A stretch of DNA of 64,000 nucleotides, from the NCBI GenBank assembly GCA_902567235.1, contig CACFLX010000004.1, positions 27,473 through 91,472 of the forward strand. The letters are read 5' to 3'. The DNA is from an uncultured Pelagibacteraceae bacterium. Its GTDB lineage: Bacteria > Pseudomonadota > Alphaproteobacteria > Pelagibacterales > Pelagibacteraceae. The position numbers and the translations under genes are program-made. Each line of letters starts with the position of its first letter. The stretch's first letter is position 1. Shown one piece after another: positions 1 to 64,000 of this stretch. Below the pieces are notes generated by a model. That model worked only from the letters and a program-made list of their open reading frames with translations, searched no databases and had not been told where the DNA came from.

Positions 1-950
1 GTCATAATTTCATAAGTTTGTCTATTTTTTAACATTCCATCTTGATGAATTCCTGCTTCATGCGCAAAAGCATTCTTTCCAACAATTGCTTTATTATATT
101 GAACAGGAAAGCCTGTTGCGTTTGAAACAATTTTTGAAGCTTTGCTTAAAAGTGTTGTGTTAATTCCAGTTTCATATGGCATTAAATCAGGTCTTGTTTT
201 CATTGCCATTACAACTTCTTCAAGTGCAGCGTTACCAGCTCTCTCACCAATTCCATTTATAGTGCATTCAATTTGTCTTGCTCCTGCTTGAACACCTGCC
301 AATGAGTTCGCGACCGCTAGTCCTAAATCGTTATGACAATGAGTAGATAAAATTGCTTTATCTATATTAGGGACTTTGTTTAATAAATTTTGAATAATTT
401 TTGTAAATTCAGATGGCACTGTATAACCAACTGTATCTGGAATATTTATAGTTTTGGCACCACATTGAATTGCCAACTCAACAGTTTTACACATATAATC
501 CATGTCAGTTCTTGTTCCATCTTCACATGACCACTCAACATCATCAGTAAATTTTCTAGCATATGTAACATGCTCCTTAATTGACTCATAAACTTCTTCG
601 GGAGATTTATTTAGTTTATGCTTCATGTGTAATGGGCTAGTTGATATAAAAGTATGAATTCTAAATCTTGGAGCGTGTTTCAATGCTTCATAGCATCTGT
701 CTATATCTTTTTTAGAATGTCTTGACAAACCTGCTGGAATAGAATTTTTTAAAATTTTACTTACTTCTGTAACTGCTTCAAAATCTCCTGGCGATGCAAT
801 TGGAAATCCAGCTTCGATTATATCAACTCCAAGTTCATCAAACACCCTTGCAATTTGTATTTTCTCTTCCAAACTCATAGATGCCCCTGGTGATTGCTCA
901 CCATCTCGCATAGTAGTATCAAAAATGTATACTCTGTTTTTATCGGTCAT
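1..950 (-). CDS. leuA: 2-isopropylmalate synthase (3' end truncated by window edge)
   Basis: Reverse-strand reading from ATG at 950: [50 protein letters not shown]..., the classic LeuA N-terminus; runs off the window start and so is absent from the ORF track. Confidence 0.95.
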
Positions 951-1027
951 TTTATTATTTAAAGCCCTGGCATAATACATTCTCTCGCTCAGATTGCAAA
1001 ATAAATTGATTATATTTTAATTAATAA

Positions 1028-2615
<1,588 letters not shown>

Positions 2616-2616
<1 letters not shown>

Positions 2617-4382
2617 TAAACTAGTGTCTTACCTTTCCCGGTAATTTTATTTTCTTTTTGATCTTTTGGACCTAAAAGCATTTGATTATGTGCTTTTCCA
2701 GAAGGTATCATTGGAAAACAGTTTTCCTGTTTATCAACTCTACAATCAAATATTACTGGTCTATCTGTGTTAATCATTTCTATTATTTTATCATCTAACT
2801 CTTCAGGTGTATGGGCTCTTATACCAACACAACCGTATGCTTCTGCAAGTTTTACAAAATCAGGTAATGCAGCGGTATAGCTTTCAGAATAATTTTTATC
2901 ATGTAATAATTCCTGCCATTGCCTAACCATTCCCATATATTCGTTATTTAAAATAAATATTTTTATAGGAAGACTATATTGAACTGCTGTAGACATTTCT
3001 TGCATAGTCATCAAAACTGATGCTTCTCCTGCAATATCAATTACTAATTTATTTGGATGAGCAACCTGCACTCCAACTGCAGCTGGCAATCCATACCCCA
3101 TTGTTCCAAGGCCACCTGAGGTCATCCAACGATTAGGTTTATCAAATTTATAATGTTGTGCTGCCCACATTTGATGCTGACCAACTTCAGTTGTTATATA
3201 AGTGTCTTTATTTTTAGTTAGTTCATAAAGTCTTTGAACTGCATATTGTGGTTTTATAGTCTCAGTACTATTAACAAAGTTAAAAGAGTTAATAGATCTC
3301 CATTTTTGAATTTGCTCCCACCACTTAGAAACTTTTTGTTTATTAGATTTTACAAAATTTGGTTTTACTTTTTTTATAGTTTTTATTGTAGAAGTAATAA
3401 CTTCAGCAACATCTCCTACAATTGGTAAATCTACTTTAACATTTTTGTTAATTGAGGATGGGTCAATATCTATATGAACTTTTTTTGATTTAGGAGAGAA
3501 TTCATCTATCTTTCCAGTTATCCGATCATCAAATCTGGCACCGATGTTTATCATCAGGTCACAATCATGCATTGCATTGTTAGCTTCATATGATCCATGC
3601 ATACCAAGCATGCCCAAAAATTGATTATCTTCACCAGGATAAGAACCTAAACCTTGTAGCGTAGATGTTATGGGAAAACCAGTCATGTTTACCAGTTCTC
3701 TTAGAAGTTCGCTAGCTTTTGGTCCTGAGTTTATAACGCCTCCACCAGTATAAAAAATTGGCTTTGATGCTTTGCTCATCAATTTAATCAGTTCATCAAT
3801 ATCTTTTTGGGAAAATTGATTGTTAACTTTACCGTTTAATTTTTTTTGTTTTTTGAATTTAGTGTAATTTGTTTTTTGAAACTGAACATCTTTAGGTATA
3901 TCGACTAATACAGGTCCTGGTCTACCGGTTGTAGCAACTTCAAAAGCTTTATGAATTGTTTTTTCTAAATCTTTTACATCTTTAACTAGCCAATTATGCT
4001 TTGTGCATGGTCTTGTTATTCCAGTTGTGTCACATTCTTGAAAAGCATCAGTACCTATCAAGTGTGTAGGAACTTGTCCAGAAATGCAAACCAATGGAAC
4101 TGAATCCATATAAGCGTCTGTTAAAGCAGTTACAGCGTTAGTGGCTCCTGGTCCCGATGTAACTAAAAGTACACCAGGCTTTCCACTTGATCTTGCGTAT
4201 CCTTCGGCTGCATGGCCTGCGCCTTGTTCGTGACGAACTAATATATGTTTTACTGAATTAAAATTTTTTAATTCATCATAGATAGGAAGAACTGCACCAC
4301 CAGGATAACCAAAAATAAATTCTACTTCTTGGTCCTCCAAGCATTTAAATACTATTTCAGCTCCTGAATACAATTTTGACAT
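2616..4382 (-). CDS. ilvB: acetolactate synthase large subunit
   Basis: TPP-enzyme motifs (FGYPGGAVLPIYDEL, EQGAGHAAEGYARSSGKPG). Confidence 0.97.
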
Positions 4383-4431
4383 TCAACCAATCTAGCTGAA
4401 GTTGTGCTAATAGGTCAAGTTTAAGAGGCAA

Positions 4432-5343
4432 TTATTTTAACTTTTTTAAAGCAAGTCCTAAATTTTTTGGATTAATTTTTTGCCAAGACTGCATTTGTCC
4501 TCTTGCCCACGTTGCCTGTCTTTTAGCATATTGCCTTGTTTTAATAGCAATTAACTCCTTAGTCTGCTCAAGAGTATGCTGCTTGTTCAAAAAATTTGTG
4601 ATTTCTTTAATTCCAATTACTTTATTTGAGCTGTTTTCCTTTTTGACTTTAAGTTTATTAAACCTTCTAACTTCCTCAACTGCCCCACCTATAAACATAT
4701 CATCTACCCTCGAGTTTATTCTATTTATCAAGCTTTCTCTTGGATAATCTATATAAAATTTAATAAACTCATCCGAAGAAATATACTTTTTTGTTTTTTT
4801 GAACCAATTTATAATAGATATTTTTGTATAGTTTTTAATTTCATAAGCTCTTATAGATCTTTGAACATCATTTTTTTCAATTGTGTTTTTTATTAAAGGA
4901 TCAAGTTTTAATAGTCTATTATAGAATTTTTTTTGACCTAATTTTCTTTGCATCAATCTAACTTTATTTCTTACTTTTATTGGAATATTAGGTATTTTTA
5001 CTAAACCATCAGTAAGAGCTTTAAAATATAAACCTGTTCCTCCCACTATAATTGGCACCATCTTTCTTTTCCGAATATCTTTAATCTTTTTTAATAAAAA
5101 CTTTAACCATTCTCCAGTTGAATAATTTTTTCTTACATCGCAGAAACCATATAGGTGGTGTTTTATTTTTTTTAAATCTTTTTTTTTAGGTCTTGCAGTT
5201 AAAATTTGAAGTTGCTTATAAACTTGCATGCTGTCAGCATTAATAATTTCTCCTTTAATTTTTTTTGATAATTTTAATGCGAAATTTGATTTTCCACATG
5301 CTGTTGGTCCTGCAATTAAAATGATTTTGGACTTAAGGTCCAT
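4432..5343 (-). CDS. miaA: tRNA dimethylallyltransferase
   Basis: IAGPTACGKSNFAL P-loop, NADSMQVYKQL, IIVGGTGLYFKAL. Confidence 0.95.
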   Translation of the reverse strand: MDLKSKIILIAGPTACGKSNFALKLSKKIKGEIINADSMQVYKQLQILTARPKKKDLKKIKHHLYGFCDVRKNYSTGEWLKFLLKKIKDIRKRKMVPIIVGGTGLYFKALTDGLVKIPNIPIKVRNKVRLMQRKLGQKKFYNRLLKLDPLIKNTIEKNDVQRSIRAYEIKNYTKISIINWFKKTKKYISSDEFIKFYIDYPRESLINRINSRVDDMFIGGAVEEVRRFNKLKVKKENSSNKVIGIKEITNFLNKQHTLEQTKELIAIKTRQYAKRQATWARGQMQSWQKINPKNLGLALKKLK

Positions 5344-5346
5344 TAG

Positions 5347-6753
5347 TTAATCTAATTTAACACCAATATATCTTTTTTGGCTTTGATTATTATAAATTGC
5401 TATCATTATTGTTTTATCAGTGCTTCTTATAGCTGAATTAACTATATTTTTGAGATCACCTACTGTTTTTATTTTCTTTTTCTGCGCTTCAATAATTATA
5501 TTATTTACATTTAAATAATTTATTGGGCTATCGTTTTCTATTTTAACGATAACTGCTCCTGTTGTGTCTTTTGGTAAATTTCTAGCTTCAATATCTTGTT
5601 TTGTTAAAGCTCTTACAGTTATTTTTAAACCTTCAATGATAGTTGTTTTTGGTGCTTCAGCTTTTTCAATATTAAAATCTTCTGAAGTTTCTAATCTTCC
5701 AAGTGTAATTTTTTTTGTTACTTCTCTACTATTTCTCCAAACTTTTACATCTACAGTTTTTCCAACTTCTGTTTGTGCAACAATTAATGGCAATTCTTTC
5801 ATTTCATTTATTAATTTTCCATCAAACTCTAAAATTATATCACCAGCTTTTATGCCACCCTTGTCTGATGGGCTTCCTTCTGCTACGCTTTGAACTAAAG
5901 CTCCTCTAGGTTTGTTCAATTTTTCTTCATCTGCAATTTCCTTGCTTACATATTGTATCCTTACTCCTAGCCAGCCTCTTTTTGTTTCACCATATTTAAT
6001 TAATTGATCTACAACTATTTTTGCATTATTTGAAGGGATCGAAAAACCAATTCCAATATTTCCTTCTCTTCCTAATATCGCGGTGTTAATTCCAATTACT
6101 TCACCATCCATATTAAACAAGGGTCCGCCTGAATTACCTTGATTGATTGATGCGTCTGTTTGAATAAAATCTTCATATCTAGTCATTCCAATATTTCTGT
6201 TTCTCGCTGAAATTATTCCAGCTGTAACAGTTCCGCTAAGACCCAATGGATTTCCTATAGCAATAACCCAATCTCCTATTCTTGCTTTATCTGAATCACC
6301 AAATTTAACTGGCTTAAATTTTTCATTAGATTTTATCTTCAAAACTGCAAGATCTGAGAGAGGATCAGCACCTATTACTTCAGCTTCATAGTCTTCACCA
6401 CCTTCAATTCTAACTAAAATATCCTCAGCTCCTTTAATTACGTGGTTGTTTGTAATTATAATACCAGATGAATCAATTATAAATCCTGATCCAAGTGCAT
6501 AGGCCTTCTTTTTCTGGGGAGTTCCAAAATCTTTAAACATATCTTCAAATGGTGAACCAGGTGGAAATTCAAATCCAGGAAATGGATTAGTTTTTGTAAC
6601 TACAGTTTGGCTAGTTGAAATATTTACGACTGACGGCATTAACTTTTCAGCTAAATCTGCAAAAGAGCTGGGTGCGTCATTAGAATAAACTATAGTAGAA
6701 AAATTTAAAATAATTATAGCTACTAAAAATTTTTTAAAATATTTAAATGCCAT
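5347..6753 (-). CDS. degP: Do/DegP-family periplasmic serine protease with PDZ domains
   Basis: GSGFIIDSSGIIITNNHVI, DLAVLKI, TDASINQGNSGGPLFN catalytic motifs; signal peptide. Confidence 0.93.
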   Translation of the reverse strand: MAFKYFKKFLVAIIILNFSTIVYSNDAPSSFADLAEKLMPSVVNISTSQTVVTKTNPFPGFEFPPGSPFEDMFKDFGTPQKKKAYALGSGFIIDSSGIIITNNHVIKGAEDILVRIEGGEDYEAEVIGADPLSDLAVLKIKSNEKFKPVKFGDSDKARIGDWVIAIGNPLGLSGTVTAGIISARNRNIGMTRYEDFIQTDASINQGNSGGPLFNMDGEVIGINTAILGREGNIGIGFSIPSNNAKIVVDQLIKYGETKRGWLGVRIQYVSKEIADEEKLNKPRGALVQSVAEGSPSDKGGIKAGDIILEFDGKLINEMKELPLIVAQTEVGKTVDVKVWRNSREVTKKITLGRLETSEDFNIEKAEAPKTTIIEGLKITVRALTKQDIEARNLPKDTTGAVIVKIENDSPINYLNVNNIIIEAQKKKIKTVGDLKNIVNSAIRSTDKTIMIAIYNNQSQKRYIGVKLD

Positions 6754-6937
6754 TTTTTTTCATATACCAAATTATAATAAAACCTATTAATGCAAAAATT
6801 AGCCCACCTATTCTTAATTGACTCTCTTTTGCATCTTTTGCTTTAAGTAAAATACTTTTCATTTTTGATGGAAATAAGGCGTACAAAATTCCCTCTATAA
6901 AAAAGAATAGACCAAGTGCTATGATCAGTTCTCTCAT
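6743..6937 (-). CDS. DUF2065-like small membrane protein
   Basis: 64-aa two-TM protein between degP and hflC, typical DUF2065 context. Confidence 0.7.
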   Translation of the reverse strand: MRELIIALGLFFFIEGILYALFPSKMKSILLKAKDAKESQLRIGGLIFALIGFIIIWYMKKNGI

Positions 6938-6946
6938 ATTAAAATA

Positions 6947-7810
6947 CTAATCTAATTTTGCTTTTATATTTCCAAAGAATTTAAAGAATTCACTATCCGG
7001 AGATAATATCAAAGATGTTTCTCCTCCTATTAAAGCTTTTTCATAGGCTTGCATTGCTCTATAAAATGCAAAAAATTCAGGATCTTGCCCAAATGCTTCC
7101 GCAAATATTTTATTTCTCTGACCATCACCTTCACCTTTCATGATCTGAGATTGTTTTTCAGCTTCTGCTAATATTACTGTTACTTCTTTATCAGCTGTCG
7201 AAGTAATAGTTATTGCCATTTCTGCACCTTTTGCTCTAAATTCTTTAGCTTCTCTCTCTCTTTCAGTTTGCATTCTTCTATATATTGCTTCGCTGTTTGC
7301 TGGTGGGAGATCTGCTCTTTTAATTCTTACGTCAACAATTTTAATTCCAAACTTTTCCGCCTCATTATTTACTCCATCTTGTATTAATGCCATTTGATTT
7401 GTTCTGTCTGCAGATAATAAAGTTTGTAATCTCTGTGTTCCTAAAACACTTCTAATTCTTGAGTTTATAATTGTTGATAAACGTGATCTAGCTACTCTTT
7501 CATTTCCTACAGAAATATAAAATTTTAAAGGATCAATTATTTGAAATCTTGCGAATGCATCAACTATTAATCTTTTTTGATCCGACGCAATTACTTCTTC
7601 TGGTGGTGCGTCTAAATTTAATATTCTTTTATCTAGAAAAACGACATTTTGAATAAAAGGAATTTTAAAATTAATACCAGGTTTTGAAATAATTCTTTTT
7701 GGGTCTCCAAATTGGAGAACTATTGCTTGATTAATTTCTTTAACAATAAAAATTGAAAAGAAAGCTGTTGCCCCTAATACTAGAATTATTGGTAATAAAA
7801 TTTTTTTCAT
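6947..7810 (-). CDS. hflC: HflC, FtsH modulator (SPFH/prohibitin domain)
   Basis: VVLDKRIL-like SPFH protein with EREREAKEFRAKGAE segment; pair with hflK. Confidence 0.94.
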   Translation of the reverse strand: MKKILLPIILVLGATAFFSIFIVKEINQAIVLQFGDPKRIISKPGINFKIPFIQNVVFLDKRILNLDAPPEEVIASDQKRLIVDAFARFQIIDPLKFYISVGNERVARSRLSTIINSRIRSVLGTQRLQTLLSADRTNQMALIQDGVNNEAEKFGIKIVDVRIKRADLPPANSEAIYRRMQTEREREAKEFRAKGAEMAITITSTADKEVTVILAEAEKQSQIMKGEGDGQRNKIFAEAFGQDPEFFAFYRAMQAYEKALIGGETSLILSPDSEFFKFFGNIKAKLD

Positions 7811-8896
7811 TTAATTTACCTTTTTCAATTCTGGAAGAGGTAAGTATGGAACAACTCCCGATCCTGCGTTCTTATCAATTATAACTTTATCAATATCGGC
7901 TAAAACCTTTTCCATAGTTTCAAGATACATTCTCTCTTGGGTTACTTCTTTAGCCTTAGCATACTCACTGTATATTGATAAAAATCTGCTAGCTTCACCT
8001 TCTGCTTTTGCAACTACTTCTTTTTTATATGCCTCTGCTGCTTGTAAAATTTTTGCAGCTTCCCCACGTGCTCTCGGAATTACATCATTGGCATATGCTT
8101 CTGCTTCATTTTTAGACCTTTCCATATCTGCTCTTGCAGCTTGCACATCTCTAAATGCATCAATAACTTGATCTGGTGGATCAGCTTTTTGTGTTTGAAC
8201 TTGAGTAATCTGTATTCCAGAATTGTATTCATCTAAAATGTTTTGAATAATTTCCTGAGTATCTATTTCTATTTTTGATCTTCCTTCAGTTAAAATTGGC
8301 TGAATGTTTGATCGAGCAATAACCTCTCTCATGGCTGTTTCTGCAGCAGCTTTAACCGTTCCCTCTGGGTCCTGGATTTTAAATAAAAAATTTCCAGCAT
8401 CCTTAATTACCCAAAATACAGAAAAGTCTATGTTCACAATATTTTCATCTCCAGTTAGCATTAAGCTTTCTTCTGGAACATCAGCCACTCCACTTGAGCC
8501 AAACCCGCTGTCTCTTTCTGATCTAAAACCAATATCCATTCTATTAACTTTGGTAACTTTGGGAGTTAGAACACTTTCAACTGGGAAAGGTATATGATAG
8601 TTTAAACCTGGTTGTGTTGTTTTAACAAATTTACCAAATCTTAAAACTACTCCCTGTTCATCAGGTAAAACTCTGTATAATCCACTCAAAGCCCAAATAA
8701 TTAATAGAATTACTAAACCAAAAATTATTGGTTTTCCTCCAGATGAGCTTCCACCTGGTATAAATCTTTTTATTTTGTCTTGAATATTTTTTATAATTTC
8801 ATCAATGTCTGGTGGTGTTGGTCCTCTCCTAAAACCGTCACCATTTCCACCTCCTGGTGGAGATCCCCACGGGCTTTGATTTTTGAAATCGCTCAT
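7811..8896 (-). CDS. hflK: HflK, FtsH modulator (SPFH/prohibitin domain)
   Basis: Gly/Pro-rich N-terminus (NQSPWGSPPGGGNGDG), single TM, SPFH domain. Confidence 0.95.
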   Translation of the reverse strand: MSDFKNQSPWGSPPGGGNGDGFRRGPTPPDIDEIIKNIQDKIKRFIPGGSSSGGKPIIFGLVILLIIWALSGLYRVLPDEQGVVLRFGKFVKTTQPGLNYHIPFPVESVLTPKVTKVNRMDIGFRSERDSGFGSSGVADVPEESLMLTGDENIVNIDFSVFWVIKDAGNFLFKIQDPEGTVKAAAETAMREVIARSNIQPILTEGRSKIEIDTQEIIQNILDEYNSGIQITQVQTQKADPPDQVIDAFRDVQAARADMERSKNEAEAYANDVIPRARGEAAKILQAAEAYKKEVVAKAEGEASRFLSIYSEYAKAKEVTQERMYLETMEKVLADIDKVIIDKNAGSGVVPYLPLPELKKVN

Positions 8897-8947
8897 ATGA
8901 CAATGTATATAGTGTCTTTATCAAGAAAAACAAGGTAAGTTGAATTA

Positions 8948-9739
8948 ATGGATACAAAACCGCGACAAAAATCCTTTGTAAAAAACCCTATTAATGGAAC
9001 AAAATTTACAATAGCAATTTCAAGTGCAAAAGGTGGTGTCGGAAAATCTACATTTGCTACAAATATTGCAGTTGCACTAAAAAAAACAGGGTGCAAAGTT
9101 GGGTTATTAGATGCTGATATTTATGGACCCTCATTACCAAAATTATTTTCAATAAATGAAAAACCTAAAAGTGATGGAAAAACTTTAAATCCAATTTTAA
9201 AATATGATATTCAATGTATGTCTATTGGTTTTTTAACTGAAGAACAAACTCCAATGATATGGAGAGGACCTATGGTCACGAGTGCAATAAAGACCTTTAC
9301 ACAAAAAGTTGCTTGGAAAAATTTAGATTTTATAATTGTAGATATGCCTCCGGGAACAGGTGATACACAACTTACTTTTTCACAAGAAATAAAAATGGAT
9401 GGAGTAATTATTATTTCTACACCACAAGAAATTGCATTACAGGATGTAAAACGTGGAATTAGAATGTTCGACAAGCTTGGTGTAAAGATTATTGGTTTAA
9501 TTGATAATATGAGTCATTTCATTGGAGATGATGGAAAAAAATATCCAATTTTTGGAGAAGGTGGAGTTAAAAGAACTTCGGAGGAATTTAATAAAAAATT
9601 TTTAGGAGAAATTCCAATTAATCCCGAAGTTGGAAAACTTGGAGACCTTGGAACTCCAATTGTTGAAAGTAAACCGGATCATGAAATTTCAAAAATATAT
9701 CTTAGTTTAGCAGAAAAGATTAAATCAACTTATCTTTAA
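8948..9739 (+). CDS. mrp: Mrp/ApbC/NBP35-type P-loop ATPase (Fe-S carrier)
   Basis: [43 protein letters not shown]. Confidence 0.94.
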
Positions 9740-10667
9740 GATTAAAAGCAGCCATTAATTCATTCCATTCTCTTTTTGATAAACCTGATTGATCTACATC
9801 AACATCTTCACCTTTGATTAATTTTTGCAATATGATTTTTCCTTTTGCCGATACTTCTGTGCCACCTACCCTATAATCCATAAATGCTTCGTATGTTATA
9901 GGAACCCATTTTTTTAATGTGTCTAGCATTGCATCTGCGTACATCCTAATTTCATATTGAGCATGATGGTCTGCTCTTAATCTTAAAAAATTCATTAAAT
10001 TAAGTAAATCAGTTTTCCAGTACCATTGGGTGTAAGTATTTAAAGTTAAATTCATTCTAGCAAGCTCTCTTGCAAGACCTACTTCTTTTTCATTAATTAC
10101 AGAACCGTCATAACGTTCGTTAAGCATCATTTCATAATTATTATAAGTTTGTTCTGCATCATTTTTTAAAAGGTTTAAAACTTTTTTAGCTTGTTCTCCT
10201 TGGAGCACATCTCCTCTTCCCTGTCTATTGCTTTGAGATTGAGCCGCTAAATTTTCTGTTTTAGGTAAATAAAATTCTTTATCTAAAATAGAATATCTTG
10301 CAGAGTATTCATTGACATTTGCTGTTCTATGTCTAATCCATTGCCTAGCTATAAAGATTGGCAACTTTACGTGATATTTTATTTCACACATTTCAAATGG
10401 GGTACTATGCCAATGTCTCATTAAATACTTAATTAGACCTGAGTCAGTTGAAACCTTTTTAGTACCTTTTCCATAAGAAACTCTTGCAGCTTGCACTATA
10501 GAAGTATCGTTGCCCATATAATCAACAACTCTTATAAAACCATGATCTAGAATGGGTATTGCTTCATAAAGAATTTTTTCAAGTTCAGGTGCGGTAACTC
10601 TTTTTGTGCTAGTTTCTTGGTTTTGTTGATCTTTAATCTCTTGTTCTTGTTCTTTAGTTAATTTCAT
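9720..10667 (-). CDS. thyX: FAD-dependent thymidylate synthase
   Basis: [15 protein letters not shown] (ThyX RHRxxSxNExSxRY-type motif). Confidence 0.96.
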
Positions 10668-10728
10668 GAATAAAATATTGAATCTATTTATTTTACTTTT
10701 ATATTAATAATGTTGGTTTTCCAACTAC

Positions 10729-10970
10729 GACGATAAACGAATTTCGTAATAAGCATTGCGGACGTGGGGGCAGTACCCACCACCTCCACCAATTTCAACT
10801 TATGGGGGTGAATCAGAATCGACGAGTGTCTAAAAGTTATTCTTTCGTTCGGTATTGTTCCGCCGTAAAGGGCTAAATTATAAATGCTAACGAAAGTTAC
10901 GCACTTGCAGCTTAATTAATTTATTAATTAAGTTACGGGGTTCGGGGCACCTGGCAACAGAACGCCCCTT
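10729..10970 (+). ncRNA. ssrA: tmRNA, circularly permuted two-piece form (acceptor piece ending ~10791, coding piece from ~10804)
   Basis: Acceptor 3' end CACCTCC-A-CCA (to 10791) pairs with GGGGGTG (10804-10810), including a G3-U70 pair; GGGGGTGAATCAGAATCGACGAG matches the tmRNA 5' consensus; tag ORF GCT AAC GAA AGT TAC GCA CTT GCA GCT TAA (10886-10915) = ANESYALAA*; alphaproteobacterial coding-piece 3' end GGGGCACCTGGCAACAGAACGCCCC. Outer boundaries approximate. Confidence 0.95.
10940..10969 (+). repeat. 30-bp direct repeat, copy 1 (tmRNA 3' end; putative att site)
   Basis: gttcggggcacctggcaacagaacgcccct, identical to 12941-12970. Confidence 0.95.
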
Positions 10971-11041
10971 AGCATCTTATATTTATCAACAGTTATTTAG
11001 TTAAATTTAATTTTATCCGCTCTGTGTCCGCACTAGTAAAT

Positions 11042-11869
11042 TTAATCTAAATCAATTTGTATAGGTGAATGGTCACTTAATTTTTTTTCTCTATATGAGT
11101 GCAGGTATCTAATTTGATTTACAGATAAATCATCTGATGTAAAAAAATGATCAAACCGCCTTTTAGCTGCTATTTTACCTTTTCTAATAATTGCAAATGA
11201 ATATTCATAGGTTTTGTAAGAATGCTTCTTTCTATAACTATCTTGCATACCTACTGGCTTTAAGTTTTCAAATAAATTTCTTTCAGCTTGATCCCATCTT
11301 TTTCCACTTCCACCCCTGAAGCTTTTCTTAAGTCTGGGTTTGCCCTTTAGTTTCATTTTTTGTGCAAAAGTAATAACGTTATGTCTATGGTTTTCTGATT
11401 GTGGTATATTAAAATCTCCACATAAAATCCTTGGATCTGAACTTGTTGTATTTAAACCTTCAAATATACCCTCTAAAGTTTCAATTTTAATCCAACCATT
11501 AGAAGAACCTGGAGGTATGTATGCATTATAGAATCTAATCTTTTTCTTACCTGTATAAATATTATGATTAAGTATTCTTTCTCTCCACGGAATATTAAAC
11601 TCATTTAAATCTCTCATTTCTAATTTATAATTTGATGCAGTTAAAACTGCTAATTTTCTAGGACCAACTGACAATTTATTATCTTTAAGTAAATCTAGAC
11701 TAAAATGTATATGCTTAAACTTTGGTCTCAAAATTTCATTTATTATTTTGTAACTTTTGCTAGTTACTTCTTGTAAAGCTAATACGTCGGGTTTTTCTTC
11801 ATCAACAATTTTTAATTGTTGTTCTATTATTTTAAAATTTTTACCTAAGTTCCATGATATTACACGCAT
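11042..11869 (-). CDS. endonuclease/exonuclease/phosphatase (EEP) family protein
   Basis: MRVISWNLG, DVLALQEV, ILCGDFNIP, RFDHFFTSDD, LSDHSPIQIDLD: full EEP catalytic motif set. Confidence 0.88.
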   Translation of the reverse strand: MRVISWNLGKNFKIIEQQLKIVDEEKPDVLALQEVTSKSYKIINEILRPKFKHIHFSLDLLKDNKLSVGPRKLAVLTASNYKLEMRDLNEFNIPWRERILNHNIYTGKKKIRFYNAYIPPGSSNGWIKIETLEGIFEGLNTTSSDPRILCGDFNIPQSENHRHNVITFAQKMKLKGKPRLKKSFRGGSGKRWDQAERNLFENLKPVGMQDSYRKKHSYKTYEYSFAIIRKGKIAAKRRFDHFFTSDDLSVNQIRYLHSYREKKLSDHSPIQIDLD

Positions 11870-11913
11870 GAACCACGATCCCTAAAATTTTTTTCATTAT
11901 TCAATTAACTTTT

Positions 11914-12609
11914 TTAATTTGTTGTACAAGTCATATAAGGTTGGCCAATACCACCACTTTGCCATCTACAAGTACTTCTTTGGTTTGTATTGGTTTGAGT
12001 TTGTGTTGTTGATCCACTTAATAAACCTAAACCCAATTGAATTAACATTTCACTAGCTTTATCTTGTCTTTTTCTTTGAAACTGTTCAGCTGCCTGAACG
12101 TTGCCACCTCTTTTGATATCAAGCTCAACTAATTTTAAAACACAATCACCAAACTTTTCTGTTCCAGGTGTAAAACCTATTTCTTTACAAGTTGAGGAAT
12201 GTGCTCCAATTGGCGTTGTGAAGGAAGCAGTATTACTTCTAGATACTCCCTCACCAATATAAAATTGCATACCATCATATTTAATTGGGATTCCACCAAC
12301 TTCATATTGTTGGCTACACTCTCTAGGAGTATAGTAAACTTTCAATCCATCTGTATTTTTTGGATTGTAGCAAAGTTTATAATTAGACGATACTTTTTCA
12401 CTCATCTGTTCATAACTTATCTCTATTGGTTTTGAACGCGGACAACTTCCTCCAAATTGGTTTTTTAAGAATGCATCACTATATCTAGGATCTTGATACT
12501 TTGTCATATCACTTGTGCAAAAAATTAGATCTAATTTTTCACCTGCATTACTATTGACACTATACGCTAATCCCAAAACAAGAACCATGATCCATAAAAG
12601 TTTTTTCAT
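11914..12609 (-). CDS. hypothetical secreted, Cys-containing protein
   Basis: Signal peptide MKKLLWIMVLVLGLAYSVNSNAG; TCKEIGFTPGTEKFGDCVLKLVEL segment; Gln/Thr-rich linker; C-terminal CRWQSGGIGQPYMTCTTN. Confidence 0.75.
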   Translation of the reverse strand: MKKLLWIMVLVLGLAYSVNSNAGEKLDLIFCTSDMTKYQDPRYSDAFLKNQFGGSCPRSKPIEISYEQMSEKVSSNYKLCYNPKNTDGLKVYYTPRECSQQYEVGGIPIKYDGMQFYIGEGVSRSNTASFTTPIGAHSSTCKEIGFTPGTEKFGDCVLKLVELDIKRGGNVQAAEQFQRKRQDKASEMLIQLGLGLLSGSTTQTQTNTNQRSTCRWQSGGIGQPYMTCTTN

Positions 12610-12614
12610 TATAT

Positions 12615-12839
12615 CTACTTGCTCTTTTTTTTATCACCATCTCTTACAAAAAAATAAATCGTTGCTAATAGACCGTTAACTATTAACCAAACCACTAAGA
12701 TTATAAAAAAACCAATACCAGCTCCTATACCTACTCCTGGCTTGTCAAATTCGCCCCACACAACATATATTTTAGATGCAATAAACAGTACTGCAAATGC
12801 GTTCCAAATATAAAATATATATTTAGTTATTTTTTTCAT
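12615..12839 (-). CDS. hypothetical small two-TM membrane protein
   Basis: 74 aa with two hydrophobic segments and a KKKSK tail; directly upstream of the secreted protein in the same direction. Confidence 0.65.
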   Translation of the reverse strand: MKKITKYIFYIWNAFAVLFIASKIYVVWGEFDKPGVGIGAGIGFFIILVVWLIVNGLLATIYFFVRDGDKKKSK

Positions 12840-12940
12840 GATTCATGATCCTAGCACAGAAATTCTGTCCGCACTATATCCGCACTTGGGTTGCAAAACC
12901 CCACTATTCAATTCAAATTATTCGCGAATAATGTTACAAA

Positions 12941-12970
12941 GTTCGGGGCACCTGGCAACAGAACGCCCCT
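12941..12970 (+). repeat. 30-bp direct repeat, copy 2 (orphan tmRNA 3'-end fragment; putative att site)
   Basis: Identical to 10940-10969; preceded by GTTAC and a 16-bp palindrome as in the tmRNA layout, with no tag ORF or acceptor piece. Confidence 0.93.
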
Positions 12971-12994
12971 ACAAATTTGATTTAGCTAATTATT

Positions 12995-13080
12995 TGGTGC
13001 GGTCAGAGAGATTTGAACTCTCATGGGCTAAGCCCACACGGCCCTCAACCGTGCCTGTCTACCAATTTCAGCATGACCGC
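12995..13080 (-). tRNA. tRNA-Leu (anticodon GAG), CCA encoded
   Basis: Reverse complement GCGGTCATGCTGAAATTGGTAGACAGGCACGGTTGAGGGCCGTG...GAGAGTTCAAATCTCTCTGACCGCACCA; variable arm; anticodon loop TTGAGGG. Confidence 0.95.
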
Positions 13081-13136
13081 CTTTATGCGTCAGAATAAAT
13101 TAATGACAATTCAATTTCAAGTTGGTAAGTTTTTGT

Positions 13137-14126
13137 ATGGAAGTTAATACAGAGATAAAAAAAGCAACAGATGCAATTTATCAGAAAGTCTCAAAAACTA
13201 TACCAGAAATAGAGTGGGCAATTCATGCCCCTTATATTTACAAAATTAATAAACTTAAAAAAGAAAAAAATGCTGTAATTCTTGCCCACAATTATCAAAC
13301 ACCAGAAATATATCATGGTATTTCAGATTTTTCAGCAGACTCGCTTGCTCTTGCTATTGAAGCTGCAAAGACTAAAGCTGATATTATAGTAATGTGTGGA
13401 GTTCATTTTATGGCCGAAACAGCAAAACTTATGAGTCCAGAAAAAAAAGTTCTTCTTCCAGATATGGATGCTGGTTGCTCTTTGTCTGCATCTATTACTG
13501 GTAATGATGTAAGAAATTTAAAAAAAAAATATCCTGGAGTTCCAGTAGTTTCATATGTCAATACATCTGCAGAGGTAAAAGCAGAAACTGATGTATGCTG
13601 TACGTCTGCTAATGCTGTTAAAATCGTTGAATCTCTTGGAGTAAAAAAAGTTATTTTTTTACCAGATGATTTTTTAGCAAAATACGTTGCTTCTCAAACA
13701 GATGTTGAAATTATTTCCTGGAAAGGCACATGTGAAGTCCACGAACAATTTAATGATGAAGAAATAAATGAAATCAGAAAAAATAACCCAGGTATTAAAA
13801 TAATAGCTCATCCAGAATGTCCGCCTGATGTTATAAAAGCTAGTGATTTTGCTGGATCAACAAGTGGTATGATAAAGTATGTTAAAGATAACCAACCAGA
13901 AAAAGTAATGATGGTTACAGAATGTTCCATGAGTGATAATGTTCAAATTGATAATCCAAATGTTAAATTTATTCGTCCATGTAATTTATGTCCTCACATG
14001 AAAAAAATAACATTACCTAAAGTATTAGATTGTTTGGAAAACGAAACTAACGAATTAACAATGGATAGCGAAACTATAGAAAAAGCAAGGAAGTCTGTAG
14101 AAAGAATGGCAGAGATAGGCAGATAA
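13137..14126 (+). CDS. nadA: quinolinate synthase
   Basis: VILAHNYQTPEIY, MCGVHFMAETAKLMSPEKKVLLPDMDAGCSL; track start is TTG at 13122, ATG at 13137 preferred. Confidence 0.97.
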   Translation: MEVNTEIKKATDAIYQKVSKTIPEIEWAIHAPYIYKINKLKKEKNAVILAHNYQTPEIYHGISDFSADSLALAIEAAKTKADIIVMCGVHFMAETAKLMSPEKKVLLPDMDAGCSLSASITGNDVRNLKKKYPGVPVVSYVNTSAEVKAETDVCCTSANAVKIVESLGVKKVIFLPDDFLAKYVASQTDVEIISWKGTCEVHEQFNDEEINEIRKNNPGIKIIAHPECPPDVIKASDFAGSTSGMIKYVKDNQPEKVMMVTECSMSDNVQIDNPNVKFIRPCNLCPHMKKITLPKVLDCLENETNELTMDSETIEKARKSVERMAEIGR

Positions 14127-14131
14127 AATCT

Positions 14132-14968
14132 GTGCCAAAAATAAAATTAAGCAAAAATTTCATTACCAATGTTTGCAAGCTAGCACTAAATGAAGACTTG
14201 TATCCTTCAGGAGATATTACTTCTAATCTATTAAGAAATAATACTAAAATAAAAGCAAATTTGTTATCAAATCAGGCAGGAATAATAGGTGGATTAGATT
14301 TTGTAAAACAAACTTTTAAATTAATTGATAAAAAAATTAAAATTAAAATTAAAAAAAAAGAAGGATCTAAAATAAAAAAAGGAAGTTTAATAGCAATTAT
14401 TGAAGGTAATATAAAAAATATATTAATTGGAGAAAGAGTTGCTTTAAATTTTTTATCTCATATCTCTGGCATTGCCACAAAAACAAATAGCTTTGTAAAA
14501 AAAGTTAATAAAAAATCAAAAATCTGTTGTACTAGAAAAACTATTCCAAATTTAAGAGTTATACAAAAATATGCAGTTAAACTTGGTGGAGGAGAAAATC
14601 ATAGATTTAATTTAAGTGACGAGTTTTTAATTAAAGATAATCATATAGCAGCAAATAAAAATATTAGTGAAATAATAAAAAAAGCAATAAAATCCAAAAA
14701 AGGAAAAAAAATTACTGTAGAAATTGATAATCTTAATCAACTTAAAAAAATAGTTGGCTTAAAATTTGATAGAGTTTTGTTTGACAACATGAATATTAAA
14801 TCACTCAGGGATGGAATAAAAATCGCGAAAAAATACTATGAAACAGAGGCCTCAGGCAATATTACTTTAAAGACAGTCAAAAATATTTCTAAAACTGGAG
14901 TAAATAGAATCTCTGTTGGATCAATAACTCATAGCGCACCAGCCCTAGATTTAAAATTAGAAATTTAA
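14132..14968 (+). CDS. nadC: nicotinate-nucleotide pyrophosphorylase
   Basis: EDLYPSGDITS, ALNFLSHISGIAT, TRKTIPNLRVIQKYAVKLGGGENHRFNLSD. Confidence 0.97.
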   Translation: MPKIKLSKNFITNVCKLALNEDLYPSGDITSNLLRNNTKIKANLLSNQAGIIGGLDFVKQTFKLIDKKIKIKIKKKEGSKIKKGSLIAIIEGNIKNILIGERVALNFLSHISGIATKTNSFVKKVNKKSKICCTRKTIPNLRVIQKYAVKLGGGENHRFNLSDEFLIKDNHIAANKNISEIIKKAIKSKKGKKITVEIDNLNQLKKIVGLKFDRVLFDNMNIKSLRDGIKIAKKYYETEASGNITLKTVKNISKTGVNRISVGSITHSAPALDLKLEI

Positions 14969-14985
14969 AAAGGAAAATCTACATC

Positions 14986-17643
14986 CTATTTTTTTAATTG
15001 AGCTTGTGCAGCTGCAAGTCTTGCTACTGGCACTCTATATGGTGAACAAGAAACGTAATCTAATCCAGCAGCTGAACAAAAATATATACTTTTTGGATCC
15101 CCACCATGTTCTCCACATATACCTAGTTTTATATTTTTATTTTGTTTTCTTCCTCTTTCGGAAGCAATTTTGATTAGATCACCCACTCCTTCATCTATTG
15201 AAATAAAAGGATCAATGTCAAAAATTTTGTTTTCAATATAGTCATTTAAAAACTTACCACTATCATCTCTACTAATTCCAAATGCGGTTTGTGTTAAATC
15301 ATTTGTACCAAAACTAAAAAATTCTGCATGCTTTGCTATATCTTTAGCCTTTATTGCTGCCCTAGGTAATTCAATCATGGTTCCAACTAAAAATTTAATC
15401 TTTATTTTATTTTCATCTTGAACTTTTTTTGCTGTTCTTATTACAAGATCTTTCATAATTTTTATTTCGGCTTCGGTTGAAACTAAAGGTATCATTATCT
15501 CTGGGAAAGCAGATTTAATTTTTTTTGATTTTAAATCTGTCAAAGCTTCAAATATCGCTCTACATTGCATTTCATAAATTTCAGGAAAAGAAATTCCTAA
15601 CCTACAGCCTCTGTGTCCCAACATTGGATTTTGTTCATGTAGCTCGCTAATTCTTGTCTCAACTTCCTTAATAGGTAATTTTAATTTATTTGATACTTCA
15701 ATAATTTCTTTTTCAGTTCTTGGAAGAAATTCATGTAATGGGGGATCTAATAATCTTACTGTAACAGGTAGGCCACTCATAATTTTAAATATTTCAATAA
15801 AATCATTTTTTTGATGGGGTAAAAGTTTCTTTAATGCTTTATTTCTATCTTCTGTAGTTTTTGAAAGTATCATTTCTCTTACAGACAGAATTCTTTCTTC
15901 ATCAAAAAACATATGTTCTGTCCTACATAGACCTATTCCTTCGGCTCCAAAATCTCTTGCAGTCTTAGTATCTAAGGAAGTTTCAGAATTTGTTCTTACT
16001 TTTAACTTTCTAAAACTATCCGCCCAACTCATTAATTTTGAAAAATCTCCAGAAATTTCAGGTTTAATTTTGGGGACTTCACCTTGAATAATTCTTCCTG
16101 TAGACCCATCTATTGTAATTAAATCGCCTTCTTTTATCTCTATAGATTTAGTTTTAAATATTTTTTTATCATAATTAATATCAATTTCACTTGAGCCTGA
16201 AACGCATGGTCTTCCCATGCCTCTCGCAACTACAGCTGCGTGACTTGTCATTCCTCCTCTTGAGGTCAATATTCCTTTGGCTGCGTGCATTCCGTGTATA
16301 TCTTCTGGCGAAGTCTCGACTCTAACTAAAATTGTGTCCTGCATCATTTCATTAAGTCTTTCTGCTTCGTTAGATGAAAAAACCACTTTTCCACTTGCTG
16401 CACCAGGAGAAGCTGGCAAACCTTTTGCAATAACATTTATTTTACTTGTTTCATCTAAAGTGGGGTGCAAAAGTGTATCTAGAGAATGAGGGTCTATTCT
16501 TGTGATAGCAATTTTTTTTGAAATTAATTTTTCTTTAACCATATCAACTGCAATCTTTACGGCAGATTTAGCTGTTCTTTTTCCAGATCTTGTTTGTAAT
16601 ATCCAAAGTTTATTTTTTTCAACTGTAAACTCTACATCCTGCATATCCTTATAATGTTTTTCTAAATTCTTTAAAATTTTATATAACTTTTTAAAAACAG
16701 TTGGCATTGACTCTTGCATTGAGTTTTCTTTTATCCCAGCTTTAGCTCTAGCTTTTTTTGTTAAATATTGTGGAGTTCTTGTACCTGCTACAACATCTTC
16801 TCCTTGTGCATTAATTAAATATTCTCCATAAATTTCATTTGTGCCTGTAGATGGATTTCTTGTAAAAACTACTCCGGTCGCACAATCTTGGCCCATATTT
16901 CCAAATACCATTGATTGAACATTTACTGCCGTTCCCCAATCGGATGATATTTGATTAAGTTTTCTATAGATTTTTGCTCTATTGCTTTGCCAAGACAAAA
17001 ATACAGCTGATACAGCTCCTGTTAATTGTTCATTTACATCTTGAGGAAATTCTTTTTTAGTTTTTTCTTTTACAACATTCTTAAAATCTTTTATTAAGCC
17101 ATTCCAATCATTTTCATCTAGCTCGGTATCTAATAAAACTCCTTTTGTTAATTTATAATTTTCAATAAGTTCCTCAAAATTATAACTTTCAACTCCCAAT
17201 ACTACATTAGAGTACATTTGAATAAATCTCCTATAGCTGTCTTTAGCAAATCTTTGGTTCGAAGTTTTTTTTGCAAGTGCTAAAACTGTTTTATCATTTA
17301 ATCCTAAGTTTAGTATCGTATCCATCATTCCAGGCATTGAAACTCTTGCACCTGATCTTACTGAAACAAGCAAAGGGTTTATTAAATCTCCAAATTTTTT
17401 TCCCGTATCATTCTCAATATTTTTTATTTCGGTCTTTATCTGTTTTAATATTTTTGGACCAATTTTTTTGTTATTTTTATAAAATAAATGACAAGCTTCT
17501 GTAGAAATAGTAAATCCTGATGGAACAGGATATCCAAGTCTTCCCATTTTAGCAAGGTTTGCTCCCTTTCCTCCTAAAATGTTTTCAGGATTTTTTATTC
17601 TTTTTGTATCTTTGGATTTAAAGTTAAAAATTAATTTTTTCAC
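14986..17643 (-). CDS. ppdK: pyruvate, phosphate dikinase
   Basis: GGKGANLAKM, GGMTSHAAVVARGMGRPCVSG, LCRTEHMFF, NPMLGHRGCRLGI. Confidence 0.97.
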   Translation of the reverse strand: MKKLIFNFKSKDTKRIKNPENILGGKGANLAKMGRLGYPVPSGFTISTEACHLFYKNNKKIGPKILKQIKTEIKNIENDTGKKFGDLINPLLVSVRSGARVSMPGMMDTILNLGLNDKTVLALAKKTSNQRFAKDSYRRFIQMYSNVVLGVESYNFEELIENYKLTKGVLLDTELDENDWNGLIKDFKNVVKEKTKKEFPQDVNEQLTGAVSAVFLSWQSNRAKIYRKLNQISSDWGTAVNVQSMVFGNMGQDCATGVVFTRNPSTGTNEIYGEYLINAQGEDVVAGTRTPQYLTKKARAKAGIKENSMQESMPTVFKKLYKILKNLEKHYKDMQDVEFTVEKNKLWILQTRSGKRTAKSAVKIAVDMVKEKLISKKIAITRIDPHSLDTLLHPTLDETSKINVIAKGLPASPGAASGKVVFSSNEAERLNEMMQDTILVRVETSPEDIHGMHAAKGILTSRGGMTSHAAVVARGMGRPCVSGSSEIDINYDKKIFKTKSIEIKEGDLITIDGSTGRIIQGEVPKIKPEISGDFSKLMSWADSFRKLKVRTNSETSLDTKTARDFGAEGIGLCRTEHMFFDEERILSVREMILSKTTEDRNKALKKLLPHQKNDFIEIFKIMSGLPVTVRLLDPPLHEFLPRTEKEIIEVSNKLKLPIKEVETRISELHEQNPMLGHRGCRLGISFPEIYEMQCRAIFEALTDLKSKKIKSAFPEIMIPLVSTEAEIKIMKDLVIRTAKKVQDENKIKIKFLVGTMIELPRAAIKAKDIAKHAEFFSFGTNDLTQTAFGISRDDSGKFLNDYIENKIFDIDPFISIDEGVGDLIKIASERGRKQNKNIKLGICGEHGGDPKSIYFCSAAGLDYVSCSPYRVPVARLAAAQAQLKK

Positions 17644-19712
17644 TAAATACTTTCTACTTTAGAAAAATTTAAATAATTATCGAAGGTTTTACACAACATT
17701 TGTAAAAGTTCTAGCCTATTTTTTTTAGTTAATTCATCTGGATCATTTACTATTACATTGTCAAAAAACTCATTTAATTCTTTTCTGGCGGATGACAATG
17801 TTTTTAATATACCTTCGTAGTTATTCTCTTTGTCAATACTTGTAAAATCTTTCCTTATTTCATGAATTTTTTTATATAGTGTTTTTTCAAATTCATTTTT
17901 AAATAGTCCTGGATCTGCAGAGCCAGTTATCTCTATATTGTTATTTTTTAATTCATTAGAAATAATATTTGATGCTCTTTTATAACTAAACATCACATCT
18001 TTTCCAATTTCTTTTGAAATTAGTTTATTTAAAGTTAAAGTTTTTTTGTAAATTTTTAAAATATTATCAATATTATAGTTCAAATTCACACTCTCGATAA
18101 TGTCATTTCTAATTCCTTTTTCCTTCATAAAATTTTTGAATCTATCTTGGAAAAATTCTGAAAGATCTTTCTGAACATTTTTTGAATTGAAATTAATATT
18201 TTGCTCATTGAATAGTTGGCAGCTATAGTTTATTAAATCTCTTAATTTTAATTCTTTATTATTTTCCAAAATCATTTTTAATAAACCAATAGCTGATCTT
18301 CTTAATGCATATGGATCTTTGGAGCTTGAAGGTTTTAAATCTAAACCAAAAAAACCTACTAGAGAATCTATTTTGTCACTTAATGACAGTGCTATACTAT
18401 AAGGTTTTTTTGGAATGTTGCTTTCTAATCCTACTGGTAAATAATGCTCACTAACAGCGATACAAACTTCTTTTTCAAAACCTTGTTCTGCAGCAAAATA
18501 ACCTCCTAACACACCTTGTAATTCTGGAAATTCTCCAACAAGATCAGAGAGCAAATCTACTTTGCATATTGAAGATGCAATTTCTATTTTTTCTTTGCTA
18601 ATCAATAATTCGTCTGAAATTAGAATACTCAATTTTCTTAATCTTTGAACTTTGTCATAATAATTTCCAAGACCCTTGAAATAATTTATATTTTTTAATT
18701 TAGATATCTGTTTGACCAAATTTTGTGATTTATTCTTATTCCAGAAAAATTCTGCGTCACTTAACCTTGCATCGATAACTCTTTCATTTCCAGTTTTTAC
18801 AAAGTTTTTTGGATCAATTGAATCCGCAACAATAAAAAAATTATTCGTTAAATTATATTTATTATCAAATGTTGGAAAATACTTTTGATGATGTTGCATT
18901 GTTATTGCTATAATTTCTTTTGGTATGTTTAAATATTTTTTATCAAACATACATGAAATTACTTTCGGTTTTTCAACAATATCGGTTACTTCGTCTAATA
19001 ACTTTTCATTAATATTTATTTTAAGATTTTTTTTATTTGAAAGATCTATTAATTTTTTTTTTATATATTTTTTTCTTAAACCATTATCAATAATTACATT
19101 TAATTTTTTAAAATAAGAAAAATAAGAATTAATGCTTTTAAATATTCTTGTTTTATCTTCAAAATCTTTATCTATATAGGTAAAGTTCGAACTAGATAAA
19201 TGATGAAATTCAAACTTTAAAGGTTTGTTATCAAAAATTGCAAGTATCGATTTTAATGGTCTGCCCCAATAAAGCTCATGAGTGCCCCATTTCATTGATT
19301 TTTTCCATGATAGATTTTTTAATATTTCTGGAATGTTGGTTTTTAAAACATCTTCGGATTTGATCTTTCTTGATGGTTTTTTATAAAAAAAAAATTCGCC
19401 TTTTTCTGTATTTTTTTTATATATATCCTGTTTTTCAATTCGGTTTGATCTTAAAAAACCCTCTATTGCTTTCTCTGGAGCTTTAGTGCTCGGGCCCCTT
19501 ACCTCTTCTGATTTTTGATTTATTTCTCTTTCAATTTTTTTAAAGCATAAGACTAGTCTATTTGGCGTAGAAAAAACTTTAGCATCATCTTTATAATTTA
19601 TATTTTCTTTTTCAAAAAAATTTTTAAAACTTGTAAGCAAGTTAAATCTAGCAGCAGATTGTAATTTAGCAGGTATCTCTTCGCTAAATAATTCTAATAA
19701 AAGTTCAGCCAT
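17643..19712 (-). CDS. glyS: glycyl-tRNA synthetase beta subunit
   Basis: MAELLLELFSEEIPAKLQ N-terminus (start inside track ORF), DLLSDLVGEFPELQGVLGGYFA. Confidence 0.96.
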   Translation of the reverse strand: MAELLLELFSEEIPAKLQSAARFNLLTSFKNFFEKENINYKDDAKVFSTPNRLVLCFKKIEREINQKSEEVRGPSTKAPEKAIEGFLRSNRIEKQDIYKKNTEKGEFFFYKKPSRKIKSEDVLKTNIPEILKNLSWKKSMKWGTHELYWGRPLKSILAIFDNKPLKFEFHHLSSSNFTYIDKDFEDKTRIFKSINSYFSYFKKLNVIIDNGLRKKYIKKKLIDLSNKKNLKININEKLLDEVTDIVEKPKVISCMFDKKYLNIPKEIIAITMQHHQKYFPTFDNKYNLTNNFFIVADSIDPKNFVKTGNERVIDARLSDAEFFWNKNKSQNLVKQISKLKNINYFKGLGNYYDKVQRLRKLSILISDELLISKEKIEIASSICKVDLLSDLVGEFPELQGVLGGYFAAEQGFEKEVCIAVSEHYLPVGLESNIPKKPYSIALSLSDKIDSLVGFFGLDLKPSSSKDPYALRRSAIGLLKMILENNKELKLRDLINYSCQLFNEQNINFNSKNVQKDLSEFFQDRFKNFMKEKGIRNDIIESVNLNYNIDNILKIYKKTLTLNKLISKEIGKDVMFSYKRASNIISNELKNNNIEITGSADPGLFKNEFEKTLYKKIHEIRKDFTSIDKENNYEGILKTLSSARKELNEFFDNVIVNDPDELTKKNRLELLQMLCKTFDNYLNFSKVESI

Positions 19713-19714
19713 TT

Positions 19715-20596
19715 TTATTTTTGACTTTCGAGCCAAATCTGACCAATATCTTTTGCAAGATATCTGATCCTTGCTATATACTCAGCTCTTTGAGCAACAC
19801 TTATTACTCCTCTTGCATCTAGTATATTAAAAATATGACTAGCTTTTAAACATTGATCATAAGCTGGTAAAGATAGTTTATTTTCTATCAAAGATTTAGA
19901 TTCTTTCTCTGTCATATCAAATATTTTAAACAAATTATCAGTATTAGCTAATTCAAAGTTGTATTTTGAAAATTCTTTTTCAGACTGATGAAATACATCT
20001 CGATATAAAACTCCATCGTTATTCCATTCTAAATCAAAAACATTTTTTTTTCCTTGAGTAAACATACAAAGTCTTTCTAATCCATATGTCAATTCTACAG
20101 AGATAGGGTTACATTCTATTCCAGCCATTTGCTGAAAATAAGTGAACTGAGTTACTTCCATGCCATCACACCAGACTTCCCAACCAAGGCCTGCAGCTCC
20201 TAATGTTGGGCTTTCCCAGTCATCTTCAACAAATCTTATATCATGTTCTTTATGTTTAATACCAATTGCTGAAAGACTGTTTAAATAAAGTTGTTTTATA
20301 TTTTTTGGTGACGGTTTAATTAAAACTTGAAATTGATAATAGTGTTGAAGTCTATTTGGATTTTCTCCATATCTTCCATCCGTGGGTCTTCTTGAAGGTT
20401 GAACATAGGCAGTTCTCCATGGCTTATTTCCTAGAGATCTAAGTGTTGTAGCAGGGTGAAATGTACCTGCTCCAACCTCTAAATCATATGGTTGTAAAAT
20501 TATACATCCGTGTTTGCTCCAATATTTTTGTAAATTCAAGATTGTATCTTGAAATGATTGAAATTTAATTTTTTTATTTTTTTTTTTAGAAGCCAT
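19715..20596 (-). CDS. glyQ: glycyl-tRNA synthetase alpha subunit
   Basis: [49 protein letters not shown]. Confidence 0.98.
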
Positions 20597-21392
20597 ACCT
20601 TTGCCAGATAGATCTTTCTTCTAAAATACTGATTGCTTGTTCTGTATGATTTTCTGAAGATAATTTTCTAGCAAGCCAGCCTTTTGCTTTTTCAAATTTT
20701 TTAATAATTATTTTTTCACCAAACTTTTGTCTCAAAACTTGATCTACATTTCCTATTCCATCTACTAAGCCTAATTCTTTTGCTTTTCTGCCTGACCAAA
20801 ATTCTCCTGAGAATAATTCAATTCCACTATCTTTTTTTAATTTTGTTGACCTACTATTCTCTACAACTTCAATAAAATCTTTATGTAGATCTAGCTGAAT
20901 AGTTTTTAATCTTTCAATATCTTCTTTTTTTTCATCCATGAAAGGGTCAAGTGTGCTTTTGTTCTTGCCAGCAGTATAAACTCTTCTTTGAACTCCTATT
21001 TTATTTATAAGATCTTTAAAACCAAAAGACGAATAAATCACACCTATTGATCCAACTATAGAACTTTGATTTGCATAAATTTCGTCCCCTGCGCAGGCAA
21101 TTAAATACCCACCAGATGCAGCTACATCTTCAGCAAAAATTATTACTTTTTTATTATTTTTTTTTGCTTGTGATCTAATAAAATCATGGATTAGATGTGA
21201 TTGAACAGGAGATCCCCCTGGTGAATTAATAGAAATGGCTACTGCAGGTGCTTTTTTAATGGAGAAAGCTTTTTTAATTATTTCTTCCTGTCCCGCAAAA
21301 TCAATGCCTTGTTTAAATTTTCCAACATTACCTATCACACCACTTAGTTTAATGTGAGGTATGATTTTTTTTTTTTTAAAAAAAGATAACAT
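20586..21392 (-). CDS. S49-family signal peptide peptidase (SppA/SohB-like)
   Basis: [41 protein letters not shown]. Confidence 0.92.
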
Positions 21393-21501
21393 TCTTATGC
21401 TTATAAAATTTTTGGTTTAATATAAAGTCTACTTATAGTTGAAGTTTTAGGTGCGTCAATTGATAAGTATAATATTGTGTTAATTATACTACTTTAACTA
21501 G

Positions 21502-22515
21502 ATGGGGACAGTTGTTCAATTAAAAAATCGAATAAATAATTCATATTCAGAACTTAAAAATTCAGTTGAGGAAAAATTAGTATTAGTTGAAGAAAAAATT
21601 AGATTAAAATTATCTAGCAAAGTAAATCTTGTCGATGAAATGACAAGCTACCATTTAAGAACAGGTGGAAAAAGACTTAGAGCGCTTCTCACATTAGGAA
21701 CAGCTAAAATTTGCGGATACTCAAAAGGTGGTAGAGATATAAATTTAGCGGCATGTGTCGAATTAATTCACGCTGCTACGCTTATGCATGATGACGTTAT
21801 AGACAATAGTAAAATTAGAAGAGGGAAAAAAACCTTAAATAGCATTTGGGGAAATCAGTCGGCAATTTTAGTTGGTGACTATTTATTAAGTAGATGCTTT
21901 GAAATGATGGTTGAGGATGGAAACTTAGAAATATTAAAACTTCTGTCTTCTACATCTGCAGAAATTTCACAAGGTGAGGTCTTACAACTACAACATAAAG
22001 GTGAAGTAGATATGCTTGAAGAAACTTACTTAAAAATAATTGCTGCAAAAACAGCTTCTCTTTTTGCGGCTGCAACAAAAGTTGGTTCTATTTTAGCAAA
22101 TAAAGAAAGTAAAATTAAGGAAGCTTTAGAGTTTTATGGAAAAAACCTCGGACTTACTTTTCAAATAGCTGATGATACTTTGGATTATAACTCAGAACTC
22201 AAATTTTTCGGAAAAAAAATAGGCAATGATTTTTATGAAGGAAAAGTTACTTTGCCAATTATTCTTCTATATCAAAAAGCTAATAATGATGAAAAAATTG
22301 AGCTGAAGAAATTATTTGAAAAAGATGAGAGAAACGAAGAAGAATTTAAAAGAGTTTTATTAATGATTAAAAATTATAATATAATTTCGGGTTGTTACAC
22401 AAAAGCAGAATATTTTATTAATCTTGCTTCTAATTCTTTGAGTATTTTTGATGAGTCTAAAGAGAAGGAAATTCTAAAAAATCTAACTTCGTTTAGTTTA
22501 GAAAGATCTTATTAA
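21502..22515 (+). CDS. ispB: trans-polyprenyl (octaprenyl-type) diphosphate synthase
   Basis: GGKRLRALL, LMHDDVIDNS, QIADDTLDY. Confidence 0.93.
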   Translation: MGTVVQLKNRINNSYSELKNSVEEKLVLVEEKIRLKLSSKVNLVDEMTSYHLRTGGKRLRALLTLGTAKICGYSKGGRDINLAACVELIHAATLMHDDVIDNSKIRRGKKTLNSIWGNQSAILVGDYLLSRCFEMMVEDGNLEILKLLSSTSAEISQGEVLQLQHKGEVDMLEETYLKIIAAKTASLFAAATKVGSILANKESKIKEALEFYGKNLGLTFQIADDTLDYNSELKFFGKKIGNDFYEGKVTLPIILLYQKANNDEKIELKKLFEKDERNEEEFKRVLLMIKNYNIISGCYTKAEYFINLASNSLSIFDESKEKEILKNLTSFSLERSY

Positions 22516-23138
22516 GGGCTTAAGAGTTCTTTTATCCACTTATCATTATCTTTTTTAGTATAACGCAGTCTTTCATGTATTCTGTCTTTGCCATCAAGCC
22601 AAAATTCAATTGCAATAGGATTTAAATTCCATCCTGACCAATGTTTAGGTCTTGGTATATTTTTTTCATTTGGATATTTTTTCTTAAATTCTTCAATTGA
22701 GTTGAGTAGCTCATCTCTAGATTTCAAAACACTACTTTGATTTGACGCCCAAGCTCCTATTCTACTTCCATATGATCTACTATTGTAATAATTATCAGCA
22801 TCCAGAACAGAAACATTTGACAATTTCCCAGTAATTCTAACTTGTCTTAATAAAGATTTCCAATGAAAACAGATTGATACATTTGGGTTAGATTTTATTT
22901 CGGTACTTTTTTGACTATTTAAATTTGTATAAAAAACAAATCCTTTTTCGTTAAAGTCTTTAAGTAAAACCATTCTAACAGAAGGTATTCCATTTTTTCC
23001 TACTGTCGCTAAAGCTAAGGCATTTGGATCATTAATTTCAGTTTTTTTAGCTTCGTTAAACCAGTCTTCAAACAAATCTATTGGATTATCTAAATCCTTG
23101 AAGCATAAATCTATACCTAGAGAGTTTTTTTGATTCAT
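22512..23138 (-). CDS. pdxH: pyridoxine/pyridoxamine 5'-phosphate oxidase
   Basis: [47 protein letters not shown]. Confidence 0.96.
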
Positions 23139-23171
23139 AATTTCAACAAAATAACTTATATAATATATTTA

Positions 23172-24257
23172 ATGTCATTTAATACTTTTGGAAAGATATT
23201 TCGTTTTACTACCTGGGGTGAATCCCACGGGCCTGCCATAGGATGTATAGTAGATGGCTGCCCTCCCAATATAAAAATAACTGAAAAAGACATACAAATT
23301 GAACTTAATAAGAGAAAACCTGGTCAATCAAAATTTACAACTCAAAGAAAAGAAGATGATAAAGTAAATATTTTATCAGGCGTGTTTGAGGGAAAAACAA
23401 CTGGCACTCCAATCTCAATGATAATTTATAATAAAGATATGAGATCTAGAGATTATGAAACAATAAAAAATAAATTTAGACCAGGCCATGCTGATTATAC
23501 ATATTTTAAAAAATATGGAATAAGAGATTACCGTGGAGGAGGGAGACAGTCAGCTAGAGAAACTGCCAGTAGAGTAGCTGCTGGAGCAATCGCAAAAAAA
23601 GTTTTGGAAAACAAATTAGGAAAAAAATACAAAGTCATTGGAGCTGTTACCCAACTTGGTATTCTTGGATGTGATACAAAAAATTGGAATGACAAATTAA
23701 TAAATAAAAATCCACTATTTTGTCCTGATAAGTCAATATTAAAACTATGGGAAAAATATCTGCTTGGTATAAGAAAATCTGGATCTTCTTGTGGTGCGAT
23801 TATTGAAGTAAGAGCCAGGGGTATACCAGTAGGTTTAGGTGCGCCAATTTATTCTAAACTCGATATGGATTTAGCCTCAGCAATGATGAGTATAAATGCT
23901 GTAAAGGGAGTTAACATTGGATCTGGTATGAATTCAGCACTTTTAACAGGAGAAGAAAATTCTGATGAAATAATTAAAAAAGGCAAATCTCCAAAATTTA
24001 AATCTAATAACGCGGGAGGAATTCTTGGAGGTATTTCAAGTGGACAAGAAATTATAGTTTCATTTGCTGTAAAACCGACTTCATCAATATTAAGATCAAG
24101 AAAAACTATAGATAAATTTGGTAAAAATACATCAATTTCTGTTAGGGGAAGACATGATCCTTGTGTGGGAATAAGAGCCGTACCAATCGGCGAAGCGATG
24201 ACCCATTGTGTTCTACTAGATCACTATTTAATGAACAAAGCTCAGTGTGGAAAATAA
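23172..24257 (+). CDS. aroC: chorismate synthase
   Basis: [44 protein letters not shown] at 23172 preferred over track start. Confidence 0.97.
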
Positions 24258-24260
24258 ATT

Positions 24261-26174
24261 TTAATTTTGTTTTTGTAAAATAACTTTTGAATTTATAACA
24301 TCAAAAACTTTTGAAACTATTGACTCAGCATCAAGACCAGCCTCTTTATACATAATTTCTGGTTTATTATGATCAATAAACTTATCTGGTAAAATCATCG
24401 ATCTAAACTTTAAATTATTATCTAATAATTTTTTTTCTGATAAAAATTGACTAACATGTGAACCAAATCCTCCTAATGATCCCTCTTCAATTGTAATTAT
24501 TGCTTCATGGTTAGTTGCGATTTCCCAAATTAAATTTTCATCAAGTGGTTTTGCAAATCTTGCGTCCACTAATGTAATTCCAATACCTTTTTTATTTAAT
24601 ATTTCATTAGCTAATAAACATTCATTCAATCTTGCTCCAAAATTAATTATTGCAACTTTTTTTCCTTCTAGGATTAATCTTCCTTTCCCTATTTCAATTT
24701 TTTCATCAATATCTGGCAAATCAGCCCCTATGCCATTGCCTCTAGGATATCTTAAAGCAGATGGATTATTATTTATATCAACAGAAGTATTGATCATTCT
24801 AACAAGTTCAGCTTCATCACTTGCTGCCATGACAATAAAGTTTGGAAGTGTAGATAAATATGTAATATCAAAAGACCCAGCATGTGTCGGTCCATCTGCT
24901 CCTACAAGTCCAGCTCTATCTATTGCAAATCTAACAGGAAGGTTTTGTATTGCCACGTCATGAACTACTTGGTCATAAGCTCTTTGTAAAAAAGTTGAGT
25001 ATATTGCCGCGTAAGGTTTATAACCTTCTGTTGCTAATCCAGCAGCAAAGGTTACAGCATGTTGTTCTGCAATTCCAACATCGAACATTCTGTTTGGAAA
25101 CTTTTCAGAAAATAAATCCATGCCTGTGCCAGATGGCATTGCTGCCGTTATTCCAATAATTTTGCTATCCTTTTCAGCATGCTTAATCAACGTTTTTGCA
25201 AAAACTTTTGTATAAGATGGTACATTGGATTTGTTTTTTTCTTGAATTCCAGTTTTAACATTAAATTTTGTAACTCCATGATATTTATCATCAGATTTTT
25301 CTGCAAATTCATATCCTTTTCCTTTTTCAGTTTTTATATGAATCATTATTGGCCCTTCATGATTTAATTTTTTTGCATTTTGCAAAACTGATATTAGATT
25401 GTCTAAATCATAACCATCAATTGGACCAACATAATAAAAACCTAATGAATTAAATAAAGTGCCCCCTGTTACTGCTGATCTTAATAAATCTTCTGCCCTT
25501 TTTGCTTTGTCGCTAAATCTCTTTGAAAAAGCTGAAATTATTAGTTTAATTGTTTCTCTTAAGCTAAAGTAAATTTTTCCAGATAGAATTTTTGCAAGGT
25601 ATGTACTCATTGCTCCAACAGGTTTTGCAATTGACATATCGTTATCATTTAATATTACAATCATTTTCGTTTTTGAAGATCCAGCATTATTCATTGCTTC
25701 ATAAGCCATACCTGCACTTATCGCTCCATCTCCAATTACTGCAACAACTTGATTAGATTTTTTTTCTAATTTATTTGCAGTCGCAATACCAAGTGCAGCA
25801 GAAATTGATGTTGAACTATGGGCTGCACCGAATGGATCATATTCGCTTTCTGACCTCTTAGTAAAACCTGAAAGGCCATTACCTTGTCTTAGGGTTGTTA
25901 TTTTATCTTTTCTACCAGTTAATATTTTATGAGGATAAGTTTGGTGTCCAACATCCCAAATAATTTTATCATTAGGAGTATCAAACACATAATGCAATGC
26001 TATTGTTAGTTCTACAACTCCCAAACCTGCTCCAAGATGTCCTCCTGTAACTGATACTGCATCAATCATCTCTTCTCTAACTTCTTTAGCTAAAATTTTT
26101 AGTTCCGATGGCTTCAAATTTTTTATATCAGAAGGAAAATTAACTTTATCTAAGTATTGATATTTTTTAATCAC
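24261..26174 (-). CDS. dxs: 1-deoxy-D-xylulose-5-phosphate synthase
   Basis: [51 protein letters not shown]. Confidence 0.97.
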
Positions 26175-27043
26175 TTTTCTCTTTCAAAAATAAATAAAAT
26201 TGTTTTTTTTAAGCTTTCACTTTTTTTTCCATAAAAACTTAATTTTTTTAAAATATTATTTTTTATTTTGTTAGTGTATTTAATAGTATTTTTATAACCT
26301 AGTAAACTGATTAAAGTAGCTTTTCCCTTTTTTTGATCTTTTTTTGTTTTTTTTCCAGCTTTTTTTGAAATTCCTTTATAATCAATTAAATCATCAGTAA
26401 TTTGAAACAATAATCCAATTTCATAACCTATTTTTTCAAAAAATTTTAAAACTCTTTGATTTTTATTCGAAATTAGTACTGGAGCGACGCAGCAAAATGC
26501 AAATAATTTTCCTGTTTTTTTTATTTGCATATCAATCACTTTTTTTCTTTTTATTTTTTTTCTTTCATAATTTAAATCTAAGTATTGGCCTCCTGCTATC
26601 CCAGTATGACCTGAGCATTCAGAAAGAAGATTAATTAATTCAATTTTTATTCTTTCTTTTAATAATAAATTTTTGTCACTTAGAATTTCAAATGCCATTG
26701 TAAGTAAGGAATTTCCTGCAAGAACAGCTGTGGACTCTCCAAATTTTTTATGAGTAGAGAGTTTTCCTCTTCTAATCGAATCATTATCCATACAAGGTAA
26801 GTCATCATGAATCAAAGAGTAAGCATGTATACATTCTACTGCTGCTCCTATCTTAACTAAAGATCTATAATTTAAATTAAAGATTCTTCCTACATCAATT
26901 AGTATTTTGGATCTTATTTTTTTGCCACCAGGTAGTAGTCCATATTTCATTGATTTAATTAATTCAGTTTTTGATTGTCTATTAATATAGGAGTTCAAAA
27001 ATTTATTTGTATCATTTGCAATACGATTTAAATCTTTAATCAT
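26171..27043 (-). CDS. ispA: farnesyl/geranyl diphosphate synthase
   Basis: [31 protein letters not shown]. Confidence 0.92.
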
Positions 27044-27276
27044 GATTTTTTTATTATTTTCTCTATTTTATCTTTTGTTTCTGAAGAAATATTTTTTGAA
27101 TTAGTTTGGAATTTTTTTTCTATAATCTTGTTTAATTTGATCAGTTTTTGATAATCTTCAATTGAATTTTCTAAGTTTTTTTCTTTTTCTAAACTTTCTA
27201 TGATTTGATTGACCTCTTTGGTTAGTTCATCTAATGATTCAAGGTTATTATTATTTGGAAAATTTTTTTCTTTCAT
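27040..27276 (-). CDS. xseB: exodeoxyribonuclease VII small subunit (short, coiled)
   Basis: LESLDELTKEVNQIIESLEK pattern; position upstream of ispA-dxs is the usual xseB-ispA-dxs order. Confidence 0.8.
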   Translation of the reverse strand: MKEKNFPNNNNLESLDELTKEVNQIIESLEKEKNLENSIEDYQKLIKLNKIIEKKFQTNSKNISSETKDKIEKIIKKS

Positions 27277-27296
27277 ATATTAGTTGGTGATAATAC

Positions 27297-28229
27297 ATGA
27301 ATAATAATCTTGCAAATATTAAAAAAAGTATCTTTTTTTTAAACAAAAATGAATGTGTGGCAATACCTACTGAAACAGTATATGGCCTTGCCGCAAATGC
27401 ATATTCAAGTAAATCAGTTAAAAAAATATATATTTTAAAAAAAAGACCTAGAAATAATCCTTCAATTGTTCACTACTCAGGTTTAAATCAGTTAAAAAAA
27501 GATTGTGAATTAAATAAAAACTTTTTAATTTTATATAAAAAATTTTGTCCGGGTCCAATTACGTTTGTTTTGAAACTTAAAAAAAAAAGTCGTATTTCAA
27601 GAATAGTTACAAATAATAAAAAAACAGTGGCAGTAAGATTCCCAAAAAATAAATTAACTCAAAAACTTCTTAAACTTTTAAAATATCCTCTTGCCGCTCC
27701 GAGTGCAAATATCTCAACAAAAATAAGTCCAGTTTCCAAAGATGATGTAAAAGAAGAATTCGGAAATAAAATTAAATTTATACTTGATGGAGGCAGATCT
27801 AAAATTGGATTAGAGTCAACAATAATAAGTTTAGTTGATAAACCTAGAATATTAAGACTTGGTGGAGTGGAGAGAAAAAAAATTAATAAAGTTTTAAATA
27901 AAAATATTAAATATGATAAAACAAATAAAAAAATTACTGTGCCAGGTCAATCAAAATTACATTATTCTCCTGGAATCCCTATAAAATTAAATATTACAAA
28001 ACCAAAAACTAATGAGGCATTTATACTAATTAAAAAAAGAAAAAAATCTTATAAAAATTATTATTATTTGAGTAAAACTAAAAATCTTAAGGAGGCGGCA
28101 AAAAATTTGTATAAAATTTTAAGAGTGATTAAAAATAAAAATTATAAAAGTATAGTTGTTGAAAAAATTCCAAACATTGGTTTTGGTGAAGTAATTAATG
28201 ACAGATTAAAAAGGGCATCGGCTAAATAA
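27297..28229 (+). CDS. L-threonylcarbamoyladenylate synthase (YrdC/Sua5)
   Basis: CVAIPTETVYGLAANAYSS, CPGPITFVLK, PLAAPSANIS; C-terminal Sua5 extension GQSKLHYSPGIP. Confidence 0.93.
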   Translation: MNNNLANIKKSIFFLNKNECVAIPTETVYGLAANAYSSKSVKKIYILKKRPRNNPSIVHYSGLNQLKKDCELNKNFLILYKKFCPGPITFVLKLKKKSRISRIVTNNKKTVAVRFPKNKLTQKLLKLLKYPLAAPSANISTKISPVSKDDVKEEFGNKIKFILDGGRSKIGLESTIISLVDKPRILRLGGVERKKINKVLNKNIKYDKTNKKITVPGQSKLHYSPGIPIKLNITKPKTNEAFILIKKRKKSYKNYYYLSKTKNLKEAAKNLYKILRVIKNKNYKSIVVEKIPNIGFGEVINDRLKRASAK

Positions 28230-28951
28230 TGCAAAGTTCTATAAAAGTCATTAATCTAAAAAAATCTTATGGAACAAAAGAAGCTGTAAAAAATATAAGC
28301 TTTGAGATTAAAGAAAATGAAATTATTGGTTTATTGGGTCCAAATGGATCTGGAAAAACTACAACAATTGGCATGATATTAGGTTTATTGAAACCCACAA
28401 GTGGCGAAGTGTTAATCAATGGAATAAAAATAGAAAAAAATCCAATTGAAATTTTACAAAAAATAAATTTTATTTCTCCGTATATAGAACTACCAAAAAA
28501 ATTAACAGTAAAACAAAATTTAATTGTTTATGGTAAGCTTTACTCAGTAAAAAATTTAAATGAAAAGATAGATTATTTAGTTAGCAAATTAAGATTAGAA
28601 AATTTACTTAATAGAGTTACTGGGGAATTGTCATCTGGACAAAAAAATAGAATAAGTTTAGCAAAAGCAATAATTAATGATCCAAATGTCTTGTTGCTTG
28701 ATGAACCTACGGCATCGTTAGATCCAGAGATAGGAGATTTTGTTAGAACATTTTTAGAAAATTATAAAAAAGAAAAAAAAGTATCAATTTTATTGGCTTC
28801 TCATAACATGGATGAGGTTACAAGATTGTGTTCATCAATAATGATGATGAAAAATGGTTTAATAATAGATCAAGGTAAACCAAACGATTTAATTAAAAAA
28901 CATGGTAGAAAAAATTTGGAGGAAGTTTTTTTAAAACTTGCAAGGAATTAA
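28229..28951 (+). CDS. ABC transporter ATP-binding protein
   Basis: Walker A GPNGSGKTTTI, signature LSSGQKNR, Walker B VLLLDEPTASLD. Confidence 0.93.
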   Translation: MQSSIKVINLKKSYGTKEAVKNISFEIKENEIIGLLGPNGSGKTTTIGMILGLLKPTSGEVLINGIKIEKNPIEILQKINFISPYIELPKKLTVKQNLIVYGKLYSVKNLNEKIDYLVSKLRLENLLNRVTGELSSGQKNRISLAKAIINDPNVLLLDEPTASLDPEIGDFVRTFLENYKKEKKVSILLASHNMDEVTRLCSSIMMMKNGLIIDQGKPNDLIKKHGRKNLEEVFLKLARN

Positions 28952-28952
28952 A

Positions 28953-29744
28953 ATGAATTTAGGTAGAATGTATGGCCTTTTTTTAAGGCACTTTTTTTTA
29001 ATAACAAGATCTTTTCCTAGAATCTTAGATTTGATTTATTGGCCAACTATACAAATAACTTTATGGGGTTTTATCTCAAACTTCTTTTCTACTTACAGCT
29101 CTTACTACTCTAATGCGGTGGGAGTTATACTAACATGTGCAATACTTTATGATTTTTTATTCAGAACAAGTATTGGTTTTAATATGTTATTTTTAGAGGA
29201 AATATGGAGTAGAAATTTTACAAACTTATTTATTGCTCCAATTAAGAAGAGTGAAATTTTAATTTCATTAATTTTGACTGCTTTGATTAGAGCCCTTATC
29301 GGTTTAATTCCAGCAATTTTACTAACCTCTCCATTATTTGGAATTTCTGTATTAGATCTAGGTTTAAGTCTATTCTTATTATTCTTAAGTCTTTATATAT
29401 TTGGAATAACCTTAGGTATACTTGTATCTTCTGGATTATTAAGATTTGGACCATCATTTGAAAACATTGCTTGGTCAACAATGTTCTTGTTAGCACCGTT
29501 TGGTTGTATTTATTATCCTGTAGAAATATTACCTGAAATATTTCAAAAAATTGCCTACATGCTTCCACTTGTTTATATATTCGAAGAAGCAAGAAGTATT
29601 TTGATTGATGGAACAGTAAACGTAGAAAGTATTTTTAAGGCCTTTTATTTAAATGGGTTTTATTTGTTTATTTCAGTTTGTTTGTTTTACTATTCTTTCA
29701 GCAAAGCTCGTAAAAAAGGTACTTTAATTAATATTGGTGAATAA
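28953..29744 (+). CDS. ABC-2 type transporter permease
   Basis: Six-TM-like hydrophobic protein immediately downstream of the ATPase. Confidence 0.85.
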   Translation: MNLGRMYGLFLRHFFLITRSFPRILDLIYWPTIQITLWGFISNFFSTYSSYYSNAVGVILTCAILYDFLFRTSIGFNMLFLEEIWSRNFTNLFIAPIKKSEILISLILTALIRALIGLIPAILLTSPLFGISVLDLGLSLFLLFLSLYIFGITLGILVSSGLLRFGPSFENIAWSTMFLLAPFGCIYYPVEILPEIFQKIAYMLPLVYIFEEARSILIDGTVNVESIFKAFYLNGFYLFISVCLFYYSFSKARKKGTLINIGE

Positions 29745-29745
29745 A

Positions 29746-29822
29746 TGGTGCGCCTGCTAGGAGTCGAACCCAGAACCTCCTGATCCGAAGTCAGGCGCTC
29801 TATCCAGTTGAGCTACAAGCGC
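29746..29822 (-). tRNA. tRNA-Arg (anticodon TCG), CCA encoded
   Basis: Reverse complement GCGCTTGTAGCTCAACTGGATAGAGCGCCTGACTTCGGATCAGGAGGTTCTGGGTTCGACTCCTAGCAGGCGCACCA; loop CTTCGGA. Confidence 0.96.
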
Positions 29823-29845
29823 ATATAGTATTAATATTATAATTT

Positions 29846-30826
29846 ATGAAAAATATCATTAATTTAATTGTTAAAGATGAGGAAAACGGTCAAAGAGTTG
29901 ATCGATTTATATCAAATAAAGAAAAAGATCTAAGTAGAACTAGAATAAAAAATTTAATCTTAAATAAAAAATTAAAAATCAATAAAAAAACTATTACAGG
30001 CCCATCCAGAAAAATTTATACTGATGACTATATTGATCTTGAAATACCCAGGCCGAAAAAAGCTTCGTTAAAACCATTTAATTTTAAACTAGACATTATA
30101 TACGAAGATAAAGATTTATTAGTTATAAATAAACCTGCGAGGATATCTATGCACCCTGGCGCTGGTGACTACGATAAAACTTTAGTTAATGCTCTTATGT
30201 ATTATGATAGTAAAAATTTATCTAATATTGGTGATGAAATAAGACCAGGAATTGTTCATAGAATAGATAAAGACACATCAGGTTTAGTTGTTATAGCAAA
30301 AAATAATGTTAGTCATGAAAAATTGTCAAAACAGTTTAGCGAACATTCAATAAAAAGAGTCTATCAAACCTTAATCTGGGGGAAATTAAGACCTCAATCT
30401 GGTAAAATTAAAACTCTCTTAACAAGAAGTTCAAAAAATAGACAACTTATGGAGGTTGGAATAACTAAAGGAAAAAAAGCAATTACAAATTACAAAACAT
30501 TAGAAATTTTTGAAAATGAAAAAATTCCTACTTTTAGTTTTATTGAGTGCAAACTTGAAACTGGAAGAACACATCAAATAAGAGTCCACATGAGTTATAA
30601 AGGAAATAATATTTTGGGGGATAAAAAGTATAAAAAAAAATTTAAAAAAATAAAAAATATTGATGTAGATTTAGAAAAAATGATTTTAAAATTGGATAGA
30701 CAATTCTTGCACGCTAAAGTTCTTGGATTTTTACACCCAAAATCTGGAAAGGAACTAGAGTTTACCTCAATTTTGCCACAAGAACTTGAAAAAATTTTAA
30801 AAAGCTTAAGAAAACTGAGCAAATAA
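29846..30826 (+). CDS. rluD: RluA/RluD-family 23S rRNA pseudouridine synthase
   Basis: S4-like N-terminus, NKPARISMHPG, RPGIVHRIDKDTSGLVVIAK, ETGRTHQIRVH. Confidence 0.93.
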   Translation: MKNIINLIVKDEENGQRVDRFISNKEKDLSRTRIKNLILNKKLKINKKTITGPSRKIYTDDYIDLEIPRPKKASLKPFNFKLDIIYEDKDLLVINKPARISMHPGAGDYDKTLVNALMYYDSKNLSNIGDEIRPGIVHRIDKDTSGLVVIAKNNVSHEKLSKQFSEHSIKRVYQTLIWGKLRPQSGKIKTLLTRSSKNRQLMEVGITKGKKAITNYKTLEIFENEKIPTFSFIECKLETGRTHQIRVHMSYKGNNILGDKKYKKKFKKIKNIDVDLEKMILKLDRQFLHAKVLGFLHPKSGKELEFTSILPQELEKILKSLRKLSK

Positions 30827-30869
30827 AAAGATTGTAAAATTAATTTTCTTAACTAAATAAATAACAAAA

Positions 30870-31763
30870 ATGAGTACTACAAAAAACTATAATCTGCCAA
30901 TACTTTCAAATGAGGGTGGTCTTACAGCTTATTTGGCGCAAATAAAAAAATTCCCTATGCTAGATGCTGAAGAAGAATATATGTTGGCAAAAAATTGGAA
31001 AAAAACTGGAAATTTAAAATCTGCTGAAAAATTAGTTACTAGCCACTTAAGATTGGTGGCTAAGATTGCAATGGGATACAAAGGATACGGTTTACCAATT
31101 AATGAAATGATATCAGAAGGTAATGTTGGCCTAATGCAGGCAGTAAAAAAATTTGAACCCGAAAAAGGTTTTAGACTAGCAACTTATGCAATGTGGTGGA
31201 TTAAAGCTTCTATACAAGAATATATTTTAAGATCTTGGAGTTTGGTTAAAATTGGAACAACTACAGCTCAAAAAAAACTATTCTTTAATTTAAAAAAATT
31301 AAAAAATCAAATTGCTCCAAAAAGTGAGGGTGACTTAAGAAACGAACATGTAACAGAAATTGCAAATAAATTAGACGTTAAGGAAGATGAAGTAGTTTCT
31401 ATGAATAGAAGATTGGCTGGCAAAGAACATTCTTTAAATGCCCCTGTTGGTGAAGATGGTGATCAATGGCAAGATTGGGTTGTTGATAAAGAAATGGACC
31501 AGGAACTAAAATTTGCTCAAAAAGAAGAATTGGATCAAAGAAAAGATCTTTTGAAAGATTCAATAAAAATTTTAAACGATAGAGAAAGAGAAATTTTATA
31601 TTCAAGAAGATTAACTGACGAACCTTCAACATTAGAAGATTTAAGTAAAAAATTTAAAATAAGTAGAGAAAGAATTAGACAGATAGAAAATAAAGCATTT
31701 GAAAAACTTCAAAAACATATGCTCAACTCTGCTAAATCAAAAAATCTTTTACCAGCAAATTAG
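30870..31763 (+). CDS. rpoH: RNA polymerase sigma-32 factor
   Basis: [74 protein letters not shown]. Confidence 0.97.
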
Positions 31764-33052
31764 CTTTTAAAAGGATCAACTATTAATATAGTATCATTTC
31801 TTTCTGGGCTTGTTGAAATACTAGCAACTTTTGTTTGTATAAATTTTTCTAATTCTTTAATATAATTTTTTGCATTTTCAGGAAGATCTTGAAATTTTTT
31901 TATACCTTTTGTTGAACAATTCCAACCTTTAAAAGTTTTGTAAATTGGTTTTGCTTTTAATTGATCATTTACAGCTGCTGGTAAATAATCCATTTTTTTT
32001 CCATCAACTTCATATGCAATACACATCTTAATTTCACTTAATTGATCTAAAACATCTAACTTAGTTAATGCTATTCCATCTATCCCAGAAATTTTAATTG
32101 TTTGTCTAACCAAAACACCATCAAACCAACCACACCTTCTTTTTCTACTTGTAACTGTTCCAAATTCTTTTCCTACAGTTCCAAGCTTTTCTCCTATTTC
32201 ATCTTTCAGTTCTGTTGGGAAAGGACCTTCTCCAACTCTAGTCGTATAAGCTTTTGTAATTCCCAAAACATAGTTTATCGAATTAGTACCACAGCCGGAG
32301 CCTGTTGCAGCAGCTGAAGCAACAGTATTTGATGATGTAACGAATGGATAAGTGCCATGATCAACATCAAGTAAAATACCTTGTGCACCTTCAAATAATA
32401 TTTTTTTTCCTTGTGATTTAAACTCATCTATTTTTTTCCATACTGGTTGTGAATACTTCAAAATTTCTGGTGCTATACTTAATAAATTTTCCTTTAATTT
32501 ATCTTTTTTGTAAATTTCTTTTCCTAATCCTTTTCTTATTGCATTATGATGCATTAAAACAGTTTCTAATCTATGATCTAAATTTTTCTCAGAAATTAAG
32601 TCCATCACTCTTATCGATCTTCTGCCTACTTTATCTTCATATGCTGGACCAATTCCTCTTCTTGTTGTTCCTATTTTGGCTTTTCCAGCTGCATCTTCTC
32701 TTATTTCATCCATTTCTCTATGAAATGGTAAAATTAAATTTGCAGCCTCTGAAACAATTAAATTTTTTTGATTTACTTCAACGCCTTTTAATTTAATTTC
32801 ATTAATTTCATCTAATAAAGCCCAAGGATCAACAACAACACCATTTCCAATAATTGATACTTTATCTTTTCTTACAATTCCTGAGGGTAATAATCTCAGT
32901 TTATATGTTACCCCATCAATTACTAAAGTGTGTCCCGCATTGTGCCCTCCTTGAAACCTTACAACAACATCGGCCTCACTAGAAAGCCAATCAACAATCT
33001 TTCCTTTGCCCTCATCTCCCCATTGAGATCCAACAATTGCTACATTTTTCAT
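31760..33052 (-). CDS. purA: adenylosuccinate synthetase
   Basis: [43 protein letters not shown]. Confidence 0.98.
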
Positions 33053-33861
33053 TTAAATTTTTTATTTATATTTATTGTACTTAAATGATTTATTGGTCCA
33101 TTACCCCTACCATACTTTGGTCCTGTACCAATCGAATGATTAACATACTTAATTGCCATCTCACAAGATTTCTTTAATGTTTTTCCACATGAATAATATG
33201 TGGCAATAGCGCTAGACAATGTACAGCCTGTACCATGAGTATTTTTAGTATGAATTTTTTTGTTTTTAAAAGTTAATATTTCATTTTTATTTATAAAAAT
33301 ATCTTGCATTATTTTTGATTTAAGGTGTCCACCTTTTATCAATACACTTTTTGCTCCCATACCCATTAAAATTCTTGCAGCAATAATCATATCGTTTACC
33401 GAAGAAATTCTTTTTTTTGTCAATATTTCTGCTTCTGGAATATTGGGAGTTATCAAGCTAACCTTTTTTATTAGTTTTGATTTTAAAATTTTAATTGAAT
33501 TATTATCAATTAATTTAGCTCCTCCTTTGGCAACCATAACTGGATCGAGGATAATTTTTTTTACATTTATTTTATTTAAGGATTTTAATACTGCATTAAT
33601 AACTTTAACTGAATGCAACATTCCAATTTTAATTGCATCAGGTTTAATATCTTTTGATGTAAATTCTATTTGTTTTGATATCTCTAACGGTGTTATAGAT
33701 TTAATCGATTTTATACCAGTAGTATTTTGAGAGGTTACAGCAGTTATTGCGGTCATGGCGTATGAACCAAGTGCTGTAACAGTTTTAATATCAGCCTGTA
33801 TGCCAGCACCCCCTGAAGAATCGGATCCTGCAATTATTAAAATTTTTGATTTAGGTTTCAA
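33049..33861 (-). CDS. thiD: hydroxymethylpyrimidine (phosphate) kinase
   Basis: [35 protein letters not shown]. Confidence 0.96.
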
Positions 33862-35192
33862 TGCTTTATTGACCTTCTAATTATTTTTATACACTTTATA
33901 ATCGTATTTTTATTATGTGACTCTCCCATAATTCTAATTTTTGATTCTGTTCCTGATTTTCTTACCAAAAGTCTTCCATTTCGTCCCATTAGTTTGTTAG
34001 CTTTTTTAATTGCTTTTCTGCACGTTAATTTATTTATTATATTCTTATCTCTTACAAAAATATTTTCTAAAATTTGTGGCATTGGTTTAAATACATTTAA
34101 TAAATCACTAGCCTTTACTCCTTTTCTCATTGAAAATAAAACTTCTAAAGCTACTAACATTCCATCACCTGTAGTTGCAAATTTTCCTAATATGATATGG
34201 CCCGATTGTTCTCCTCCTAAATTAAACTTATTTTTTTGCATTTTTTCTTTAACATATCTATCTCCTACTTTAGATCTTAAAAATTTTATTTTCTGTTCTT
34301 TAAAATAATTTTGAAGTCCATAATTAGACATTAAAGTTCCAACCACTCCTCCTCTTAGAATTTTTTTTTTTTTCCATCTTTTTGCAAGCATTGCTATAAT
34401 CTGGTCGCCATCAACTATAGTTCCTTTTTCATCACACAAAATGACTCTATCGGCATCACCATCTAATGATATTCCCAGATCAACTCTATACTTTTTAACT
34501 AAAGATTTAATTCTTTGTGGAAAAGTGGATCCACAATTTTTATTAATATTTAATCCATTTGGAGAAGTACCAGCATTATAAACTTTTGCCCCTAAAGATT
34601 TTAAAAGTTTTGGGCCCAATTTATACCCAGCGCCATTTGCACAATCTATAGCAATTTTAATTCCTTTTAATCTAAAGCTATCAGGAAAATTGGATTTTAG
34701 AATTTCAATATATCTATCATCAGCATTCTCTAGCCTTTTAACTCTGCCAAGTATATTTGGTTTTGATAAGTTTTTTGTAATTTTTGAATCTATTAATTTT
34801 TCAATTTTTTTTTCAATTTTATCAGATAATTTTAACCCATCGGGTCCAAATAATTTTAATCCATTATCAAAATAAGGGTTATGAGAGGCCGTTATCATGA
34901 TACCCATATTTGCCTTCATTCTTTTTGTCAATATAGCAAGGCCATTGGTTGGCAAAGGTCCTAATGTATAAACATGCATTCCTGCTGATGCTAAACCTGA
35001 TACGAGAGCAGGTTCAAGAGTATAACCTGATAACCTTGTATCTTTTGCAATAATTGCTGTTTGCTTATTTTTTTTTAAATTTTTAAAGTATGTTCCCGCA
35101 GCTAAACCAAACTTAAAAAACATTTCTCCATTAATATTCCCCTGATTTACTTTTCCTCTAATTCCATCAGTACCAAAATATTTTTTTGACAT
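33858..35192 (-). CDS. glmM: phosphoglucosamine mutase
   Basis: KYFGTDGIRGKVN, MITASHNPYFDNGLKLFGPDG, SLDGDADRVILCDE. Confidence 0.97.
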   Translation of the reverse strand: MSKKYFGTDGIRGKVNQGNINGEMFFKFGLAAGTYFKNLKKNKQTAIIAKDTRLSGYTLEPALVSGLASAGMHVYTLGPLPTNGLAILTKRMKANMGIMITASHNPYFDNGLKLFGPDGLKLSDKIEKKIEKLIDSKITKNLSKPNILGRVKRLENADDRYIEILKSNFPDSFRLKGIKIAIDCANGAGYKLGPKLLKSLGAKVYNAGTSPNGLNINKNCGSTFPQRIKSLVKKYRVDLGISLDGDADRVILCDEKGTIVDGDQIIAMLAKRWKKKKILRGGVVGTLMSNYGLQNYFKEQKIKFLRSKVGDRYVKEKMQKNKFNLGGEQSGHIILGKFATTGDGMLVALEVLFSMRKGVKASDLLNVFKPMPQILENIFVRDKNIINKLTCRKAIKKANKLMGRNGRLLVRKSGTESKIRIMGESHNKNTIIKCIKIIRRSIKH

Positions 35193-36244
35193 TATTTAAA
35201 ATTTAACGCTTTAAAAACTTTTATACTTTGGTTCACTTCATTTACATCGTGAACTCTTAATATTTGAATCCCTTGTGTCATTGCATATAAACTTGATGAT
35301 ATCGTACCACCCAATCTTTCTTTACTATCATTTTTTCCAGATAGGTCCTTAATAAATTTTTTTCTAGAAATGCCTAACATTATAGGAAATCCAAGTGAGT
35401 GAAAAATAGAAATATTGTTAATTAGAGTAATATTATGTTTCAAGTTTTTACCAAAACCAATTCCTGGGTCCAAAATAATATTATTATGTTTGATTCCTAA
35501 AGATCTCAATTTTTTTATTTTGTTTTCAAAAAAATCATAGATATCCAAAAGAACATTTTTATAATTTGGATTTTTTTGCATATTTTCTGGAGTTCCTTGC
35601 ATATGATGAATAACGAATGGGATTTTATTTTTTTTTAAAACATTTAAGGTGTTTTCATCATATTCAAAACAAGAAATATCATTTATTAAATTCACTTTAT
35701 TCTTTATTCCTTTTTCCATGATCCAGCTTTTTCTAGTATCTAATGAAATAAATGTATTTAGTTTGCTAATTTTTTTTAAAGTTTTATTGATCCTTTTCCA
35801 TTCTGTTATTTTATTTACACTTTTGGCTCCTGGTCTTGTTGACTCTCCACCTATATCTAAAATTTTGGATCCTCTTTTTATAAGATTTCTTGCATGATTA
35901 AATCCTGAATTTTTTTTATTATATCTTCCTCCATCTGAAAAACTATCTGGTGTTAAATTAATAACACCCATTAAAATTGGAAAGTTTAAAAAATTTAATC
36001 CTTTAAATTTTTTTTTTTTTGTAATTAACTTAATATCTTTTTTAATTTTTTTTTTGATTTTATTACTTTGTTTATTTACTTCACTAATATGAATTTTTTT
36101 TTTATATTTCTTGTTTATAATTTCTATATTATCAAAAGATATTAATTTATTAGCATTTAATGGAAGAGATAACTTTTTTTTAATTTTTTCTATTGAATCT
36201 AGACCATAATAAAAATTACACGCACGTGTGTAATATTTTATCAT
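35192..36244 (-). CDS. folP: dihydropteroate synthase
   Basis: MGVINLTPDSFSDGG, KILDIGGESTRPGAKSV, ILDPGIGFGKN. Confidence 0.96.
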   Translation of the reverse strand: MIKYYTRACNFYYGLDSIEKIKKKLSLPLNANKLISFDNIEIINKKYKKKIHISEVNKQSNKIKKKIKKDIKLITKKKKFKGLNFLNFPILMGVINLTPDSFSDGGRYNKKNSGFNHARNLIKRGSKILDIGGESTRPGAKSVNKITEWKRINKTLKKISKLNTFISLDTRKSWIMEKGIKNKVNLINDISCFEYDENTLNVLKKNKIPFVIHHMQGTPENMQKNPNYKNVLLDIYDFFENKIKKLRSLGIKHNNIILDPGIGFGKNLKHNITLINNISIFHSLGFPIMLGISRKKFIKDLSGKNDSKERLGGTISSSLYAMTQGIQILRVHDVNEVNQSIKVFKALNFK

Positions 36245-36250
36245 CTTGAT

Positions 36251-38155
36251 CTAATGAACTATTTTTGGTTTTAATCCTATTGAGCCAAGTGCTGAAGAAT
36301 CTTTATTTTCTTCAACCTTTAAATCTTCTTTATTTTCTGGATATTTATTCTTATTAATTATATTTGCAATTTCTTCACCTGTTAAAGTTTCATAAGTTAA
36401 CAAAGCTTTAGCTATCTTATGTAAATCTTCAATTTTACTAGATAAAATTTGTTTTGCTTGGTTATAGCCCTCGTCGACTAACTTTCTTATTTCTTTATCT
36501 ATTTTTTGAGCAACTGCTTCTGAAACGCTCTGTGTTTGTGTTACAGATCTTCCCAAAAATACTTCTTCTTGGTTTTCTCCATATTCCACAGGGCCTAATT
36601 CTTCACTCATTCCATACTTTGTCACCATGGCTCTCGCAAGTTGGGTGGCTTGGTTAATATCTGATCCACTTCCTCCGCCTGCACCTGTTGATATATTATC
36701 TTTACCAAATATAATTTCTTCTGCTACTCTTCCTCCGAAGCAAACTGCCAATCTAGCTTTAAGATATTTAATAGAATGTCCGTGTTTATCTCTTTCTGGT
36801 AAATTCATCACCATTCCAAGTGCTCTACCTCTTGGTATGATTGTAGCTTTATGAATTGGATCATAGCTAGGCATATTAAATGAAACAAGAGCATGTCCTC
36901 CTTCATGATATGCAGTTAATTTTTTTTCATCTTCTGTCATAACCATTGATCTTCTTTCAGATCCCATCATAACTTTATCTTTTGCTTCTTCAAATTCTTG
37001 ATTGGTAACTATTCTTTTATTTTTTCTTGCTGCTAATAAGGCAGATTCATTAACTAAATTTGCTAGATCCGCTCCTGAAAAACCAGGTGTACCTCTTGCT
37101 ACAGTTCTTAAATTTACGTCTTGTGCCATTGAAATTTTCTTAGCATGTACTTTAAGAATTTTTTCTCTTCCTAGTATATCTGGATTTGAAACAACTACTT
37201 GTCTGTCAAATCTCCCTGGTCTTAAAAGTGCAGGATCTAAAACATCTGGCCTGTTTGTTGCTGCAATTATTATCACACCTTCATTTGTATCAAAGCCATC
37301 CATCTCTACTAATAATTGGTTTAATGTTTGTTCTCTCTCATCATTTCCACCACCAAGTCCTGCACCCCTGCTTCTTCCCACAGCATCTATTTCATCTATG
37401 AAAATTATACATGGTGAATGTTTTTTTCCTTGTTCAAACATATCTCTTACTCTTGATGCACCAACGCCAACAAACATTTCAACAAAATCGGATCCCGATA
37501 TTGTAAAAAATGGAACTCCAGCTTCTCCAGCTATTGCTCTTGCTAACAAAGTTTTTCCTGTTCCTGGTGGACCTACTAATAAACAGCCTCTTGGTATCTT
37601 TCCTCCAAGTCTACTAAATTTTTTTGGATCTCTTAAAAATTCTACTACTTCTTCTACTTCTTCTTTCGCCTCTTCAACACCAGCAACATCATTAAATGTT
37701 ACTTTGCCTTTTAATTCATTCATCATTTTTGCTTTAGATTTTCCAAAGCCCATTGCTCCACCTTTTCCTCCTTGCATCTGTCTCATAAAAAATATCCAGA
37801 CAGCTATAAGCAACAGCATTGGAAACCAAGAAAGAAGTACTCCTAAAATCGAAGGCATTTTTTCTTCTAAAGGAGATGCAGAAATACTAACCCCTTTGTC
37901 TGATAATTTTTCGATCAAATTTGGGTCGTTTGGAGAGTAAGTTATAAACTTTTCTCCATTGGACATTACTCCTTTAATATTATTACCTTGTATTTCAACT
38001 TGAACTACACGGCCGTTATCAACCTCAGATAAAAATTCTGAAAATATAATATTATTTTTTTGAGCAATGGAACCCTGGGGATTTTTAAACATATTATAAA
38101 GACCAATAGTTAAAAAAACTATTACAGCCCACATTGCTAAATTTTTAAAGTTCAT
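36251..38155 (-). CDS. ftsH: ATP-dependent zinc metalloprotease FtsH
   Basis: [51 protein letters not shown] zinc motif. Confidence 0.98.
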
Positions 38156-38219
38156 ATAGTTAAAGTAAGAATTATTCTAATTTTGACAAGTGCTAAATTG
38201 TTGCAAAAATGTATTTTTT

Positions 38220-39263
38220 TCACTTTTCCTCACTAATAATAAAAGAATTATTGATTTTTTCCAATATACATCCAGAAATATTTATTTTTTTAATCTCCCC
38301 AGATCTAATCTTTGACAATAATTGATCAATACTTTTGCCCCTTGGAGGGTAATATTTATTACCAACTTTTTTAAATAAATTGGTTATTGATCTAAAAACG
38401 ATTTCATGAGGTTGTTTAAAAAAGTTATTGCTCAAAATATAACATTTCTTATATTTAAAATATTTTGAATTATTTTTTATATTTTCACCAACATAATAAT
38501 TTATAGTAAAATTAGAATCGCTAAGATTATTAATTGTTAATTTTAGCTTCTCAAAATCTAAACCTTCAAGTTTTAAATTTTTTATTAAGTTTCTCACTCT
38601 AATTCTTTTAAAATTAGTATTATTATTTGAAGGATCTTCGAATTTAGATTTAAATACTCTTTTAGATATGTGCTCTAATTGATTTTTTCTAAAATTAATT
38701 AAAGGTCTTAAGATTTTTAAATTATTATTATATTTTATTTTTATTTGCCTAAAAGAAACTAAACCTTTTAAGCCTGAGCCTCTTAAAAGTCTAATTATAA
38801 AATTCTCATACAGATCATCTAAATGATGTCCTACAAAAATATGATTTACTTTATCTTTTAAACATTCTTTATAAATTAAACTATATCTTTTTTTTCTTGC
38901 AACGGACTGTATGTTGGATTTCGGCTTCTTTCCTTTCCAACTTAACATTTTACAATTTATATCAAATTTTTTGAGTAAGAAATTTAATTGTTTTGCTTCT
39001 TTAGATGATTCTTTTCTCAATTTATGATCAACATGATAAAATTTAACTGTAACATTGTTTAATATAGAATAACACTTTGAAAGATATGCTAATGATAAGC
39101 TGTCAACGCCTCCTGAAACTGCCACTGAGAAACTAAATTTATTTAAATTAGATTTTATAAAATCATCAAAATCTTTATAGATTTTACTAACTTTTGGATT
39201 TTTTAAATGAATTAATAATTTGTTATGAATTTTCTTTTTTGCACTCAAACTTTTTTTCTTCAT
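38220..39263 (-). CDS. tilS: tRNA(Ile)-lysidine synthetase
   Basis: FSVAVSGGVDSLSLAYL PP-loop, GHHLDDLYENFIIRLLRGSGLKGL; internal Met start suggested. Confidence 0.93.
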   Translation of the reverse strand: MKKKSLSAKKKIHNKLLIHLKNPKVSKIYKDFDDFIKSNLNKFSFSVAVSGGVDSLSLAYLSKCYSILNNVTVKFYHVDHKLRKESSKEAKQLNFLLKKFDINCKMLSWKGKKPKSNIQSVARKKRYSLIYKECLKDKVNHIFVGHHLDDLYENFIIRLLRGSGLKGLVSFRQIKIKYNNNLKILRPLINFRKNQLEHISKRVFKSKFEDPSNNNTNFKRIRVRNLIKNLKLEGLDFEKLKLTINNLSDSNFTINYYVGENIKNNSKYFKYKKCYILSNNFFKQPHEIVFRSITNLFKKVGNKYYPPRGKSIDQLLSKIRSGEIKKINISGCILEKINNSFIISEEK

Positions 39264-40221
39264 ATTTAGCTTTTTGAAGAACAGATTGATTTGCTTTAGG
39301 ATATTGTTTTTTAACACCAGTAATCATTAAGCAACCCTGATCTTTTTCTCCTATTTGAACTAATGATACTCCAAGTTTTAATAAATTTATAGGAGCCTTT
39401 TTACTTTTTGGATATTTTTGGTAACCTTCAAGATATGCAGAGGCAGCATCTGTATATAATTGTCTAATTCTAAAAGTTTCAGCATACCAATATTGAGCAC
39501 TCCCAGCCAACTCATGGTCTGGATTGGTAAGAACAAACTCTCTGAATGCTCTTTCAGCAGTATTATAATCCCCTACTTTTAATAAGTTTGTGGCAAACTC
39601 GTATTGATCACCAATTGAAGCTTCGGGCAAAATTTTTTCTTCTGCTTGGAATGTTTCGGTAACCACTGCAGCAGTAGTATCTACTGATTGAGTTATTTGA
39701 TTTTCTAAATTAGTTTCTGTATCTTTATAAGAAATTGAACCTAAATCTTGTGGCTCGGATGAACCAGGAAGAATTTTATTTTCATTTTGATCATTTGCAG
39801 AAGACAATTGTCCTTCTTCTGTTATACCATTAATTCTTCTGCCTTCTTCAATTTGTTGAAATCTTAATTGATTATCTGCTTGTATCTTTGAAAGTCTTGA
39901 AGATAATTTGTCAACTTTAAAAGTTATTTCTTCAAATTTATTTGTTAACTCCTGAAACTGTTTTTCGATTTCAGATAATTTAAGTAAATGCCTAGTTAAA
40001 ACTTCTTCTGAGTTCTGATCAATATTACTAATACTAGTATCAGTTTCTTCACTTGAAGAAAAATCTTCAGAATACACTGCTCTTTCTAATGTTTTTAAAT
40101 CTTTTTGAATTAATTCTATTATTTCTTTTAAATTATGATTATCAGAATATGATTGGTTCGGAAAATTGAAAGTCAGTATTATTAAAAATAAATATAAATA
40201 ATATTTTAATTTAAACATCAA
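39223..40221 (-). CDS. cpoB: Tol-Pal system TPR protein (YbgF/CpoB-like)
   Basis: Signal peptide, coiled N-terminus, TPR-like GDYNTAERAFREFVLTNPDHELAGSAQYWYAETF; next to pal. Confidence 0.88.
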   Translation of the reverse strand: MMFKLKYYLYLFLIILTFNFPNQSYSDNHNLKEIIELIQKDLKTLERAVYSEDFSSSEETDTSISNIDQNSEEVLTRHLLKLSEIEKQFQELTNKFEEITFKVDKLSSRLSKIQADNQLRFQQIEEGRRINGITEEGQLSSANDQNENKILPGSSEPQDLGSISYKDTETNLENQITQSVDTTAAVVTETFQAEEKILPEASIGDQYEFATNLLKVGDYNTAERAFREFVLTNPDHELAGSAQYWYAETFRIRQLYTDAASAYLEGYQKYPKSKKAPINLLKLGVSLVQIGEKDQGCLMITGVKKQYPKANQSVLQKAKYEEKKFECKKENS

Positions 40222-40252
40222 TTATATTTGTAATTATAATCATGGCAAAAAA

Positions 40253-40288
40253 AAGACCTTATAAACTATTAAAAGTTTATAAGGTCTT
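40253..40288 (-). terminator. Rho-independent terminator downstream of pal
   Basis: Perfect 14-bp inverted repeat aagaccttataaac-[8 nt]-gtttataaggtctt; on the minus strand followed by a T-run (…ggtctttttttt). Confidence 0.88.
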
Positions 40289-40303
40289 AATTATTAAAAT
40301 TTA

Positions 40304-40792
40304 TTAATTTGCTTTAACCGTAACTGATCTTCTATTTTTTGACCAGGCTAAAGGATTAGATCCTGAATCAACAGGTCTCTCTTTTCCATAACTAATTACA
40401 GAAATTCTACTAGACGATATTCCATAAGTCATTAAATAGTCTTTTGCAGAATTAGCTCTTCTTTCACCCAATGCTAAGTTATATTCTCTTGTTCCTCTTT
40501 CATCGGCATGTCCTTCAAGCACAACAGTTATTTCAGAATTTTTTCTTAACCAAGCGGCTTGCTTTCTTAAAGTTTCTCTTGAAGCAGTTGTTAGAACTGA
40601 TTCATTTGTAGCAAAGAAAACTCTATCAGCAACTCCATCTGCTAAATATTCAACTGTGTCTGTACCGGTATACACATCACCTTGCATTTGTCCGTCCATT
40701 TTTTTAGTAGTTGTTTGCGTTGCGCACGCAGACAACACAAAGCTAAAAAATAGAACTACGAAAATATTTTTGTAAATTTTTCCTAAATCCAT
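40304..40792 (-). CDS. pal: peptidoglycan-associated lipoprotein
   Basis: Lipobox LSACAT; OmpA-like VVLEGHADERGTREYNLALGERRANSAKDYL. Confidence 0.96.
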   Translation of the reverse strand: MDLGKIYKNIFVVLFFSFVLSACATQTTTKKMDGQMQGDVYTGTDTVEYLADGVADRVFFATNESVLTTASRETLRKQAAWLRKNSEITVVLEGHADERGTREYNLALGERRANSAKDYLMTYGISSSRISVISYGKERPVDSGSNPLAWSKNRRSVTVKAN

Positions 40793-40882
40793 TACTGCTC
40801 CTTAAATCTGTTTTTATTAACTTTTTCACAACTAAATAGATCTTACAAGCCTAAAAATCAATATATTTTATTGAAAAAACTA

Positions 40883-42229
40883 CTAATTGCTTAATAAAGA
40901 CGACCAAGATGGGTCGGATGCATCGGTTTCAGTCTCAATAAGTCGCTCATTATAACCTGTTAAATCAATTGACCAAAGTTTTGCTGAAAAACCTTCACCT
41001 TTGCTGTCTGTTTTGGTTTCCCTATAAAATATTAATACCCTTCCATTTGGTGACCATGATGGAGCTTCTTGATAAAAATTTTCTGTTAAAAGTCTCTCAC
41101 CTTTACCATCCGTTCTCATCACTCCTATATAAAATTTACCTTTATGGAGTTTTGTGAAAGCGATTAAATCTCCTCTTGGGGACCAAACAGGTGTTCCATA
41201 AAGACCTTTTCCAAAAGAAATTCTTTTTACATTTTTTCCGTTACTTTTCATTACATAAATTTGTTGATAACCACTTCTATCAGAATTAAACGCAATATAA
41301 TTTCCATCTGGTGAATACGAGGGAGAAGTATCAATTGAAGGATGGTTTGTAATTCTTTCTACAATTCTATTTTCTAAATCCATTGTATAAATATCAGAGT
41401 TTCCATCTTTCGCAAAACTCATAATAATTTTTTTTCCATTTGGAGAAAATCTTGGAGCAAAAGTCATTCCTGCAAAATCACCAACGACCTCTTGTATTCC
41501 AGTTTCAATATCTAGTAGATAAACTCTTGGCAGGTTTTTAAAATAAGATAAATAAGTTACCATTTGATTTGTTGGATTAAATCTTGGTGTTAAAACTAGT
41601 TCATTTCCTAAAGTTAAATATTTTGTATTAAATCCATCTTGATCCATTATTGCTAATTTTTTAACTCTTTGAGTTTTTGGACCTTCTTCAGCAACATAAA
41701 TAATTCTAGTATCAAAATATCCCTTCTCACCTGTTAATCTTTCATATACTTTGTCCGAAATAATATGCCCAACTCTTCTCCAATTTTTTGGAACAGTTGT
41801 AAAAGCTAAAGCTAGCATTTCTTTTCCAGCTAAAACATCCCACAATCTAAATTCTACCCTTAGCCTATTGTCTTGAAGATTAACTTTTCCAGTTATTAAT
41901 GCCTGAGCTTTAATTAAAGCCCAGTCTTCAAACCTTGGTTTTAAATGAGCAATATCAGGTTTTTGTAAAAAAGCTTCTTTATCTAATGGATTAAATAAAC
42001 CTGATTGTTGTAAATTATTTTCTACAATATTTGAAATTTCTAAACCAATATCATCAATTTTTAATTCTTTGTTTAATTTTTTTTTATCTTCTTCGCTAGA
42101 AAATAAAGATGCTACCGCAACTGGTAATGGACTTAAATTACCTCTCGTAATGTCAACTTTAATTAAAGCTGTAGCTTTTAAAGGAAAAAAAATTAACAAC
42201 AGTATTATTATCAAATTCCTATTTATCAT
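40883..42229 (-). CDS. tolB: Tol-Pal system beta-propeller protein TolB
   Basis: Repeated WDxxPSYSPDG-type blades ([20 protein letters not shown]); start near 42229 preferred over track start 42277. Confidence 0.94.
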
Positions 42230-43032
42230 CCTTCTAACATCTCCCTTGCATCGAAATTTAATTGCATATCTTTCCATCTCTCATAACCCGTTGTTGGAAC
42301 TCTTAATGGTTGACATAGTTGCACAGCTCTTAGAGCGCTTTCCGCCAAAACTTTATAAAAAGCCTGTCCAGGTTTATTCATTCTAGCATGATCCAATATT
42401 TCTGTTTTAATAACCGATCCATCCGGTTTTAATTTTAATTTTATTCTTACAAGCAAATTTTCATTGTATGGTAGCCCTAAAGGTATACTCCAACAACCAA
42501 AAATTTGCGCTTTTAAAGCATCCTCTTCATTTAATGTTAATCCTGATAAAGTCATACTTGAATCCTCTGATTGAGTTACTTTATCTTGTTTTTCTGTAGT
42601 TTCAGCTAAATCTTCTTTTGATTTATCAATTAAAGCAGCAATTACATTGGGATCAAACATTTCGTCTTTTTCAAATTCTGAAACTTGCTTAACCTTATCA
42701 TCTATCTTCTCAGGATTCTGTTTTTTTTCTTCAATTTTTTGTACTTTTTCATTTTTTTGATCAGGCAAAGGAATTGCGTCAGGTTTTTCCTTTTTTACTT
42801 TTTTGGGTGGTGCTTGTTCAGACACTAATTTTTCTTTTTTTTTAACCTTTTCAATTATTTTTTTTGCTTTAGGAGCGAAAGGAATATTTGTTATATCTGT
42901 AATTTGAATTAATTCTACAGAAACTATAGGAGGTAAATCAATAGGTTTTTTGGCTAAAAAGGGAAGACTTAATGTTGCAATAAAAATTAATATAATATGA
43001 AAACCAGAAGAAATAATAATATTCTTGTTCAC
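42226..43032 (-). CDS. tolA: TolA-like periplasmic linker protein
   Basis: Single N-terminal TM, Lys/Glu-rich central domain, TolA/TonB-like C-terminus, between tolR and tolB. Confidence 0.82.
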
Positions 43033-43037
43033 TTGAA

Positions 43038-43454
43038 CTATCTTTCTTTATAAGGTTCAGAAATTAGAGCAACTTTAGTAAATCCAGAACCTGACAGCAT
43101 TCCCATTATTTCTAAGACTCTCCCGTAATTTATAGTTTTATCTCCTCTCACATATATTCTTGTATCAGTTCTGTTTTTTGAAACTGCTAAAATTTTTGCA
43201 ACAATTTTATCATATTCTACTTTTGATTCTTGAATAAAAATCTCTCCTTTTGAATTTATTGTAAGTGTCAAAGGCTCTTGTTCTTCAGGTAAGGAGTCCG
43301 CTGAACTTTCAGGTAAATCAACTTGAACCCCAACTGTAAGCAAGGGCGCAGTAACCATAAAAATAATTAACAAAACTAACATTACATCAACAAATGGGGT
43401 AACATTTATTTCACTCATTGGTTCTCTTGATGAGCTTTTAAATTTAAATGCCAT
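43038..43454 (-). CDS. tolR: TolR/ExbD biopolymer transport protein
   Basis: MSEINVTPFVDVMLVLLIIFMVTAPLL. Confidence 0.96.
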   Translation of the reverse strand: MAFKFKSSSREPMSEINVTPFVDVMLVLLIIFMVTAPLLTVGVQVDLPESSADSLPEEQEPLTLTINSKGEIFIQESKVEYDKIVAKILAVSKNRTDTRIYVRGDKTINYGRVLEIMGMLSGSGFTKVALISEPYKER

Positions 43455-43457
43455 TAT

Positions 43458-44132
43458 TTAAATAATTGAGGTAAATCTTCTAGAAAAGTTTTCTAGCTTT
43501 TGTGAATATTTTTTTGAATCACTGCTAAATTTATTATATGCCACAACCGCAGGAATCGCAGCTAACAATCCTAAAGCAGTTGCAAATAAAGCCTCGGCTA
43601 TTCCAGGTGCAACTATTGCTAAACTTGTGTTTCTTGAAATCGCTATTGATTGAAAAGAATTCATAATTCCCCAAACTGTTCCGAATAAACCTATAAATGG
43701 TGCTGTTGAACCAACTGTGGCTAAAAAAGTATAACTTTTTTCTATAGTGTTCATTTGTTTTTCTATATTTACCTCAAGCATACTTTCTAACCTATTTGAA
43801 AGATTAGATTTTGATTTTGATTTTACTATAACCTGCATAGTATCTTTAAACACATTTGCCATTGGATCATCAATTTTATCAGGCAAATTGTTATAAAATG
43901 ATTCTGCAGATCTTGATTTCCAAAATTTATTTTCAAATTCTTCTGAACTTTTATTTATTTTTTTAAAAAGTTTATACTTTTCTATAATTATAGCCCAAGA
44001 ATATATTGATGAAGCAATTAGTATAATAATTACAGATTTTACTATTATATCGGCTCTAATAAATAATTTTAAGATTGAAAAGTCTGCACTACTAGCAAGA
44101 CCAACTGCTTGGGATGTTATTTCAGCTTCCAT
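43458..44132 (-). CDS. tolQ: TolQ/ExbB proton channel protein
   Basis: LATVGSTAPFIGLFGTVWGIMNSFQSI, GIAEALFATALGLLAAIPAVVAYN. Confidence 0.96.
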   Translation of the reverse strand: MEAEITSQAVGLASSADFSILKLFIRADIIVKSVIIILIASSIYSWAIIIEKYKLFKKINKSSEEFENKFWKSRSAESFYNNLPDKIDDPMANVFKDTMQVIVKSKSKSNLSNRLESMLEVNIEKQMNTIEKSYTFLATVGSTAPFIGLFGTVWGIMNSFQSIAISRNTSLAIVAPGIAEALFATALGLLAAIPAVVAYNKFSSDSKKYSQKLENFSRRFTSII

Positions 44133-44185
44133 TGAATGTGTTTCACACTAAAATGTGTCATCAATTTGACCTAAATAAATGTTGA

Positions 44186-44680
44186 TTACTCAGCTTTTTT
44201 ATAAGTATTATAAAAAAAACTAGCAATTAATATTGCATCAGCTTTATTAGAATCTTTTTTTCTTGATAGTTGAGAAGAAATATATGGAAAAATTTCAATA
44301 ACTTTAGTTCTACTTGCGTCTTTTTCTGTTTTTATTAAACCAAAATATTTTTTCCATTTTGCTGGTCTAATAAAAAACATTGATAATTGCATTGCAGAAC
44401 ATATTCCTTTTAAAACGCCAAAAGATTGCCCAAAATTAAACATGCTTGTAACTCCTTGTCCGGGCATAGCAGAAACTTGTTCAATAACTACAATTATATC
44501 TTTCTTTTGAAACTTATTAATTCTTTTTAAAATCTCATTATATACTTGAGGACCATTGATTTGCCTTTTATTTTTTTTTCCATCGGCCATTACTGGCATA
44601 TCCATTATTTCTTTGACTTGACCATCTTCAAAAAAACATATCGCTCCTGAAATTCCTGGGTCTATTCCTATAATTAACAT
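44186..44680 (-). CDS. RuvC-like Holliday junction resolvase, divergent type
   Basis: GIDPGISGAICFFEDG, VVIEQVSAMPGQGVTSMFNFGQSFGVLKG, SNKADAILIASFF; sits in the ruvC position next to yebC. Confidence 0.82.
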   Translation of the reverse strand: MLIIGIDPGISGAICFFEDGQVKEIMDMPVMADGKKNKRQINGPQVYNEILKRINKFQKKDIIVVIEQVSAMPGQGVTSMFNFGQSFGVLKGICSAMQLSMFFIRPAKWKKYFGLIKTEKDASRTKVIEIFPYISSQLSRKKDSNKADAILIASFFYNTYKKAE

Positions 44681-44689
44681 GAATTTTAT

Positions 44690-45406
44690 TTATAAATTAG
44701 CATTTGTATAAACATTTTGTACATCATCATCGTCATCTAGACTTCTTAAAAAATTCATTATTTCTTCTTTTTCTACATAAGATAAATCAGTTTTATTTAA
44801 GGGGACCCACTCGATTTCGGTAGATAAAAAATTTTTAATATTTTTTTCCAGTTTTTTTTTCACATTATATATTTCATTTTTATCGCATTGAATTTCATGA
44901 AAATATTCATTTGAAAAACATTCATTTGCACCTGAATCAGCTGTTAATTCAAATATTCTATAATCTGAGGCTTCGGTTTTTTCTATTTTAATTACTCCTA
45001 TTTGTTGAAAATTGTGAGCAGCAGAACCTTGGGTACCTAAATTCCCTCCATTTTTTTGAAAAATAGTTCTCAAATTTGATGCTGTTCTATTTTTATTATT
45101 AGTTAAAGTTTCAACTATCACTGCAATTCTTTTTGGTCCAAAACCTTCATACCTTATATTTTCATAATTTGAATCTGTGCTATTTTCAGATTTTTCAATT
45201 GCTCTTTGGATATTATCTTTAGGCATATTTGATGATCTTGCAGATTGAATTGCTGATCTTAATCTTGCATTCATATCGGGATTTTTATCACCTAATTTTG
45301 CAGCTACAGTAATCTCTCTAGAAAGTTTAGAGAAGAGATTTGAACGTGCTTTGTCTGCTTTACCTTTTTTATGTTTTATTCCAGCCCAGTGAGAGTGTCC
45401 TGCCAT
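44690..45406 (-). CDS. yebC: YebC/PmpR family regulatory protein
   Basis: MAGHSHWAGIKHKKGKADKARSNLFSKLSREITVAAK. Confidence 0.97.
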   Translation of the reverse strand: MAGHSHWAGIKHKKGKADKARSNLFSKLSREITVAAKLGDKNPDMNARLRSAIQSARSSNMPKDNIQRAIEKSENSTDSNYENIRYEGFGPKRIAVIVETLTNNKNRTASNLRTIFQKNGGNLGTQGSAAHNFQQIGVIKIEKTEASDYRIFELTADSGANECFSNEYFHEIQCDKNEIYNVKKKLEKNIKNFLSTEIEWVPLNKTDLSYVEKEEIMNFLRSLDDDDDVQNVYTNANL

Positions 45407-45408
45407 AA

Positions 45409-46215
45409 TTAATAATTATTTATTAATCCTCCACCAAATATAAATGGCTCTACTTTATTTGCCAGACCATTTGATGTATCACATTCTACAATTAGTCCAG
45501 ATAATGTTGCCTCACCTTCAGCGGGATAATGTTTTATTGAATTTTTTTTTAAAAAGCGATTTAAAGAATTTTCCTTGTTCATTCCTATTACCGAGTCATA
45601 ATCACCGCACATTCCTGCGTCTGTTTGATAAGCTGTGCCATTAACTAAAATTCTAACATCGTTTGTTGGAACATGTGTATGTGTTCCAACTACTAAGGTT
45701 GCTTTTCCATCAAAAAAATATCCCATAGCCATTTTTTCACTTGTTATCTCTCCATGAAAATCCACAACTAAAAAATCATAATCTTCTTTAAGTTTATATT
45801 TATTTTTAAATATTTCTGCTGTCTTAAAAACATCATCACATTTTTTCATAAAAACATTTCCCATTAAATTTAATACACCAACTTTAAATCCATTTCTTGA
45901 TTCATAAATTCCAAATCCTTTGCCTGGAGAATTACTTGGTATGTTTTCAGGTCTTAATAGTCTCTTTTCTCTTTCTATATGATTTGCTGTTTCTTTTTGA
46001 TCCCATACATGATTTCCAGTTGTAATTACATCTACTCCCGAATTAAATAAATCGTTTGAAATTTCTTCAGTAATACCAACTCCTTGATCTGCAGCGTTTT
46101 CACCATTAACTATAACGAAATCAATTTTTTTTTTTTCTAAAATGTCTTTTAGATTTGTATTAACAGCCAACCTTCCAGATCTACCAACAATATCACCTAA
46201 AAAAAAAATTCTCAT
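45409..46215 (-). CDS. YmdB-family metallophosphoesterase
   Basis: MRIFFLGDIVGRSGR, VNGENAADQGVGI, TGNHVWDQKE, VGTHTHVPTND. Confidence 0.93.
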   Translation of the reverse strand: MRIFFLGDIVGRSGRLAVNTNLKDILEKKKIDFVIVNGENAADQGVGITEEISNDLFNSGVDVITTGNHVWDQKETANHIEREKRLLRPENIPSNSPGKGFGIYESRNGFKVGVLNLMGNVFMKKCDDVFKTAEIFKNKYKLKEDYDFLVVDFHGEITSEKMAMGYFFDGKATLVVGTHTHVPTNDVRILVNGTAYQTDAGMCGDYDSVIGMNKENSLNRFLKKNSIKHYPAEGEATLSGLIVECDTSNGLANKVEPFIFGGGLINNY

Positions 46216-46760
46216 CTTAAAATATATTTTTCTGTAATAATTATATCTAATTTTTTATCATATTTATTTATAGGAACTTTATTTATTTTTTGACATGAGT
46301 AAGCAATTCCTATCTTAAACAATTTTTTTTTATTTGAAAGTTTCTGAATATACCTATCATAGTATCCACCCCCATATCCAATACGATATAATCTATTATC
46401 AAATGCCACTATTGGAACAAATATTATATCAGGAAAAACCTTTTTAGTTTCTTCAGGCTCAGGTATTCCAAATTTATTTAATATTAATAAACTTTTTGTA
46501 GACCATTTATAAAAATCCATCTCATTATTTTTTTTTATAACAGGCAAACTTAATTTCACACCTACTTTTTTTTCTAAACTTTCTAGAATTTCCAATATAT
46601 CAATTTCAGAATTAACTGGATAATAACCTCCAATTATTTTATTTTTCGAAATTATTTTTTTTATTTCTTTAAAAACTTTTGAGAATGAAAATTTAAAATT
46701 TTTATTATTTTTTTTTTTTCTAATATATAATATTTTTTTTCTTATTTTAGATTTTATCAC
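46212..46760 (-). CDS. 5-formyltetrahydrofolate cyclo-ligase
   Basis: C-terminal VPIVAFDNRLYRIGYGGGYYDRYIQ motif. Confidence 0.92.
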   Translation of the reverse strand: MIKSKIRKKILYIRKKKNNKNFKFSFSKVFKEIKKIISKNKIIGGYYPVNSEIDILEILESLEKKVGVKLSLPVIKKNNEMDFYKWSTKSLLILNKFGIPEPEETKKVFPDIIFVPIVAFDNRLYRIGYGGGYYDRYIQKLSNKKKLFKIGIAYSCQKINKVPINKYDKKLDIIITEKYILR

Positions 46761-46765
46761 AGGTC

Positions 46766-47212
46766 TTACTGTAATGGATTTTCAGAATCAACTTTTGTTA
46801 AAAAATTCTCTATTTGATCAGCTGCCTTTTCAATTGCTTTTTCATAATCTGATTTATTATCTTCTAGCTGATTTTTAAGTTTTTTTTGTTCATCATTTAA
46901 ATTGTTTATCTCATTTTCTTTTTTTTCTTTGTACTCATATACAAGAGATTTTAATTCTTTAAATTTTTCTGTTAAATTTCTTAATTCTTTTATTTTTTGA
47001 TCTATTTTTTTTTTAGTTTCAAAATACTCATCCATAGTAGTAATAGCTGAAATTAATAAAAGTTTATTTTCTCCAATGTTTCCTAGGGATGATTTTAAAT
47101 CATTAAATTTTTCATTCAGGTGAACCGAAAGCTCTTCCAAATGTTCTTCTTGGCCATCTTCGCAGGATAATAAAAATTCTTTGTTATTAAATTTTATATT
47201 TACATTTGCCAT
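46766..47212 (-). CDS. zapA: ZapA-like cell division protein
   Basis: N-terminal ZapA fold pattern then a long coiled coil; adjacent to the formyl-THF ligase gene. Confidence 0.75.
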   Translation of the reverse strand: MANVNIKFNNKEFLLSCEDGQEEHLEELSVHLNEKFNDLKSSLGNIGENKLLLISAITTMDEYFETKKKIDQKIKELRNLTEKFKELKSLVYEYKEKKENEINNLNDEQKKLKNQLEDNKSDYEKAIEKAADQIENFLTKVDSENPLQ

Positions 47213-47523
47213 TTATCTATTTCCTCTAACAAACTATCTGTTTCTTGATTTAATTCATCAATTTTATCAGAAAATTCTATTTCTTTTTTTACTTCAAATT
47301 CCTTTCGATTGTTTAAATCGTCAATCTTTGACTTAAGTTTTTGATAATTTTGCTGAAGTTCTAAATAATTTGCTTCTAATTCTTTTTTTTCAATTTCTAA
47401 TTGATTTTTTTGCTGATCTAAATTTGAGATAGTTTCCTTTAAATTTAAATTTTGAGGATTTATTGAATTTAATTTTTCTAAGGCTTCATTAAGCTTTTTT
47501 TCTTTTTCGTGTATAGAATTCAT
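47200..47523 (-). CDS. short coiled-coil protein (DUF4164-like)
   Basis: Heptad-rich Lys/Glu/Leu protein; Met at 47523 preferred over track start 47586. Confidence 0.6.
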   Translation of the reverse strand: MNSIHEKEKKLNEALEKLNSINPQNLNLKETISNLDQQKNQLEIEKKELEANYLELQQNYQKLKSKIDDLNNRKEFEVKKEIEFSDKIDELNQETDSLLEEIDKWQM

Positions 47524-47576
47524 ATATATATAAATATAATAATAAATTGATTCACCCAAGTCTATAAAGGATATTT

Positions 47577-49529
47577 TTGAAAGCAAATAATAAAGATTTA
47601 TCCAACGCTATCAGGTTTTTATCCATTGATGCTGTGCAAAAAGCTAACTCTGGACACCCTGGTATGCCAATGGGCATGGCAGATGTAGCAACAATATTAT
47701 TCAAAGACTTTCTAAAATTTAATCCAAAAAATCCAAATTGGCTTAATAGAGATAGGTTTATTTTGTCAGCTGGTCACGGTTCTATGCTGCTTTATTCTTT
47801 ATTATACTTAACTGGATACAAAAGTGTTTCCTTAAAAGATATAAAAAACTTTAGACAATTAAATTCAATTTGTGCAGGACATCCAGAATACATACCTAAT
47901 TCAGGAATAGAGACCACTACTGGGCCCTTGGGGCAAGGAATAGCAAACTCAGTGGGAATGGCAATTGCAGAAGAAATTTTGAAAGAAAAAATTGGTAAAA
48001 ATATTATAAATCACAAAACTTATGTTCTAGCTGGAGATGGCTGTCTAATGGAAGGTATAAGTCATGAGGCTTTAAGTCTAGCTGGTCATTTAAAATTAAA
48101 AAATTTAATCATGTTGTTTGATAATAATTCTATATCAATTGATGGACCAACTAGTCTTGCTGTATCTGATAATTTTAAAAAAAGATTTGAAAGTTATGGC
48201 TGGGATTATATTCCAATTAATGGTCATGACGAAAAACAAATATCAAAAGCACTTAAAAAAGCACAAAAAGCAAAAAAACCTACTGTAATATCTTGTAAAA
48301 CTGTTATCGGTTTTGGTTCACCTAATAAATCAGGAAAAGAAACTTCTCATGGAAGTCCTCTTGGTGAAGATGAAATAAAATTAGTAAGAAAAAAATTAAA
48401 ATGGAGTCATCTACCTTTCGAGGTTCCAAAAAAAATATTGGATGAATGGAGAAAAATTGGAAGCAGAGGAATTAAAGAAGCAGAAAAATGGGTTAAAAAA
48501 AATAAATATAAAAAAATTAGCAACGCTTCTTTTTTAAAAGATTTTCTAAAAGAAAAACAAAATGTAATTAATAAACCTGATGCTATTGCTACTAGAAAAT
48601 CATCCGAAAAAATAATCAGTTTTTTAACAAAAAAAAATTCTATTATAATAGGAGGTTCTGCCGATCTATCAGGCTCAAATAATACCAAAACAAAAAATCA
48701 CCAAATAATTAAACCTGGAAATTTTAAAGGAAACTATATTCATTATGGAGTTAGAGAGCATGCAATGTGCGGAATAATGAATGGTTTAGCGCTACATAGT
48801 GAATTAATTCCATATGGTGGAACTTTTTTAATCTTTAGTGATTATTGTAAACCATCAATAAGATTGGCTGCAATAATGAGACAAAGAGTAATTTATGTAA
48901 TGAGTCATGACTCAATTGGACTCGGAGAAGATGGTCCAACTCATCAACCAATTGAACAATTAGCTGGTCTAAGATCTATTCCAAATTTAAATGTTTTTAG
49001 ACCTGCGGATACTGCTGAAACTTTTGAATGTTGGGATCTTGCTGCAATATCTGGTAAAGATCAACCTAGTATAATTGCGGTGAGCAGACAAAAAATTAAT
49101 CAAATTAGAAAAGAATTTACGAACGAAAACAAATGTTTGTTTGGTGCTTATGAAGTTTCAAGAACAAAAAGTGAAATTGATGTGACTATACTGGCAACTG
49201 GCTCTGAAGTTGAATTAGCAACTGAAGTTAGTCAAAAATTGGCCACAGAAAAGATTTATTCAAAAGTTATATCCATGCCATGTCACGAATTATTTGATAT
49301 ACAAAAAAAAGAGTATAAATCTAAAATTTTAAATGAAACAAAACATAAAATTTCAATAGAAGCATCTACAACTGATTATTGGAAAAAATATATAGGTGAA
49401 AATGGAATAGCTTTTGGAATAGATAACTTTGGAAAAAGCGCTCCTTACAAAGAGATTTACGAACACTTTGGTTTAACAAGTAAAAATATAGTAAAAAAAG
49501 TTAAAGAAATGATAAATAATAAAATATGA
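47577..49529 (+). CDS. tkt: transketolase (TTG start)
   Basis: AVQKANSGHPGMPMGMADVATILF, GDGCLMEGISHEA, GLGEDGPTHQPIEQLA. Confidence 0.97.
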   Translation: MKANNKDLSNAIRFLSIDAVQKANSGHPGMPMGMADVATILFKDFLKFNPKNPNWLNRDRFILSAGHGSMLLYSLLYLTGYKSVSLKDIKNFRQLNSICAGHPEYIPNSGIETTTGPLGQGIANSVGMAIAEEILKEKIGKNIINHKTYVLAGDGCLMEGISHEALSLAGHLKLKNLIMLFDNNSISIDGPTSLAVSDNFKKRFESYGWDYIPINGHDEKQISKALKKAQKAKKPTVISCKTVIGFGSPNKSGKETSHGSPLGEDEIKLVRKKLKWSHLPFEVPKKILDEWRKIGSRGIKEAEKWVKKNKYKKISNASFLKDFLKEKQNVINKPDAIATRKSSEKIISFLTKKNSIIIGGSADLSGSNNTKTKNHQIIKPGNFKGNYIHYGVREHAMCGIMNGLALHSELIPYGGTFLIFSDYCKPSIRLAAIMRQRVIYVMSHDSIGLGEDGPTHQPIEQLAGLRSIPNLNVFRPADTAETFECWDLAAISGKDQPSIIAVSRQKINQIRKEFTNENKCLFGAYEVSRTKSEIDVTILATGSEVELATEVSQKLATEKIYSKVISMPCHELFDIQKKEYKSKILNETKHKISIEASTTDYWKKYIGENGIAFGIDNFGKSAPYKEIYEHFGLTSKNIVKKVKEMINNKI

Positions 49530-50530
49530 CAGTAAAAATCGGTATTAATGGCTTGGGTAGAATAGGAAGAATGATCATCAGATCATTAATTGAAAATAAC
49601 AATAAAAAAGTAGAAATTAAACATATTAACAGTAGATCAAACTCTGGGGTTGTCTCCTCATTATTAAAGTATGACTCTGTTCATGGAAAATTTAACTGTG
49701 AAATAAAATCTGGAGATAACTACTTAAAATTAAACGGTAAGAATATTACGTTCTCACAACATTCAAATTTAAATGAAATTAATTGGAGGAAATTTGGTGT
49801 AGATTATGTTTTAGAATGTACAGGAAAATTTAATTCAAAAGAAAAGCTTTATACTCATATAAAAAATGGTGCAAAAAAAGTTATTGTTTCCGCACCTTGT
49901 AAAAACGCCGACAAAACTATCGTTTATGGAGTGAATCACAAATCGATTAGCAAAAAAGATTTAGTAATTTCTGCAGCTTCTTGCACAACTAATTGCCTTG
50001 CGCCAATTGTATACGTGTTAAACAATGAATTTAAAATAGAAAAAGGTTTTATGACAACTATTCATTCATATACAACTGACCAAAGACTATTGGACAACTC
50101 CCACAAAGATCCAAGACGGGCAAGATCTGCTACTCAGTCTATGGTTCCAACTTCTACAGGCGCTTCAAAAGCTATCGGAGAAATTATTCCTGAATTAAAA
50201 GGAAAGCTTGAAGGTTTGGCTATAAGAGTACCAACACCAAACGTTTCATTAGTAGATCTTGTATTTAATTCAAAAAACAAACTAACAGTAAAAAAAATTA
50301 ATGACTCTTTTAAAAAAGCTTCAAAAAAGGAGTTGAAAAATGTACTATTTGCAACTGATGAAAAGCTTGTATCAATCGATTTTAATCATAACCCTAATTC
50401 TTCTATCGTAGACCTATCTTTAACTAATGTTGTTGGAGATGACATGGGTAAAGTTTCAGCGTGGTATGATAATGAATGGGGATTTGCTTCAAGGATGTGT
50501 GATTTAGCAGAATATATTCATAAAATCTAA
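49526..50530 (+). CDS. gap: glyceraldehyde-3-phosphate dehydrogenase
   Basis: KIGINGLGRIGRM, ISAASCTTNCLAPIV, WYDNEWGFASRM. Confidence 0.98.
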   Translation: MTVKIGINGLGRIGRMIIRSLIENNNKKVEIKHINSRSNSGVVSSLLKYDSVHGKFNCEIKSGDNYLKLNGKNITFSQHSNLNEINWRKFGVDYVLECTGKFNSKEKLYTHIKNGAKKVIVSAPCKNADKTIVYGVNHKSISKKDLVISAASCTTNCLAPIVYVLNNEFKIEKGFMTTIHSYTTDQRLLDNSHKDPRRARSATQSMVPTSTGASKAIGEIIPELKGKLEGLAIRVPTPNVSLVDLVFNSKNKLTVKKINDSFKKASKKELKNVLFATDEKLVSIDFNHNPNSSIVDLSLTNVVGDDMGKVSAWYDNEWGFASRMCDLAEYIHKI

Positions 50531-50537
50531 TTTTTTC

Positions 50538-51728
50538 ATGAACAGCATTTCAAATAATAATTTAGATCTTAAAGGAAAAAAAGTTTTATTAAGAGTAGAT
50601 TTAAATGTTCCAATGAAAAATGGAGCAATAACCGAAACATCTAGAATTGAAAAAATAATACCAACCATTAAACTTTTGTTAAAAAAAGAGGCAAAAATTA
50701 TAATTATGTCCCATATAGGAAGGCCTAAAGGTAAGGCGGTTAATGGAATGTCTTTAAAACCTATATCAGAAAAATTATCTCATCTATTACAGAAAAATGT
50801 TTTTTTTAGTAAAGATCTAATTAGTGAGAAAACACTTTTGGAAATAAACAAAATTTCAAATGGGTCTATTTTGATGTTAGAAAATATTCGATTTAATAAA
50901 GGAGAAGAAAAAAATGATAACGAATTTTCAAAACAATTATCCTCATTGGGAGACATATATGTAAATGATGCTTTCTCCTGTTCGCATAGGTCTCATGCAT
51001 CTGTTGAGGGAATTACTAAACATATGCCTTCATATTTTGGTCTACAAATTACCGAGGAGATTAATGCATTAAAAAAAATAACCTCAGAAATTGAAAAACC
51101 TGTTTCCCTAATAATTGGAGGTTCAAAAATTTCTACAAAAATTAAAATTATAAACAATTTAATAAAAAAATTTAATAATATTATAATTGTAGGTGGAATG
51201 GGCAATACAATGCTAAAACATACTGGTTCAAATATAGGAAGATCAATATGTGAAAATGAGTGTGGCTCTTTAATTAAAGAAATATTGGAAAACTCAAAAA
51301 AATATAATTGCGAAATTACTATTCCCAAAGATGCAATTGTATCTACCGATCTAAATGGGGAAGGAAAAGAAAAAAAAATAAATGAAATAGAAGAAAACGA
51401 AATGATATTAGATATTGGATCAAAAACAATATCATCTATTGAAACAATTATAAGTAACTCTAGAACAATACTTTGGAATGGTCCTGCGGGTTATTTTGAA
51501 AATCCAAATTTCCAAAATGGGACAAAAAAAATATTAGAATTAATTTCTCAAAAAACAAGTAATGATAAAATTTTTTCTGTAGCAGGAGGTGGTGAAACAG
51601 TTGCTGCAATAAACAAGTTTAAAAAATTTGATTCATTTACTTTTGTTTCAACTGCTGGTGGAGCTTTTTTAGAATATCTTGAAGGAAAAACTCTACCTGC
51701 TATAAAAGCGTTAAATCAAAATGTCTGA
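50538..51728 (+). CDS. pgk: phosphoglycerate kinase
   Basis: KVLLRVDLNVPM, LMLENIRFNKGEEKND, SVAGGGETVAAINKF. Confidence 0.98.
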   Translation: MNSISNNNLDLKGKKVLLRVDLNVPMKNGAITETSRIEKIIPTIKLLLKKEAKIIIMSHIGRPKGKAVNGMSLKPISEKLSHLLQKNVFFSKDLISEKTLLEINKISNGSILMLENIRFNKGEEKNDNEFSKQLSSLGDIYVNDAFSCSHRSHASVEGITKHMPSYFGLQITEEINALKKITSEIEKPVSLIIGGSKISTKIKIINNLIKKFNNIIIVGGMGNTMLKHTGSNIGRSICENECGSLIKEILENSKKYNCEITIPKDAIVSTDLNGEGKEKKINEIEENEMILDIGSKTISSIETIISNSRTILWNGPAGYFENPNFQNGTKKILELISQKTSNDKIFSVAGGGETVAAINKFKKFDSFTFVSTAGGAFLEYLEGKTLPAIKALNQNV

Positions 51729-52731
51729 ATTAAATAACATCGCATTGAAAATTTTATCTCACGGAAAAGGTATTCTGGCTGCTGATGAAAGTACTGGAAC
51801 AATGACTAAGAGACTCAGCGCTGTAAATGTGGAGTCAACCCCAGAAAGTAGATTGCTATTTAGAGAAACACTTTTTTCATCTGAAAGTATGAAAACATCT
51901 ATAGGTGGTGTTATTTTGTATGATGAAACTATAAAACAAAATTCGAGCTCAAAAAAAACTATTCCAGAATTAATTTCATCATCAGGAGCTGTGCCTGGAA
52001 TAAAAGTAGATACAGGAGCAAAATCCCTAGTGGATTCACCTGATGAAAAAATTACAGAAGGATTGGATGGCTTAGGAGAAAGATTAAAAGATTACTATAA
52101 GCTTGGAGCAAGATTTACTAAATGGAGAGGCATTTATATTATTTCAAAAAACTATCCTAGTAAATTATCAATTGATGCTAACGCTAATTCTTTAGCTAAG
52201 TACTCTTCTATAGTTCAAGAAAATGGAATGGTTCCAATTGTAGAGCCCGAAGTGTTGATGGATGGAGATCATACAGCTGAAGATTGTTTAAATAAAACTT
52301 CAGAAGTAATCAAAAAATGTTTTGAAGAGCTAATTCAGCATAAGGTTAGTTTGGAAGGAATAATTTTAAAACCAAACATGATACTTCCAGGAAATAAATC
52401 AAATGAAAAAATTAGTAATGAAAAGATTGCTCATTTAACTTTAAAATGTTTAAAAGATTCTGTTCCAAAAGAGGTACCAGGAATAGCTTTTTTGTCAGGT
52501 GGTCAAACAGAAATAGAAGCAACTGAAAATTTAAATTTGATTAATAAATTTAACGATACAAATTTTATAATGAGCTACTCGTATGGAAGAGCCTTACAAC
52601 AAAGTGCTATTAAGTTTTGGTCAAAAGATATAAAAAATATTAAAGGTACACAGGAAGTTTTTAATCACAGAGCACATATGTGTTCGTTAGCTGCTCAAGG
52701 AAAATGGTCGAAAGAACTTGAGGAAAAATAA
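51721..52731 (+). CDS. class I fructose-bisphosphate aldolase
   Basis: KGILAADESTGTMTKRL, EGIILKPNMILPG (Schiff-base Lys region), FLSGGQTEIEATENLN, SYSYGRALQQSAIKFW. Confidence 0.96.
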   Translation: MSELNNIALKILSHGKGILAADESTGTMTKRLSAVNVESTPESRLLFRETLFSSESMKTSIGGVILYDETIKQNSSSKKTIPELISSSGAVPGIKVDTGAKSLVDSPDEKITEGLDGLGERLKDYYKLGARFTKWRGIYIISKNYPSKLSIDANANSLAKYSSIVQENGMVPIVEPEVLMDGDHTAEDCLNKTSEVIKKCFEELIQHKVSLEGIILKPNMILPGNKSNEKISNEKIAHLTLKCLKDSVPKEVPGIAFLSGGQTEIEATENLNLINKFNDTNFIMSYSYGRALQQSAIKFWSKDIKNIKGTQEVFNHRAHMCSLAAQGKWSKELEEK

Positions 52732-53341
52732 AAAAAATAAGAGATTTATTTATTTAATTTCTCCTAATAAAATTAAAAACGAAGATTTCTACAATAAATT
52801 AAATCAAATATTAAGTTCAAAAAAAGTAAGTTTTTTTCAATTAAGATTAAAAAAAGAAACTATAAAAAAAAAAATTCATATTGGTAAAAAAATAAAAAAA
52901 ATTTGTAAAAAAAACAATGTTAAATTCTTAGTCAATGATAGCCCAATAATTGCAAAAAAAGTAAATGCTGATGGTTGTCATTTGGGGCAAAAAGATATGA
53001 ATATCTTAAAGGCTAGGAAAATATTAAAAAATAAAATTATTGGAATTACTTGTCACAATTCAATAAATTTAGCAAAAAAAGCTATTGCCTATGGTGCAAA
53101 CTATTTAGCTTTTGGAGCATTTTATTCTTCTAGAACAAAAAAAACTAGATATAAGGCAAATATCAAAATACTTAAATTGGCCAAAAAATTAACGAACACT
53201 CCTATTGTGGCAATCGGAGGCATAAATCAAAATAATTATAAAAAACTTTTATTGAATAAAGCAAACTTTTTGGCTATCTCAGGCTACATTTGGAATAATA
53301 AAAAATTAAACCCAAAAGAGGCTTTGAATAAATTAAAATGA
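52718..53341 (+). CDS. thiE: thiamine-phosphate synthase-like protein
   Basis: FLVNDSPIIAKKVNADGCHLGQKD, IIGITCHNSINLAKKA, PIVAIGGINQNNY. Confidence 0.88.
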   Translation: MRKNKKNKRFIYLISPNKIKNEDFYNKLNQILSSKKVSFFQLRLKKETIKKKIHIGKKIKKICKKNNVKFLVNDSPIIAKKVNADGCHLGQKDMNILKARKILKNKIIGITCHNSINLAKKAIAYGANYLAFGAFYSSRTKKTRYKANIKILKLAKKLTNTPIVAIGGINQNNYKKLLLNKANFLAISGYIWNNKKLNPKEALNKLK

Positions 53342-53898
53342 AAATATCTGGAAATGAAATTAAACCTGGAATGCTTTTGGAACATAAAGATGATTTGTGG
53401 GAGGTTCTAAAAACACAACATGTAAAACCTGGAAAAGGTGGGGCATTTAATCAAGTTGAAATGAAAAGTGTAAATAAAGGAACAAAGCTTAATGAAAGAT
53501 TTAGATCAAGTGACAGCATTGAAAAAGCTTCACTAGATGAAGTTAATTACAATTTTTTATATGAAGATGAAAATGATTATCATTTTATTAATCAAGAATC
53601 TTTTGAACAGATAAATTTAAAAAAAGAGATAATTGGTGAAAAAGGTAAATTCTTAAAAGAAGAGCTGAAAGTAAAAATAAATTTTTATCAAGAAAAAGCA
53701 ATCTCTGTAGAATTGCCTAATCAAGTTAATTGTATAATAGAAAGTACAGATGTAGCTTTAAAAGGCCAGACAGTATCGTCATCTTATAAACCGGCAATTC
53801 TAAACAATGGTATTAAAATTCAAGTTCCTCCATTTATTGAAAGTGGAGATCAAATATTAGTTGATACAAGAACAGTTGAATACGTAAAAAAAGTATAA
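53338..53898 (+). CDS. efp: elongation factor P
   Basis: ISGNEIKPGMLLEHKDDLWEVLKTQHVKPGKGGAFNQVEMK. Confidence 0.97.
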   Translation: MKISGNEIKPGMLLEHKDDLWEVLKTQHVKPGKGGAFNQVEMKSVNKGTKLNERFRSSDSIEKASLDEVNYNFLYEDENDYHFINQESFEQINLKKEIIGEKGKFLKEELKVKINFYQEKAISVELPNQVNCIIESTDVALKGQTVSSSYKPAILNNGIKIQVPPFIESGDQILVDTRTVEYVKKV

Positions 53899-53903
53899 AA
53901 TCT

Positions 53904-54644
53904 ATGAATTCAATATCTGCAAATTTAAATATTATGGTTAAAGCTGCAGAAAAAGCTTCAAAAATATTAATCAGGGATTTTGGTGAATTAGAAAAATTAC
54001 AAGTATCAGCAAAAGGTCCCTCAGATTTTGTCACAAACTCAGATAAAAAAGTAGAAAAAATTATTATTGAAGAATTAATAAAATCTAGAAAAAAATTTTC
54101 TGTAATTAGTGAAGAAATTGGTACAATAAATAATTCTGATAAAGATAATATTTGGATAATTGACCCTATCGATGGAACTACTAATTTTTTACATGGGGTT
54201 CCTCATTTCGCTATATCAATAGCTTTAATGTCTAAAAATGAAATTGTAAGTGGTTTAGTTTTCGATCCTATTAAAAATGAAATGTTTTATGCTGAAAAAA
54301 ATAATGGGGCTTTTTTTAATAACAAAAGAATTAGAGTTTCTAAAAAAAAAAAAATTGAAGAATGTTTATTTGGAACAGGTGGAAAAAATGAAACTAATTT
54401 TAATCTTAATACAAGAAAATCTGGAAGTGCAGCTTTAGATATGGCATATGTTGGATCGGGACGTTATGATGGTTATTTTCAAAAAAATTTAAATATTTGG
54501 GATATTGCAGCTGGAATAATAATAGTTAAAGAGGCTGGTGGAAAAATAAATGATATAATGTACTCCGTCGACAAAGAAATCAAAATACTTGCTGGAAGTA
54601 ACTCTATATATGATAAAATGTTAGAAAAGCTTACTAACTTTTAA
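53904..54644 (+). CDS. suhB: inositol monophosphatase family protein
   Basis: [38 protein letters not shown]. Confidence 0.94.
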
Positions 54645-54679
54645 TTGTTTTTAGAAAATCTTTTGTTATAAAACCTGCT

Positions 54680-54910
54680 ATGAAAAAAAATATTCACCCA
54701 AAATATCATAAAATCAAAGTTGAAATGACAGATGGGTCTAAGTTTGAAACAAGATCTACCTGGGGATCAGAGGGAGAAACTTTGAAACTTGATATTGATC
54801 CTATTTCGCATTCAGCATGGACAGGTGGAAAGCAAAAAATTCTTGATAAAGGAAGAGTAAGTAAATTTAATAAAAAATTTCAAAACTTTAGATCTGAGAA
54901 AAAAGCATAA
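54680..54910 (+). CDS. rpmE: 50S ribosomal protein L31
   Basis: [29 protein letters not shown]. Confidence 0.95.
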
Positions 54911-55488
54911 TGACAAATACACTTTTAATGCCTATGGCGACAGCTGTATGGCTTGTCGAAAATACAACTTTAACTTTTAAACAAATTGCAGAATTTTGTA
55001 ATTTACATGAAGTAGAAATTCAAGGTATAGCTGACGGTGAAGTAGCAAAAGGAATTGTTGGTTACAATCCTATAATCGCTGGACAATTAACAAAAGAAGA
55101 AATTGAACTTTCATCAAAAGATCAAGCAAGATCACTAAAAATAAATGATTACAACTTAGACATATCTAGTGACAAAAATAAAATAAAAAAATATGTTCCT
55201 TTGTCAAAAAGACAAGATAAACCAGACTCAGCACTATGGTTAATTAAACAACATCCTTCTTTGAAAGAATCTCAAATTTCTAAGTTGGTTGGTATAACAA
55301 AAAATTCAGTAACAGCAATTAAAAATAAAAGTTATTGGAATTTTAATAATTTAAATCCAAAAGATCCTGTGGCTATTGGCTTATTTTCTCAAAAAGATTT
55401 ACAAGAAGCTTTGGAGAAAGCAGAAAGAAGAATTAAAAGAGAAAAAAAACTAAAAGAAAAAGAAAAATTAAATCAAAATATTAAGTGA
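54910..55488 (+). CDS. DUF1013 / TrcR-like regulatory protein
   Basis: MPMATAVWLVENTTLTFKQIAEFCNLHEVEIQGIADGEVAKGIVGYNPI, conserved alphaproteobacterial family. Confidence 0.88.
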   Translation: MTNTLLMPMATAVWLVENTTLTFKQIAEFCNLHEVEIQGIADGEVAKGIVGYNPIIAGQLTKEEIELSSKDQARSLKINDYNLDISSDKNKIKKYVPLSKRQDKPDSALWLIKQHPSLKESQISKLVGITKNSVTAIKNKSYWNFNNLNPKDPVAIGLFSQKDLQEALEKAERRIKREKKLKEKEKLNQNIK

Positions 55489-55548
55489 TAAAGAATATAG
55501 ACAACCAATTTATTAAATGCTATGAAGTCGTCTTTTTAGGAGGGTGTT

Positions 55549-55743
55549 ATTAAAATAGAAGTAAAAGATAATAATGTAGAGCAAGCTCTAAGAGTTTTGA
55601 AAAGAAAACTGCAAAGAGATGGATTTTTTAAAATAATAAAATTAAAAAATACATATGAAAAACCCTCTGAAAAGAAAAAAAGAATTCTACAAGAAAATAT
55701 AAAAAGAGTTAAAAAACTAAATAAACTCAAAAATAGAATTTAA
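55549..55743 (+). CDS. rpsU: 30S ribosomal protein S21, apparent ATT start codon
   Basis: Translation (I/M)KIEVKDNNVEQALRVLKRKLQRDGFFKIIKLKNTYEKPSEKKKRILQENIKRVKKLNKLKNRI*; strong AGGAGG upstream; no in-frame ATG/GTG/TTG between the preceding in-frame TAG and the S21 start; missing from the ORF track. Confidence 0.88.
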   Translation: MKIEVKDNNVEQALRVLKRKLQRDGFFKIIKLKNTYEKPSEKKKRILQENIKRVKKLNKLKNRI

Positions 55744-55749
55744 CTAAAC

Positions 55750-55826
55750 CGCGGGGTGGAGCAGCCTGGTAGCTCGCAAGGCTCATAACCTTGAGGTCGG
55801 CGGTTCAAATCCGTCCCCCGCAACCA
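55750..55826 (+). tRNA. initiator tRNA-fMet (CAT), CCA encoded
   Basis: CGCGGGGTGGAGCAGCCTGGTAGCTCGCAAGGCTCATAACCTTGAGGTCGGCGGTTCAAATCCGTCCCCCGCAACCA; C1-A72 mismatch typical of initiators. Confidence 0.97.
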
Positions 55827-55839
55827 ATTTAGTTTAAAA

Positions 55840-57096
55840 ATGATAAAAGAAATAATTCTATCACAAAATAAAAGTTTGTTAGAAAAATTATTATTTTTTT
55901 TTTTTAGTGTTTACCCTGTTTCTTTTTTAATTGGAAATTTTGTAATTAATTTATTTTTAGCAATTTTTTTTTTCATATTCTCTACAGGTTTGCTTTTTAA
56001 TAAATTTAAAATTTACAATCAAAATAAAATTCTAATTTATACTCTTCTATTCTTATTTGCTTCTTTAATAATTAATCTTATTTTTTCAAAAAATTTTGAT
56101 TTAACTTTACCAAGAGTTTTAAAATTTATATTAATTATTGGATCAATTTTATCATTTAAACAATTAGTTATTTCTTTTAATAAAAAAGAACTAAACAGTT
56201 TATATAAGATCTGGATCATAATTTTTTTTATAGTTATTATAGATTTAATTTTTGAACTTATTTTTAAATCAAATATTATTGGTTTAAGCTCTAAAATACC
56301 TGGAAGACTTTCGAGCTTTACAGGAAAAGAAATGATAATTGGTCACTATTTTTCTGCCTTTTGTTTGATTACAATGAGCTATATTCATTTAAATTTTAAA
56401 AAAATATCTATTGGTTTTTTTGTGGCACTTTTTTTTATTATTTTATCATTCTTAATTGGCGAAAGATCAAATTTTTTTAAAACATTAATTATTGTATCAG
56501 CATTCATATTTTTTATTTATGAAATTAAATTAAAGTATAAAATATTATCATTCTCTTTAATAATTATACTTTTTATTTCAATTATAAATTTTAACGAAAA
56601 TTACAAAAATAGATATTTTAAACAATTTTCTAAAGTGCTAGCAAAAAATGGAATAAGTTTTTATTTGGAAAATTCAATTTATGGAGCACATTACAATGTT
56701 GCAAAAGAAATTTATAAAGATAATCCAATTTTTGGTGTAGGAATAAAAAATTTTAGGATTGAAAGCTTTAGTAAAAAATACGATGATTTAAATCATAAAT
56801 ATAATACTCAGAGAGGAAACACCCACCCTCATCAAATTCATTATGAATTATTAGCAGAAACAGGTTTGCTTGGATATCTAACATTTATGATTTTTATTTT
56901 GATATCACTATATTTTTTTTTCAAGTCTTATAAAAAAAATAGAAATATCTATCAATTTTCAGGAATGCTTTTTGTTTTAGTTAATCTAATTCCTTTGTTG
57001 CCTTCTGGCAGTTTTTTTTCCACTTATTCAGCTGGATTATTTTGGATTAATTATTCAATAATGTTTGGGTATATAAATAAAGAAATTAAATTTTAA
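55840..57096 (+). CDS. O-antigen ligase/polymerase family membrane protein
   Basis: ~10 hydrophobic segments; NTHPHQIHYELLAETGLLGYLTFM Wzy/WaaL C-terminal motif. Confidence 0.9.
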   Translation: MIKEIILSQNKSLLEKLLFFFFSVYPVSFLIGNFVINLFLAIFFFIFSTGLLFNKFKIYNQNKILIYTLLFLFASLIINLIFSKNFDLTLPRVLKFILIIGSILSFKQLVISFNKKELNSLYKIWIIIFFIVIIDLIFELIFKSNIIGLSSKIPGRLSSFTGKEMIIGHYFSAFCLITMSYIHLNFKKISIGFFVALFFIILSFLIGERSNFFKTLIIVSAFIFFIYEIKLKYKILSFSLIIILFISIINFNENYKNRYFKQFSKVLAKNGISFYLENSIYGAHYNVAKEIYKDNPIFGVGIKNFRIESFSKKYDDLNHKYNTQRGNTHPHQIHYELLAETGLLGYLTFMIFILISLYFFFKSYKKNRNIYQFSGMLFVLVNLIPLLPSGSFFSTYSAGLFWINYSIMFGYINKEIKF

Positions 57097-57778
57097 ATTT
57101 AGATTTTTTACTATCTTTCAAAAAACCTTTTACAGTATCTGTGGTCAATTTATTAAAAGTTTTTCCAAATTTCTCAATTTTTTCAATTATTGAAGGAGGA
57201 ACTGTAATAATATGGCATTTTAACTGCTTGGCTTGAATATAATTATATGGTTCCCGAACACTTGCCCACAAAATTTCTACATTTTTATAATTTTTTGCAA
57301 GCCTTAAACTTTTTTTAATTTCTGGCACTGGATCTTTGCCAACATCAGCCATTCTACCAGCAAATAATGAGATAATAACTTTTGTTTTATTATTTATTTT
57401 ATTTAAAATTTGTTTAGTTTGATTTGCTGTATACACTGCGGTAATATTTAATTTTATTTTTCTTTTATTCAATTGATTTATTACACTACCCATAAATTTT
57501 CCTTTGGAATTTGTAACTGGTATTTTAACATAGACGTTTTTCCCCCACTGATTTATATTAATTCCTTGTAATAACATTTTACTAGTCTCGTCAGCAAAAA
57601 CTTCACAAGAAACAGGTTTTTTTGTAATTTTTAAAATTTTTTTACTATATTTTTTATAATCTCTAGCGCCTGCTTTTCGCATCAAGCTTGGATTTGTTGT
57701 AAAACCTTTTACGATAGATTTTTTATTAAATCTTTTTATTAAGCTTACATCAGCAATATCACAAAATATCTTAGTCAA
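57086..57778 (-). CDS. transaldolase family protein (small, Fsa/TalC-like)
   Basis: GFTTNPSLMRKAGARDY, VYVKIPVTNSKG, NITAVYTANQT, ISLFAGRMADVGKDP. Confidence 0.9.
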   Translation of the reverse strand: MTKIFCDIADVSLIKRFNKKSIVKGFTTNPSLMRKAGARDYKKYSKKILKITKKPVSCEVFADETSKMLLQGININQWGKNVYVKIPVTNSKGKFMGSVINQLNKRKIKLNITAVYTANQTKQILNKINNKTKVIISLFAGRMADVGKDPVPEIKKSLRLAKNYKNVEILWASVREPYNYIQAKQLKCHIITVPPSIIEKIEKFGKTFNKLTTDTVKGFLKDSKKSKFKI

Positions 57779-57780
57779 AA

Positions 57781-59175
57781 TTATAAATTTTTTATTATAT
57801 CTTCGGTCATTTTTTTTGCATCAGCAAAAAGCATTAAAGTATTATCTCTATAAAATAAATCATTATCTATACCTGCATAACCTGGGGATAAACTTCTTTT
57901 TACAAATAATACAGACTTACTTTTTTCAACATCTAAAATTGGCATCCCATAAATCGGGCTTTGGGGATCTGTTTTTGCAACTGGATTTGTAACATCGTTG
58001 GCCCCAATTACGTATGCAACATCGCAATTTGCAAAATCATTATTAATTTCTTCAAGTTCAAACACCTCATCATATGGAACGTTAGCCTCAGCTAATAATA
58101 CATTCATATGCCCTGGCATTCTTCCTGCAACAGGATGAATTGCATAAGTGACTTTAACTCCATTTTTTTTAAGTGAATCTACCATTTCTCTTAAAGCATG
58201 TTGAGCTTGAGCAACTGCCATTCCATACCCAGGTACGATTATTACTGAGGAAGCATTTTTCATTAAAAATGCTGCATCATCTGCATTTCCATTTTTTACT
58301 GGTTTTTGTTCTTTTCCTTTAGCAGATAAAGATTGATCAGTTCCACCAAAGCCTCCCAGTATCACATTAAAAAAAGATCGGTTCATACCTTTGCACATAA
58401 TATAAGACAGTATAGCTCCTGACGAACCAACTAAAGCACCTGTGATTATTAATGCAGTATTTTCTAGAGTAAACCCAATTCCTGCTGCAGCCCAACCAGA
58501 ATATGAATTCAACATAGATATAACAACTGGCATATCGGCTCCACCTATCGGAATGATCAGTAAAACTCCAACTAAAAATGAAATTATAATTATAATCCAA
58601 AACCAAGTACTAATTTGAGTTTTGCATAAATAAAATATTAAGCCTAACAAAATTATACCTAAAGCCAAATTTAAAAAGTGTTGACCTAAAAAAGTTATTG
58701 GAGAGCCAGACATTATTCCTCGCAATTTTAAAAAAGCTATAATAGAACCAGTAAAGGTTATAGCTCCTATTGCTGCTCCCAAAGACATTTCAATTAAACT
58801 TGCTATTTTAATATTCCCTGGAGAACCTAAATTAAAAACTTCTGGATTTAAAAAAGCAGATATGGCAACAAATACTGCCGCAAGACCAACTAAACTATGA
58901 AATCCAGCTACAAGTTCTGGCATAGCTGTCATTGGTATTTTATAAGCTATAAATGCTCCAATAGAACCTCCAATTAATAAAAAACCTAAGACATATAAAA
59001 ATCCTGTAGAAAAATTTCCTACAGATAAAAAAGTAACACCAATAGCAATTGCCATTCCAATAATTCCAAACAAATTACCCTGCCTTGATGTTTCTGGTGA
59101 GGAAAGTCCTCTAAGAGCTAAAATAAATAATACTCCTGAAATTAAATAGAAAATTGCTAATAAATTTGCTGACAT
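57781..59175 (-). CDS. pntB: NAD(P) transhydrogenase subunit beta
   Basis: [70 protein letters not shown]. Confidence 0.97.
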
Positions 59176-59177
59176 AA

Positions 59178-59486
59178 TTATTTATCTTTCTTTTTCTTTT
59201 TATACATCGCAAGCATTCTCTGAGTTACAAGGAATCCTCCAAATATATTTACTGCAGCCAAAATAATTGCCAAAAAACCAAATATATTAGCGGTATCAAA
59301 TATGTTTACAGAATTTCCTGCTAAGGCTGCAATTATTGCACCAACAATAATTACTGAAGATATTGCATTAGTTACTGACATTAAAGGGGTGTGCAATGAT
59401 GGGGTAACACTCCAAACTACATAATATCCGATAAATATCGAGAGAATAAATATACTTAATCTAAATATAAAAGGATCTATTTCCAT
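59178..59486 (-). CDS. NAD(P) transhydrogenase subunit alpha, TM part
   Basis: [25 protein letters not shown]; split alpha subunit. Confidence 0.95.
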
Positions 59487-59487
59487 A

Positions 59488-60573
59488 TTATTTCACTAAA
59501 GTTTTATTAATAATTTCATCTTCTAAATTTATATTTATTTTATTATTTTTCTTATCATAAAGATTTAAAATAAAATTAAATAAATTTTTTGCATATAAAT
59601 TTGACGCAGATACAGGAAGTTTATTCAAAATATTTTTTTCACCAAGTATTGTTACTCCATTTTTTTCAACAATTTCATCTACTTTTGTGTATGCTGCATT
59701 TCCACCTTGGGAAGCTGCTAAATCATAAATTACCGAACCTGTTTGCATATCTTCAATCATTTTTTCATTTATAATCAATGGAGCTTTTTTTCCTGGAATA
59801 AGTGCAGTACAAATGACAATATCAGTTTTTTTTAAAGTTTCTGCTAAAAGGTTTTCTTGCTTTTTTTTAAATTCTTCTGAAGCTTCTTTTGCATAACCAC
59901 CTTCGGTTTCTAAATTTTCAGAACCTTCAACTACTAAAAATTTTCCACCAAGACTTTCAACTTGCTCTTTTGATGCTGTTCTTACATCGGTGGCAAATAC
60001 TATCGCTCCCATTCTTTTAGCAGTTGCTATAGCCTGAAGTCCAGCAACCCCAGCACCTATTACTAATACTTTTGCGGCTGATATAGTTCCTGCTGCAGTC
60101 ATCATCATTGGAATTGCTTTTTTAAATTCTGCAAAAGAATCAACAACAGCTTTATATCCAGCCAAGTTTGCTTGCGAAGAAAGAATATCCATTGACTGTG
60201 CACGTGTAATTCTTGGAAGAAGTTCAAGAGAAAAAATAGATATTTTTTTGGATTTAAATTTTGCTATTTTTTCTAAATTTTGACTAGAATTGAAACTTCC
60301 AATAAGAATTTTATTTTCCTGAAAAAATTCTAAGTTTTTTTCTTCTGGTAGATTTAATTGTAAAACTACATCTGATTGTTTAAGAATGTTTTCTTTTTTT
60401 TCAATTTTACAACCTTGGTTTAAAAATTGGTTATCTGAAATTCCTAAATGAGAGCCATAGCCAACTTCTAATAAAATTTGGAAACCATTAGCAATATATT
60501 TTTTTGCGATATCAGGAGTTATAGAAATTCTTTTTTCTATTTCCTTATTTTCTGATATTGAACCAATTATCAT
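59488..60573 (-). CDS. pntA: NAD(P) transhydrogenase subunit alpha, soluble part
   Basis: EKRISITPDIAKKYI, LPRITRAQSMDILSSQANLAGYKAV, VIGAGVAGLQAIATAKRMGAIV. Confidence 0.96.
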   Translation of the reverse strand: MIIGSISENKEIEKRISITPDIAKKYIANGFQILLEVGYGSHLGISDNQFLNQGCKIEKKENILKQSDVVLQLNLPEEKNLEFFQENKILIGSFNSSQNLEKIAKFKSKKISIFSLELLPRITRAQSMDILSSQANLAGYKAVVDSFAEFKKAIPMMMTAAGTISAAKVLVIGAGVAGLQAIATAKRMGAIVFATDVRTASKEQVESLGGKFLVVEGSENLETEGGYAKEASEEFKKKQENLLAETLKKTDIVICTALIPGKKAPLIINEKMIEDMQTGSVIYDLAASQGGNAAYTKVDEIVEKNGVTILGEKNILNKLPVSASNLYAKNLFNFILNLYDKKNNKININLEDEIINKTLVK

Positions 60574-60585
60574 AAAACAAAAAAA

Positions 60586-60711
60586 CTATTTTTGTCTAGC
60601 TTTGAACTTAGGGTTTTTTTTATTAATTATATATAGCCTTCCCCTTCTTCTTACTAATTTTGAGTTAAGATCTCTTTTTTTTAAAGATTTAAGTGAGCTG
60701 GCTATTTTCAT
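60586..60711 (-). CDS. rpmJ: 50S ribosomal protein L36
   Basis: Reverse-strand [41 protein letters not shown]; 41 aa, below ORF-track size cut-off. Confidence 0.93.
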
Positions 60712-60732
60712 AAATAATTTTTAAAATTTTTA

Positions 60733-60848
60733 GCCTGGCAACGTCCTACTCTCCCATGTCTTAAGACAAAGTACCATTGGCGCTGAAAGGCTTGACTTCC
60801 GAGTTCGGAATGGGATCGGGTATTACCCTTTCGCAATAATCACCAGGC
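60733..60848 (-). rRNA. rrf: 5S ribosomal RNA (no adjacent 16S/23S)
   Basis: Reverse complement GCCTGGTGATTATTGCGAAAGGGTAATACCCGATCCCATTCCGAACTCGGAAGTCAAGCC...GTAGGACGTTGCCAGGC; terminal helix GCCTGG/CCAGGC. Confidence 0.96.
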
Positions 60849-60941
60849 AACAAACTTATATATTAAAATGTATATTTGTAAACTTTAAAAGGCAAAAAAA
60901 AATTCCTTATTTTTCATAGATTATGGATAAAAAAATTATTC

Positions 60942-61823
60942 TTATGTTTTATCTATAAATTGTCTTACGTATTCTTTAAGATTAATTTTTCCAAATTTTT
61001 TGTAAACTTTGTTTGAAAGATGCATATTGGTCAAAGCTGACGCATATCTTTCTCCTGGTCTTTTATTAAGAAACTTTGTTTTAAATTTAAACATTTTTGC
61101 TACTTCTATTATGCTATACGATTTCTTATTCGATATACTGTAATGTCTACATTTGTCTTTTTTCCATGCATCATAACAAACTTCAACTGTATCTTTTATG
61201 TGTGTAAATCTTCTTGATTGGGTACCTGGTTTTACTATTGGCAAAGGTTTATTTTTTTTATAATGATCTTCAAAAATCCCTATCACAGTAGCCATGCTAC
61301 CTTTGCAGATTTGTCTTGATCCATAAACATTATAAAAATAAATAATTTCACACCTAAATTTAAACCATTTTTTTAAATTTTCTAAAAGTTCAAGATTTTT
61401 TGCTTTAGTAAATGCATATGGAGATAAATTTTTATCATTCCCTGAGTTACCAATTGATGCAGATGTGGCTGAATAAATTAATTTTATTTTATTTTTTAAA
61501 CAGAATTCAAATACAGCATTTGTGCCTATTGAGTTCGATTGAATACACTTATCCATATTTAAAAAACTTTGATAAATTCTTGAAAATTCACCAAAATGAA
61601 AAACAGAATTAATATTTCTAATATATTTTTTTAAAACTTTAGAAATATTTTTGGTATGAGATTTTAGATATCTTACTCTGGTATTTTTTATATGATTTTT
61701 TTTACTTCCAGATGAATAATCATCTAAACTTATTATTCTATAATTTGTTTTTTTAATGAGGTGCTCAATGAGATTAGAGCCAACGAAACCACAACCACCT
61801 GTTACAACAACTATTTTTTTCAT
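60942..61823 (-). CDS. NAD-dependent epimerase/dehydratase (nucleotide-sugar)
   Basis: VVTGGCGFVGSNLIEHLIK, YSATSASIGNSGNDKNLSPYAFTKAKNLEL. Confidence 0.9.
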   Translation of the reverse strand: MKKIVVVTGGCGFVGSNLIEHLIKKTNYRIISLDDYSSGSKKNHIKNTRVRYLKSHTKNISKVLKKYIRNINSVFHFGEFSRIYQSFLNMDKCIQSNSIGTNAVFEFCLKNKIKLIYSATSASIGNSGNDKNLSPYAFTKAKNLELLENLKKWFKFRCEIIYFYNVYGSRQICKGSMATVIGIFEDHYKKNKPLPIVKPGTQSRRFTHIKDTVEVCYDAWKKDKCRHYSISNKKSYSIIEVAKMFKFKTKFLNKRPGERYASALTNMHLSNKVYKKFGKINLKEYVRQFIDKT

Positions 61824-61824
61824 A

Positions 61825-62763
61825 TTATTTTTTTTTATTTTGAATAAAATTTTGTAATGTTATTTCAAAACCTTTTTCTAATGAAAATTTTGATTTCCAT
61901 CCATAGCTTTTAGCAAGTGCACATTGCAAAATTTTTCTTGGTGTTCCATTTGGCTTTTTTTTATCAAATCTAATTTTTAAATTACAATTTATTTTTTTCA
62001 TTATAAAATAGCAGAAATCTTTAATAGTTTTTTCATATCCAGTTCCAATATTAATTAAAGTATGCTTGATATTTTTCTTTAAGAAAAACTCACAAGCGTC
62101 AGCAATATCATCAACATACATAAGCTCTCTCTTTGCTCTACCATTTCCCCAAATTTTAACATAATTTTTTTTTTTAATTTTTGCAGTATAAATTTTTTTA
62201 ATAAGGGCGGGAAAAAAATGTGAATTATTTAAATCGTAATTATCATTAGGCCCGTACATATTTGTTGGCATCAAGCAAATATAATTTAATTTATATTGCT
62301 GATTGTAAGACTCACACATTTTAATTCCAGCAATCTTAGCTATTGCGTAAGCATCATTTGTTGATTCTAATTTTCCTGATAACAAATACTCTTCTTTAAT
62401 AGGCTGTTTTGAGTATTTAGGATAAATACAGCTTGAACCTAAAAAAATTAGTTTTTTTACACCTGATAAATAAGATGCATTGATTAAATTTGATTGAATC
62501 ATCAAATTTTCGTAAATAAAATTTGCTTTATAATTTTGATTTGCCAATATGCCTCCAACTTTTGCAGCAGCAATTATTACAAAATCTGGTTTTATTTTTT
62601 TTAAAAAATTATAAGTTTTTTTTTGATCTAATAAATTAAGCTCATTTTTATTTTTTATTATTATTTTTTTATAATTTTTTCTTTTAAAATGTCTTAAAAT
62701 AGCTGAACCAACCATTCCTTTGTGACCAGCAATAAATATTTTGCTATTTTTTTTTAATTTCAT
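61825..62763 (-). CDS. fcl: GDP-L-fucose synthase
   Basis: [58 protein letters not shown]. Confidence 0.95.
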
Positions 62764-63797
62764 TTTAAGAATTTATATTCAAATTCTATCATTTCTTTTA
62801 TAAGTGAATCTATATTAACAGAAGGTTTCCATTTTAATTTTACTCTAGCTTTTTTTGCATCTCCAATTAATGTATTAACATCTAGTGGTCTAAAATAATT
62901 TTTATTACATTCTATAATGGGTATCCCTTTTTCATTATATGCTTTTTCTTTTAATCCTTTTCCTCTCCAAAAAATTCTCATTTTTAATTGTTTCGCTGTC
63001 TTGTTTACAAATTGTTTAATAGAATATTGAGCTCCAGTAGCAATAACATAATCATCTGGCTTTTTTTGTTGAAGTATTTTCCACATTGCATGACAATAAT
63101 CTCTAGCATGCCCCCAATCTCTTCTTGAATTAATATTTCCTAAAATTAATTTTTTTTGTTTACCTAACTTAATCTTGCACAAAGCGGAAACAATTTTTTT
63201 CGTAACAAAAGTTTCTCCTCTTCTCGGACTTTCATGATTAAATAAAATTCCATTACAACCAAAAATATTATACGCTTCCCTGTAGTTCTTTGTTATCCAA
63301 TGTGCATATAATTTTGCAACTCCGTAAGGACTTAAAGGATAAAAAGGAGTTTTTTCATTCTGAGGAATTGTTTGAACTTTCCCATACATCTCTGAAGTTC
63401 CTGCTTGATAAAATTTTGTTTTTTTTTCTAATTTGTGAAATTTAATTGCTTCTAAAATTCTTAAAGCACCTAAGCCATCGGCATTAGCGGTATATTCTGG
63501 AACTTCAAATGATACCGCCACGTGTGATTGAGCAGCTAAGTTATAAATTTCATCAGGCTTTGTTGAATATATTATTTTTGATACAGAAGTTGAGTCTGTT
63601 ATATCTCCATAATGAAGTCTAAATTTATAATTTTTTTCATGCGGATCTTGATAAATATGATCAACTCTAGAAGTGTTTATGCTAGATGATCTTCTCTTTA
63701 TTCCATGAACAATGTAATTCTTTTTTAACAAAAATTCTGACAAATATGATCCATCCTGGCCCGTAACACCAAAAATTAAGGCAACTTTTTTTTTCAT
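62760..63797 (-). CDS. gmd: GDP-mannose 4,6-dehydratase
   Basis: [65 protein letters not shown]. Confidence 0.97.
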
Positions 63798-63865
63798 GAA
63801 TTTGTTTTTATTAAACTATTTATTCTATTTCGTAAAGAAGCTTATAAATAAATCTACTTTATTAA

Positions 63866-64000
63866 TCAAATCTTAAGTTTTTTACAAAAATTTTTTAATT
63901 GTTTTTTATTAATTTTTATAGAAATTCTTTTTAAAAGTTTTTTATTAGATAAAGTAAAAGAGTCTATATTTTGTTTTTTAAAATATAATTTTTTGTAGTA
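63866..64000 (-). CDS. C-terminal end of an unidentified ORF (truncated by window edge)
   Basis: Open minus-strand frame from the edge to TGA at 63866-63868: YKKLYFKKQNIDSFTLSNKKLLKRISIKINKKQLKNFCKKLKI*. Confidence 0.35.
   Translation of the reverse strand, partial: YYKKLYFKKQNIDSFTLSNKKLLKRISIKINKKQLKNFCKKLKI

Follow-up and report, generated by a model that had tools for sequence, protein, structure and literature searches.

In Dehalococcoides, genomic islands bounded by a short direct repeat of the ssrA 3' end lie in tandem and employ serine recombinases (PMC3146451). Some of these islands possess an integration module and 15 lack one; the authors suggested that the latter are cis-mobilizable elements (CIMEs; PMC3146451). 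In the Cluster K1 mycobacteriophages, a tyrosine integrase acts on a 24-bp core located at the 3' end of the tmRNA gene; in their attP, this core is flanked on either side by paired 11-bp arm-type repeats, the sequences of which differ among close relatives (PMC3203893). One further report describes an additive flexible genomic island of 'Ca. Methylopumilus' that is marked by tRNA-end repeats and contains mostly unknown genes, and it characterizes tycheposons as large (4-200 kb) tRNA-associated elements with a tyrosine recombinase (PMC10872708).

The DNA studied here (the window) is a stretch of 64,000 nucleotides from an uncultured Pelagibacteraceae bacterium of the SAR11 group (GenBank assembly GCA_902567235.1, contig CACFLX010000004.1). 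SAR11 bacteria are the most abundant bacteria in the ocean and have very small genomes. To our knowledge, they contain few prophages and no recognised integrons. A search for attC sites in the hypervariable regions of SAR11 found none (PMC2217521), and in the open-access literature, the coverage of which is incomplete, we found no description of SAR11 elements that combine the tmRNA site with an integrase.

A 30-bp sequence occurs twice in exact form on the plus strand of the window, at positions 10940-10969 and, 2,001 bp downstream, at 12941-12970. The window contains no further match with up to three mismatches, dinucleotide shuffles produced none, and the repeat is not a chance match; its two copies are part of a longer alignment of 44 nt (10926-10969 versus 12927-12970; 89% identity). 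Since the upstream region matches the Rfam model RF01849 over its full length and yields a tag with ARAGORN, the first copy terminates an intact, permuted two-piece tmRNA gene at its 3' end, and neither a tag nor an acceptor piece is found at the second. Between the copies lie three minus-strand open reading frames of 275, 231 and 74 amino acids (aa), and the second copy is followed by tRNA-Leu(gag) and nadA (Table 1). The initial annotation had described precisely this arrangement, an exact repeat of the tmRNA 3' end and about 2 kb of three same-strand genes without an integrase that split the tmRNA from tRNA-Leu and nadA, and each of these points was borne out: in relatives with an empty site the tmRNA and tRNA-Leu are neighbors, and Pfam searches detected no integrase among the three cargo proteins. 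Pfam families above the cut-off were likewise missing for the 231-aa protein, and none was found for the 74-aa protein. A third copy of the repeat, with two mismatches, which the initial annotation had not mentioned, lies elsewhere in this genome, in the interval from rnhA to thrC (G000:C10:28678-28707; L003, L051). No cassette lies beside this copy; cassettes do occupy the same spot in other genomes (L153, L238, L277).

Table 1. Features of the island at the tmRNA gene and its flanks, in window positions.
Feature	Position	Strand	Evidence
Permuted two-piece tmRNA (ssrA), intact, host target gene	10674..10971	+	Rfam RF01849 alpha_tmRNA, 230.7 bits, model 1-355/355; ARAGORN tag ANESYALAA
Left att core, 25 bp, 3' end of tmRNA coding piece	10944..10968	+	Exact repeat; same 25-mer bounds 123 elements
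Conserved left end of element	10970..11035	+	66 bp, 89-95% identity to other-cargo left ends in L277, L245, L037
Left arm-type-like repeat pair TCCGCTCT-GTG-TCCGCACT, 11-bp period	11016..11034	+	16/19 match to right pair
Cargo gene 1, endonuclease/exonuclease/phosphatase family, 275 aa	11042..11869	-	PF03372, E=1.8e-11; 97.8% aa identity to homologue in post-rnhA element of L238
Cargo gene 2, hypothetical protein, signal-peptide-like N-terminus, 231 aa	11914..12609	-	ORF; distant relative in L272 element
Cargo gene 3, small membrane-like protein, 74 aa	12615..12839	-	ORF
Conserved right end, class R1	12852..12944	+	86-95% identity to other-cargo right ends in L277, L245, L236, L298, L037
Right arm-type-like repeat pair TCCGCACT-ATA-TCCGCACT, 11-bp period	12868..12886	+	
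16-bp palindrome ATTATTCGCGAATAAT in right end, beside right core	12917..12932	+	Conserved in class R1 right ends
Right att core, 25 bp	12945..12969	+	Exact repeat
tRNA-Leu(gag), right chromosomal flank	12995..13080	-	ARAGORN; adjoins tmRNA att in empty-site relatives

The tmRNA site varies in its occupancy across the genus. Among 101 sampled genomes the core was matched in 74 and the tmRNA att was located in 67; 20 of the 101 possessed one or more att-to-att elements no longer than 8 kb, 12 of these genomes at the tmRNA, and 33 genomes carried a core copy outside the tmRNA. At empty sites, tRNA-Leu follows directly, about 20-30 bp after the tmRNA att (L093, L101, L111, L114, L140, L157). Other relatives possess different genes at this position or elements in tandem; one genome contains an array of at least five cassettes, one of which encodes an iron/manganese superoxide dismutase, and in some arrays (e.g., L308) att copies are degenerating. 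The comparison of relatives that the initial annotation had called for thus disclosed both empty sites and alternative cargo, which supports its view of an island integrated at the tmRNA 3' end between att repeats and speaks against the same genes being fixed in all relatives. When GTDB genomes were scanned with the element's right end, 101 stretches were recovered, and among the matches listed all titles name Pelagibacteraceae or Pelagibacterales. Across all loci in Pelagibacteraceae we collected 123 distinct att-to-att elements of 197 to 4,600 bp (median 1,088 bp). Conserved ends were compared by alignment of end families; k-mer enrichment had been dominated by tRNA-Leu at empty sites.

Parts of these elements have changed place. 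The left 907 bp of the island comprise the left end and most of the endonuclease gene. They share 97.7% identity with an element that follows rnhA in another species (L238); L234 contains a similar match. Since the rnhA genes of the window host and the L238 host share only 83.0% identity, the endonuclease segment has moved. The 66-bp left end and the approximately 93-bp right end of the island also recur with unrelated cargo after pnp and rnhA. Downstream of pnp, most sampled genomes have no nearby core copy, whereas a core copy, degenerate or full, or a cassette is found there in some; such secondary sites may have been tmRNA-like terminators at the outset or may have been created by insertion. 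Core copies and cassettes were also seen within or near clusters of type IV pilin-like genes (L052, L281, L302).

The cargo of the collected elements amounts to 199 open reading frames in 135 families, 167 of them oriented opposite to the core and 32 in the same direction. Known domains were few in 100 representatives (polysaccharide lyase, GIY-YIG/NUMOD, DNA methylase, superoxide dismutase, SET and DUFs), some proteins matched candidate anti-phage families, and no single function explains the set.

Just inside each end of an element lies a pair of direct repeats of about 8 bp with an 11-bp period, at a distance from the core of about 45-60 bp on the left and 77-90 bp on the right; the initial annotation had not mentioned those of the island. 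Paired 8-mers (at least 7/8 positions) were present in 52% of the left and 66% of the right end windows versus 2% of interior windows, and some elements had no detectable pair. The repeat sequences vary widely from element to element (e.g., TCCGCACT, TGTACGGGA, TGGCACA, ACTCGTCC and GGTCGGCC). Within one and the same element, the left and right pairs resembled each other with a mean best match of 14.09/19 versus 11.44 ± 0.14 after permutation, a value reached in 0 of 20,000 permutations overall and in 0, 1 and 1 of 20,000 within the right-end classes R1, R2 and R3, respectively; these counts are not exact probabilities, as the elements are related through their tandem arrangement and are not independent, which weakens the test. 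In right-end classes other than R1, different inverted repeats take the place of the 16-bp palindrome. The paired repeats of the island are arranged as expected for arm-type sites that flank a core, and since integrase-bearing SAR11 elements possess the identical layout, we read the repeats as putative arm-type sites to which an integrase would bind.

Integrase genes directly downstream of the tmRNA att, which the initial annotation had suggested looking for in other islands at this site, were found in two genomes only (L352, 330 aa; L371, 332 aa), where they start about 95-100 bp after the att. The two proteins share 52% identity and were mutual nearest relatives in our search, with the next best matches at 34% or less; by profile they belong to a P2/HP1/lambda-like family. 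The L371 element is complete: its 6.15 kb comprise the tmRNA att, the integrase, small genes, a primase-like 733-aa DUF5906 protein and a perfect second att, which is preceded by ACAAAGTTC as in the cassettes and followed by a further cassette of 2.4 kb. The L352 element is located at a contig end and is incomplete there. Its arm repeat, TGGCGTCATGGTGGCGTCA, recurs with 19/19 positions in the right end of an integrase-less element from another species (L035) and with 17/19 in three others; among cassette-end windows, 18 of 244 contained a match of at least 14/19, compared with 2 of 1,531 windows from the interior. An integrase with the island's own arm type, TCCGCACT, was not found in the sample. 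Away from the tmRNA, a 6.4-kb SAR11 element at tRNA-Arg possesses a 332-aa integrase, a primase-like protein and matched repeats at both ends as in the cassettes, and related integrases at tRNA-Met, tRNA-Ser and elsewhere have similar repeats of other sequence just upstream of the gene.

Several other integrase-bearing regions came to light in SAR11. Elements with integrases of about 315-335 aa occur at tRNA-Arg, tRNA-Met, tRNA-Ser and other sites (L332, L339-L349); several of them carry primase-like genes, no structural genes were seen in them, and in appearance they are phage satellite-like. In L348, L358 and L359, integrases of this family adjoin DNA cytosine methylase-like genes, which suggests integrase-borne restriction-modification elements. 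Related 314-aa integrases, some with an in-frame stop, lie beside tRNA-Met (L364, L366, L367, L369, L370), and type I restriction-modification-like genes adjoin those of L364, L366 and L367. Prophage-like regions have integrases at tRNA-Leu(tag), tRNA-Thr and other sites (L170-L173, L177, L178, L333, L335), those at tRNA-Thr with 11-bp-period repeats about 95 bp from the tRNA. Prophage integrases were rejected as users of the tmRNA site, as those among the PF00589 hits in the 101 genomes sit at tRNA-Leu, tRNA-Thr and elsewhere and not at the tmRNA; the pelagiphage integrase L170, used as a viral query, had one close relative only.

Taken from sequence comparisons, our preferred reading, to which we assign a probability of roughly 80%, is that the island is a non-autonomous integrative mini-element: tmRNA-specific integrases would mobilise it in trans, and its arm sites would serve as its address; such mobilisation may still occur. 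The initial annotation had offered a remnant, a satellite or a helper-dependent mini-element, and dependence on a helper fits better than a remnant because many elements, though unrelated in their cargo, have retained both ends and the matched arm repeats. Were the cassettes dead remnants, derived from larger integrase-bearing elements by internal deletion and inherited vertically ever since, one could readily understand that the window element lacks an integrase, that cassette ends resemble those of integrase-bearing elements, that att copies degenerate in arrays such as L308, and that no cassette adjoins the rnhA/thrC copy of the island's own genome. However, the preserved ends and repeats, the diversity of a cargo (135 families among 199 reading frames) that is mostly unlike satellite genes, and the near-identical segment at another locus in a distant species make this origin unlikely.

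We regard it as very unlikely that the cassettes are moved by the universal SAR11 tyrosine recombinase of about 305-318 aa (SAR11_0551-like, in HVR2), with the repeats bound by another factor. A single conserved protein of this kind is the usual PF00589 hit in genus genomes (L180:4778-5695, L062-L092). It occurs genus-wide, commonly as the only such hit and below the XerC/XerD cut-offs, and HTCC1062 possesses a probable phage integrase in HVR2 (PMC2217521), but the recombinase is never found near an att copy; indeed, no PF00589 gene of any kind lies near one in the 101 genus genomes. Moreover, judged by its sequence, this recombinase starts directly with a SAM-like core-binding domain, with no obvious arm-binding N-terminus, and dedicated integrases exist at the tmRNA site with the same arm repeats.

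The unit common to the elements is the 25-mer GGGGCACCTGGCAACAGAACGCCCC. Its loop, CACCTGGCAACAGAACG, also terminates permuted tmRNAs on viral contigs, where the stems vary, and the tmRNA is therefore the source of the core. One may divide the 25-mer into a 7-bp center and, on either side of it, 9-bp arms that are imperfectly inverted relative to each other, which would be a normal core geometry of tyrosine recombinases. In 207 core copies outside tmRNA genes, mismatches occur at position 1 in 24.6%, at position 2 in 8.2% and at positions 21-25 in 4-8%, and at positions 6-20 in no more than 2.9%; the tmRNA copies show no variation. Variable outer positions around a nearly fixed interval are what would be expected of a recombination core. 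A class-wide search found the core 17-mer missing from almost all other Alphaproteobacteria sampled, and our search was therefore restricted to the SAR11 family. Matches in IMG/VR were rejected as attP sites: the 8 contigs with the 22-mer and most of the 57 with the 17-mer represent phage tmRNA genes, and a few GC-rich ones look like chance matches in coding sequence. No viral contig in IMG/VR combined an element right end with the core, and the 30-mer had no real match among INPHARED phages. On the viral contigs L054-L061, ribonucleotide reductase-like genes adjoin the contig's own permuted tmRNA with a SAR11-type 3' end. That the 25-mer is merely an RNA element, a terminator or tmRNA-like hairpin copied for regulation with incidental cargo in between, is extremely unlikely: permuted tmRNAs, phage ones among them, do have this core as their conserved 3' terminus, copies do follow directly upon pnp, rnhA and other genes, and some pnp genes have hairpin-like or degenerate versions downstream, yet the cargo enclosed by the copies is exchangeable and flanked on both sides by conserved inner ends, integrases adjoin the core, and a hairpin does not explain the matched repeats.

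According to the preferred reading of a trans-mobilised mini-element, each cassette would be built from an att core that copies the tmRNA 3' end, short conserved ends, an arm-type-like repeat pair at each end, and cargo. A related, phage-satellite-like integrase/primase element of about 6 kb at the same tmRNA site would supply a tyrosine integrase in trans, and this enzyme would attach to the arm repeats and carry out recombination at the core; the mini-element would thereby be excised and inserted at the tmRNA. Insertion at att copies left by other elements would generate tandem arrays, and insertion would sometimes take place at the secondary sites after pnp and rnhA. The arm-repeat sequence of a cassette would decide which integrase can move it, with rare integrase/primase elements contributing the integrase and common small cassettes contributing core and arm sites. 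More tentatively, and with considerable doubt, one may envisage an integron-like, helper-served cassette system of SAR11 with a common core and hypervariable arm addresses, in which only a matching integrase moves a cassette and the pool of helpers sets which cassettes circulate.

If cassettes are indeed mobilised in trans, this would explain how SAR11 can exchange genes singly at defined positions and yet not maintain the machinery itself. Since the core is fixed while the arm sequences vary, and since helper and passenger can be paired by sequence, these elements would also offer a natural series in which to study how the arm-site specificity of integrases diversifies and whether it controls who mobilises whom.

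Several known types of element can be set against the island. It does not fit the definition of an integron gene cassette: there is no IntI platform, no PF00589 gene near an att in the 101 genomes, and the integrases at the site are P2/lambda-like. Nor does it have an attC, as its site consists of a 25-bp tmRNA-derived core with separate arm repeats, and the cargo genes of the collected elements run in either direction relative to the core (167 opposite versus 32 with it). It does not fit the description of a tycheposon in PMC10872708, since it measures 2 kb, uses a tmRNA site and lacks a recombinase. The additive island of 'Ca. Methylopumilus' resides at tRNA-Lys, and neither an arm-site analysis nor a helper is known to us from its description (PMC10872708). 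The L371 and L332 elements resemble phage satellites (PICI, PICMI) in possessing an integrase, a primase-like gene and small genes, with no structural genes seen, whereas the window element lacks integrase, primase/replication and regulatory genes (PMC10803314). As in other integrative elements at tmRNA genes, its repeat leaves the target gene intact and the site is variable; it lacks an integrase of its own.

With Cluster K1 phages the SAR11 elements share a tyrosine integrase, a core at the tmRNA 3' end and paired repeats, in SAR11 putatively of arm type, that vary between relatives (PMC3203893). Those are whole temperate phages at a tRNA-like 3' end, whereas the SAR11 target belongs to a permuted gene and has a non-tRNA-like 3' end, both element ends bear direct repeats, and an integrase is absent from most elements (PMC3203893). 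Dehalococcoides, likewise an organism with a streamlined genome, has tandem ssrA islands with and without integration genes, but its serine recombinases contrast with the tyrosine integrases of about 330 aa in SAR11, and its islands lie only downstream of ssrA, whereas SAR11 copies are also found after pnp, rnhA and other genes and delimit cassettes of about 1 kb with matched, putatively arm-type repeats (PMC3146451). With att sites at both ends and no integration or transfer genes, the island has the makeup of a CIME, and integrase-less att-bounded DNA stands in tandem beside an integrase-bearing element in L371, though not in the window (PMC3146451). CIMEs move in cis by accretion, whereas the matched putative arm sites kept by each SAR11 element suggest separate recombination in trans (PMC3146451). 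Thus, tandem ssrA islands and integrase-less CIMEs were already known; the matching of putative arm sites within elements and the small scale of the cassettes appear to be new.
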